A program made the translations under genes and the position numbers. The notes below the pieces were generated by a model. That model was given only the letters and a program-made list of their open reading frames with translations. It did no database searches and had not been told where the DNA came from. Shown here piece by piece: positions 1 through 42,703 of a stretch of 42,703 bases of DNA. Where the stretch lies: positions 1-42,703 of the forward strand of contig CAJBDJ010000054.1 in assembly GCA_903951825.1 (NCBI GenBank), written 5' to 3'. Positions within the stretch are counted from its first letter, which is position 1. Each line of letters opens with the position of its first letter. Source of the stretch: an uncultured Pseudomonadota bacterium (GTDB taxonomy: Bacteria > Pseudomonadota > Gammaproteobacteria > Burkholderiales > Rhodocyclaceae).

Positions 1-2
1 CG

Positions 3-125
3 GAGCAGTTGGGCATCACCTCGGTATGGCTGCTTTGTTGCGATCATCTCAAGCGCACCATTGCTGCCATCGGACCACCGAAAATCATCCGCTTACTGCC
101 CGATCATGCAAGCGGTATGGGGTAA
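3..125 (+). CDS. Unidentified partial reading frame at left edge
   Basis: An open frame enters from the left edge and runs 40 codons to a TAA at 123-125. Its residues (EQLGITSVWLLCCDHLKRT and onward) do not match a family I recognise. A stop-free run of this length can occur by chance in GC-rich DNA, so it may be the tail of an upstream gene or simply noncoding. It lies in a different frame from the CheW remnant that follows. Confidence 0.2.
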   Translation, partial: EQLGITSVWLLCCDHLKRTIAAIGPPKIIRLLPDHASGMG

Positions 126-139
126 CTGCGGTTTTTAGG

Positions 140-885
140 ATGAACGCTTTGCGCTCGGCACAAAATTTGACCTGCCGGCTGATTTTCTCCTTGCCGCCAG
201 TTAGTCACAAGGCGAGTCGCGGCTTGTGGTTCTCGGCAGCCAGGTGCTTGCCGTCGGCGCCCGTCAGTCTGCCGGTTATCGTGAGTACAAGGGAAGTGCT
301 GATCCGTATCGCAACGATGTCATCGCCCTCGTGGCTGTGCCCATGGGCGAACTGGGCGCAAGCAGGAAGGCGCTGACACAGCCTGCGCGAGCGGGCGGCA
401 AGGAACGTCTCGTCGGAGGGGCGGTGAGCGCCAGCCAGAATCAAGGCGGGGTTGAAATTGCCAGCTTCCATGTCGGCGATTACTGGCTCGGGTTGCGGGT
501 CCAGGATGTCGTCGAGGCCGTCGAATTGAAGGGATTTGTACGGATTCCCAATGCGCCGGCGCAGATTTTCGGGAGCATGGTCTATCGTTCGCAAGCTATC
601 CCGCTCTATAACCTGCGCAGCGCTCTGGGAGTCAAGGACGCGGACTATTCAGCCGAAGCGCAGGTGGTCGTGATCGACAGCGACAGCGGGAAGCGCTTCG
701 GTGTCCTGGTGGACTCGCTGGGGGAGATTTCACAAGTCGCCGACGAGGCAATCGAGCCTGCCGGCAATATTTTTGTCGGCATGACGTCCTTGCTCGCCTC
801 GATTGTCAAATCAGCCACCGACGAGGGCGCCATGCTGACCCTGCTTTCGGTTGCCAGCATGGTCAGCCTGCTTGAGGAATATTAG
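140..885 (+). pseudogene. Cache-CheW chemotaxis protein, decayed or 5'-truncated
   Basis: CheW-type domains couple chemoreceptors to the CheA kinase at cytoplasmic arrays. From about 451 the frame encodes a CheW-like domain (FHVGDYWLGLRVQDVVEAVE, then PLYNLRSALG, then a GVLVDSLGEI-type segment). Upstream, in the same frame, 140-400 resembles the end of a Cache-type sensor (DERFALGTKFDLPADF, SAGYREYKG, PYRNDVIALVAVPMGE). The frame is broken by a TAG at 137-139 and another at 202-204. I found no ATG with a ribosome binding site before the CheW domain. The longest uninterrupted piece would need a GTG at 226 with no Shine-Dalgarno. The likeliest reading is a degraded remnant of a longer Cache-CheW protein; a translated stand-alone CheW fragment is the alternative. 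Its stop overlaps the convergent SOUL gene's stop by two bases. Confidence 0.6.
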
Positions 886-1586
886 CGTCCGCCGGGAGCG
901 GCGGGCGTTCCCGATTGTGCCTCCGCCGCGCTTTCCTTGATTTCCTGCAGTATCTCGTTGCGCCGCCAGAAGGGCAGCGTCCAGGGCGGGTTGTAGCGAG
1001 CGAGTTGAGGTCGGCCAATGCTTTCGAGCGCCCTGGCTTGGATCCAGGCCGCCAGTTCATCGGTTTTTTCCTGCGCCGACGCCTCGCTGTTGAAGCCGCT
1101 ATAAGTGATCGCCACAAAAGTTTTGGCGGGAATTTCGCGCAGGCTGACGAGAGGATTCAGCGGCTTGGGCAAAGTTGCCATGCTGTACTGGCTGGGCATG
1201 ACGAAGTGAATCCGCCAGCGTCGGGCGCCAACCATGCTGCCGGCTTGTTCTGTTTGCGGCTCGACGCTGACGGGTGCCGTCATGGCGATTTTCTCCGAGA
1301 CCGCTTCGGGTTCGACGACGACCGGGACGGTCATGGCGATCGCGGTCTTTTGGTTGTTGCCGAAAATGTAGTCGGCAATCAGCCGAAAGCCGCGGTTCGA
1401 GGCGCTGTCCATGTCGCCGTCGACGATGCCTTCGGCGATGATCTGCGGCGCATAGCGGCGGATCTCGAAGCGCTCTTCCTTGAGTAACAAGGTGAATTTG
1501 GGTTCTTCAGTCGCCATCAGGGAGTTTGTCCAGAAAAGGCCGAGCAGCAGGGCGGTTGAGGTGGCAAAGCCGGGGGTGAGGTTCAA
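882..1586 (-). CDS. SOUL family haem-binding protein, exported
   Basis: The 234-residue product belongs to the SOUL/HBP family, which binds haem or related tetrapyrroles. Residues 1-25 form a likely signal peptide (hydrophobic stretch ending near SLMA), so it should act in the periplasm. The SOUL core follows: FEIRRYAPQIIAEG, then repeated IAMTVPV and IAMTAPVSVE motifs, then FVMPSQYSMATLPKPLN and an AWIQARALESIG segment near the C-terminus. The start is a TTG (1586-1584), chosen because AAGGAG lies six bases upstream and no better start is in frame. It stands alone, with a remnant of another haem-protein gene (ChaN type) just upstream. Family assignment is confident; ligand and role in this organism are not known. 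Confidence 0.85.
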   Translation of the reverse strand: MNLTPGFATSTALLLGLFWTNSLMATEEPKFTLLLKEERFEIRRYAPQIIAEGIVDGDMDSASNRGFRLIADYIFGNNQKTAIAMTVPVVVEPEAVSEKIAMTAPVSVEPQTEQAGSMVGARRWRIHFVMPSQYSMATLPKPLNPLVSLREIPAKTFVAITYSGFNSEASAQEKTDELAAWIQARALESIGRPQLARYNPPWTLPFWRRNEILQEIKESAAEAQSGTPAAPGGR

Positions 1587-1705
1587 TTTTTCTCCTTGCG
1601 GGATGAGTTGGTTGAGACGAGTAATTCAGGCACGGCGGCCGGCTGCGAGAAAACTGCCCTCAGTGGCGGCCATCGGCGGTATGGTGACACCAAGCGCGCC
1701 GAGCG

Positions 1706-1817
1706 CCCCGGCAACCCATTGATCAAGAATCGGCTGCAGGCGACGCGGGAACATTTCAAAGCCGATCACTATTTTCGGTCGCTGCACGTGGAGTGCCGCC
1801 AGCGTCTGCAACTGCCA
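1706..1817 (-). pseudogene. Remnant of ChaN-type haem-binding lipoprotein gene
   Basis: On the minus strand 37 codons read WQLQTLAALHVQRPKIVIGF, then EMFPRRLQPILDQWVAG. This is the N-terminal core of the ChaN/Cofac_haem_bdg family (PF04187), recalled from its FEMFPRR and LDxWVxG motifs. The sequence on both sides departs from the family: the expected GETHD-like motif upstream and the tryptophan-rich region downstream are missing, and the frame ends at 1626. It sits in the 319-base gap between the SOUL gene and the ABC1 kinase gene, in the same orientation. I read it as the leftover of a deleted iron/haem uptake gene. Apart from it I see nothing coding in 1587-1905. Confidence 0.6.
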
Positions 1818-1905
1818 GCAGCCGGTGTTGCCGCCCGGACAAACGTGCTGACAACGACGAGTATTTTCAAGCGGGTTGCGGACATGAAAAGTTTTATGTG
1901 TTTGT

Positions 1906-3273
1906 TCAGGACAACTCGGAAATGCTGCCGCTGAGCGCGTGCAGGGCAATGTCGCGTACTGCGATGCGCGCCTTGAGTTTGGCCGCCAGCAAATAGAGTC
2001 CGCCCAGCTTGCGGTGCAGGAACAAGGCGTCGGCCGGCGGTGTGTGCCAGAAGTCACGATCCCTGCCGAGAACCATGCCGGCATCGCGGATGCGGGCGCC
2101 GAGGTCGCTGTTGCCGAAAGCGTAAACGCCGTCGTGGCGCAAAGGCTCGCAGGCGAGGGCAAAAATATCCAGTACTTGCTGGCGCTGATGAGCCGTGATG
2201 TCGGCCTGAAAGTAGCCGATGTCTTGTGCGGCCTCATTCATTTCGTCACGATCTCCGGCAATTGCCGCCCGCATCAGGCGGCGATAGGCAGCGACCATGG
2301 CATTGCCGTAGGCACGGGTGGCGCCAAAGTCGAGCAAAATGATCTGCCGCGATGCGCGGGCATATTGATAATTGGCAAAATTCGGATCGGTCTGGATCAG
2401 TTTGAACTCGAATAGTTCTCGAAACAGCAGGCTGAACAACTGGCTGACAAGGCGATCCCGCTCGTCCTGCTCAAGAGAAACCAGGCTTTCAAGTGCAACG
2501 CCATCGAGACGAGTCATCGCCAGGATGCTCTCAGTCGTCAGGTCAGCGTGCATTTCTGGCAGCAAGAACTCGCCGGTCGTTGTCAGCAGGCGGCCAAACT
2601 GCATCATGCAGGCGCCTTCGCGACGGTAATCCGCCTCATCGTGCAACTGCCGTTTGGCCTCGTCGAGCAGCGGCTTGATATCGAGGGATTTGGGCAGCAG
2701 GCCTGAGAGACGGAGCAGTGTCGCTACATTATCAACGTCACTCGCGATACTTTGCCGTACACCGGGATACTGAATTTTGATGGCCAAATGGCGGCCATCC
2801 TTGCGCTGGGCAAAGTGCACTTGACCGATCGAGGCGGCTGCCACCGGGGTGAAGGAAAATTGTTGGAAATGGCGATCCCAACCCGTTCCCCAGTTAGCCT
2901 CAAGTGCCGCGACGACCTGGCTCATTGGCATCGGGATGGCGTCGGCGCGCAGCCGCGAGAGAATCTCGGTCAGTTCGGGCGGCAACAATTCACCGGCATC
3001 CATCGACAATAACTGACCGACTTTCATTGCCGCCCCGCGCAGTTGGGCGAGCTGCCCGGCAAGCCGCCGGGCATTGCCCGGCGTCAGCAGCAAGTCATGG
3101 ACTGTTGGGCGTTTGCCTTGAATAAATTGTCTGGCGCCCTCGGCCAGCATGTTGCCGGCAACGCCGCCGGCCAATGAGCCGAGACGTGCCAGGCGTGACC
3201 AGCGCCCACCGGGAACGGCCGTGCCGGTTTGCCCTGGATCAATGGCCATGGCCATTGGCTTGCGCCTTGCCAT
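1906..3273 (-). CDS. ABC1/UbiB-like atypical kinase (ADCK family)
   Basis: A 455-residue member of the ABC1/ADCK/UbiB atypical kinase family. Such proteins act as ATPases or kinases, often tied to ubiquinone or other isoprenoid lipid metabolism. Visible marks: the family KxGQ motif (KVGQ, about residues 84-87), the alanine-rich nucleotide loop AAASIGQVH (146-153), the lysine strand AIKIQYPG (164-171), a DPNFANY catalytic-loop segment and the metal-binding LLDFG. It lacks the C-terminal membrane helices of true UbiB, so it is a paralogue rather than ubiB. It is last in the SDR-DUF3429-membrane protein operon and overlaps its upstream gene. ATG at 3273 is taken as start. An AAGG nine bases before a second ATG at 3255 makes that a serious alternative. 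Confidence 0.85.
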   Translation of the reverse strand: MARRKPMAMAIDPGQTGTAVPGGRWSRLARLGSLAGGVAGNMLAEGARQFIQGKRPTVHDLLLTPGNARRLAGQLAQLRGAAMKVGQLLSMDAGELLPPELTEILSRLRADAIPMPMSQVVAALEANWGTGWDRHFQQFSFTPVAAASIGQVHFAQRKDGRHLAIKIQYPGVRQSIASDVDNVATLLRLSGLLPKSLDIKPLLDEAKRQLHDEADYRREGACMMQFGRLLTTTGEFLLPEMHADLTTESILAMTRLDGVALESLVSLEQDERDRLVSQLFSLLFRELFEFKLIQTDPNFANYQYARASRQIILLDFGATRAYGNAMVAAYRRLMRAAIAGDRDEMNEAAQDIGYFQADITAHQRQQVLDIFALACEPLRHDGVYAFGNSDLGARIRDAGMVLGRDRDFWHTPPADALFLHRKLGGLYLLAAKLKARIAVRDIALHALSGSISELS

Positions 3274-3586
3274 CAAGCGTTTCGGCCTCGATCAAGGGAT
3301 AGGCGTCGGCGACATAGGCCGGACCTTTCATCACAACGATGATGAAAGCCGCAATGGCAACGGTGAGCAGAACTGTCCAGTAGAGGATGACCAGACTGGC
3401 GACATAAATGTCGGTGGTCATGATCAAGTGGGCGTCGTTCTCAGCGGCGAAAAAACGCACCAGCAGTGCCGGGCTGGCCAACCCCAGGCTGCCCAGCAGC
3501 CACCATTTCGGCAGATTGCGCAATACCATGCGCTCCTTACCAGGCGGTGTTCGCGTAAAGCCCGGCAAGCGGTTGAAAAAGTTCAT
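3239..3586 (-). CDS. Small membrane protein of the photolyase/SDR cluster
   Basis: A 115-residue protein with two predicted membrane helices, roughly WWLLGSLGLASPALLVRFF and IYVASLVILYWTVLLTVAIA, the second running on into FIIVV. It has a basic N-terminus (MNFFNRLPGFTRTPPGKERM) and a His/Gly-rich tail (ANGHGH). I do not recognise a named family. The start is the ATG at 3586, preceded seven bases upstream by GAGGGAGG; a longer frame starting at 3631 lacks such a site. It lies between the DUF3429 gene and the ABC1 kinase gene, overlapping the latter, so co-expression with a light/repair-linked cluster is likely. The function is unknown. Confidence 0.75.
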   Translation of the reverse strand: MNFFNRLPGFTRTPPGKERMVLRNLPKWWLLGSLGLASPALLVRFFAAENDAHLIMTTDIYVASLVILYWTVLLTVAIAAFIIVVMKGPAYVADAYPLIEAETLDGKAQANGHGH

Positions 3587-3620
3587 GGCGCCCTCCCTCA
3601 AGTGATGTTGGGTAATGTGA

Positions 3621-4085
3621 TCATGCGGCAAAAAGGCTGCCGACCAGACAAATACAGGCGGTCATGGTGAGGTGAAAACGGAGTGGCAAATACCACCCCG
3701 GTAGTTCGGCGTGCTTGTCGAGATAACGGTCGCGCAGGTAATTGGCGATAAATCCACCCATCAACAACGGGGTCGCAACATGGGCTGGCAGCAGCAATGC
3801 CGGCCAGGCGACGAGCGCCGGTAGCACGCTCCAGAGGTAAGCTGCCGAGCGCTGCTGCTCTTTGAGGTTCGGCAAGTGCATCGCAAAACCCCAGTGCAGG
3901 GCGCCGACAAAGCCGAGAATGATCGCGCCGTAGGCAAGGAGGGTGTCGCGCCAGAGGGGAGCATGGGCTGGGTCGGCGAAACTGGCGAATGTCAGAAAAA
4001 CAAACGGCAGCAGCCCGCCGTAACCCAGCCAGGCGACGACGACAGGCTGGCTACCGGCGGGGCGGTGAGGCATCTCGTGGTTCAT
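3621..4085 (-). CDS. DUF3429 domain integral membrane protein
   Basis: A 154-residue membrane protein that I assign to DUF3429. Four to five hydrophobic helices are visible: WLGYGGLLPFVFLTFASF, LLAYGAIILGFVGALHWGF, a segment around LWSVLPALVAWPALLL, and a last helix MTACICLVGSLFAA. The GALHWGF motif and the NYLRDRYLDKHAELPGWYLPLR loop are typical of the family. ATG at 4085 is chosen because it overlaps the SDR stop as ATGA, which fits translational coupling; an in-frame start at 4130 lies inside the SDR gene. Members commonly sit beside photolyase, SDR and related light-inducible genes in proteobacteria, as here. The biochemical role is unknown. Confidence 0.85.
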   Translation of the reverse strand: MNHEMPHRPAGSQPVVVAWLGYGGLLPFVFLTFASFADPAHAPLWRDTLLAYGAIILGFVGALHWGFAMHLPNLKEQQRSAAYLWSVLPALVAWPALLLPAHVATPLLMGGFIANYLRDRYLDKHAELPGWYLPLRFHLTMTACICLVGSLFAA

Positions 4086-4822
4086 TTGACGAGCGGACGA
4101 ATGCTCGAGAAGCCGCCGTCGAGCGCCCATATCTGACCAGTCACCCGTGCTGCCGTCTCGGAAAGCAGCCAGACCATCAGCTCGGCCAGTTCGTCGGGTG
4201 AGCCGATACCGGGTAGTGGGTACTGGCGGCCGGCAGCTTCGCGCGCCATCTGACTGCCGATCAGTCCGGCGGCGGCCGGGGTATCCATGAGGCCGGGGGC
4301 GACGGCGTTGATGCGAATGCCGGCCGCCGCATAGGTCGCTGCAGCGCCGCGCACCAACCCCTCAAGCCCGCCTTTGGCAGCGGCAATCGCTTCGTGGTTG
4401 GGAGTGCCGATCTGCGCCGCGACCGACGAGACCAACACCGCAGCGCCGGGGACGCGGAGATCGCGCAAATTGCCGACAAAACCGGCCAGAGTGTGAAAGG
4501 CGCTGATCAAATTGGCGCTCAGGCCATCGCTCAAATCAGCCTCGCTCATCCGGTGCAAGGGGCTGAGGCGAATGTTGCCGACGCAGTGAGCCAGCGCGGT
4601 CGGGATCATTTCCTGTGCTTTAGCGATACGGAAAATCTGCCGAACGCCTTCGACACTTGAACAATCGGCCTCAATTTGCAGAAAGCGCTGGCCGAAAGCG
4701 TCGCTCAAATGGCTGGCTTGGCGACTGACGACCACCAAATCCCAGCCGGCGCCGGCCAGCTTCTCGACAACTGCGCGCCCGAGGCCGCCGGCTGCGCCCG
4801 TTACCAATGCGGTTTTTTGCAT
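4082..4822 (-). CDS. Short-chain dehydrogenase-like protein lacking the catalytic Tyr
   Basis: A 246-residue SDR-fold protein. The Rossmann motif TGAAGGLG is at residues 8-15, a VLVSSVAA segment supplies the usual catalytic serine, and INAVAPGLMDTP follows the active site as in classical SDRs. The YxxxK motif reads IAAAK (within NHEAIAAAK): the lysine is kept but the tyrosine position is isoleucine. That casts doubt on ordinary dehydrogenase activity, although the fold and NAD(P) site look intact. AAGGAG lies before the ATG at 4822. First gene of the minus-strand operon and divergent from the DUF2256-photolyase pair, with which this SDR type often travels. Substrate unknown. Confidence 0.85.
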   Translation of the reverse strand: MQKTALVTGAAGGLGRAVVEKLAGAGWDLVVVSRQASHLSDAFGQRFLQIEADCSSVEGVRQIFRIAKAQEMIPTALAHCVGNIRLSPLHRMSEADLSDGLSANLISAFHTLAGFVGNLRDLRVPGAAVLVSSVAAQIGTPNHEAIAAAKGGLEGLVRGAAATYAAAGIRINAVAPGLMDTPAAAGLIGSQMAREAAGRQYPLPGIGSPDELAELMVWLLSETAARVTGQIWALDGGFSSIRPLVK

Positions 4823-4879
4823 CTAATTCTCCTTGTCAACGTCGGCTTCTCTGCGGATCGGCAAACTATCATGATGCAG

Positions 4880-4909
4880 ATTATGATGAACAAAGTTATT
4901 ATTTGTCTA
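4880..4909 (-). promoter_or_regulatory. Putative sigma70 promoter for the SDR operon
   Basis: On the minus strand a -35 hexamer TAGACA (4904-4909) and a -10 hexamer CATAAT (4880-4885) are separated by 18 bases. Each matches its consensus at five of six positions. The predicted start lies about 50 bases before the SDR ATG. The -35 element overlaps the palindrome at 4902-4916, so occupancy of that site should affect transcription. Confidence 0.45.
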
Positions 4910-4916
4910 GGACAAA
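4902..4916. promoter_or_regulatory. 15-bp palindrome, candidate operator of the divergent photolyase region
   Basis: TTTGTC-TAG-GACAAA has perfect six-base arms around a three-base centre, midway between the divergent SDR and DUF2256/photolyase genes. It overlaps the predicted -35 of the SDR promoter. Dyads of this kind are bound by MerR/LitR-like or other dimeric regulators of photolyase clusters, but no regulator gene lies in the window and the binder is unknown. Confidence 0.45.
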
Positions 4917-4963
4917 GTAAAGCAAACCCCGGTTACAAGCCTGGATTTTCGATTGAGTTACCC

Positions 4964-5107
4964 ATGCGCAAAAAATCCGATCTGGCGAGCAAAATCTGCT
5001 GTGCCTGCACCCGACCGTTTGTCTGGCGAAAAAAATGGGCAAAAGTTTGGGATGCAGTGAAATATTGCTCCGAACGCTGCCGCCGAAGCGGCGCGGAAAA
5101 GCCATGA
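4964..5107 (+). CDS. DUF2256 small zinc-finger-like protein
   Basis: A 47-residue basic protein that fits DUF2256. Cysteines are arranged as C12-x2-C15 and C35-x3-C39 around the family core RPFVWRKKWAKVWD and VKYCSERCR, suggesting a single bound zinc. The TGA overlaps the photolyase ATG (ATGA at 5104-5107), so the two are translated together. No strong Shine-Dalgarno precedes the ATG, but the family start fits here. Members are repeatedly found beside FeS photolyase/cryptochrome genes. A role as partner or nucleic-acid binder is inference. Confidence 0.85.
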   Translation: MRKKSDLASKICCACTRPFVWRKKWAKVWDAVKYCSERCRRSGAEKP

Positions 5108-6633
5108 CAACGCTCAGGCTGATTCTTGGCGACCAGCTCAATCCACGGCATAGCTGGCTGTCGACGACGAATGGCGAGGTTGTGTACGTGCTGATGGAAA
5201 TCCGTCAGGAAACCGATTACGTCCTGCACCACGCGCAGAAAATTCTCGCCATCTTTGCCGCCATGCGCGATTTCGCCCGGCAACTCAGAGCTGCCGGACA
5301 TCGCGTGGATTATCTGGCGATCGACGATACAGAAAATCGCCAATCACTGTCAGGCAACCTCGATGCGCTGATTGCCCGCTACTCTGCCAGCGCCTTTGCT
5401 TATCAGGCACCCGACGAGTGGCGGCTCGATCAACAGTTGGCGAGCTACGCGCAGCAACTGACGATTCCCGCGCAAATGGTTGATAGTGAGCATTTCTACA
5501 CGCAACGCAACGAGGCGGCGCAGTTTTTTGTCCATCGCAAACAATGGCTGATGGAGTATTTTTACCGCCACATGCGCATTCGCCACGAAGTGCTGATGGC
5601 CGGCGCGGCCAAGCCGCTGGGCGGGCAATGGAACTTCGATCATGACAATCGCAAGCCGTGGCCGGGTTTGCCACATGAACCCGTAGACTGGCGCAGCCAA
5701 CACGATCATTCGGCGCTATGGCAAAGCATCGAGCAGGCGGGGGTGGCCAGTTTTGGCGCCGCCGATGCCGAGCGCCTCGCCTGGCCGCTCAACCGTGGCG
5801 AGGCGTTGCAACATCTCGACCAATTCATTGCCCGCTCATTACCGCATTTCGGTGATTTTCAGGATGCGCTGACCTCCCGCGCCTGGCGGCTTTTCCACTC
5901 GCTGCTCTCCTTCGCGCTCAATACCAAGATGCTCGACCCGCGCGAAGTGGTCGCCAGCGTTGAGGGCGCCCATGCCTCGGGCCGAGTACCGCTGCCTGCT
6001 GCCGAAGGCTTCATACGGCAGATTCTCGGCTGGCGCGAATATGTACGCGGTGTCTATTGGGCCAACATGCCAGGTTACGAGGCGCAGAATTTTTTTGACC
6101 ACCAACAGCCGTTGCCGCCGTGGTTCTGGGATGCTCAAACCAAAATGCGCTGTCTCGAACACGCCATCGGTCAATCGCTTGAGCACGCCTATGCCCACCA
6201 TATTCAGCGTCTGATGGTGATCGGCAATTTTGCCTTGCTTGCCGGACTCGATCCGCACGCTGTTCACCGCTGGTATCTCGGTGTTTATATCGACGCCATA
6301 GAATGGGTTGAGTTACCCAACACCATCGGCATGAGCCAGTTCGCCGATGGTGGCCAGTTGGCCACCAAGCCCTATGTTTCAAGCGCCGCCTACATCGACC
6401 GCATGAGCGATTACTGCAAATCTTGTCATTACGATAAAAAGGCTCGCCTTGGCGAACGGGCTTGTCCTTTCAATGCACTCTACTGGGATTTTTTCGCGCG
6501 CAATAGCGAGCGGCTCTCAGCCAACCCGCGTTTATCCATGGTTTATCGACAATTGGCGAAAATGGCACCGGAAACGCTGGTCGCCACGCAGGCCAGGGCA
6601 TCGGAACTTCGTCATGGGATGGCAACAATATAA
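5104..6633 (+). CDS. phrB: Iron-sulfur (6-4) photolyase / FeS-BCP family protein
   Basis: A 509-residue deoxyribodipyrimidine photolyase-related protein of the FeS-BCP (PhrB-like) class, which uses FAD and light to repair (6-4) photoproducts. The N-terminal antenna domain starts LRLILGDQLNPRHSWL; the helical FAD domain includes GWREYVRGVYW, IQRLMVIGNFALLAGLDP and WVELPNTIGMSQFADGG. Four cysteines fall at 350, 438, 441 and 454, the positions known to bind the [4Fe-4S] cluster in Agrobacterium PhrB; the last three lie in YCKSCHYD and ERACPFN. The start at 5104 is set by the ATGA overlap with DUF2256. It follows the divergent palindrome and is probably regulated with the SDR operon. The class is confident; 6-4 specificity is inferred from the family. 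Confidence 0.93.
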   Translation: MTTLRLILGDQLNPRHSWLSTTNGEVVYVLMEIRQETDYVLHHAQKILAIFAAMRDFARQLRAAGHRVDYLAIDDTENRQSLSGNLDALIARYSASAFAYQAPDEWRLDQQLASYAQQLTIPAQMVDSEHFYTQRNEAAQFFVHRKQWLMEYFYRHMRIRHEVLMAGAAKPLGGQWNFDHDNRKPWPGLPHEPVDWRSQHDHSALWQSIEQAGVASFGAADAERLAWPLNRGEALQHLDQFIARSLPHFGDFQDALTSRAWRLFHSLLSFALNTKMLDPREVVASVEGAHASGRVPLPAAEGFIRQILGWREYVRGVYWANMPGYEAQNFFDHQQPLPPWFWDAQTKMRCLEHAIGQSLEHAYAHHIQRLMVIGNFALLAGLDPHAVHRWYLGVYIDAIEWVELPNTIGMSQFADGGQLATKPYVSSAAYIDRMSDYCKSCHYDKKARLGERACPFNALYWDFFARNSERLSANPRLSMVYRQLAKMAPETLVATQARASELRHGMATI

Positions 6634-6741
6634 ACCCCGGCGGCGTAGTAGAAAGACATATTTTGTGCGGTGCACCAATTGTCGATAAAGTACGTTATAC
6701 TGCGTCGCGTACACTTCAAAAACTCTCCAAGGAAAACCGTC

Positions 6742-7257
6742 ATGTCCATCAATCCTGAACAATTCGCCGCCGCCAACAAGGCAACCGTTGATTCCCTGCT
6801 TGCTGTCGCCAACACGGCTCTGGCTTCTGCCGAGCGGATCGCCTCTCTCAATTTGAATACCGCGCGCGCCGCCCTCGAAGATGCCACCTCCGGCGTTCAG
6901 TCGGTGATTTCCGCCAAAGATCCACAAGCGGCGCTCGCAGCTCAATCTTCTCTGGCCAAACCGGCAGTTGAAAAAGCGGTTGCCTACTCACGCTCGGTCT
7001 ATGAAATCACCTCTGAAGCCCAGAAGGATCTGGCCAAGATGGTTGAAGCTCAATTCGGTGATTTCCAGAAGAATGTTGCTGGCATGGTCGCCATGGCCTC
7101 CAAATCTGCCCCGGCTGGCTCCGAGGGCGCGGTTGCTGCAATTCAGAGTGCAATCGCTGCCGCCAACTCGGCTTTTGGTAACATGAATGCCGTTGCCAAG
7201 CAGTTCGCTGAAACGGCGCAAGCCAACATCGCGGCAATGAGCAAGCAATCCAAGTAA
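6742..7257 (+). CDS. phaP: Phasin, polyhydroxyalkanoate granule protein
   Basis: A 171-residue phasin, an amphipathic protein that coats polyhydroxyalkanoate granules and controls their size and number. The N-terminus MSINPEQFAAANKATVDSLL leads into the phasin_2 pattern, and the whole chain is Ala-rich helix with no membrane segment or Cys. AAGGA lies nine bases before the ATG. A TATACT at 6696-6701 could be a -10 element, but I see no matching -35. A near-perfect terminator follows at 7281, so it is likely transcribed alone. The family is clear; which phasin paralogue it is cannot be told here. Confidence 0.92.
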   Translation: MSINPEQFAAANKATVDSLLAVANTALASAERIASLNLNTARAALEDATSGVQSVISAKDPQAALAAQSSLAKPAVEKAVAYSRSVYEITSEAQKDLAKMVEAQFGDFQKNVAGMVAMASKSAPAGSEGAVAAIQSAIAAANSAFGNMNAVAKQFAETAQANIAAMSKQSK

Positions 7258-7280
7258 CTTTCCGGCTTGGCCGCAAAACA

Positions 7281-7310
7281 AAGCCCCACACAATTTGTGG
7301 GGCTTTTTCT
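7281..7310 (+). terminator. Rho-independent terminator after phasin
   Basis: Ten-base perfect stem AAGCCCCACA (7281-7290) with TGTGGGGCTT (7296-7305), loop CAATT, followed by a T run. It begins 23 bases after the phasin stop. Confidence 0.92.
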
Positions 7311-7347
7311 TGAGCAGGGATTTTTTTGCATTTTTTGCAAAAGTATG

Positions 7348-7376
7348 TTGCGTCGCAGCATCAGCGTCGGCATAAT
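7348..7376 (+). promoter_or_regulatory. Putative sigma70 promoter of a candidate small RNA
   Basis: A -35 TTGCGT (7348-7353) is followed, at exactly 17 bases, by a -10 CATAAT (7371-7376). The 27 bases upstream (7321-7347) are a T/A-rich run that could serve as an UP element. It lies downstream of the phasin terminator and upstream of a second, otherwise orphan terminator. Confidence 0.5.
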
Positions 7377-7382
7377 AACGTT

Positions 7383-7439
7383 TGTCTCCTCCATCTCCTC
7401 CAAGATTTGGATTTAGCCCGCCTCGAGCGGGCTTTTTTT
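7383..7439 (+). ncRNA. Candidate CU-rich small RNA
   Basis: A predicted transcript of about 57 bases. It carries the unpaired tract TCTCCTCCATCTCCTCC (7385-7401), a small hairpin TCCAA-GAT-TTGGA (7399-7411) and ends in a terminator hairpin. The CU-rich tract contains two copies of CTCCTCC, complementary to Shine-Dalgarno GGAGG sequences. This architecture fits small RNAs that repress translation by pairing with ribosome binding sites, probably with Hfq, which is encoded in this window. It has its own promoter and terminator and no reading frame. Transcription has not been shown; it could instead be a trailing 3' UTR element of the phasin transcript. Confidence 0.45.
7415..7439 (+). terminator. 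Rho-independent terminator of the candidate small RNA
   Basis: Seven-base stem AGCCCGC (7415-7421) with GCGGGCT (7427-7433), loop CTCGA, then a run of seven Ts. No reading frame ends just before it, since the phasin already has its own terminator about 100 bases upstream. Confidence 0.88.
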
Positions 7440-7507
7440 CTTGGTTGAGTCACTGCAATGCTTGAATGGTGAAGTTGCTGCCCGCCAAGTCATAGAAAGG
7501 AATTCTG

Positions 7508-7756
7508 ATGCACACCACCAAGGTTCTCGAATACCTCAAGAAACATGGCCAACTGCTCGATTTTGATATTGCAGCGGCGACCAACATCTCGCTCGATGCC
7601 GTCAGAGCCTCGCTGACCGAACTCTCTGAGCGTGGCGACATTTCCCAGTGCAGTGTGACCAGTTACGTCAAAGGCAAGGCGGTCGAGGGGTTTCAATGTC
7701 GACTGTCCGGGTTTATTCCGCGTCCTGCGCCGGGCAGAAAGCCCGGCGTCAAATAA
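7508..7756 (+). CDS. Small winged-helix DNA-binding protein
   Basis: An 82-residue protein whose first 55 residues look like a winged helix-turn-helix: VLEYLKKHGQLLDFDIAAAT, NISLDAVRASLTELSERGDI and a beta-wing SQCSVTSYVKGKAVEGFQCR. The tail is short, basic and proline-rich (RPAPGRKPGVK). AAGGA lies eight bases before the ATG. It is followed 29 bases later by a small acidic helical gene in the same direction. The fold assignment rests on pattern, not on a named family; targets are unknown. Confidence 0.75.
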   Translation: MHTTKVLEYLKKHGQLLDFDIAAATNISLDAVRASLTELSERGDISQCSVTSYVKGKAVEGFQCRLSGFIPRPAPGRKPGVK

Positions 7757-7785
7757 ATATTTAGTTGATTACCGAGGAGCAGTTG

Positions 7786-7986
7786 ATGACCGAGAAGAAT
7801 GATGATCTCGATGCGGAAACCGAGCGTCTGATCAATGAAGCTATCGGTGGCATGACGCCGCATGAGCTGTTGATCAAAACTTCCTTGGCCGAGGCGGCTA
7901 ACGTCGAGGCTCGCCAGGCGGCAATCAAGAAAAATCGTGAGCGTGCAATGAAGTTGCTGGCGGAAATTGACAAGACGCTGGGTTAA
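7786..7986 (+). CDS. Small charged helical protein, unknown function
   Basis: A 66-residue protein, mostly charged helix (DDLDAETERLINEAIGG, MTPHELLIKTSLAEAA, AAIKKNRERAMKLLAEID) with no Cys, signal peptide or membrane segment. ATG at 7786 is chosen over a TTG at 7765 because GAGGAG stands seven bases upstream of it. It sits between the winged-helix gene and DUF3820 and may be co-transcribed with the former. I do not recognise a family. Confidence 0.7.
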   Translation: MTEKNDDLDAETERLINEAIGGMTPHELLIKTSLAEAANVEARQAAIKKNRERAMKLLAEIDKTLG

Positions 7987-8065
7987 GACCTGCCGATCGA
8001 TCAGCTGCTTTTTGCTCGCCTGGTCTTGGCTTCCTTGGCGAACCGTGCAGCCGGTCTGAAATTTC

Positions 8066-8287
8066 ATGGAACCCGCCGACCTGCAACTGCTTGTCAGCCG
8101 AGAAATGCCTTTTGGCAAACACCGGGGAAAATTAATCGCCGACTTGCCTGGCAGTTATCTCAATTGGTTTGCCCGTGAGGGTTTCCCGCCTGGTGAGACG
8201 GGTCGCCTGCTGGCGTTGATGCAGGAAATCGACCACAACGGTTTGGGCTCCCTGCTCGAGCCGCTCCGCCAGCAGTCGCGGCGATAG
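8066..8287 (+). CDS. DUF3820 family protein
   Basis: A 73-residue protein with the DUF3820 core MPFGKHRGKLIADLPGSYLNWFAREGFP, a compact motif also found in exonuclease-linked and putative quorum-related proteins. It should be cytoplasmic: there is no signal or membrane segment. No strong Shine-Dalgarno is visible before the ATG. It converges with the chemoreceptor gene, leaving 24 bases between stops. Function is unknown. Confidence 0.8.
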   Translation: MEPADLQLLVSREMPFGKHRGKLIADLPGSYLNWFAREGFPPGETGRLLALMQEIDHNGLGSLLEPLRQQSRR

Positions 8288-8311
8288 CTGCGCTCCACGC
8301 CGGAGGCGTTA

Positions 8312-10393
8312 TTACGCCCTGAACTGTGCCGCCAGTGATTTCAGCTTGTCGGTCAGAACACCAACTGAACGCGCTTCGACAGCCGAGCGCTCGGCGATCT
8401 GGGCATCGTTTTCGGCACCTTGCGCGACGCGCTCCATATTGCTGGCGATATCGCGGGTTGCCGCGCTACTCTCGCCCAGTGAGTCACTGATCAACTGAAC
8501 AGCATGGCTCGCCTGGTTGACCGAGTTTTCGACCGAGGCCGCCATCTCGCCGGCCTGGGCAGCACTTTTTGCGCCGATGCTGACTTCCTGGCTACTGGCT
8601 GCCACTTCCTCGGACACCGCACGGCTGACTTCCTGAATACGTTGAATCATGGCGGCAATTTCCTGGGTCGACTTGCCGGTTCGTTCAGCGAGTTTGCGAA
8701 CTTCGTCAGCGACGACGGCAAATCCGCGTCCCTGCTCACCGGCGCGGGCTGCTTCGATCGCCGCATTGAGCGCCAGCAGATTGGTTTGATCGGCGATTTC
8801 CTTGATCACCAATACGACTCGGCTGATCTCCTCGGACATGCCGGCGAGTTCGCCAATGCGTTGCTCCGAGGCGGCTACCACCTGCGCCGCCGCACTTATC
8901 TGGAGAGCTGTTGCATGGCTGATTTCGGCGCTGCTGCGTGTCGCTTTGCTCGACGTGTCGGCGGCAAGGAGGGCGTCACGCGCATTGCTGCTCATCTCGT
9001 CGGTCGAGGTGGACAGCTCCTCAACCGCCGCGGCGATACTGGCGACGGCGGCGTAATGCAGGTTGGCGGCTTCGGCGGTCTCCTGGCTTGCGGCAGCCAG
9101 TCGTACATTGGATTCACCGAGCGACCTGGCGCTTTGGTGGATGAGGCTGATCGCTTCATGCAGGCGGTTGCGTAAAACGGCAACGCGGGTCAGGATTGCC
9201 CCGAATTCGTCTTCGTTGCCGGCGTGAATCACCTCGCCAAGATTGCCCCCGGCCACCGCTGAAACCAGTTTCTCGGCGCGCCTCGCTTCCTTCGATATCC
9301 GGCTGACCATGACGATGCTGAGAAAGATGCCAAGCACTGAGGCGGCAATCGCCAATGAGACACTTTGCTTGCGCGCGGATGCCGATTCATCGTTGAGTTT
9401 GGTCAGCAATTCCGGCGTTGCCGCGTCGAGCGATTTAATTTCGGCAAGCAAGGTGTCGCGGATTTCACGCCATTTTGGCGTTTCCTGTTTGTTCAGGATG
9501 GCTTTGGCTTCATCGCCCTGGCTGGCTTTGACGAGTTCAAAAATTTGCTCGTGTAGTTTCTTTTGTTCTCTGCGCAAGTTCTGGATTCGTTCAGGTAGCG
9601 CCGATTTCATGAAACGCTCATCAAGCTCGCGAGCCTGGCTCGATGCCTGCTCGAAGGCGTTGGCGGCATTCCTGTAGTTGTCATACGCCTTTGGGTTGTC
9701 CGGGTCGAGCATCACATTGCGCAGCGCCTGACCCATTTGCAGTCCTTGTGCGTACATGTTGTAAAAATCGGCACGGCGCGCCACATCGCGCTCGATATAG
9801 TCACGATATTGAATTTGGATTTTTTCGGCTGAAATCAGGCTGTCGCCAAGCGAACCGACCAGCAGCAAAATGATGATTGTCGTGATCAACATCAAACGGC
9901 GACCGATACGCATGTTATCGATGGCCTTCGTCAGGCGCTGACCAATTGCCATGATGCCGGTTCTGACCAGCTCGCCTTCATGCAAGCGGATCGAGGGATC
10001 CTGCCGCATGCGCTGGTAAAGCGCCTCGGCGGCAGCAATTTCGCTGCGGCTCGGCTGGACGCGAACCGAGGTGTAGCCGCCATCCGGCCTCGGTGTCACC
10101 GAAGCGCGAACCCAGTAAAAATCGCCATTCTTGCAGCGATTCTTGACGATGCCAGTCCACGGACGATTGTTTTTGACTGTCGCCCACAAATCGCGATAGG
10201 CCTCGCCGGGCATGTCGGGGTGACGTACGATGTTGTGCGCTTGGCCGACCAACTCATCGTTGCTAAAGCCACTGATCGCGACAAAATCATCGTTGACGAA
10301 GGTGATTCGCCCCTTTTCATCGGTGTGCGAAATAATCGCTACATCGTTTCCGAAGGCTTGCTCAATATTGGTCACAGGCTGGTTATTGCGCAT
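8312..10393 (-). CDS. Aer-like PAS methyl-accepting chemotaxis protein
   Basis: A 693-residue chemoreceptor. Residues about 10-115 form an Aer-type PAS domain ([52 protein letters not shown]), the kind that binds FAD in redox taxis. Membrane helix 1 is about 167-185 and helix 2 about 344-364. They enclose a roughly 160-residue periplasmic helical domain of the four-helix-bundle type. HAMP and the signalling domain follow, with the conserved hairpin around [20 protein letters not shown]. It therefore has both a cytoplasmic and a periplasmic sensing module. The ATG at 10393 starts just before the PAS; the open frame upstream has no homology. No C-terminal CheR-docking pentapeptide is present (ends LAAQFRA). 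Confidence 0.92.
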
Positions 10394-10496
10394 GGTGGAT
10401 ACCGGTAAATGACATTGTTGATAGTAGGGAATTATTCTGTCACAAAACCTGCTTCCTCGCCGGGGCGTTTTGCTGCTGTCAAGTTGTTTTTTTACG

Positions 10497-10521
10497 CAAA
10501 AAAATGCAGGCGGTGCCTGCA
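10497..10521 (-). terminator. Rho-independent terminator of the cysteine-repeat gene
   Basis: Read on the minus strand, TGCAGGC pairs with GCCTGCA around a three-base loop (10505-10521), followed by a run of seven Ts (complement of 10498-10504). It lies 19 bases after the stop of the minus-strand gene above it. Confidence 0.75.
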
Positions 10522-10539
10522 TTGGTCTCAATTGGTCAA

Positions 10540-11076
10540 TTACTTGACTTTGAACTGATCGCGCAGGCAGTTCCTGTGCTCAGGCCCCATCTTGCCTTTG
10601 CAGGCGCTGTGGGCTTTTTGGTGAAGTTCGCAGCGCTGCGGGTCGGCTGCCTGGCGACAATCAGGTGCCGGTGCTTTATTCTGAATGCATTGATGGTAGG
10701 CCGCGCCGGTTTCGTTTTTGCAGGCCTGCCCCGCTTCCTTGCGCGCCTCGCATTGCTGGGGATTGGGCATTTTTCCGCAATCAATTTTCTGGTGCTGTTC
10801 AATCAGGCATTGCTGGCGCTCCGCTCCGCTTTTTTCCTTGCAGGCATTTCTGGCTTCTTTGCGCGCCTCGCGGTGGGCGTTGCAGGCGTCCGGGTTTGGA
10901 CTCCGGGCGCAATCGCCGGGCTGGCGCGCTCCCTGACCTCTGTGAGGCATGTCGCAATTTCCCTGCTGCCCTGTCAGCGCGGCGCCCTTGGCGGGCATCG
11001 TTGTTTGGGCGCTGAGCGGCAGGCTGATCAAAGAGGCGATCAGCAGGCTGGTGGATAAAATCAGGCGGGTTTTCAT
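10540..11076 (-). CDS. Exported protein with three four-cysteine repeats
   Basis: A 178-residue protein with a clear signal peptide (residues 1-24, cleavage near LSAQ). The mature part has 13 cysteines. Twelve form three repeats: C56-C65-C79-C90, C100-C109-C119-C130 and C140-C149-C159-C170. Repeats 2 and 3 share exact spacing (9, 10, 11 residues); repeat 1 has a four-residue insertion. Shared residues include NP or DP before the second Cys and a Gly mid-way through the last interval. The rest is charged and Lys/Arg/Gln-rich. AAGGAG precedes the ATG and a terminator follows, so it is a monocistronic gene. I do not recognise a family. Periplasmic disulfides or metal binding are plausible but unproven. 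Confidence 0.85.
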
Positions 11077-11211
11077 GTTTTGCTCCTTGGCTGTGAGTTT
11101 GATCTCATTCTAGAAGCATGAGTCGCCGGGAGGCTGCTGAATTGTAAGCGAATGCAAGCAAAATCCCGTCCAGTAACAAGGGCTTACGTTTGACATGCTA
11201 TATTTCACACC

Positions 11212-12996
11212 ATGAACAAACAAAGTAGCCTGGATCACCGTCTGACGCTCGCCGAATTGCTCGATTTGATGCTGGCCGACGGTATGGTGTTACCCGACGA
11301 TGCCGCCGAGTTGCGTGCCGAGCGAAAGTTGCACGGTGATCGAACCCACCCGCTCGTCGTCGTTGCCGACCAGAAATGGCGCAATCCCAAGTTGCCGGCG
11401 CGAGTCCTCAATCTTGAGGTGCTGACCGAATGGCTGGCGGGTCAGGTTGGTCTGGCTTATCTGCATATCGACCCGCTGAAGATTGATTTCAGCGGCGTCG
11501 CCGATGTGATGTCGAGTGCCTACGCTGGGCGCTTCACCATTTTGCCGGTCGAAATCAACTCCCGTGAAGTCGTGATTGCCACCGCCGAGCCTTTTGTGCG
11601 GGAATGGGAAAAGGAGCTGGCGCCGATTTTGCGCAAGGAAATTCGTCGTGTGATGGCGACGCCAACGGATATTGCGCGTTATCTGGTCGAGTTTTTCAAC
11701 CTTGCCAAATCGATCAAGAAGGCCGGGCAAAAAGGGAACGTCAATCCCTCGCTGTCGACCTTCGAGCAACTCGTCGATCTCGGCAAAACCAATCGCACCC
11801 TCGATGCCAACGACCAGCACGTGGTGCACATTGTGGACTGGCTGTGGCAGTACGCCTTCGATCAGCGGGCTTCGGATATTCATGTCGAACCGCGCCGCGA
11901 TATGGGGATTATCCGTTTCCGCATTGATGGCGTGCTGCATCAGGTTTATCAGATTCCGATGTCGGTGATGACGGCGATGACCAGTCGCATCAAGCTGCTC
12001 GGGCGCATGGACGTGATCGAAAAGCGGCGCCCGCAGGATGGACGGATCAAGACCCGAACGCCCGCCGGGCAAGAGGTCGAGTTGCGTCTGGCAACCCTGC
12101 CGACCGCCTTTGGTGAAAAGCTGGTGATGCGCATTTTCGATCCGGAAGTGCTGCAACGTGATTTGCGCTCCCTCGGTTTCTCCGCCGATGACCAGACGCG
12201 CTGGCACCAGATGACCAGCGCGCCGCACGGCATCGTGCTGGTTACCGGCCCGACCGGCTCCGGCAAGACATCAACGCTATACACCACGCTCAAAGAACTG
12301 GCGACACCGGAAGTCAATGTCTGCACCATTGAAGACCCGATTGAGATGGTCGAGTCCACCTTCAACCAGATGCAGGTTCAGCACAATATCGATATTGGTT
12401 TCGCCGACGGTGTGCGCGCCCTCATGCGCCAGGATCCCGACATCATCATGATCGGCGAGATTCGCGATCTGGAAACTGCTGAAATGGCGGTTCAGGCGGC
12501 CTTGACCGGACATCTCGTGTTATCGACGCTGCACACTAACGATGCGCCGGCGGCGATTACCCGCCTGCTTGACCTCGGGGTGCCGGCCTACCTGATCAAT
12601 TCGACGGTGCTCGGCATCATGGCACAGCGTTTGGTGCGTACCCTCTGCCCGCATTGTAAAAAGCCGGCACCGATCAACGAGGAGCAGCGGCAAAGCTGGC
12701 GCGCCTTGGTGGCGCCGTGGAAATCAACAGAGCCAACGCAGATTTACCATCCGGTCGGCTGTCTGGAGTGCCGGATGACAGGCTATTCGGGTCGGATAGG
12801 AATCTACGAAATCCTGGTCAATTCGGCCGAGATACGCAAATTGATCCGTCCGCAGATGGAAGTCGCCCGTGTGCGCGAGCAGGCGGTGCGCGAGGGGATG
12901 CGACCGCTGCGCATTTCAGGTGCCTTGAAAGTAGCTCAGGGTTTGACCTCGCTTGACGAAATCATCAAGGTTGCCCCACCCTCGGAAGAGGCGTGA
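11212..12996 (+). CDS. GspE/PilB-type secretion ATPase (solitary)
   Basis: A 594-residue hexameric traffic ATPase that would drive type II secretion or type IV pilus assembly from the inner face of the membrane. The N-terminal half holds a GspE/PilB N-domain (ILPVEINSREVVIATAEPF, then SDIHVEPRRD). The core has Walker A GPTGSGKTS (about 346-354), an Asp-box around CTIEDPIE, Walker B IIMIGEIRDLETAE and a His-box LSTLHTNDA. A Cys pair at 479/482 (CPHC) and a later CLEC form the tetracysteine zinc site of the GspE group. No gspF, pilC, pilD or secretin neighbours lie here, so it stands alone. The ATG lacks a good Shine-Dalgarno. Whether it serves pili, T2SS or a diversified system cannot be told. 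Confidence 0.9.
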   Translation: MNKQSSLDHRLTLAELLDLMLADGMVLPDDAAELRAERKLHGDRTHPLVVVADQKWRNPKLPARVLNLEVLTEWLAGQVGLAYLHIDPLKIDFSGVADVMSSAYAGRFTILPVEINSREVVIATAEPFVREWEKELAPILRKEIRRVMATPTDIARYLVEFFNLAKSIKKAGQKGNVNPSLSTFEQLVDLGKTNRTLDANDQHVVHIVDWLWQYAFDQRASDIHVEPRRDMGIIRFRIDGVLHQVYQIPMSVMTAMTSRIKLLGRMDVIEKRRPQDGRIKTRTPAGQEVELRLATLPTAFGEKLVMRIFDPEVLQRDLRSLGFSADDQTRWHQMTSAPHGIVLVTGPTGSGKTSTLYTTLKELATPEVNVCTIEDPIEMVESTFNQMQVQHNIDIGFADGVRALMRQDPDIIMIGEIRDLETAEMAVQAALTGHLVLSTLHTNDAPAAITRLLDLGVPAYLINSTVLGIMAQRLVRTLCPHCKKPAPINEEQRQSWRALVAPWKSTEPTQIYHPVGCLECRMTGYSGRIGIYEILVNSAEIRKLIRPQMEVARVREQAVREGMRPLRISGALKVAQGLTSLDEIIKVAPPSEEA

Positions 12997-13042
12997 CGGT
13001 CGGCCCGATCAGTTGCCTCCATCATCGCCACCCTCCGGAAAC

Positions 13043-13474
13043 TCAGCTGGTGCTGGCCGAACGGCGGATTTTTTCCAGGTAGGCGACGGCATCCATCGGC
13101 TTGCCGGTTTTCTGCGCGGCAAAGACGATTTCACCGAGACTTTCGAGCAATACATGCTCGGCGGCGTGCGCATCGATTCTTGCCCGCAGGCTTTGAAAAG
13201 CGGCACGAATCCCGGCTGGTTGATCGACGCTGACTTGCTCGTGAATTGCCAGGTGCAGGGAGAGGTGAAGAAATGGGTTCATCTGCCCGCCTTCCGGTGT
13301 CCATTCTTTCTCCAGCGCGCCGGCGCTGTCGCTGAGCAGGGCGTGGTATTCGGGGTGGCGGGCGACAATATCAGCGGCCACCGCTTCGGCGCCGACCAGA
13401 GGCAAGCGCTCGACGTGTTTGCGCCAGGATTCACAAAAAAACTGGCGGACTTGTTCGCGGCTAGGGTTGAACAT
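13043..13474 (-). CDS. DUF1841 family protein
   Basis: A 143-residue cytoplasmic protein with the DUF1841 pattern: FNPSREQVRQFFCESWRKH at the start, MNPFLHLSLHLAIHEQVSVD in the middle, and a C-terminal helix ending GKPMDAVAYLEKIRR. Histidines in the LHLSLHLAIHEQ helix are a family feature. Its start overlaps the end of the FIST gene by 14 bases, placing it last in the rnf-nth-FIST operon. It converges with the GspE gene, 46 bases apart. The function of the family is unknown. Confidence 0.85.
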   Translation of the reverse strand: MFNPSREQVRQFFCESWRKHVERLPLVGAEAVAADIVARHPEYHALLSDSAGALEKEWTPEGGQMNPFLHLSLHLAIHEQVSVDQPAGIRAAFQSLRARIDAHAAEHVLLESLGEIVFAAQKTGKPMDAVAYLEKIRRSASTS

Positions 13475-14486
13475 CGGTACTCTCGCAGAGCAGGGTCAGG
13501 ACGGAATTCTGGAACAGGCAATTTCCGGTGCACCCTGGCGCAATCTGGCCGCCCCCATAGGCACCGATCAGCGGTGTTGCCGGCAACTGCTGATGGAAAA
13601 TCGCCAGATCGCGGTCTTGATCACCGTAAAACAGCGGCCCACGACCGATACAGGAAAACATGATGGCAAAATCCGGCATCTTTTCGCCGCTGACCGCAGC
13701 ACTCAAAGTCTCGCTCATCTCCTGCTCGGCGCCCTGTGGCTGGCGCATCGCCCAGCGCAAGGTTTCCCCCGGAGTGAAGGCTTCGGCCATGGTCAGCGAA
13801 CCATCATCATTGGCCGCCAGAATGGCAACGCCCGGGTCGCCTGCCCGGCGAATCGCGGCAAAATGATGCACAGCAAGACGCTGGCGACGCTCACCCGGCA
13901 AGTGGCGACGCAGGGTGTCGAGCGCCGTTTGCCCGTCGATTTTGAGCAGATCATGCGAGCGGCAGGCATCGACGGTGAGCGATTCGCCAAGTGGGCGCAG
14001 ACCGGTCGAAATCACCAGCCGGCTTTGCACACCACGTAAATCGAACTCGGCATTGCCGCTCTCCTGAACGCGGCCATGCGCCCAAACGGCGGCCTCACTG
14101 GAAAGTATGCCAACCCGCTGCGGTGGCCTGCGCCAGTCGAAGGGCAGGGTGCTGTGAGCGGTAAAACTCAGGCGGTGCCGGCTTTCCGCCGTCTTGGTGG
14201 CGCTCGGGGCGGCGATGACCAACGCCACCGCCGCCGATTGGTCGAGCCGCCAGCCTTCATCGGAGAAAACGCCTTCAGCGGTGCAGCCGGAAATGTCCAG
14301 ACAACCGGCGGCGCGCGCTGCCGCGAGGAGGGCTGCGCGTGGGTCACGCTGAAAATCGCGACTCAGGAAAAGAATGACGCGCCCTGCCTGTTCCAGCCCG
14401 GCTTTGGCCAGTGCGGCGGTGACGGCAGCGGCAGCCAGTTCGGGCTGCGGGCGTTGGCCGGCGGCCATTCCGCTGGCGACTTTCAT
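13461..14486 (-). CDS. FIST domain sensory protein
   Basis: A 341-residue protein with FIST_N and FIST_C domains, predicted small-ligand sensors found in signal-transduction proteins. Visible family pieces: ISGCTAEGVFSDEG in the N-terminal half and, near the C-terminus, AIMFSCIGRGPLFYG followed by PLIGAYGGGQIAPG. No membrane segment or output domain is attached, so it would be a stand-alone cytoplasmic module. The ATG at 14486 overlaps the nth stop as ATGA, which decides the start over the upstream in-frame ATG inside nth. Being downstream of rnf and nth suggests co-expression with redox/repair functions. The ligand is unknown. Confidence 0.85.
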   Translation of the reverse strand: MKVASGMAAGQRPQPELAAAAVTAALAKAGLEQAGRVILFLSRDFQRDPRAALLAAARAAGCLDISGCTAEGVFSDEGWRLDQSAAVALVIAAPSATKTAESRHRLSFTAHSTLPFDWRRPPQRVGILSSEAAVWAHGRVQESGNAEFDLRGVQSRLVISTGLRPLGESLTVDACRSHDLLKIDGQTALDTLRRHLPGERRQRLAVHHFAAIRRAGDPGVAILAANDDGSLTMAEAFTPGETLRWAMRQPQGAEQEMSETLSAAVSGEKMPDFAIMFSCIGRGPLFYGDQDRDLAIFHQQLPATPLIGAYGGGQIAPGCTGNCLFQNSVLTLLCESTDVQP

Positions 14487-15115
14487 GAGGTTTTGCCTTT
14501 GAAGCGGCAAAGATCGACCACCGGGCAGCGCGGGCATTCCGGCTTGCGTGCCTTGCAGATGTAGCGCCCGTGGAGAATCAACCAGTGGTGTGCATCTTTC
14601 TTGAATTCGGCCGGGGTGATGCGCAGGAGTTTGTTTTCAACATCGATGACGGTTTTTCCCGGTGCCAGGCCAGTGCGATTGCCAAGCCGGAAAATATGCG
14701 TATCGACTGCAATCGTCGGTTGTCCGAATGCGGTGTTGAGGACGACATTGGCCGTCTTGCGCCCGACACCGGGAAGCGCTTCGAGCGCCGCACGATCCGG
14801 CGGAACCTCGCCGCCATATTGGTCGAGCAGGATGCGGCAGGTGGCAATGACGTTCCTTGCCTTGGTGCGGTAGAGACCGATGGTTTTGATGTACTCGCTC
14901 AGTCCGTCGATGCCGAGGGCGAGGATGGCTTCGGCGCTGGGGGCGACTGGAAAGAGCTTGGCGGTTGCCTTGTTTACGCCAACGTCGGTGGCTTGCGCGG
15001 AGAGAATGACGGCAATCAGCAGTTGAAACGGCGTGGCGTAATTAAGCTCGGTGGTCGGCGCCGGATTGCCAGCCGCAAGACGACGGTAAAACTCGGCGGC
15101 CTGGTCTTTTTTCAC
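14483..15115 (-). CDS. nth: Endonuclease III, DNA glycosylase/AP lyase
   Basis: A 210-residue base-excision repair enzyme that removes oxidised pyrimidines and cuts abasic sites. The helix-hairpin-helix LPGVGRKTA carries the catalytic Lys120, and VDTH supplies Asp138, matching the E. coli enzyme. The C-terminal C-x6-C-x2-C-x5-C motif (CKARKPECPRC, then CRF) holds a [4Fe-4S] cluster. The start is a GTG at 15115; no in-frame ATG precedes MKKDQAAEFYRR. It follows rnfE by 34 bases, the usual rnf-nth arrangement, and overlaps the FIST gene. The iron-sulfur cluster fits with its place beside an electron-transfer complex. Confidence 0.95.
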   Translation of the reverse strand: MKKDQAAEFYRRLAAGNPAPTTELNYATPFQLLIAVILSAQATDVGVNKATAKLFPVAPSAEAILALGIDGLSEYIKTIGLYRTKARNVIATCRILLDQYGGEVPPDRAALEALPGVGRKTANVVLNTAFGQPTIAVDTHIFRLGNRTGLAPGKTVIDVENKLLRITPAEFKKDAHHWLILHGRYICKARKPECPRCPVVDLCRFKGKTS

Positions 15116-15149
15116 GGCATTATCAGGCGGTTAAAGCAGTCCGCACGCA

Positions 15150-15845
15150 TTAGAGCGAATGGCAGCCAGCCGCTTCCATCGGCGCCGGTGGTTGTTTTTG
15201 GGCGTGTGCGGCTGCTTTGGCCGAGATCCAGTTTTTCCAGGCAATCATGCAGCCGAGCAGGATGAAAGCACCCGGCGGCAGCAAGGCGAGCAGGAAACCA
15301 TGGTAAGTCTCCGGCAGCAAGCGTATGGGATGCAGGTTGGGGAAAACCATGTCGATACCGCCGAAGACGGTGCCGCTGGCGATGAATTCGCGCATGGCGC
15401 CGAGAACGGCGAGTGTCCATAACATCCCGACCCCCATGAAAATTCCGTCGAGCGTGGCCTGCAAGGGCGAATTTTTTGCAGCAAACGCTTCGACGCGGGC
15501 GAGGACAATGCAGTTGGTGACAATCAATGGAATGAAGATGCCGAGAACCAGATACAACTCGTGCAAATTGGCATTGAAAAGCAGATCGACCACGGTCACC
15601 AAGGCCGCGACGATCAAAATGAAGACCGGAATGCGGATTTCGTGCGGAATCAGATTACGCAAACTGGCAATTGCCAAACCGGAGAGCGCCATGACGATAA
15701 TTGTCGCCAGCGAAAGCATGATGCCGTTGACTGCCGTCGTCGTCACCGCCAGCAGCGGACAAAGACCGAGAATCTGGACGATTGAGGTGTTTTGCTTCCA
15801 GATGCCGTTGCCGGCGATGGTTGTGAATTCGTCACGCTTGATCAT
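15150..15845 (-). CDS. rnfE: Rnf electron transport complex subunit E
   Basis: A 231-residue integral membrane subunit of the Rnf (Rsx) complex, which moves electrons between ferredoxin and NAD while pumping ions. About six helices are visible, with the family motifs QILGLCPLLAVT near residue 30 and FIPLIVTNCIVLARVEAFA. The cysteines in these motifs (GLC, TNC) correspond to those proposed to bind an intramembrane iron-sulfur centre with RnfA. The ATG overlaps the rnfG stop (ATGA). The tail (AHAQKQPPAPMEAAGCHSL) is longer and more polar than in E. coli RsxE. Confidence 0.95.
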   Translation of the reverse strand: MIKRDEFTTIAGNGIWKQNTSIVQILGLCPLLAVTTTAVNGIMLSLATIIVMALSGLAIASLRNLIPHEIRIPVFILIVAALVTVVDLLFNANLHELYLVLGIFIPLIVTNCIVLARVEAFAAKNSPLQATLDGIFMGVGMLWTLAVLGAMREFIASGTVFGGIDMVFPNLHPIRLLPETYHGFLLALLPPGAFILLGCMIAWKNWISAKAAAHAQKQPPAPMEAAGCHSL

Positions 15846-16507
15846 TGGGCGGCTCCGGCAGTGGAGAATAATTGATCACGGTTGGCCTCGGCCCACTTGA
15901 CGGCCTTGAGCACGGCTTTCGAAACGGCACGCGGCGTGATGGTGGCGCCGGCGTAGTAATCGATGCGGCCCCCATCTTTTTTGACTTTCCAGTCCTTGTC
16001 GGTGACTTCCGTCAACGACATGCCCTGAAATTGGGTGATCCATGGCCGCGCCTTGTTCTTGTCCTTCTTGATCTCAATGTAATCGCCGAGGCCAGGGGTT
16101 TCCTTGTGCTGGGTGACGCGCACACCGGCCACCTGGCCGTTGCTGCGCAGCGCCAGAAGCAGCCTGATCTTGCCGGCATAGCCATCCGGGGCAATTGCTT
16201 CCAGTACCAGCGCCGAGGGTTGCCCGTTTTTGCGCGCCCGATAGACGATGGAGGCTTGATCCAGGCCGAGTTCGGCTGTCGCCGGCAGGATCAGCGTATC
16301 CTCCAGCAAGGCGTTGTCGTAGTCATTGCCGGGCAGGATTTCGCTAACCAGCTTCATTTTTTCGGCCACTGCCGAGGCCTCGATGGCCGGTTTTGTCCAG
16401 AGGTAGACGGCGGAAAGCAGAGCCGTAAAAATAATCACGAAAACGAAAAGAATGGCGGCCGTGCGCGAAGCCATGCCCGTGGCTGAAAACTCCGTTCTGG
16501 CCGTCAT
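15842..16507 (-). CDS. rnfG: Rnf electron transport complex subunit G, FMN-binding
   Basis: A 221-residue subunit anchored by one N-terminal helix (AAILFVFVIIFTALLSAVYLW) with a periplasmic FMN-binding domain. The covalent flavin motif is AGAT (186-189, Thr189) in YYAGATITPRAVSKAV. The family stretch VTQHKETPGLGDYIE is present. The gene overlaps rnfD upstream and rnfE downstream, each by four bases. Apbe-type flavin transferase, needed to attach the FMN, is not encoded in the window. Confidence 0.95.
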   Translation of the reverse strand: MTARTEFSATGMASRTAAILFVFVIIFTALLSAVYLWTKPAIEASAVAEKMKLVSEILPGNDYDNALLEDTLILPATAELGLDQASIVYRARKNGQPSALVLEAIAPDGYAGKIRLLLALRSNGQVAGVRVTQHKETPGLGDYIEIKKDKNKARPWITQFQGMSLTEVTDKDWKVKKDGGRIDYYAGATITPRAVSKAVLKAVKWAEANRDQLFSTAGAAQ

Positions 16508-17520
16508 GACTTGTCTTTCATGCCGAAAATCGCCGGTTGCGTTAATAAATCAATGACCGGAACGCAAAGATTGAGGAGCAAAACGGCAAAGGCGACGCCG
16601 TCCGGATAGCCACCAAAGACACGAATAATGTAAGCCAGCAGGCCAATTCCGGCGCCAAAAATCAGCTTGCCGCGCGGTGTTGTGCAACCGGACACCGGAT
16701 CGGTAGCGACAAAAAACGCGCCGAGCATGGTGCCGCCGGAAAACAGGTGGAAGAGCGGATTGGCAAATTGCGCCGGGTTGTACAGCCAGAGTGCGCCGGA
16801 AACCAGCGTCATGGCGGCGATGAAGGCAAGCGGAACATGCCAGGTGATGATTTTGCGTTGCCAGAGGATGAGGCCCCCCACGAGGTAAGCGAGGGTGATC
16901 CACTCCCAGCCGCGGCCGGCGAATTGCCCGAAAATGCCTTGATTGGTGAGCACGGCGTGCACACTGGTCTGCCCTTCGTCGAGCCGGAGAGCGGTTTTCA
17001 GGGCGTCGAGCGGGGTTGCGGCAGTTAGTGCATCAAGACGCGGGGCAAGGCCGAAAATGACCTGGAATTGTTCGCTCCAGCCCATTTGCAGCGCCTGGTT
17101 CGGCCACTGCGACATCAAGGACGGAAAGGAAACAATACCAATCGCGAAGGCGATCATTGCCGGATTGAAGGGGTTCTGTCCAAGGCCGCCATAAAGATGT
17201 TTGGCCACCACAATGGCGAAAATCGTGGCGGTCAAGACAAGCCACCACGGCGCCAGCGGCGGGAAGGCAAGGGCAATCAGCCAGGCGGTAACGAGTGCCG
17301 AGCCATCGCTCAACGACGCCAGAGGTTTGCCCTGCAGGCGCAGCATGGCAGCCTCGGCGAACAGGGCGGCCAGCGAGGCAATGCCCAGTTGCATGAGAAT
17401 GGCCGGGCCAATCAGCCAGACATAAACGGCAATCGCCGGTATCAGAGCCAGGCAAACCTGCGCCATGATCCAGGTAACGCTGGTGTTTTTCAGGAGGTAA
17501 GGGGAGGTTGAAAGATTCAC
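16504..17520 (-). CDS. rnfD: Rnf electron transport complex subunit D
   Basis: A 338-residue membrane subunit with about nine to ten helices and a periplasmic loop carrying a covalently bound FMN. The flavin-attachment motif reads TAAT (166-169) in LDALTAATPLDALK, a variant of the usual S-G-A-T, with Thr169 as acceptor. Other family segments are KHLYGGLGQNPFNPAM and FFVATDPVSGCTTPRGKL. The start is a GTG at 17520 that overlaps the rnfC stop (GTGA). Assignment is firm from motifs and operon position. Confidence 0.94.
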   Translation of the reverse strand: MNLSTSPYLLKNTSVTWIMAQVCLALIPAIAVYVWLIGPAILMQLGIASLAALFAEAAMLRLQGKPLASLSDGSALVTAWLIALAFPPLAPWWLVLTATIFAIVVAKHLYGGLGQNPFNPAMIAFAIGIVSFPSLMSQWPNQALQMGWSEQFQVIFGLAPRLDALTAATPLDALKTALRLDEGQTSVHAVLTNQGIFGQFAGRGWEWITLAYLVGGLILWQRKIITWHVPLAFIAAMTLVSGALWLYNPAQFANPLFHLFSGGTMLGAFFVATDPVSGCTTPRGKLIFGAGIGLLAYIIRVFGGYPDGVAFAVLLLNLCVPVIDLLTQPAIFGMKDKS

Positions 17521-19238
17521 GCTTGATTCTCGTCGAGCGATGAAGCCGCTTGCGGCTGAATGACTTGGCGGCGCGCTTCGATTGCAGCAAGTTCCTGCTG
17601 CTGGTCGGCGTTCAGATGGTCGGTATTTTTTGCCTGGGCGGTTTCACGTTGTGCCCTGGCTCTCTCAATGGCCGCCTGAATGGCGGCTTTTTTGATCTCT
17701 TTTTCGTTGGCTAGCGCGTCGCCCGGGCTGTTCTCCTGCGCCGCAAGAGATGTGTTGTTCTCCGTTTCAGAGGCACTGGCCGACGCTTCTGCAGCTTTTT
17801 TGGCAGCTTGGGCGGCCGCTGCCCGGGCTAGTTTTTCGGCCTTTTCAGCTTTTTCGCGCTCATCACGCAGCTGCTTGAATTCAAAACGGTCTTTGGCTGA
17901 ATCGGCGGCATTTTTTTCACGCTCGCGAGCCCATATTTCACTTTTGGCAAAGCGGAAATACTGCACCAGCGGGATGTGCGATGGGCAGACGAAGGAGCAG
18001 CAGCCGCATTCGATACAGTCGAAGATGTGATATTCCTGAGTCTTGCCGAAATTTTTGGCGCGTGCGAACCAGTACATTTCGAACGGTTGCAATTCGTGCG
18101 GGCAGACTTCGGCGCAGGCGCCGCAGCGGATGCAGGGCATCTCGGGCGGCGCCGGCGGAAAGAGTGCGGGCGAATGGGCAATCAGGCAGTTGGTGGCCTT
18201 GACGACCGGAACCTGCACATCGGGCACCAGAAAACCCATCATCGGGCCGCCCATCAGGATGCCGTCGGTGTCGGCTTTGGGTTGTGCCAGTCGCAGCAAC
18301 TCGTCCATCGGCGTGCCGATCAGTACGTCGAAATTGCGCGGCTTTTCGACATTGCCGGTGACTGTCACCAAGCGAGAAACAACCGCTTCGCCGTGAGCAA
18401 TCGCTCGCCAGGCGGTGTAAGCCGTGGCGACGTTGAAACACTGGACGCCGAGATCGGTAGAGCGTCGGGAGGCGGGAACTTCCTTGCCGGTGAGGACGCG
18501 GATCAATTGTTTGGCGCCGCCGGCGGGGTAAAGGGTTGGCACCTGCACTACCGTAAAACTTTCGTTCAGCGCACTGATTGCGGTGCGCATGGCCGCCGCC
18601 GCCTCCGGCTTGTTGTCCTCGATGCCGATCAGCACTTTGTCAGGTTGCAGGAGGTCGCGGAAGATTCCGATGCCACGAACGATGTCCTCGGCACGTTCGC
18701 GCATCAACAGGTCGTCACAGGTAATGAATGGCTCGCACTCGGCGCCGTTGATAATCAATTCTTCCATCGCCACCGTTTTTGAGGCCGTCAGCTTGCCGTG
18801 CGTCGGAAAAACCGCGCCACCCAGGCCGACCACGCCAAATTGCTGCAAGTGTTCGCGAACCTGCGCCGGCGTCAGTGCGTGGTAGTCGAGCGGGGTTCGC
18901 GCCATCCATTCGTCACGGCCATCCGGTTCGATGACCACGCAGAGTGCATCCAGGCCTGAAGGGTGGGGTTGAACGTGCGTCTCGACGGCGATGACGGTGC
19001 CCGAGGTCGGCGCATGAATGGCCGCCGAAATCCATCCATCGGCCTCACCGATGAGTTGTCCCTTGAGTACCTTGTCACCGACCTGGACAACGGGACGTGG
19101 CGTTCCGCCGATATTTTGATGCAGCGGAACGATCAGCCGGGCGGGCAAAGGCGCCGGGCAGATGGGCTGCGTGGTTGATTGCGTTTTGTGGGTGGGCGGC
19201 TTGACGCCGCCCTTGAATTTGAAAAGTTGGGTCAGCAT
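17517..19238 (-). CDS. rnfC: Rnf electron transport complex subunit C
   Basis: A 573-residue peripheral subunit that receives electrons from NADH. In order: an N-terminal RnfC domain (FKGGVKPPTHK, IGEADGWISAAIHAPTSGTV), the nucleotide/FMN-binding part (GVVGLGGAVFPTHGK, INGAECEPFITCDD), then two [4Fe-4S] motifs, CIRCGACAEVCP and CIECGCCSFVCP. A roughly 130-residue charged Ala/Lys/Glu tail follows, much of it likely helical. The ATG at 19238 overlaps the rnfB stop as TGATG; the longer frame lies inside rnfB. Tail length varies widely in the family. Confidence 0.95.
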   Translation of the reverse strand: MLTQLFKFKGGVKPPTHKTQSTTQPICPAPLPARLIVPLHQNIGGTPRPVVQVGDKVLKGQLIGEADGWISAAIHAPTSGTVIAVETHVQPHPSGLDALCVVIEPDGRDEWMARTPLDYHALTPAQVREHLQQFGVVGLGGAVFPTHGKLTASKTVAMEELIINGAECEPFITCDDLLMRERAEDIVRGIGIFRDLLQPDKVLIGIEDNKPEAAAAMRTAISALNESFTVVQVPTLYPAGGAKQLIRVLTGKEVPASRRSTDLGVQCFNVATAYTAWRAIAHGEAVVSRLVTVTGNVEKPRNFDVLIGTPMDELLRLAQPKADTDGILMGGPMMGFLVPDVQVPVVKATNCLIAHSPALFPPAPPEMPCIRCGACAEVCPHELQPFEMYWFARAKNFGKTQEYHIFDCIECGCCSFVCPSHIPLVQYFRFAKSEIWAREREKNAADSAKDRFEFKQLRDEREKAEKAEKLARAAAAQAAKKAAEASASASETENNTSLAAQENSPGDALANEKEIKKAAIQAAIERARAQRETAQAKNTDHLNADQQQELAAIEARRQVIQPQAASSLDENQA

Positions 19239-19801
19239 CAGGCGGCCTTGCCGGTCGGCACCGGCTTGATCTCGACCACCGGATAGCGCCACTTCCAGTT
19301 GTCGATTGTCTCGGGGATAACTTCCATGCGAATACACTCCACCGGGCAGGGGGGCAGACATAATTCACAGCCGGTACATAAGGTCGGCAGAATGGTGTGC
19401 ATCTGTTTGGCCGCGCCGACGATGGCATCCACCGGGCAGGCCTGAATGCACAGCGTGCAGCCGATGCAGGTGGCTTCGTCGATGATGGCGATCGCTTTGG
19501 GCTTCTCTTCGGCGTCGAGCGGTTTGACTTCTCGCCCGAGCAAGTCGGCCAGACGCTGCACCCCTTCGCTGCCACCCGGCGGGCACTTGTTGATGTCCGC
19601 TTCGCCTTTGGCAATCGCTTCGGCATAGGGTTTGCAACCTGGATAGCCGCATTGGCCGCACTGGGTTTGCGGCAGAATGCTGTCGATTTTCTCGATCAGC
19701 GGGTCACCCTCGACCTTGAACTTGATCGACGCAAAGCCGAGTGCGGCACCCAGCACAATGGCGCCGAGCGCCATGATCGCAATGGCGAGCGTGATTTCCA
19801 T
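19238..19801 (-). CDS. rnfB: Rnf electron transport complex subunit B, ferredoxin-like
   Basis: A 187-residue polyferredoxin anchored by an N-terminal helix ([21 protein letters not shown]). A four-Cys motif (CGQCGYPGC, then CPPGG) binds one cluster. Two bacterial-ferredoxin motifs follow: [16 protein letters not shown] and [16 protein letters not shown]. It relays electrons between soluble ferredoxin and the membrane subunits. Start and stop overlap rnfA and rnfC by one base each. Confidence 0.96.
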
Positions 19802-20385
19802 TACTGGTATTTGTCCAGGCCGGCAAATCCCATGAATGCCAGCGCCATCAAGCCGGCGGTGATCATGGCGATGGCGGCGCCGCGAAAATGAATTGGCACA
19901 TCGGCGCCCTCAATCCGCTCGCGGATACCGGCAAAGAGAATCAGCACCAGCGAAAAGCCGACGGCACTGCCGGCACCGAACAGCAGGGATTCGACAAAAT
20001 TGTAATCGTTCGAGATATTCAGCAGCGGAACGCCGAGCACCGCGCAATTGGTGGTGATCAGCGGTAGGTAAATCCCCAGTGTTTGCTGCAGTGCCGGCGA
20101 GGTCTTGGCGATGACCATTTCGGTCAATTGGACAATCGCCGCAATCGTCACGATGAAGGACAGGGTGCGCAGATATTCCAGCCCGAAGGGAATTAGCAGG
20201 AAGTGATCAATGATGTAGCTGGCGCCGGTTCCGACGGTCAATACAAAAGTCGTTGCCGCGCCCATACCGTAGGCGGTTTCCAGTTTTTTCGAGACGCCCA
20301 TGAAAGGGCAGAGCCCGAGGATTTTCACCAGGACGACATTGTTGACCAGAACAGCGCCGACAAGGATGAAGAGATAGTGGCTCAT
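19801..20385 (-). CDS. rnfA: Rnf electron transport complex subunit A
   Basis: A 194-residue membrane subunit, about six helices, homologous to RnfE and paired with it. Family motifs: [20 protein letters not shown] near the N-terminus and [18 protein letters not shown] in the middle, each carrying the conserved Cys. Its position as first rnf gene, behind a predicted promoter and 72 bases after pyrD, marks the operon start. No good Shine-Dalgarno is seen before the ATG. Confidence 0.96.
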
Positions 20386-20409
20386 GAGTGATTTTGACCG
20401 GGGCTGAGC

Positions 20410-20438
20410 ATTATCGGATTTTGCCGTGCGACAAACAA
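20410..20438 (-). promoter_or_regulatory. Putative sigma70 promoter of the rnf operon
   Basis: On the minus strand a -35 TTGTTT (20433-20438) and a -10 GATAAT (20410-20415) are exactly 17 bases apart, in the 72-base gap between pyrD and rnfA. The -10 matches five of six consensus bases. The transcript would start about 18 bases before the rnfA ATG. No terminator for pyrD is visible in the same gap, so read-through is possible as well. Confidence 0.45.
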
Positions 20439-20457
20439 CCGTTACGCCACTGTGGGT

Positions 20458-21501
20458 TTAGGTTTTTTCCCCGATGAGCGGCGCCAGTGCTGCCGCTACT
20501 TCGCTGACAAGATCGGGGCCGCGGTAAATGAAGCCGCTGTAAAACTGCACCAGACTGGCGCCGGCGCGGATTTTTTCGGCCGCGTCCGTGCCGTTCATGA
20601 TGCCGCCGACGCCGATGATCGGCACTTCGCCGGCCAGCGCGGCAGACAGCTTTTTGACAACATCGGTGGCGCGTTGCAACAGGGGAGCGCCGGATAGGCC
20701 GCCAGTTTCGCCGGCATTGGGCAGACCATCGACCCCGGTGCGTGAGAGTGTCGTGTTGGTCGCGATGACGCCATCCATGCGGTGCCGACGCAGCGCATCG
20801 GCGATGCCAGTTATTTGCTCGTCTTCGAGGTCGGGAGCGATTTTCAGCGCCAGCGGCACATAGCGGCCGTATGTTTGGGCGAGTTTTTCCTGGCGTGATT
20901 TGAGTTGCAGCAACAAATCATCGAGTGCCGCGTCTTTTTGCAATTGCCGCAGGTTTTTGGTGTTCGGCGAAGAAATATTGACGGCGATGTAACTGGCGTC
21001 GTTGTAGACCTTGTCGAGGCAGATCAGATAATCGTCGGCGGCCTTCTCGATCGGTGTCGTCGCATTTTTGCCGATGTTGATGCCGAGAATGCCGCCGCGT
21101 TTGGGGAATTCCGCAGCGCGCACGTTGGCGAGCAGACAATCAACGCCGGCATTATTGAAGCCCATGCGATTGACAAGGCCTTGCGCTTGTGGAATCCGGA
21201 ACAGGCGTGGCTTGGGGTTGCCAGCCTGCGGTCGCGGCGTGATTGTGCCGATTTCGATGAAACCGAAACCAAGCCGTGCGAGACCGTCAATGTGCTCGCC
21301 GTTTTTGTCCAGCCCGGCGGCGAGGCCGACCGGGTTGGGGAAGCGCAAACCCATGACGTCGACCGGACAGGCGGTGACCGGTTTGGCAAGCACCCCGGCG
21401 AGACCGCTGGCGTTGAGAAAGTCAACGCCAGCCATGCCGATGGCGTGGGCGGTTTCGGCGTCGAGGGTGAATAACAGTCGGCGAATGAGGGGATAAAGCA
21501 T
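20458..21501 (-). CDS. pyrD: Dihydroorotate dehydrogenase (quinone), class 2
   Basis: A 347-residue membrane-associated flavoenzyme that oxidises dihydroorotate to orotate in pyrimidine synthesis and passes electrons to quinone. The N-terminal amphipathic stretch [20 protein letters not shown] marks class 2. FMN and substrate motifs include [30 protein letters not shown] and [11 protein letters not shown], with the catalytic Ser of class 2 enzymes in the SSPNT segment. The ATG at 21501 is preferred because homology begins there; the frame upstream has no good start. It precedes the rnf operon on the same strand. Confidence 0.96.
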
Positions 21502-21685
21502 CGTGCGGTGAATTTTATCGCATCGCCGCAAACTCTCGCACTCAACTGTGCCATCGCGGCGATTGGCGGATTTTTCTCAAGTCAGGGAGGCCTCAACGAT
21601 GAGGCGAGTCGGCGCCGTGAGGTGAGATGCCGGACAACAAACGGTAACAGTGCGAAAAGCTCGAGGCCGGCTAAACTACCAGGCT

Positions 21686-23080
21686 ATGTCGTGGTGCACC
21701 TTTCGCTTTCTTCCTCTGCTGATCACCTTGGCGCTGCCGGTTCTGGCGGCTGAGCTCAATGATCCTTTTGCGACTGCCGCGCTGACGCCGCTCAAGCCAT
21801 CGCCGCAGCTCGCTGCCCGTGCCGCTCAGGCGCCTTGTGCCAGCATTCTTCCGGCGACTGCCTTGGGTGCAGTTGAGGTGGTCGATCTGGCGCTGTGCAA
21901 TCATCCGCAAACGCGCGAGGTGTGGGCGACGGCGCGGGCGCAGGCGGCGCTGCTCGGTGTCGCGCAAGCGGCCTGGTTGCCGGATTTTGAAGCGCGGGTG
22001 GCGAGTGGGCGAAATTACCTTGAATCGCGCAATTTCAGCCAAAGCAGTGCGGCGCTGACGCTCTCCTGGCTGGTTTTTGATTTTGGCCAGCGCTCGGCCA
22101 ATATCGAGAATGCGCGGCAACTGTTGAGTGCGGCGGCGGCGACGCAGGATGCGACGGTACAAAGCCTGTTTCTTGCGGCGCTGCAGTCGTATTACAACGC
22201 CCAGGCAGCGCGTGCGGCGGTGTTGGCGAGCGGCGAGGCGGAGCGTGCTGCGCAGGAAGGATTGGCGGCGGCTGAAAGCCGCTATCGGGTGGGGGCGGGA
22301 ACGCCGGCCGATCGCCTGCTGGCAAAGACGGCGTTGTCGCAGGCGACGCTCAACCGCATCAGAGCCGAAGGCGAGGCGCGCAATGCGCTGGGTGTGCTGG
22401 CCAATGCCATGGGCTTTGCCGCCCGGGAAAAATTTGTTCTCGACGAGATTCCGCGCAGTTTCCCGGCCAGCGCTTTTCAGCAGGATGTGGATGCCTTGAT
22501 TGACGAGGCACGCAAGCGGCGTCCTGATCTGCAGTCAGCCGAAGCGCAACTGCGTGCAGCGACGGCCGGCGTGGCGCTGGCCCGCGCCCTGGGGCGGCCG
22601 ACGGTCAATTTGTCCACCGGACCGGGCTGGCAGGATGTTGACGGCATCAATACGCGCACCGGCAATATTGGTCTGACCTTGAGCGTGCCGATTTTTTCGG
22701 GTTTCGAAACCACCTACCGGGTTCGCTCGGCCGAAGCGCAGGTCGATATTCGTGCGGCACAGCGGGATCGTCTGCACAATCAGGTCGCCCTCGATGTCTG
22801 GAAGGCTTACCAGAGTTTGAACACGGCGACGCAAAGCTTGCAGGCGACGGTCGATCTGGTGGTCAGCGCCGAGCAATCCGAGCGCGTTGCGCTGGGACGC
22901 TACAAGGCCGGCGTCGGCACGGTTCTTGACTTGCTGGCGGCACAGACGGCTTTGGCCAATGCCCGCCTGCAAAGGATTCAGGCCGGTCTCGACTGGCATG
23001 TTTATCGCGCCACCCTGGCACAGGCGGTCGGGGCGCTGGATTACACGCTGCTGCAACCGGCAGCCGAGGGAAACCCATGA
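21686..23080 (+). CDS. TolC family outer-membrane efflux protein
   Basis: A 464-residue outer-membrane channel of the TolC/OEP family. A signal peptide ends near LALPVLAAE. Two OEP repeats of long coiled helices follow (ALSWLVFDFGQRSANIENA for the first half, LSVPIFSGFETTYRVRSA for the second), the usual internal duplication. The ATG at 21686 begins directly before the signal peptide; a GTG at 21650 would add 12 residues. Its stop overlaps the start of the MacA-like adaptor gene by four bases, so channel, adaptor, ATPase and permease form one operon. Cargo is unknown. Confidence 0.92.
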   Translation: MSWCTFRFLPLLITLALPVLAAELNDPFATAALTPLKPSPQLAARAAQAPCASILPATALGAVEVVDLALCNHPQTREVWATARAQAALLGVAQAAWLPDFEARVASGRNYLESRNFSQSSAALTLSWLVFDFGQRSANIENARQLLSAAAATQDATVQSLFLAALQSYYNAQAARAAVLASGEAERAAQEGLAAAESRYRVGAGTPADRLLAKTALSQATLNRIRAEGEARNALGVLANAMGFAAREKFVLDEIPRSFPASAFQQDVDALIDEARKRRPDLQSAEAQLRAATAGVALARALGRPTVNLSTGPGWQDVDGINTRTGNIGLTLSVPIFSGFETTYRVRSAEAQVDIRAAQRDRLHNQVALDVWKAYQSLNTATQSLQATVDLVVSAEQSERVALGRYKAGVGTVLDLLAAQTALANARLQRIQAGLDWHVYRATLAQAVGALDYTLLQPAAEGNP

Positions 23081-24282
23081 AAAAAATCGGCAAAATCCTT
23101 ATCGGCGGTGCGCTGCTCGGCGCCTTGATCGGTGCCGGCGTCTGGTACGCCAGCCAGCGTGCGGCACAGAATCCGGCGCAGCGCTACAAGCTGGCAACGC
23201 TGGAAAAGGGCGAAGTCATGCAAACTGTGTCAGCCAACGGCACACTCAATCCGGTGGTGCTGGTCAGTGTCGGCACCCAGGTGTCGGGGACGGTCAAGAA
23301 GCTCTATGTCGACTTCAACGACAAGGTTGAGGCCGGTCAGCCACTTCTTGAGCTGGATGCGGCACTGCTGACGGCACTTGTTCGCCAGAGCGAGGCGAAT
23401 GTTGCGAGCGCCGCTGCCAGCCTCGAACTCGCCCAGGCCAATGAGGCGCGAATGAAATCGCTCTTCGCCGAGGAGTACGTTTCGCGCCAGGAGTACGAAA
23501 CCGCGCGCCAGGCGCTCAAGTCGGCAACCGCTCAACTGGCGCTGGCGCACGCCTCGCTCGAAAAGGACCGGGTCAATCTGGGCAATACAACGATCCGCTC
23601 GCCGGTTTCGGGGGTTGTCGTTGATCGCGTTGTTGATCTTGGCCAGACCGTCGCGGCCAGCTTCCAGACGCCGGTGCTGATCAAGATTGCCCAGGATTTG
23701 TCGGAAATGCGCATCGATACCAGTTTTGCCGAGGCCGACATCGGTAATTTGCGCGAAGGCCAGCAGGCGCGTTTCACTGTGGATGCTTTTCCTGACCGCA
23801 GTTTCAACGGTGTAGTGCAGCAGATTCGCCTGAATCCGACCAATCAACAAAATGTCGTGACTTACAACGTGCGCGTCAGTGTCGCCAATACCGATCTGGT
23901 CTTGCTGCCGGGAATGACGGCCTATGTCAGCATCGGCGTCGCCAAACGCGCGGATGTCTTGTTGCTGCCGAATGCGGCCTTGCGCTTCAAGCCGGCAGAA
24001 GCGGCCGCGCAGGCCGAAAAGGCTCCCCCCAATGTCGCCACGGGAGGCGGCGGAATGCCTGCCAAATCAGCCCGAGCCGGTAAGAAGCGCGATGGTCAGA
24101 GCGGCACGGTGTATGTGCTGGTGGACGACGAGATCAAGCCGGTCAGCGTCCAGATTGGCATTACCGACAATCGCAATACCGAATTGGTGGGTGGTGATTT
24201 GAAGCTTGGTGATCGCGTCGTGCTCGGCGAAAACACGGGGTCAGGCAAAAAGGCTTCAAGCGTCGGGATGCGATTGTTCTGA
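23077..24282 (+). CDS. macA: MacA-like periplasmic adaptor (membrane fusion protein)
   Basis: A 401-residue adaptor with one N-terminal membrane helix (ILIGGALLGALIGAGVWYA). It then shows a biotinyl-lipoyl half motif (VSVGTQVSGTVKKLYVDFND), a coiled-coil hairpin (about 100-170) and the second lipoyl half (TIRSPVSGVVVDRVVDLGQT). A beta-barrel and a C-terminal membrane-proximal domain complete it. A Gly/Lys-rich insert (about residues 310-345) interrupts the last domain. It bridges the MacB-type transporter to TolC. It overlaps both neighbours, by four bases upstream and one base downstream. Confidence 0.9.
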   Translation: MKKIGKILIGGALLGALIGAGVWYASQRAAQNPAQRYKLATLEKGEVMQTVSANGTLNPVVLVSVGTQVSGTVKKLYVDFNDKVEAGQPLLELDAALLTALVRQSEANVASAAASLELAQANEARMKSLFAEEYVSRQEYETARQALKSATAQLALAHASLEKDRVNLGNTTIRSPVSGVVVDRVVDLGQTVAASFQTPVLIKIAQDLSEMRIDTSFAEADIGNLREGQQARFTVDAFPDRSFNGVVQQIRLNPTNQQNVVTYNVRVSVANTDLVLLPGMTAYVSIGVAKRADVLLLPNAALRFKPAEAAAQAEKAPPNVATGGGGMPAKSARAGKKRDGQSGTVYVLVDDEIKPVSVQIGITDNRNTELVGGDLKLGDRVVLGENTGSGKKASSVGMRLF

Positions 24283-25031
24283 TGAGCGAGGCGGTGATCC
24301 GCGTCGTCGGGCTGGGCAAGTCCTACGCGACGGCCGCCGGCCTGTTTCCGGCGTTGCGCGGCGTCGATCTGACGATACAGGCCGGTGAGTACATTGCCAT
24401 CATGGGGCCGTCCGGCTCCGGCAAGTCGACCTTCATGAATCTTCTGGGTTGTCTGGATACGCCGAGCGTTGGTGATTATTTTCTTGCCGGCGAGCGTGTT
24501 GCCGAGATGGACAAGGATGCCCTGGCGCAGTTGCGCAACCGGACGCTGGGCTTTGTCTTTCAGGGCTTTAATTTGCTGCCGCGCATGACGTTGCAGGACA
24601 ACGTCGCCTTGCCGCTGGTTTATGCCGGGAAGGACAAGGACAGCCGCCGTGCGGCGGCGCGCCGGATGCTCGACAAGGTGGGTCTGGCGGCCTATGCCGA
24701 ATCCCTGCCGAGCCGGATTTCCGGCGGCCAGCAGCAGCGCGTGGCGATTGCCCGGGCGCTGGTCAATCAGCCGCGCCTGATTTTGGCGGATGAACCCACC
24801 GGCAACCTCGATAGCCATACCAGCGAGGAGATCATGCGTTTGTTCGGCGAGTTGAATGCCGAAGGCATCACCATCGTCCTGGTCACACATGAGCCCGATA
24901 TTGCCGCTCACGCCAGGCGTCAGGTGCGCTTTCTCGACGGCCGGCTGGTCAGCGACCAGTTCACCGACGCCTGCGGCGATGCGGCAGTCGGCACGCTTCC
25001 CGAAAGCTCCCTGGAAGGGGGCGCTCGCTGA
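24282..25031 (+). CDS. MacB-like ABC transporter ATP-binding protein
   Basis: A 249-residue ATPase of the LolD/MacB group. Walker A GPSGSGKST is at about 43-51, the Q-loop FVFQGFNLLPRM follows, then the signature SGGQQQRVAIARAL and Walker B LILADEPTGNLDS, and the H-loop VTHEPD. In E. coli MacB the ATPase is fused to the permease; here it is a separate gene joined by a TGATG overlap to the permease, which is common in proteobacteria. It energises the exporter by ATP hydrolysis in the cytoplasm. Confidence 0.93.
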   Translation: MSEAVIRVVGLGKSYATAAGLFPALRGVDLTIQAGEYIAIMGPSGSGKSTFMNLLGCLDTPSVGDYFLAGERVAEMDKDALAQLRNRTLGFVFQGFNLLPRMTLQDNVALPLVYAGKDKDSRRAAARRMLDKVGLAAYAESLPSRISGGQQQRVAIARALVNQPRLILADEPTGNLDSHTSEEIMRLFGELNAEGITIVLVTHEPDIAAHARRQVRFLDGRLVSDQFTDACGDAAVGTLPESSLEGGAR

Positions 25032-26251
25032 TGTGGAAAGCGATGCTCGGCGAAGCCTGGCTGGCGATGGGAGCCAACCGCCTGCGCAGCATTTTGACGA
25101 TGCTCGGGATGGTGATCGGTGTGGGCGCCGTGGTCATCATGCTGGCGATCGGTCAGGGGGCGCAATATGCCGTTCAGCAAAGCATCAGCACGATGGGTGC
25201 CAATCTTTTCATCCTTCTTTCGGGGTCGTTTACGACGGCTGGCGTGCGCAGCGGTTCATCGGGTGCGCCGACCCTGAATGTCGGCGACGCCGAGGCAATC
25301 AGCGAACTCGAAGGCGTCGCCAATGTGGCGCCGACGCATCAGGGAACGCGGCAACTGGTGTATGGCGCCCAAAACTGGAGCGCGACGGTGGTCGGGACGA
25401 CGCCGCCTTACCTGGAGGCGCGGGCGTGGACGATAGCCAGCGGCGCGGCTTTTGGTGATTCCGACGTGCGTTCGGCGACGCGCGTGGCGCTGATCGGCAA
25501 AACTGTCGCCGAAAATCTCTTTGCCGATGATGACCCGGTCGGCAAGACTATGCGCATCCAGCAAAATCCGTTCACCGTGGTTGGCGTTCTCGGCAGCAAG
25601 GGGCAAAGTTTCGACGGGCGCGATCAGGACGATACCGTGATCATTCCGTTGTCGACCGCGCAGCGCAAGGTGTTCGGCACACCTTTTCTCGGTTCGGTAC
25701 GAATGATCATGGTGCAGGCCGCTTCGGCCGACGAAATGGCGACGGTCGAGAAAAATGTCGAAGCCTTGCTGCGTCAGCGGCACCGGCTGCGCGAGGGCAT
25801 GCCCAACGACTTTTTCAGCCGCAATTTGTCGGCGGTTGCCGAGTCGGAGGCGGAGACGACTCGCACCATGTCTATCCTGCTCGGCGCTATCGCGTCGATT
25901 TCGCTGATTGTCGGCGGTATCGGCATCATGAACATCATGCTCGTTTCGGTCACCGAGCGAACTCGCGAAATCGGCATCCGCATGGCGATTGGCGCACGGC
26001 AAAAAGACATCCTGACGCAATTTCTGCTCGAAGCCGTAATGATCTCCTTTGCCGGTTGCCTGATCGGTTTGCTGATCGGCCTCGCGGTTGCCCTCGGCAT
26101 CAATTTTTTCACTGGCATGGTGGTCGTCATTTCGGGCAGCGCGGCGCTGATTGCTTTTGTTGTAGCGGCAACGGTGGGCATCTTTTTTGGCTGGTATCCG
26201 GCGCGCAAGGCAGCGCGGCTCGATCCGATCGAGGCGTTGCGCTACCAGTAG
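25031..26251 (+). CDS. MacB-like ABC transporter permease
   Basis: A 406-residue type VII ABC permease. One helix near the N-terminus (ILTMLGMVIGVGAVVIMLAI) is followed by a large periplasmic MacB_PCD domain (about 45-270). Three C-terminal helices make the FtsX domain, including IASISLIVGGIGIMNIMLVS and ERTREIGIRMAIGARQKDIL. It ends with the family signature PARKAARLDPIEALRY. Such mechanotransmitters drive substrates from the periplasm through TolC. Substrates of relatives include macrolides, peptides and siderophores; this one is unknown. Confidence 0.93.
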   Translation: MWKAMLGEAWLAMGANRLRSILTMLGMVIGVGAVVIMLAIGQGAQYAVQQSISTMGANLFILLSGSFTTAGVRSGSSGAPTLNVGDAEAISELEGVANVAPTHQGTRQLVYGAQNWSATVVGTTPPYLEARAWTIASGAAFGDSDVRSATRVALIGKTVAENLFADDDPVGKTMRIQQNPFTVVGVLGSKGQSFDGRDQDDTVIIPLSTAQRKVFGTPFLGSVRMIMVQAASADEMATVEKNVEALLRQRHRLREGMPNDFFSRNLSAVAESEAETTRTMSILLGAIASISLIVGGIGIMNIMLVSVTERTREIGIRMAIGARQKDILTQFLLEAVMISFAGCLIGLLIGLAVALGINFFTGMVVVISGSAALIAFVVAATVGIFFGWYPARKAARLDPIEALRYQ

Positions 26252-26311
26252 GGCGGTCTCGCCCAAGGCGCCTGTGGCACAATCGTTTTCAACTTTTCGG
26301 CAAAACACTCC

Positions 26312-26995
26312 ATGAAATTCACCCTCTCCCTGATTGCCTTTGTCGTTGCCGCCGTGCTCATTCCCTTCTTTGTGCCGGGCATAGGTCATCGGGAGGGGCT
26401 TGACCCGAACAGCAACCTGCCCTGGCAAATTACGACCGACGGGCAGGGCGGCAGCAGTGTTTTCGGTTTGCAACCCGGTGTCAGCACGCTCGCCGAGGTG
26501 CGTCAGCGCTTTGCCGCCGATTTCGAGGTGGCGATCATTGCCGAGCCGAATGAAATCGGCGCGCTGGAAGCCTTTTATTCATCCGTGCCGCTCGGCTTCG
26601 TGACGGCAAAAATGGTGCTGACCATCGAGGCTGACCCCGAAATGGTGACGGCGATGCGCGAACGTGCCCTGCGCGCCACGCCGATGGAGAGTACGACGCG
26701 CAAGATCACCCTGAGTCAGGAAGACGTGGCGGCTGCCGACCGGCTGCCGATCAGGGCTATTTCAGTTATTCCCACCGCCAATATCGACGAGGCAACCCTT
26801 GTTCAACGTTTTGGCTCGCCCGACGAGCGCCTGGTCGCCGGCGAGAAGCGTGTTCACCTGCTTTATCCAAAACTTGGCCTCGATATCGTCGTTGACGGCG
26901 AAGCGAAGGAACTCTTTCAGTACGTAGCGCCACGCGCCTTCGCCGATCTGCGCGAGCCCTTGCGTGCCTTGCCGGTGGTCGCGGCGAGCCAGTAA
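26312..26995 (+). CDS. Membrane-anchored protein of unknown function
   Basis: A 227-residue protein with one N-terminal hydrophobic segment (FTLSLIAFVVAAVLIPFFVPG) that is an anchor or uncleaved signal, and a soluble periplasmic-facing remainder. A central region (LQPGVSTLAEVRQRF) and a later stretch (TLVQRFGSPDERL) look like two similar small modules. The helix-turn EVRQRF/ATLVQRFG pattern resembles SmpA/OmlA-like 'G.s..evv..fG.P' segments, but this is only a resemblance. It lies 60 bases after the MacB-type permease and before ndk. No family is recognised. Confidence 0.8.
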   Translation: MKFTLSLIAFVVAAVLIPFFVPGIGHREGLDPNSNLPWQITTDGQGGSSVFGLQPGVSTLAEVRQRFAADFEVAIIAEPNEIGALEAFYSSVPLGFVTAKMVLTIEADPEMVTAMRERALRATPMESTTRKITLSQEDVAAADRLPIRAISVIPTANIDEATLVQRFGSPDERLVAGEKRVHLLYPKLGLDIVVDGEAKELFQYVAPRAFADLREPLRALPVVAASQ

Positions 26996-27068
26996 AGCCG
27001 GAGATCGTTTCGCCTTCTCTGCTAAAATCACGGGTTTTTCAACTGACTAGCTTTTGCGGAGCAATTAA

Positions 27069-27497
27069 ATGGCTATCGAACTTGCACTCTCCATCATCAA
27101 ACCTGACGCTGTTGCCAAGAACGTGATTGGCAAGATTTACTCCCGTTTTGAATCCAACGGCCTGAAAATCGTTGCTTCCAAAATGGTCTGGCTGTCCGAA
27201 CAGGAAGCCGGTCAGTTCTACGCCGTGCACAAGGCGCGTCCTTTCTACAAGGATCTCGTCGCCTTCATGACCTCCGGCCCGGTCATGGTGCAGGTTCTCG
27301 AAGGCGAAAACGCCATTGCCAAGAATCGCGAGCTGATGGGGGCGACCAACCCGAAAGAAGCGGCTGCCGGTACCATCCGCGCCGATTTCGCCGAATCAAT
27401 CGACGCCAATGCCGTGCACGGCTCGGATGGCCCGGAAACTGCCGCCGTCGAAGTGGCTTTTTTCTTCCCCGGCCTCAACGTCTACAGCGGCCGCTAA
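27069..27497 (+). CDS. ndk: Nucleoside diphosphate kinase
   Basis: A 142-residue enzyme that balances nucleoside triphosphate pools by passing phosphate from ATP via a phospho-histidine. The active-site His117 lies in [12 protein letters not shown]. The N-terminal [14 protein letters not shown] and the [18 protein letters not shown] loop are family hallmarks. GGAG lies about seven bases before the ATG, and a TAAAAT at 27023 could be the -10. It begins the long housekeeping run, with rlmN 10 bases downstream. Confidence 0.97.
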
Positions 27498-27507
27498 GAC
27501 CCCCTGC

Positions 27508-28602
27508 ATGACTGTCAATCTGCTGGATTTCGATGGCGAAAGCCTGACTGCCTGGTTTGCCGCGCAGGGCGAAAAGCCTTTCCGGGCCAGGCAGGTTTTG
27601 CGCTGGATTCATCGTTCCGGCGTTGCCGACTTCGACGCCATGACCGATATCGCCAAGGGCCTTCGCCAGAAGCTCAAGGCGGGAGCGGTGGTGGCGCCGC
27701 CCGCAGTCGTCTCCGACAAGTTGTCGGATGACGGCACGCGCAAGTTTTTGATTGATGTTGGCAACAGCAACGCGGTCGAAACGGTGTTCATTCCCGAAGA
27801 CGATCGCGGTACGTTGTGTATTTCAACGCAAGCCGGCTGTGCGCTCGATTGCGCCTTCTGTTCGACCGGCAAGCAAGGCTTCAATCGCAACCTGACGGTT
27901 GCCGAAATTATCGGCCAACTATGGCAGGCCAACCACGCATTAGGTGCCGTACACGGCGATCAGCGCGTGATTTCCAATGTCGTGCTGATGGGCATGGGCG
28001 AGCCGCTCGCCAATTTTGAAAATGTGGTCGGCGCCCTTAAATTGATGCTCGACGACAACGCTTACGGTTTGTCGCGTCGCCGTGTCACGGTCTCCACCTC
28101 CGGGCTGGTGCCGGTCATCGACCGCCTCGGCGACGAATGCCCGGTCGCGCTGGCCGTTTCGCTGCACGCGCCGAACGACCGGCTGCGCGATCAACTGGTG
28201 CCGATCAACCAGAAATATCCGCTCAAGGAATTGATGGCAGCTTGCCGTCGCTACCTCGAAAAAGCGCCACGTGATTTCATCACTTTCGAGTACATCATGC
28301 TCGACGGCATCAACGACACTGACAAGCACGCCCACGAATTGCTGGCGCTGGTCAAGGCGGTTCATTGCAAGTTCAACCTGATTCCTTTCAATCCCTTTCC
28401 GGGAGCGCCCTATCAGCGCTCTTCGGCGGAGCGCGTGCGACGTTTTGCCGATATTTTGATGCAGGCTGGCGTTGTCACGACAACACGCAAAACGCGTGGT
28501 GACGATATCGACGCCGCCTGTGGTCAGTTGGCTGGGCAAGTCATGGATAAAACCCGGCGGACGGCCGGACGAATCATTTCCTTTCAGGAGGCAAGGCTTT
28601 GA
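27508..28602 (+). CDS. rlmN: 23S rRNA/tRNA (adenine-C2)-methyltransferase, radical SAM
   Basis: A 364-residue radical SAM enzyme that methylates C2 of A2503 in 23S rRNA and A37 in certain tRNAs. Cluster cysteines are Cys111, Cys115 and Cys118 (CALDCAFC), followed by [11 protein letters not shown]. The methyl-carrying C-terminal Cys338 is in [21 protein letters not shown] is the SAM-binding glycine motif. The ATG at 27508 is used because homology ([11 protein letters not shown]) starts there. Its stop overlaps the pilW start. Confidence 0.96.
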
Positions 28603-29402
28603 AAGCAGTCGCATGGAGCCCGTGGGTGCTCGGTTTTTGTCTTACCCTGTTCGGCATGGCGGCGGCCAATGCCCAGGGGTTGAGCGAATTCCAGGGCAAA
28701 ACGCCGAAAAGTGAAAAAAGCAGCGATCCCCGCAACCGGGCGAGAATACACACGGAGCTGGGGGCGATGTATTTTCAGGACGGCAATATGTCGGTTGCCC
28801 TGGAAGAGCTGCGTATCGCGATTGAGGCCGATTCGACGTATTTTCCTGCTTACAGCGTGCGCGGCCTGGTGCATGGTTACCTCAAGGACTACCCCAAGGC
28901 TGACGATGATTTCAGGCAGGCGATGAGTTATTCGCCTAATGACCCAGATCTGAACAACAATTACGGCTGGTACTTGTGCGAATCGGGGAGGGAAACCCAG
29001 TCGATCGGCTACTTCATGGCGGCGCTCAAGAACCCGCTCTATCAAACCCCCGAACGCGCCTACAACAATGCTGGCACCTGCGCCTTGCGCGTCGGAGACA
29101 TCGATGCTGCCGAACGCTATTTGTTGCAGGCGCTGCGTTTGGCGCGTGACGGCGGCCCCCTGGCGCGGGTTCAGCTGGCCAAGTTGTACTACCAGCGCGG
29201 CTTGCTGGAAGAGTCGCGGCGCTACGTCAATGAAGCGATGAAAATGATGGAGCCGCCGTCGGTTGACGTGTTGTGGGTCGGTCTGCGGATCGAGAAAAAA
29301 ATGGGTAACAAGGCGGCAGAGGCAAATTACGCGGCACTCTTAAGATTGCGTTATCCGACTTCGCCGGAGTACGCCGCTTATCTCAAAGGGGATTTCCAAT
29401 GA
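28599..29402 (+). CDS. pilW: Type IV pilus biogenesis TPR protein PilW/PilF
   Basis: A 267-residue tetratricopeptide protein of the PilW/PilF family, which helps the PilQ secretin assemble. A signal peptide ends near AAANAQG. About five TPR units follow ([53 protein letters not shown], and so on). PilF of Pseudomonas is a lipoprotein; no clean lipobox is visible here, so a soluble periplasmic form is likely. The start is a TTG at 28599: AGGAGG lies seven bases upstream and the TTGA overlaps the rlmN stop. The gene sits in the usual rlmN-pilW-rodZ order. Confidence 0.93.
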
Positions 29403-30331
29403 ATGAAGACGCCTTGACGCCTTCTTCCGTCGTCGCGCCGGAGGGTGCCACGGCATTGGCCGGGTCGCCGGGGGTCGGCGAGCAATTGCGGGCGGCGCGC
29501 AAGGCGCGCGTGCTGGAGGTGACGGATGTTGCACAAGCCCTCAAGCTCGGCGCCCGGCAAGTCGAGGCGTTGGAAAACGGTGACTGGGAGGCGCTGCCCG
29601 GCCAGACTTTTATCCGCGGCGTGGTGCGAAATTACGCGCGCCTGGTGCAAATTGACGCGCTGCCGTTGATGGCGCAGCTCGATCTGATTCTGAAAAAGCC
29701 CGATTACGCCTTGAAGCTGTCAGAGAGCACCGGGTCGAGCATGTCGCGGGGTGCCAGTTTTGGCGCCCCGCGTCGCGATCGTCTGGTGGTTGTTTTTGGC
29801 TTGCTCTTGGTGATCGTCGCCGCGCTCGCTTATTTTTTGCTGGCCAAAGACCTTTCTTCCCTGCGTGAATCGGCTCAGGCAAGCATCGATTCACTGGCCA
29901 ATAAAGATCGTGTCGAGTCTGGCCGTGAACTGCCCGCCGCGCCAAAAACGCCGGACGAACCAGTTTTTCCACCCGGTACGACGATACAGCAGGTGATCAA
30001 TCCGCAGGCTTTGGTGTCCGCAGAGACGGATGCCAAAGAAGCTGTCGCGACTAATGAAGGACCCCCCAAAGAAGTATCCCCCGCAGCGGCGAAGGAGGCG
30101 CACTTGCGCTTTGTCGCGAACAAGGAGTCCTGGGTCGAGGTGCGTGACCGTGATGGCCGGGTCGTTTTCTCCGAGCGCCTGGCGCCTGCCAGCGAGCGCC
30201 TGATCAATGCCGATGGCCCACTCTCCCTGGTCATTGGCTATGCCCCCGGGGTCAAGGTTTTCCTGCGTGGCGAGCCACTTGAACTGCTACCCCACACGCG
30301 CGCCGATGTTGCTCGTCTGGTGGTGGAGTAG
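29399..30331 (+). CDS. rodZ: RodZ-like cell-shape protein
   Basis: A 310-residue bitopic protein linking MreB to the membrane. The cytoplasmic helix-turn-helix (about 25-90: GEQLRAARKARVLEVTDVAQ, then FIRGVVRNYARL) is followed by a single helix (RLVVVFGLLLVIVAALAYFLLA). A proline-rich linker and a periplasmic DUF4115 domain (LRFVANKESWVEVRDRDGR, RLINADGPLSLVIGYAPGV) complete it. Overlaps pilW by four bases and precedes ispG by three. Family assignment is firm. Confidence 0.94.
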   Translation: MNEDALTPSSVVAPEGATALAGSPGVGEQLRAARKARVLEVTDVAQALKLGARQVEALENGDWEALPGQTFIRGVVRNYARLVQIDALPLMAQLDLILKKPDYALKLSESTGSSMSRGASFGAPRRDRLVVVFGLLLVIVAALAYFLLAKDLSSLRESAQASIDSLANKDRVESGRELPAAPKTPDEPVFPPGTTIQQVINPQALVSAETDAKEAVATNEGPPKEVSPAAAKEAHLRFVANKESWVEVRDRDGRVVFSERLAPASERLINADGPLSLVIGYAPGVKVFLRGEPLELLPHTRADVARLVVE

Positions 30332-30334
30332 ACC

Positions 30335-31564
30335 GTGAGCACCTTCAAAAAACGGCCGACGCGGTCGTGCATGATTGGCCGGGTCGCAATCGGCGGCGCT
30401 GCGCCGGTGGTGATTCAGTCGATGACCAACACCGATACTGCCGATTATCTGGCAACGGCGCTGCAATGTGCCGAGCTGGCGCGAGCCGGTTCCGAACTGG
30501 TGCGCATCACCGTCAATACTCCGGAAGCCGCTGCTTCCGTGCCGAAAATACGCGAGCATCTCGAGCGTATGAATTGCAGCGTGCCGCTGATTGGCGACTT
30601 CCATTACAACGGCCATCGCCTGCTGACCGAGCATCCGGCGTGCGCCGAGGCGCTGGCCAAATACCGCATCAATCCGGGAAATGTCGGCTTCGGTCGCAAG
30701 AAAGACGAGCAGTTCGCGCAGATGGTCGAACTGGCTTGCCGATACGACAAACCGGTGCGTATCGGCGTTAACTGGGGCAGCCTCGATCAGGATTTGCTGG
30801 CGCGCATCATGGATGAAAATTCGCGTCGTCCGCAGCCGCTCGACGCCACCGGGATCATGCGCCAGGCGCTGGTGACGTCGGTTCTCGAATCGGCTGCCCG
30901 AGCCGAGGAAGTCGGCCTTGCCAGCGAGAAAATCATTTTGTCGTGCAAGGTATCAAGTGTGCAGGACTTGATTGCCATTTATCGCCAACTTGCGCAGGAC
31001 GCCGATTACGCCTTGCACCTCGGTCTTACCGAGGCCGGCATGGGTTCAAAGGGGATTGTCGCATCGACCGCAGCACTCGCCGTACTGTTGCAAGAGGGGA
31101 TTGGCGACACGATCCGCATCTCGCTGACCCCGGAACCCGGTGGTTCGCGCACGCAGGAAGTCATTGTTGCTCAGGAAATTCTGCAAACCATGGGCTTGCG
31201 TGCGTTTACGCCGATGGTCGTCGCCTGTCCCGGCTGTGGGCGGACGACCAGCACGCTGTTTCAGGAGCTGGCCGGCGAAGTGCAGGATTTTGTGCGCGCC
31301 AGAATGCCGGAGTGGAAGCTGCGTCACGACGGGGTCGAGAACATGACGCTGGCCGTCATGGGTTGCATTGTCAACGGCCCCGGCGAATCGAAACACGCCA
31401 ATGTCGGTATTTCTTTGCCCGGCACGGGCGAAGCGCCATCGGCGCCGGTTTACGAAGATGGACAGAAAACCGTCACCCTGAAGGGTGAAGCCATCACCGG
31501 TGAGTTCAAGCAAATCATCGAGCGCTACGTTGAGCGCACTTACGCCAAGAAATTGAAGTCATGA
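30335..31564 (+). CDS. ispG: 4-hydroxy-3-methylbut-2-enyl diphosphate synthase
   Basis: A 409-residue iron-sulfur enzyme of the MEP isoprenoid pathway (also gcpE). The TIM-barrel half shows [13 protein letters not shown]-like and GVNWGSLD motifs. The [4Fe-4S] ligands are Cys298 and Cys301 ([11 protein letters not shown]) and Cys344 ([11 protein letters not shown]), with the Glu of GPGE as fourth ligand. It starts with GTG at 30335. Its stop overlaps the hisS start by four bases. Confidence 0.96.
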
Positions 31565-32850
31565 GTCAAATTTTGCAAGCCGTGCGCGGGATGAACGACA
31601 TCCTGCCCGACGAAGCGTCGTTCTGGGAAAGCTTTGAAGAGGTGATTCGCGCCTGGTTGAAGGGCTATGGCTATCGGCCGATTCGTCTGCCGGTCGTCGA
31701 ACCGACGCCATTGTTTAAGCGTGCCATCGGTGAAGTCACTGATATTGTCGAAAAGGAAATGTACTCGTTCATCGACAGCCTCAACGGCGATCCGTTGACC
31801 CTGCGTCCGGAAGGGACGGCCGGCTGCGTGCGGGCGGTGATTGAACACAATCTGATCGCCCGCCAGCCGCAGCGGCTGTATTACATGGGTCAGATGTACC
31901 GCCACGAGCGCCCGCAGAAGGGGCGTTACCGGCAGTTTCACCAGGTTGGCGTGGAAGCGTTGGGTTTTGCCGGCCCTGATATCGACGCCGAAATGATCTT
32001 GATGGGCGCCCGTTTATGGGGCGACCTGGGTCTTGAAGACATCGAGTTACAGTTGAATAGCCTTGGCCAAGCGGCCGAACGCGCCAACCATCGGGCGGCG
32101 CTGATCACCTATTTTGAGGAACACGCCGATGTGCTCGACGACGACGCCAAGCGCCGTTTGCATACCAATCCTCTGCGCATTCTCGATACCAAGAATCCGG
32201 CCATGCAGGCACTGTGCGGCGATGCGCCGAGGTTGATTGACTACCTGGGTGCCGAGTCGCTCGCTCATTTTGAAGGCGTCCAGCGTGTGCTGCGGGATGC
32301 CGGCATCCCGTTTACGATCAACCCGCGTCTGGTGCGCGGACTGGATTATTACAACCTCACCGTTTTTGAATGGGTCACCCGCAAGCTCGGCGCACAGGGA
32401 ACGGTCTGTGCCGGCGGTCGCTACGATGGCTTGGTCGAACAACTCGGCGGCAAACCGGCGCCGGCCTGTGGTTTTGCCATGGGTGTTGAGCGGCTGATTG
32501 CCCTGATCAAGGAGGCAGGCGGCGAACCCGCGGTGCCGGCACCCGATGTCTATCTGGTGCATCAGGGCGAGGCGGCTTCAAGATTGGCCTTCCGTGTTGC
32601 CGAGGGTTTGCGCGATCAGGGGATCGATGTTCTGTTGCATTGCGGTGGCGGCAGTTTCAAGTCGCAAATGAAAAAAGCTGATGGCAGCGGTGCGGGCTTT
32701 GCTGTCATCATCGGCGACGATGAGGCGGCAACGGGTGAGGTGCAGTTGAAAACCTTGCGCGAAGCGGGTGTTGAGCAACGTAAACTCAAGGTTGATGATC
32801 TGGCCACGGCCATCATCGGTCAAATAATTGATTCGGACGAAGAGGAATAA
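31561..32850 (+). CDS. hisS: Histidyl-tRNA synthetase
   Basis: A 429-residue class II synthetase charging tRNA-His. Motif 2 lies around [22 protein letters not shown], the His-specific motif is [13 protein letters not shown], and motif 3 is [14 protein letters not shown]-terminal anticodon-binding domain begins near [11 protein letters not shown]. Typical length for bacteria. Overlaps ispG and precedes yfgM by five bases. The paralogue hisZ lies about 8 kb downstream. Confidence 0.97.
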
Positions 32851-32855
32851 GCAGC

Positions 32856-33494
32856 ATGGCGCATTACGACCTCGAAGAACAGGAACAGATTGATTCGCTG
32901 AAAACCTGGTGGAAAATGCACGGCAACCTGATTACCGGCATAGTCACTGTGGCATGTTTGGCAGTGATTGGCTGGCAAGGCTGGAATTGGCATCAGCGTT
33001 CACAGTCGGCGCAGGCGGCGGCGATTTACGGCGTCCTGGAGCAGGCGGTCGCGGCTCGCGACGGACAAAAAATCAAGGGCGCGGCGGGCGAATTGGCCGA
33101 AAAATTCAGCACGACCACCTACGCTGCGCTGGGCGCCTTGCAGGCTGCCAGGCAATCATTCGAGGCCGGTGACCTGAAAACCGCCAAAGCCCAGCTGACC
33201 TGGGCTGCCGAAAATGGCAAGGATGAAATCAAGGATCTCGCCCGCCTCCGTTTGGCTGCCGTTTTGCTTGACGAAAATGCTTACGACGAAGCGCTCAAGC
33301 AACTCGATGCCACTCACGCACCGGCATTTTCTGGACGCTTTCAGGAGTTGAAGGGCGATGTTCTGGCTGCCCAGGGCAAAAAATCCGAGGCGTTGCTTGC
33401 TTACAAGGCGGCGCAGGGAAAAAACGAGAGCAAGGCCGGGGTCGCCGGAGAATTGCTTCAGCAAAAAATTGACAGCCTTGGCGAGGCCGCCTGA
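32856..33494 (+). CDS. yfgM: YfgM-like tetratricopeptide membrane protein
   Basis: A 212-residue protein with a short cytoplasmic N-terminus, one helix (ITGIVTVACLAVIGWQGWNW) and a periplasmic TPR-like domain (DUF2133/TPR_21). YfgM acts as an ancillary chaperone at the SecYEG translocon with PpiD. The conserved start YDLEEQEQIDSLKTWWKMHG is typical. The stop overlaps bamB by one base, matching the conserved hisS-yfgM-bamB-der order. Confidence 0.93.
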   Translation: MAHYDLEEQEQIDSLKTWWKMHGNLITGIVTVACLAVIGWQGWNWHQRSQSAQAAAIYGVLEQAVAARDGQKIKGAAGELAEKFSTTTYAALGALQAARQSFEAGDLKTAKAQLTWAAENGKDEIKDLARLRLAAVLLDENAYDEALKQLDATHAPAFSGRFQELKGDVLAAQGKKSEALLAYKAAQGKNESKAGVAGELLQQKIDSLGEAA

Positions 33495-34651
33495 TGTCGC
33501 CGCGCCTGATCATCCTGTTGGCTTCCTTTGCCTTTTTGTCGGCGTGTACGACGATTTCTGACGGACTGGATGCAATCAACCCGTTTGCCGGCAGCGGGCC
33601 GAAAATGGCCGCCTTGCCGCCGATGACCGCGACTGCCGAAGTGCGCGCGCAGTGGTCGCTCAACGTCGGCAAGGCACGTGGCTACACGTTTGCGCCGGCG
33701 GTGGTGGGGAATGTCGTTTATGTTGCCGAGGCCGATGGCCGGCTCTACAAGCTCGAAGACGGCAAGACGATTTGGCAGATCAAGATTGGCCAGCCAATCT
33801 CGGCCGGTGTCGGTGCCAGCGCCAATCTGGTCGTTGTCGGCACGGCCAAAGGGGAATTGCTGGCATTTTCCGCTGCCGATGGTCAGCCCAAGTGGCAGGC
33901 CACGGTCTCCAGCGAGATTCTCGCTGCCCCGGCCGTGGGCGCCGATGGGGTCGCGGTACGCAGCGGCGACAATCGGGTTTATCTCTTTGATTCGAACGAC
34001 GGCGGGCGTAAATGGGTTTACCAACGGGCGACGCCGACACTTTCCTTGCGCAATACGGCGCCGCCGGTTTTTGGTGACCGTTACTTGTTTGTCGGTTTTC
34101 CGGGCGGCAAGCTGGTGGCGCTGGCCTTGTCAAACGGCGCTCCCGTCTGGGAAGGAACAGTGGCGCTGCCGAAAGGGGCAACCGAACTCGATCGGGTTGC
34201 CGATATTGTTTCAGTCCCGGTATTTGAAGGCAGCCAAATCTGCGCCGTGGCCTTCCAGGGGCGGGTTGCCTGCTTCGATCTCGCGCAGGGGGGGGCGATG
34301 ATCTGGGCGCGTGAGATGTCGTCGGCTGCCGGCCTGGCGATTGACGGGCGCTATTTGTTCGTGACGGACGAAAAGGGCGCCGTACATGCTCTCGACCGCC
34401 TCTCCGGAAGCAGTCTCTGGAAGCAGGACAAACTGCTCAATCGCCGGGTTTCCGGCCCGCTTGTTCGGCGTGGCTTGGTCGCCGTTGCCGATGGCGAGGG
34501 GATTGTTCATTTCCTGGCGCGTGACGACGGCAGTTTCGTTGCCCGTTACAAAACTGACGGCACGCCGGTCAAAACACCGCTCTTGAAAATAGGCGATGCC
34601 TTCCTCGTGCAAACCTCCGGCGGCACGGTCAGCGCCATCGAGGCGCAATGA
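33494..34651 (+). CDS. bamB: Outer-membrane assembly lipoprotein BamB
   Basis: A 385-residue beta-propeller lipoprotein of the BAM complex. The lipobox LSAC places the lipidated Cys at residue 17, after a short signal. Repeated PQQ-like blades are visible ([58 protein letters not shown]). It is adjacent to yfgM and der, overlapping the latter by four bases. Assignment rests on motif, length and context. Confidence 0.95.
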
Positions 34652-35979
34652 AGCCGACACTTGTTCTGGTCGGCCGCCCGAATGTCGGCAAATCCACGCT
34701 GTTCAACCGTCTGACCAAATCGCGCGACGCGATTGTGGCCGATTTGCCGGGGCTGACCCGTGACCGTCACTACGGACACGGAAAACTCGGCAGCAAGCCT
34801 TATCTCGTCGTCGATACCGGTGGTTTTGAACCGCTCGTCAAGGACGGCATCATGCACGAAATGGCGCGTCAGACCGAGCAGGCGATTGCCGAATCCGATG
34901 CGGTGATTTTTGTCGTTGATGCGCGGGTCGGACTGACGCCGCACGATATGGAAATCGCCAACATGCTGCGGCGTCTGGGGCGGCCGGTATGGGTTGCGGT
35001 CAACAAGGCAGAAGGCATCAATTCCGGCATTGCCGAGGCCGATTTTCACCAGCTCGGTCTGGGCGAGCCCAACGCCATTTCTTCGGCGCACGGCGAGGGG
35101 GTGCGTGGCCTCGTCGAATTGGCGCTAGCATCCTTCCCCGAGCCGGACGAGGCAGAAGAGAAATCGGCAGCGATTCGGGTGGCGATTGTCGGCCGGCCAA
35201 ACGTCGGCAAATCGACAATGATCAACACCCTCCTGGGTGAAGAGCGCGTCATCGCCTTCGACCAGCCAGGGACGACACGCGATTCAATCGAAATCGATTT
35301 CGAGCGGGGTGGCAAAAAATACGTTCTTGTCGACACCGCCGGTATGCGCAAGCGCGGCAAGGTTTTTGAGTCGATCGAAAAATTCTCGGTGGTCAAAACG
35401 CTGAAAGCCATTGAAGACGCAAATGTCGTTGTCTTGATGGTCGATGCACAAGCCGACGTCTCCGAACAGGATGCCCATATTGCCGACTTCATTGTGCAGT
35501 CGGGACGGGCGCTGGTGGTTGCCGTCAATAAATGGGATGGTCTCGATACCTATACCCGTGAGCAGACGCGCCTGACCTTACAGCGCAAGCTGAAATTTCT
35601 CGATTTTGCCAAATTCCATTTTGTCTCGGCCAAACAGAACATTGGTCTCGAGTCGATTTTCCGTTCGGTCGATGCCGCCTATGCCGCGGCCATCACCAAA
35701 ATGTCAACGCCCCGCCTAGCGCGTGTTCTGGCAGATGCGGTTGCCAAACAGGCGCCGGCCAAACACGGCCTGTTCCGTCCGAAGCCGCGTTACGCCCACC
35801 AGGGCGGATCGAACCCGCCAATCATCGTCGTCCATGGCAATGCGGTCGATAAAATCACCGACAGCTACCGCCGTTATCTGGAACATACGTTCCGCGAGGC
35901 GTTCAAACTACAGGGGACACCGTTGCGAATCCAGTTTGTCAGCGCCAAAAATCCGTTTGCCGACAAAGACAAGAAGTAG
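34648..35979 (+). CDS. der: Ribosome biogenesis GTPase Der (EngA)
   Basis: A 443-residue protein with two GTPase domains in tandem, needed for 50S ribosome maturation. The first P-loop is GRPNVGKST (8-16), followed by DTGGFE. The second P-loop is again GRPNVGKST, with [11 protein letters not shown] and NKWD. A C-terminal KH-like domain carries [10 protein letters not shown] and [11 protein letters not shown]. Overlaps bamB; hfq follows after 77 bases. Confidence 0.97.
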
Positions 35980-36056
35980 AAACATATTTTTCTCCACGCC
36001 GAAGCAATTTTCGGTACATTAGCCATCTCATAACAACATACATGGAGCTCCACACC

Positions 36057-36293
36057 ATGAGCAACAAAGGGCAACTCCTGCAAGACCCCTTCCTCAACGC
36101 ACTTCGCCGCGAGCACGTTCCCGTTTCGATTTACCTGGTGAATGGGATCAAATTGCAGGGTCAGGTTGAGTCTTTTGACCAGTACGTCGTACTGCTGAAA
36201 AATACCGTCACTCAAATGGTCTACAAACACGCCATTTCAACCGTCGTGCCGGCACGTCCGGTCACGCTTCAGCAAGAGCAGGCAAGCGAATAA
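36057..36293 (+). CDS. hfq: RNA chaperone Hfq
   Basis: A 78-residue Sm-like protein forming hexamers that help small RNAs pair with mRNAs. Sm1 is [20 protein letters not shown] and Sm2 is [12 protein letters not shown]. The ATG at 36057 is chosen: GGAG stands ten bases upstream, and an in-frame ATG at 36042 lacks one. A strong hairpin lies between it and hflX. It is the natural partner for the candidate CU-rich RNA at 7383. Confidence 0.97.
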
Positions 36294-36309
36294 CTGCCGA
36301 TTGCCACAA

Positions 36310-36336
36310 GGCTCGCAGGTCATGCGAGCCGGTTTC
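36310..36336 (+). terminator. Hairpin between hfq and hflX, possible attenuator
   Basis: Perfect eight-base stem GGCTCGCA (36310-36317) with TGCGAGCC (36323-36330), loop GGTCA. Only three Ts follow (GGTTTC), so it would be a weak terminator. It could lower hflX expression relative to hfq or stabilise the hfq mRNA 3' end. Confidence 0.5.
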
Positions 36337-36354
36337 ATCACCCCGGAATATCCC

Positions 36355-37488
36355 ATGAATGAACGCCCTGCCGCCGGTGAGCGTGCAGTGATCGTTCAAA
36401 TGAATTTCGGCCAGCCTGATTTTGCCGATCAGCTTGAAGAAATCCTCCTGCTTGCCGAATCGGCCGGTGGAGAAGTGGTGGCTGAAATCGGCGGGCGACG
36501 CCACAGCCCCGATCCGAAAACCTTTGCCGGCAAGGGCAAGGTGCAGGAAATCGCCAGCATCTTGGCCGCCGGTGAGGCTGATCTGGTAATTTTTAACCAC
36601 GAACTGTCACCGGCGCAGGAACGGAATCTCGAACGCGAACTCAAACGCCGCGTGATTGACCGAACCACTTTGATTCTCGATATTTTTGCCTTGCGTGCCA
36701 GTAGTGCCGAAGGCAAATTACAAGTCGAACTCGCCCAACTTGAGCATTTGTCGACGCGATTGGTTCGTGGCTGGACTCATCTCGAGCGCCAGCAAGGCGG
36801 TATCGGTATGCGCGGCCCGGGAGAAACGCAGCTTGAAACCGATCGTCGTCTGCTCGGCAAGCGCGTCAAACTGCTCAAGGAAAGACTGGAGAAGCTCTCG
36901 CGGCAACGTGGCGTCCAGCGCAAGGCGCGTATGCGGGGCGATGTCCTGAATGTCTCGCTGGTCGGTTACACCAATGCCGGCAAGTCGACGTTGTTCAATG
37001 CGCTGACCCACGCTGGCGTTTTCGCGGCTGATCAACTATTTGCGACACTGGATACCACATCGCGCAAATTGTGGATCGAAGGTGCCGGCAATATCGTTAT
37101 TTCGGATACGGTCGGCTTCATTCGGGATTTGCCTCACTCATTGGTTGATGCCTTTCACGCAACCCTTGAGGCGGCGCTCGACGCCGACGTTCTATTGCAT
37201 ATTGTCGATAGTGCCAGCCATGCCCGCGATGAGCAGGTTGATCAAGTGAATAAGGTGCTTGCAGAAATCGGCGCTCGCGACATGCAGCAAATCATCGTCT
37301 GGAACAAGATAGATATCACCGAGGCTAGCCCGGGAATCGAGCGGGGCGAGTATGGTAATATCTCGCGCGTTCGTGTCAGTGCGCGCTCCGGCGAAGGTCT
37401 TGAGCGGCTGAGGGAGGCGCTCGCTGAATATGCGCTGGCAAAGGCGGAAACCAAGCGAAATGCCCAGATTGCTGCAGCCAACCACTAA
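36355..37488 (+). CDS. hflX: Ribosome-associated GTPase HflX
   Basis: A 377-residue GTPase that splits stalled ribosomes under stress. The N-terminal domain ends with GGIGMRGPGETQLETDRR, a family signature, followed by a coiled linker. The GTPase domain has G1 GYTNAGKST, G3 DTVGF (in SDTVGFIRDLPH) and G4 NKID. The ATG at 36355 is preferred over in-frame starts at 36301 (TTG) and 36322, the latter lying inside the upstream hairpin. It precedes hflK by 64 bases. Confidence 0.95.
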   Translation: MNERPAAGERAVIVQMNFGQPDFADQLEEILLLAESAGGEVVAEIGGRRHSPDPKTFAGKGKVQEIASILAAGEADLVIFNHELSPAQERNLERELKRRVIDRTTLILDIFALRASSAEGKLQVELAQLEHLSTRLVRGWTHLERQQGGIGMRGPGETQLETDRRLLGKRVKLLKERLEKLSRQRGVQRKARMRGDVLNVSLVGYTNAGKSTLFNALTHAGVFAADQLFATLDTTSRKLWIEGAGNIVISDTVGFIRDLPHSLVDAFHATLEAALDADVLLHIVDSASHARDEQVDQVNKVLAEIGARDMQQIIVWNKIDITEASPGIERGEYGNISRVRVSARSGEGLERLREALAEYALAKAETKRNAQIAAANH

Positions 37489-37552
37489 TAATAGTGCCCA
37501 AAATTCATCAACTGTCCCCCGGAACATCATGATCCCGACTTTAGGAATATTC

Positions 37553-38848
37553 ATGTCTCTCAACGACCCGCAATGGGGTAATCGTGGCAACAAAGGCGGT
37601 AATGACCCCAGTGGTGATGGCTCGCGCCGTCCAAATCAGGGGCCGCCCGATCTTGAAGATTTATGGAAAGACTTCAATCGCAAGTTGAACGGTTTGTTCA
37701 ACAAAAAGGGCGGTGGTGGCAATAACGGTAGCGGTGATGGGCCGCGTATGCCGCAAATTGACTTCAATCCGCGGTTTCTCGGTGGTGGCGTCGGCTTGAT
37801 TGTTGCCCTGATCGTCATTATCTGGATGGCCTCGGGTTTTTACATCGTAGATGCCTCGCAACGCGGACTCGTACTGCAATTTGGCAGCTTCAAGGAAACC
37901 ACCGAGCCCGGTTTGCGCTGGCGGTGGCCGACGCCGATCCAAACGCATGAATTGGTCAACCTGACCGGTGTGCGTACCGTTGAAATCGGTTATCGGGGTA
38001 GCGAGCGCAACAAGGTGCTGAAAGAAGCGCTGATGCTGACTGACGATGAAAACATCGTCAATATTCAGTTTGCCGTCCAGTACGTGCTCAAGGATCCAGT
38101 TGATTATCTTTTCAACAACCGCAATACCGATGATGCGGTGATGGGGGCTGCCGAAACGGCCGTGCGCGAGATTGTCGGCAAGAGCAAAATGGACTTCGTT
38201 CTGTATGAAGGGCGTGAGCAGATCGCTACCCAGGCGGCCAAGTTGATGCAGGATATTCTTGACCGCTACAAGAGCGGCATCATGATCTCCAAGGTGACGA
38301 TGCAAAATGCCCAGCCGCCGGAACAGGTGCAGGCAGCATTTGATGATGCGGTCAAAGCCGGACAGGATCGCGAACGCCAGAAGAATGAAGGTCAGGCTTA
38401 TGCCAACGACGTTATCCCGAAGGCCAAGGGGACGGCAGCGCGCCTGATTGAAGAAGCCAACGGTCACAAGCAGCGCGTTATCGCCACGGCCGAAGGTGAT
38501 GCCTCACGCTTCAAGCAGGTTCAGGCCGAGTACGCCAAAGCGCCCGAAGTTACCCGCCAGCGCATGTATCTCGACACCATGCAACAGGTGTACTCGAATA
38601 CCACCAAGGTGATGGTCGATGCCAAAGGTCAGGGCAACCTGCTTTATTTGCCGCTCGACAAGCTGATGCAGGCGGCCGGAGCCGTCGCGGCGACGCCGGG
38701 TCTGGTTGATTCGCCGGTGCAGCCGGCGGCGCGAGGCAACGCGCAGGCGTCGTCTTCGACCCCGCCGCAAATGGACACTTCGTTAAACAACGCCAATGCA
38801 ACACGCCGCGAACCATCGCTTCGTTCGCGTGATCGGGAGACTCGCTAA
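37553..38848 (+). CDS. hflK: FtsH regulator HflK, SPFH domain
   Basis: A 431-residue membrane protein forming, with HflC, a large cage around the FtsH protease. The Gly/Asn-rich N-terminus (NDPQWGNRGNKGGND) precedes one helix (GVGLIVALIVIIWMASGFYI) and an SPFH/band-7 domain (QRGLVLQFGSFKETTEPGLR). The tail is Ala/Ser/Thr-rich. AGGA lies before the ATG at 37553; an upstream in-frame ATG is at 37529. The TAATG overlap with hflC shows coupling. Confidence 0.95.
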   Translation: MSLNDPQWGNRGNKGGNDPSGDGSRRPNQGPPDLEDLWKDFNRKLNGLFNKKGGGGNNGSGDGPRMPQIDFNPRFLGGGVGLIVALIVIIWMASGFYIVDASQRGLVLQFGSFKETTEPGLRWRWPTPIQTHELVNLTGVRTVEIGYRGSERNKVLKEALMLTDDENIVNIQFAVQYVLKDPVDYLFNNRNTDDAVMGAAETAVREIVGKSKMDFVLYEGREQIATQAAKLMQDILDRYKSGIMISKVTMQNAQPPEQVQAAFDDAVKAGQDRERQKNEGQAYANDVIPKAKGTAARLIEEANGHKQRVIATAEGDASRFKQVQAEYAKAPEVTRQRMYLDTMQQVYSNTTKVMVDAKGQGNLLYLPLDKLMQAAGAVAATPGLVDSPVQPAARGNAQASSSTPPQMDTSLNNANATRREPSLRSRDRETR

Positions 38849-39729
38849 TGAGCACGCGTATGAATCTGATTGGCGCAGTCGTCGCCACCTTTCTTGTCGT
38901 TCTGGCGATGTCGATCTTTACGGTCGATCAGCGTCAGTACGCGCTGGTTTTCCAACTGGGTGAAGTCAAGCAGGTAATTACTGAACCTGGTCTCAACTTC
39001 AAGATCCCGATGATCCAGAACGTGCGTTATTTCGAAAAGCGCATCATCACGCTGGACAACAACGATCCCGAGCGATTCATTACCTCCGAGAAGAAAAATG
39101 TTCTCGTCGATTCCTTCATCAAGTGGCGGATTGTCGATCCCAAGCTCTATTACATCTCGGTTGGGGGCGACGAGGCACGTGCCAAGATTCGCTTGAATCA
39201 AACGGTCAACGCCGGTTTGCGCGAAGAATTCGGCAAGCGTCTGGTGCATGACGTGATCTCCGGTGAGCGCGACAAAATCATGGATCAGATGCGCGAAAAG
39301 GCCGATCTTGATGCGCGAACGATAGGCGTACAGATCGTTGACGTGCGAATCAAGCGGGTTGAATTGCCGAACGAGGTCAGCGATTCGGTGTATCGACGCA
39401 TGGAAGCCGAGCGCAAGCGGGTGGCCAACGAGTTGCGTTCTGAAGGTTCAGCCGAAGCCGAGAAAATCCGTGCCGATGCCGACCGTCAACGTGAAGTCAT
39501 CATTGCCGAAGCTTACCGCGACGCACAAAAAGCCAAGGGTGAAGGCGATGCCAAGGCAACTGCCATTTATGCCCAGGCTTTTGCGCCGAACCCCGAGTTC
39601 TATGCTTTCTATCGCAGCCTTGAAGCCTATCGCGGCAGTTTCAGCAGCAAAGCGGATATTTTGGTGCTTGAGCCGGGTTCCGAGTTTTTCAAGTACATGA
39701 AAAATTCCGGTCACGACAAAGGCAAATGA
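38848..39729 (+). CDS. hflC: FtsH regulator HflC, SPFH domain
   Basis: A 293-residue partner of HflK. One N-terminal helix (LIGAVVATFLVVLAMSIFTV) leads directly into the SPFH domain (QRQYALVFQLGEVKQVITEPG). A charged coiled region is rich in EAEKIRADADRQREV. The C-terminal FYAFYRSLEAYRGSF is a family hallmark. Its stop overlaps the DUF2065 start by four bases. Confidence 0.96.
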   Translation: MSTRMNLIGAVVATFLVVLAMSIFTVDQRQYALVFQLGEVKQVITEPGLNFKIPMIQNVRYFEKRIITLDNNDPERFITSEKKNVLVDSFIKWRIVDPKLYYISVGGDEARAKIRLNQTVNAGLREEFGKRLVHDVISGERDKIMDQMREKADLDARTIGVQIVDVRIKRVELPNEVSDSVYRRMEAERKRVANELRSEGSAEAEKIRADADRQREVIIAEAYRDAQKAKGEGDAKATAIYAQAFAPNPEFYAFYRSLEAYRGSFSSKADILVLEPGSEFFKYMKNSGHDKGK

Positions 39730-39911
39730 CCTCCACCCTTCTGATGGCCTTCGCACTGATGTTGGTGCTCGAAGGCCTGATGCCTTTTATCGCCCCGGCG
39801 GCATGGCGTGAAACTTTCCGTCGTCTGGTTCAACTTTCTGACGGGCAGATTCGTTTCATCGGCCTCACCTCGATGCTGATCGGCCTCGTCCTGCTCATGG
39901 TTCTCTCATGA
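39726..39911 (+). CDS. DUF2065 small membrane protein
   Basis: A 61-residue protein with two helices ([20 protein letters not shown] and [18 protein letters not shown]) separated by the basic loop [19 protein letters not shown], the DUF2065 pattern. It is almost always found after hflC in betaproteobacteria. It overlaps hflC and hisZ by four bases each, so it is translationally coupled to both. Function unknown; a link to the HflKC-FtsH complex is inferred from context. Confidence 0.92.
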
Positions 39912-41062
39912 ATTGGCTGCTACCCGAATACATTGCTGATGCCTTGCCGCTTGAAGCGCTGCGCATTGAGCGTTTGCGGCGTACGCTGCTCGACCATTTC
40001 CGGGGGCGCGGATTCGAACTGGTCATGCCGCCGATGCTCGAGTATCTCGAATCCTTGCTCACTGGCGCCGGCCAGGATCTCCATTTGCGTACCTTCAAGC
40101 TGGTCGATCAACTCAGTGGGCGGACGATGGGGGTTCGCGCCGATATCACGCCGCAGGCAGCGCGAATTGATGCGCACCTGCTCAATCATCAGGGAATAAC
40201 CCGCCTGTGCTACTGCGGCAGCGTACTGCACACCCTGCCGGCGACGATTTCAGCCAGCCGCGAGCCATTGCAGATTGGCGCCGAACTGTACGGTTTCGCC
40301 GGTATCGAGGGTGATTTGGCGATTATCCGCCTGATGGCCGGGGCGCTCGACAAAATCAAGCTGCCAATTAGTCGCATCGACCTCAGCCATGTCGGTATTT
40401 TTGAGGCGCTGATTGGTGCCGCCGGTTTGTCGCCGGCAGCCGAAGAAAACCTGCTCAAACTGCTGCAGGCCAAGGATGTGCCGGGTATTGTCGAAGCCTG
40501 CGTTGAAGTGCCATCGCCCTTCCGCGAAGCCTTGCAGCGCTTGCCTGCGCTCTACGGAGGCGCCGAGATGCTCGCCCGTGCCGCCGCTGAATTGCCGGCG
40601 CTACCGGCCATTACCAGCGCCCTGGACAGCTTGCGCCATCTGATTGCGGCGGCTCCCGAGTTGCCTTTTTCGGTCGATTTGTCGGATTTACGGGGTTACC
40701 ACTATCACAACGGTGTCGTCTTCGCCGCCTACTGCCCTGACTACCCGGCGGCGATCGCGCTGGGTGGCCGTTATGACGGCGCCGGCCAGGCGTTTGGCAG
40801 GGCGCGCCCGGCGACCGGTTTTTCGATGGATTTGCGTGAAGTGGCTCGCCTCTTGCCAACCACCAAATCGTCAGGTGCCATTCTGGCACCCGGCATAGCG
40901 CAGGATCAATTGTTGGCAGCGCACATTGCCGCCTTGCGCGAACAGGGAGAAATCGTCGTTGAATTGTTGCCGGGCGAAACCGTCTGTGAAGGGCCTTTCT
41001 GCGACCGTCGGCTCAGCAAGCTCGGCGAACACTGGATTATCGAAGCAATACAAGAGGATTAG
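39908..41062 (+). CDS. hisZ: ATP phosphoribosyltransferase regulatory subunit HisZ
   Basis: A 384-residue HisRS-like protein without aminoacylation activity. It activates the short form of HisG, first enzyme of histidine synthesis, so a short hisG is expected elsewhere. HisRS-like segments: [38 protein letters not shown] and [12 protein letters not shown]. The synthetase anticodon domain is absent. Overlaps DUF2065 and precedes purA by three bases. Confidence 0.95.
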
Positions 41063-41065
41063 AAA

Positions 41066-42373
41066 ATGGCAAAAAATGTCATCGTGGTGGGTACGCAGTG
41101 GGGCGACGAGGGAAAAGGCAAGATTGTCGACTGGTTGACCGATCACGCGCAGGGGGTGGTGCGTTTCCAGGGGGGGCACAACGCCGGCCATACGCTGGTC
41201 GTTGGCGAACAGGTGTACAAGCTGAATCTGGTACCTTCCGGAATTGTTCGCGACGGGGTGCAGTGTTACATCGGTAACGGCGTAGTGCTTGATATTCATC
41301 ATTTGCTTGCGGAAATCGCCGAGCTGGAAAAGGGCGGCATTGACGTTCGTTCGCGCCTCAAGATCAGCCCGGGCTGTCCGCTCATCCTTCCCTACCATTC
41401 GGCCATCGATCAGGCGCGCGAGTTGGCCAAAGCGGAAGACAAAAAAATCGGCACCACCGGCAAGGGCATCGGCCCCACCTATGAAGACAAGGTATCGCGC
41501 CGTGGTCTGCGGGTGTATGACCTGTTCAATCCGGGACGCTTCGCTGAAAAGCTCAAGGAAGTACTGGATTATCACAACTTCGTGCTGACCGAGTATTTCA
41601 AGGCGCCGGCGGTTGATTTCCAGAGGGTCTACGACCAGGCGATGGCCGATGCCGAGCAGATCAGACCTTTGGTTGTCGATGTCTCGGCGGCGCTTTACGA
41701 GGCCAATCAGGCTGGCCAGAACATGCTGTTTGAAGGTGCCCAGGGTACCTTGCTGGACATTGACCACGGCACTTACCCGTTTGTCACGTCATCCAACTGC
41801 GTTTCCGGCCAGGCGGCTGCCGGTGCCGGGGTCGGGCCGGGGATGCTGCATTACGTGCTGGGAATCACCAAGGCCTATTGCACGCGAGTAGGGGGTGGCC
41901 CCTTCCCCAGCGAATTGGACATTGAAACGCCGGGTGTGCCGGGTTACCAGATGTCGCAGGTCGGCAAGGAATTCGGCACAGTGACCGGGCGCAAGCGTCG
42001 TTGCGGGTGGTTTGACGCGGCCGCACTGCGGCGCTCAGGGCGCATCAACGGTTTGACCGGCTTATGCATCACCAAACTCGATGTGCTGGATGGCTTGTCT
42101 GAACTCAAAATCTGCAACGGCTATGCCCTCGATGGCAAAACGATAGACCTCCTGCCTATCGGCGCGGACGAAGTAGCACGTTGCGTGCCGCTTTATGAAA
42201 CGATGCCGGGCTGGAGCGGAACAACCTTTGGCGTCAAGCGCTGGGAAGATCTGCCCGCCAATGCGCAAGCCTATCTGAATCGTCTGGAAGTGCTTTGTCA
42301 GGTACCCATTGCCATCGTCTCGACCGGGCCGGAACGCGAGGAAACCATCCTCAGGCAGCATCCCTTCCAATAG
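41066..42373 (+). CDS. purA: Adenylosuccinate synthetase
   Basis: A 435-residue enzyme that converts IMP and aspartate to adenylosuccinate using GTP. The P-loop-like [13 protein letters not shown] is at about 11-23, [11 protein letters not shown] follows, and the active-site stretch [14 protein letters not shown] is present. The C-terminal TKLDVLDGL guanine-binding motif is intact. GAGG precedes the ATG. Normal length for the family; last complete gene of the window. Confidence 0.97.
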
Positions 42374-42425
42374 CCATCGAGCCTGAGAAAGAAATGATGT
42401 GAGCGCAGAAATCGAGCAGGTTTTG

Positions 42426-42703
42426 ATGGTTCGCAAAATCAAGGCAGCATCAATTTACAAACTGCTTCTTTGCGGTCTTCTCATGGTTTTTATGCCTCTT
42501 GGCCTGGTATTCGGTGTCTTGGGGCTCATGGGTGCTGACACGGTGAAATGGAGTAACCAAGCTATTCATGGTGTGGCTGCTCTGTTTGCCGGCCCCGCAC
42601 TATGCGGTTAGTGCAACATCCCTTCTGTAAATTCTTTGGCTGTTTGTTTTGCGCGTCTGTGCTGGCCGGAGCGATGAGGGCGCGTAGCGCCCGAAGCGCG
42701 GAG
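42426..42703 (+). pseudogene. Small membrane protein, apparently frameshifted
   Basis: From an ATG at 42426 (or GTG at 42399) the frame encodes KIKAASIYKLLLCGLLMVFM, a first helix continuing through LGLVFGVLGLMGADTVKW, and HGVAALFAGPALCG, then stops at 42609-42611. Similar small proteins (recalled, not searched) continue with another long hydrophobic helix here. Such a segment, FFGCLFCASVLAG, is found in a different frame from about 42595 to the right edge. The gene therefore looks frameshifted, or it is simply a short protein. The end of the window prevents a firm call. Confidence 0.4.
42678..42692. repeat. 15-bp inverted repeat at right edge
   Basis: GGGCGC-GTA-GCGCCC, perfect six-base arms around a three-base centre, next to further GCGC-rich sequence (AAGCGCGGAG). 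There is no T run, so it is not a terminator of normal kind. It may belong to a dispersed GC-rich repeat. Confidence 0.35.

What the first reader, a model, noticed from the sequence alone, without database searches (positions are those of the whole stretch)
7321..7439. Candidate Hfq-dependent CU-rich small RNA with anti-Shine-Dalgarno tract
Within 119 bases after the phasin terminator lie, in order, a T/A-rich stretch, a -35 TTGCGT, a 17-base spacer, a -10 CATAAT, a tract with two CTCCTCC copies, a small hairpin and a strong terminator. No reading frame is present. Two terminators only 100 bases apart are hard to explain unless something is transcribed between them. The CU tract is complementary to GGAGG ribosome binding sites, so it could silence several mRNAs at once. 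I know of related logic in CU-rich small RNAs of other proteobacteria, but not of this one.
Basis: partly seen in the sequence, partly recalled or inferred. Interest (0 to 1): 0.7.

Follow-up and report, generated by a model that had tools for sequence, protein, structure and literature searches.

The report
Carbon-storage-linked small RNA beside phasin
The sequence is a member of a known family of small regulatory RNAs that block ribosome-binding sites, and its promoter appears to carry the switch that senses stored bioplastic, which would explain when bacteria use it to slow down carbon uptake.

Summary
Window 7383-7440 (+) is a short CU-rich RNA gene with its own promoter and terminator. 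It is not a new RNA: it matches Rfam RF02278, "Betaproteobacteria toxic small RNA" (56.3 bits, cut-off 50). Published relatives are the Burkholderia double-hairpin RNAs and Bordetella S17.

What I did not find in print is the wiring. The -35 box lies inside a palindrome, 7345-7361, that fits the operator of PhaR, the repressor that PHB granules sequester. Of 40 fetched genus loci of this type, 39 carry it within 2 mismatches, centred 28-31 nt before the RNA. Across the order, a strict core lies upstream of 57 of 80 examined RF02278 loci in phaR-bearing genomes and 0 of 28 in genomes without a phaR match. Of the 40 genus loci, 22 sit directly downstream of a phasin gene. The RNA's 5' end is perfectly complementary to start regions of solute-binding-protein and AMP-binding-enzyme genes.

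Best reading: PHB accumulation removes PhaR, the RNA is made, and it represses carbon import with Hfq. The RNA's family is shown; PhaR control, Hfq use and the targets are inferred.

The parts
6662..6678 (+). PhaR-like operator TTTGTGCGGTGCACCAA upstream of the phasin gene
   Evidence: Read; no mismatch to the R. eutropha PhaR motif YTKNTGCRNYGCANMAR (motif), compared by hand
6742..7257 (+). phasin gene (Phasin_2)
   Evidence: PF09361, E 5.3e-27
7282..7312 (+). intrinsic terminator of phasin
   Evidence: 9-bp stem, -15.9 kcal/mol, z -5.4; not listed by the scan
7345..7361 (+). PhaR-like operator ATGTTGCGTCGCAGCAT covering the -35 box of the sRNA
   Evidence: 2 mismatches (outermost positions) to the PhaR motif; within 2 mismatches at the same place in 39 of 40 class A loci, this one included
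7348..7353 (+). -35 box TTGCGT
   Evidence: lies inside the operator
7371..7376 (+). -10 box CATAAT
   Evidence: CATAAT at this exact place in 15 of 40 class A loci; a hexamer with 4-5 of 6 TATAAT letters ending 4-9 nt before the RNA in 40 of 40 (no background control)
7383..7440 (+). sRNA of Rfam family RF02278 (predicted transcript)
   Evidence: 56.3 bits, cut-off 50, model 1-64 of 64
7383..7393 (+). conserved unpaired 5' seed TGTCTCCTCCA (anti-Shine-Dalgarno 1)
   Evidence: near-invariant in 175 unique sRNAs; nt 1-7 all unpaired in 162 of 175 folds
7390..7411 (+). hairpin 1, loop side holding the second CTCCTCC
   Evidence: two-hairpin fold in 171 of 175 unique relatives
7415..7439 (+). intrinsic terminator (hairpin 2 and T run)
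36078..36263 (+). hfq (Hfq domain)
   Evidence: PF17209, 102.9 bits

Best explanation
A 56-58 nt RNA of family RF02278 is transcribed from 7383 to the terminator at about 7439. Its -35 box lies in an operator for PhaR. While little PHB is present, free PhaR blocks the promoter, as it does at phasin promoters. When PHB granules form, PhaR is drawn onto them and both phasin and the sRNA are made. With Hfq, the unpaired 5' end UGUCUCCUCCA (perhaps helped by the second CTCCTCC) pairs with GGAGGAGACA-type ribosome-binding sites and represses a set of mRNAs, mainly solute-binding and other transport proteins and AMP-binding (acyl-CoA-synthetase-like) enzymes: a brake on carbon intake when the store is filling. 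Shown here by sequence: family membership, operator conservation, its co-occurrence with phaR, phasin linkage, excess of seed matches before start codons. Inferred: transcription, PhaR binding, repression, the PHB signal, Hfq dependence, target repression.
For: RF02278 match, second copy in the genome, 188 of 199 family genomes and 58 of 60 genus genomes with a match at E 0.001 or better. PhaR motif within 2 mismatches and 120 nt upstream of 39 of 40 class A and 59 of 62 class B loci, against 5.6% and 3.3% of dinucleotide shuffles. Strict core TGCRNYGCA within 150 nt: 57 of 80 loci of phaR-bearing genomes, 0 of 28 of genomes without a phaR match; 54 of 70 against 0 of 23 genomes; within-family losses agree in f4 and f9. 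Control, 150 nt downstream of the RNA: 2 of 102 (own family) and 8 of 108 (order). In this genome the motif also precedes two phasin genes and phaR itself. Phasin directly upstream of 22 of 40 class A loci. Seed complement TGGAGGAGACA 1-9 nt before ATG in 35 of 40 genus genomes, matches to the sRNA gene itself included, against 2 hits in all for the reversed pattern. Published relatives: ncS03, ncS05 and ncS27 up 4.3- to 8.0-fold in glucose medium; S17 co-precipitates with Hfq and represses BP2158 directly. PhaR represses the alphaproteobacterial sRNA MmgR (passages).
Against: No expression or binding data for this organism. 23 of 80 loci of phaR-bearing genomes lack the strict core, including L143 and L168 of two large f30 genomes, both f46 genomes and 5 of 10 f7 genomes. 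The window's own site and the second own copy (L001) each have 2 mismatches, and L001 lacks the strict core. The association test is not corrected for kinship. In B. cenocepacia these RNAs also rise in starvation medium (2.6- to 3.9-fold) and biofilm, and the long, processed ncS27 rises in glucose medium too, so PHB build-up is not the only possible signal. Duplex energies alone do not single out the proposed targets: other window start regions reach -23.9 kcal/mol. The two phasin mRNAs and phaR are poor predicted targets (-6.5, -9.8, -12.2 kcal/mol), so no MmgR-like action on phasin is supported.
Confidence: 0.7

Rival explanations
1. The palindrome is the operator of another regulator that shares PhaR's site and is lost together with it; the RNA then answers a different signal.
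For: Only a motif and co-occurrence link PhaR to the site; genomes without phaR will lack other genes too.
Against: The site fits the motif derived for R. eutropha PhaR, and in this genome it also lies before two phasin genes and phaR; phasin genes are known PhaR targets.
Confidence: 0.15
2. The RNA is a constitutive or growth-phase regulator; the palindrome is only a conserved promoter shape with TTGC as -35.
For: The -35 TTGC is part of the site; the S17 promoter works with sigma-A RNA polymerase alone in vitro; relatives also rise in starvation and biofilm.
Against: Symmetric arms are kept, dinucleotide shuffles rarely give them, and none of 28 loci of genomes without phaR has the core.
Confidence: 0.08
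3. The RNA is released from the 3' end of the phasin mRNA by processing or read-through.
For: It starts 126 nt after phasin, and S17 is processed from a longer RNA.
Against: A strong terminator separates them, a promoter with conserved spacing sits between, and 18 of 40 class A loci showed no phasin match.
Confidence: 0.04
4. A dead or unexpressed copy; the better-scoring copy on contig C26 does the work.
For: Lower bit score than the C26 copy (56.3 against 63.2).
Against: Promoter, seed and terminator are kept as in the genus relatives.
Confidence: 0.03

Closest known systems
Rfam RF02278 Betaproteobacteria toxic sRNA; B. cenocepacia double-hairpin RNAs ncS03, ncS05, ncS27, ncS62 (PMC5688073, PMC4603805)
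   Same: Same family by covariance model, two hairpins, unpaired CU-rich 5' end; carbon-compound transport and metabolism targets predicted there too; three of the four share an upstream motif
   Different: There no regulator is named ('yet unknown'); the word phasin does not occur in either main text; toxicity comes from overexpression and was not tested here
S17 of Bordetella pertussis (PMC11722255)
   Same: Closely similar 5' end, Hfq-bound, represses at ribosome-binding sites, transporters prominent. Order loci with S17-like neighbours have a PhaR-like site over or near the -35 box
   Different: S17 is cut by RNase E from a 190-nt precursor; the window copy appears to start directly at the seed. 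An unknown repressor is postulated for S17
MmgR of Sinorhizobium meliloti (Rfam RF00519)
   Same: Short sRNA repressed by PhaR (AniA) and tied to PHB storage (passages)
   Different: Not a member: 18 bits against a cut-off of 41; MmgR acts on phasin expression, here phasin is a poor predicted target
NmsRb (RcoF1) of Neisseria
   Same: Sibling sRNAs that act on metabolism (title of PMC5362039 in a search listing; the rest recalled)
   Different: 19.1 bits against a cut-off of 52

Membership tests
RF02278 Betaproteobacteria toxic sRNA | Score above the family's gathering cut-off over the full model | tested here: met
   56.3 bits, cut-off 50, positions 1-64 of 64
RF02278 Betaproteobacteria toxic sRNA | Two hairpins, the second a terminator, with an unpaired anti-SD 5' end | tested here: met
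   predicted fold
RF02278 Betaproteobacteria toxic sRNA | Growth inhibition when overexpressed in E. coli | not testable with these tools
   Only reported for relatives; S17 did not impair exponential growth
Hfq-dependent trans-acting sRNA | Hfq present and bound | tested here: inconclusive
   hfq is in the window; binding reported only for S17
PhaR regulon | PhaR operator motif at the promoter | tested here: met
   2 mismatches to the 17-letter motif, the limit in PMC12849132 being 3; 39 of 40 class A loci within 2
PhaR regulon | PhaR encoded in the genome, and operator absent where phaR is absent | tested here: met
   phaR in G000; 0 of 28 loci of genomes without a phaR match have the core
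PhaR regulon | Binding by PhaR and derepression by PHB | not testable with these tools
   needs EMSA and mutants
MmgR (RF00519) | Score above the gathering cut-off | tested here: not met
   18 bits, cut-off 41

The most novel reading that the evidence does not exclude
The RF02278 'toxic' RNAs of Burkholderiales are the RNA arm of the PhaR regulon: PHB granules, by titrating PhaR, switch on a global anti-Shine-Dalgarno RNA that closes carbon import. PhaR would be the unknown regulator of the short Burkholderia double-hairpin RNAs and the postulated unknown repressor of S17, and lineages without PhaR have rewired the same RNA to another promoter element (TATTAGA, in part a palindrome TATTAGA...TCTAATA).
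Probability: 0.6. Interest if true: 0.75.

Novelty: new variant of a known kind. Interest (0 to 1): 0.65.

Why it matters
Two papers leave the control of these RNAs open: PMC5688073 calls the regulator unknown, PMC11722255 postulates an unknown repressor. This gives both one named, testable candidate, and offers a reason for the reported rise in glucose medium. It would join carbon storage to carbon intake by one RNA in many PHB-forming bacteria, with use for bioplastic production, and parallels PhaR and MmgR in Sinorhizobium.

Tried and rejected
Rejected: a new RNA family (RF02278 fits); the 12 other Rfam hits, MmgR, NmsRb, RyhB, GcvB, SorX and Trp_leader among them (all well under their cut-offs); a hidden protein (no plus-strand ORF of 60 aa or more over the RNA; shorter frames were not listed); MmgR-like control of phasin (poor duplex); the consensus scan as evidence for or against the promoter. 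RNAalifold on a 175-sequence MAFFT alignment paired only 3 column pairs, because loops differ in length; I used single folds instead and made no covariation count. A search for the S17 promoter hexamers (loosened -10) with a 105-135 nt leader matched 3 of 399 genomes, one of them with a PhaR core (G341); no Bordetella record was examined by name.

Grouping and rows: classes A and B were assigned by me. The 40 loci L063-L102 were picked by score and length from the list before their upstreams were seen; L100 was then moved to class B on its sequence, and the window copy L002 added to class A. L092 counts as a miss. Of the 108 order loci, 28 came automatically and 80 were picked by me across families from the printed list, before their upstreams were seen; weaker matches were not printed. 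phaR presence was typed by hand from the table; genomes not printed there as positive count as negative. The script tallied 106 of the 107 matches (I left one out when typing); the 50 of 100 given here was recounted by hand, with 7 matches to sRNA genes removed; one site with two ATGs counts twice.

Full report
What is there. The interval holds what looks like a complete small RNA gene: terminator of phasin, promoter (TTGCGT, 17 nt, CATAAT), start point at 7383, two CTCCTCC copies, a small hairpin and a terminator. cmscan of the whole window gave one hit over a curated cut-off, exactly here: RF02278, Betaproteobacteria toxic small RNA, 7383-7440, 56.3 bits, cut-off 50. The genome has a second copy on contig C26, 63.2 bits. 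The family is common around it: 188 of 199 genomes of the same family and 58 of 60 of the same genus have a match at E 0.001 or better, against 0 of 14 control genomes; in the order 191 of 299. The genus is most likely Azonexus in the GTDB sense: contigs of the genus genomes G219 and G234 have the same lengths (157403 and 8269) as records titled Azonexus sp.; this is an inference.

What is known. I read passages of PMC4603805, PMC7011215, PMC10987360, PMC9049629, PMC6321483, PMC12849132 and PMC12542648; sections 6 and 8 and passages of PMC5688073; the abstract, results, discussion and passages of PMC11722255. Kimelman 2012, cited there as the source of the name, is not held. In Burkholderia cenocepacia four homologues, the double-hairpin RNAs, are expressed; three are very short and the fourth (ncS27) is longer and can be processed; three share an upstream motif. 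ncS03, ncS05 and ncS27 rise 8.0-, 6.9- and 4.3-fold in glucose medium, and also 2.6- to 3.9-fold in starvation medium; ncS27 overexpression slows growth; what regulates them is called unknown. S17 of Bordetella pertussis co-precipitates with Hfq, is cut from a longer RNA, represses BP2158 directly by pairing in its 5'UTR, and an unknown repressor is postulated.

Two promoter types. Laying upstream regions of the genus side by side showed two classes. In class A, the window type, the RNA starts right after a CATAAT-like box and the -35 box sits in a palindrome such as TTGTTGCGGTGCACAAT. In class B, the C26 type, a -10-like box lies, by my reading, about 45-60 nt upstream of the seed in the genus, so the RNA would have to be processed out, as S17 is.

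The palindrome fits the PhaR motif. The motif given for PhaR of R. eutropha is YTKNTGCRNYGCANMAR (PMC12849132). Within 120 nt upstream and with at most 2 mismatches it is found in 39 of 40 class A loci, in all 39 centred 28-31 nt before the RNA, and in 59 of 62 class B loci; dinucleotide shuffles give 5.6% and 3.3%. In this genome PhaR is encoded once. The motif also lies before the window phasin (6662-6678, by hand), 64 nt before a second phasin gene and, with 2 mismatches by my reading, about 40 nt before phaR. The shorter form TTGCRNYGCANMA occurs 37 times in the genome against 8 for the reversed control; many of these lie inside or near unrelated genes, so the motif alone does not prove a target.

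Test across the order. For 108 RF02278 loci outside the own family I compared the upstream with the presence of phaR (PF07879, 203 of 299 genomes). The strict core TGCRNYGCA within 150 nt is present in 57 of 80 loci of phaR-bearing genomes and in 0 of 28 of genomes without a phaR match (54 of 70 and 0 of 23 genomes; Fisher p about 1e-11 per genome, not corrected for kinship). Shuffles give 3.1% and 1.0%; the 150 nt downstream of the RNA give 8 of 108. In f4 and f9, each with a single phaR-less member here, that member lacks the core while 10 of 10 and 6 of 8 phaR-bearing genomes have it; in f42, 1 of 3 phaR-bearing and 0 of 6 phaR-less genomes have it. Against the reading, 23 loci of phaR-bearing genomes lack the core, among them both f46 genomes, 5 of 10 f7 genomes and L143 and L168 of f30. 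In the own family 91 of 102 loci have the core; the C26 copy is among the 11 that do not, and the downstream control there is 2 of 102.

Named organisms. Four (Anaerolineae, Haliea, Microbacterium, Terriglobus) are followed by no such RNA and look like chance; in a few others (Ralstonia L286, L292, Azoarcus L288) no clear -10 box follows the core. Five of the f4 loci (L144, L145, L148, L152, L186) have a COQ7-like gene on one side, and three of them (L144, L148, L152) a family-4 glycosyltransferase-like gene on the other, the neighbours reported for S17 (Pfam run on the COQ7 proteins of L145 and L152 and the glycosyltransferase of L152). L152 has TTGCAT, 17 nt, TACTAT, the hexamers and spacing reported for the S17 promoter, with the -35 inside TTCTTGCATCGCACAAA; its leader is shorter than that of S17. 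Bordetella itself was not examined.

Phasin linkage.

Structure and seed. Of 175 unique relatives, 171 fold into two hairpins and 162 leave nt 1-7 unpaired; the first 11 letters TGTCTCCTCCA are nearly invariant.

Targets. TGGAGGAGACA, the full complement, lies 1-9 nt before ATG in 35 of 40 genus genomes, matches to the sRNA gene itself included; the reversed pattern gave 2 hits in all. Relaxing two letters in 20 genomes gave 107 matches against 21 for the reversed control; without 7 matches to sRNA genes, 50 of 100 keep AC, the RNA's complement, AA following with 17 (recounted by hand). Of 30 loci fetched, one per genome, 21 start a gene-like frame; 8 are the sRNA gene read backwards (7 by coordinates, L390 by likeness) and 1 has 12 aa. 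By Pfam on representatives and by N-terminal likeness for the rest, the 21 are 7 Peripla_BP_6 solute-binding proteins, 6 DctP solute-binding proteins, 2 DUF4212 proteins (a symporter subunit, recalled), 3 chalcone-isomerase-like, 2 Fe-S proteins and 1 AMP-binding enzyme. Twenty further hand-picked loci gave mostly like products and one aldehyde dehydrogenase. In the own genome, GGAGGAGA 2-10 nt before ATG occurs 12 times (control 4): 4 sites start long frames, two Peripla_BP_6 proteins and two AMP-binding enzymes; 7 start frames under 50 aa; one (C49:74930) was not resolved. Orthologues recur, so these are not independent counts. Duplex energies are -21.5 to -23.2 kcal/mol for the four, but other window start regions reach -23.9, with a median of -13.7.

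Mechanism. PhaR is reported to repress phaP1 and to leave it when granules form (PMC12849132). With its operator over the -35 box, the sRNA should follow the same signal. The RNA would then block import and activation of carbon substrates. This fits the glucose-medium rise and the carbon targets predicted in Burkholderia, and has a parallel in PhaR repression of MmgR in S. meliloti (PMC12542648). The rise in starvation medium and the rise of ncS27 fit less well. In the listings I saw no paper linking PhaR to RF02278, and PhaR does not occur in the main texts of PMC5688073, PMC10987360 and PMC11722255. The library lacks most subscription papers; the NcS27 paper of 2019 was not read, and Fig. 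S3 of PMC5688073 could not be seen.

Verdict. The RNA is a known kind. Its phasin-linked, PhaR-operator form and the order-wide tie between operator and phaR appear to be new. I call it a new variant of a known kind; the RNA alone would be only a new member.

Noticed in passing
upstream of the sRNA in genomes without phaR, e.g. L208, L213, L224, L229, L240: Another shared promoter block: TATTAGA within 80 nt in 24 of 28 loci (3 of 80 in phaR-bearing genomes, all f42), and a full palindrome TATTAGA-n3-7-TCTAATA in 9 of 28 against 0 of 80. Another regulator may have replaced PhaR.
   Followed up: partly
class A loci, upstream of the PhaR-like site, e.g. L071, L075, L077: A second recurring block, by eye TTACA...GATACA; GATACA alone in 15 of 40 class A loci. 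The window copy has a T/A-rich stretch there instead.
   Followed up: partly
G044:C1 3305531-3308856, G167:C31 98270-101597, G261:C1 1646160-1646602, G428:C10 271947-272222, G515:C16 71072-71333: Tandem RF02278 copies with starts about 200-380 nt apart, in G044 and G167 as two pairs about 3 kb apart.
   Followed up: no
window 7508-7756: 82-aa protein with a weak winged-helix match (PF13412, below its cut-off) whose homologue follows the sRNA in many of the phasin-linked loci.
   Followed up: partly
G306, G261, G402, G473, G494, G534 (family f7): 6 to 9 RF02278 copies per genome.
   Followed up: no
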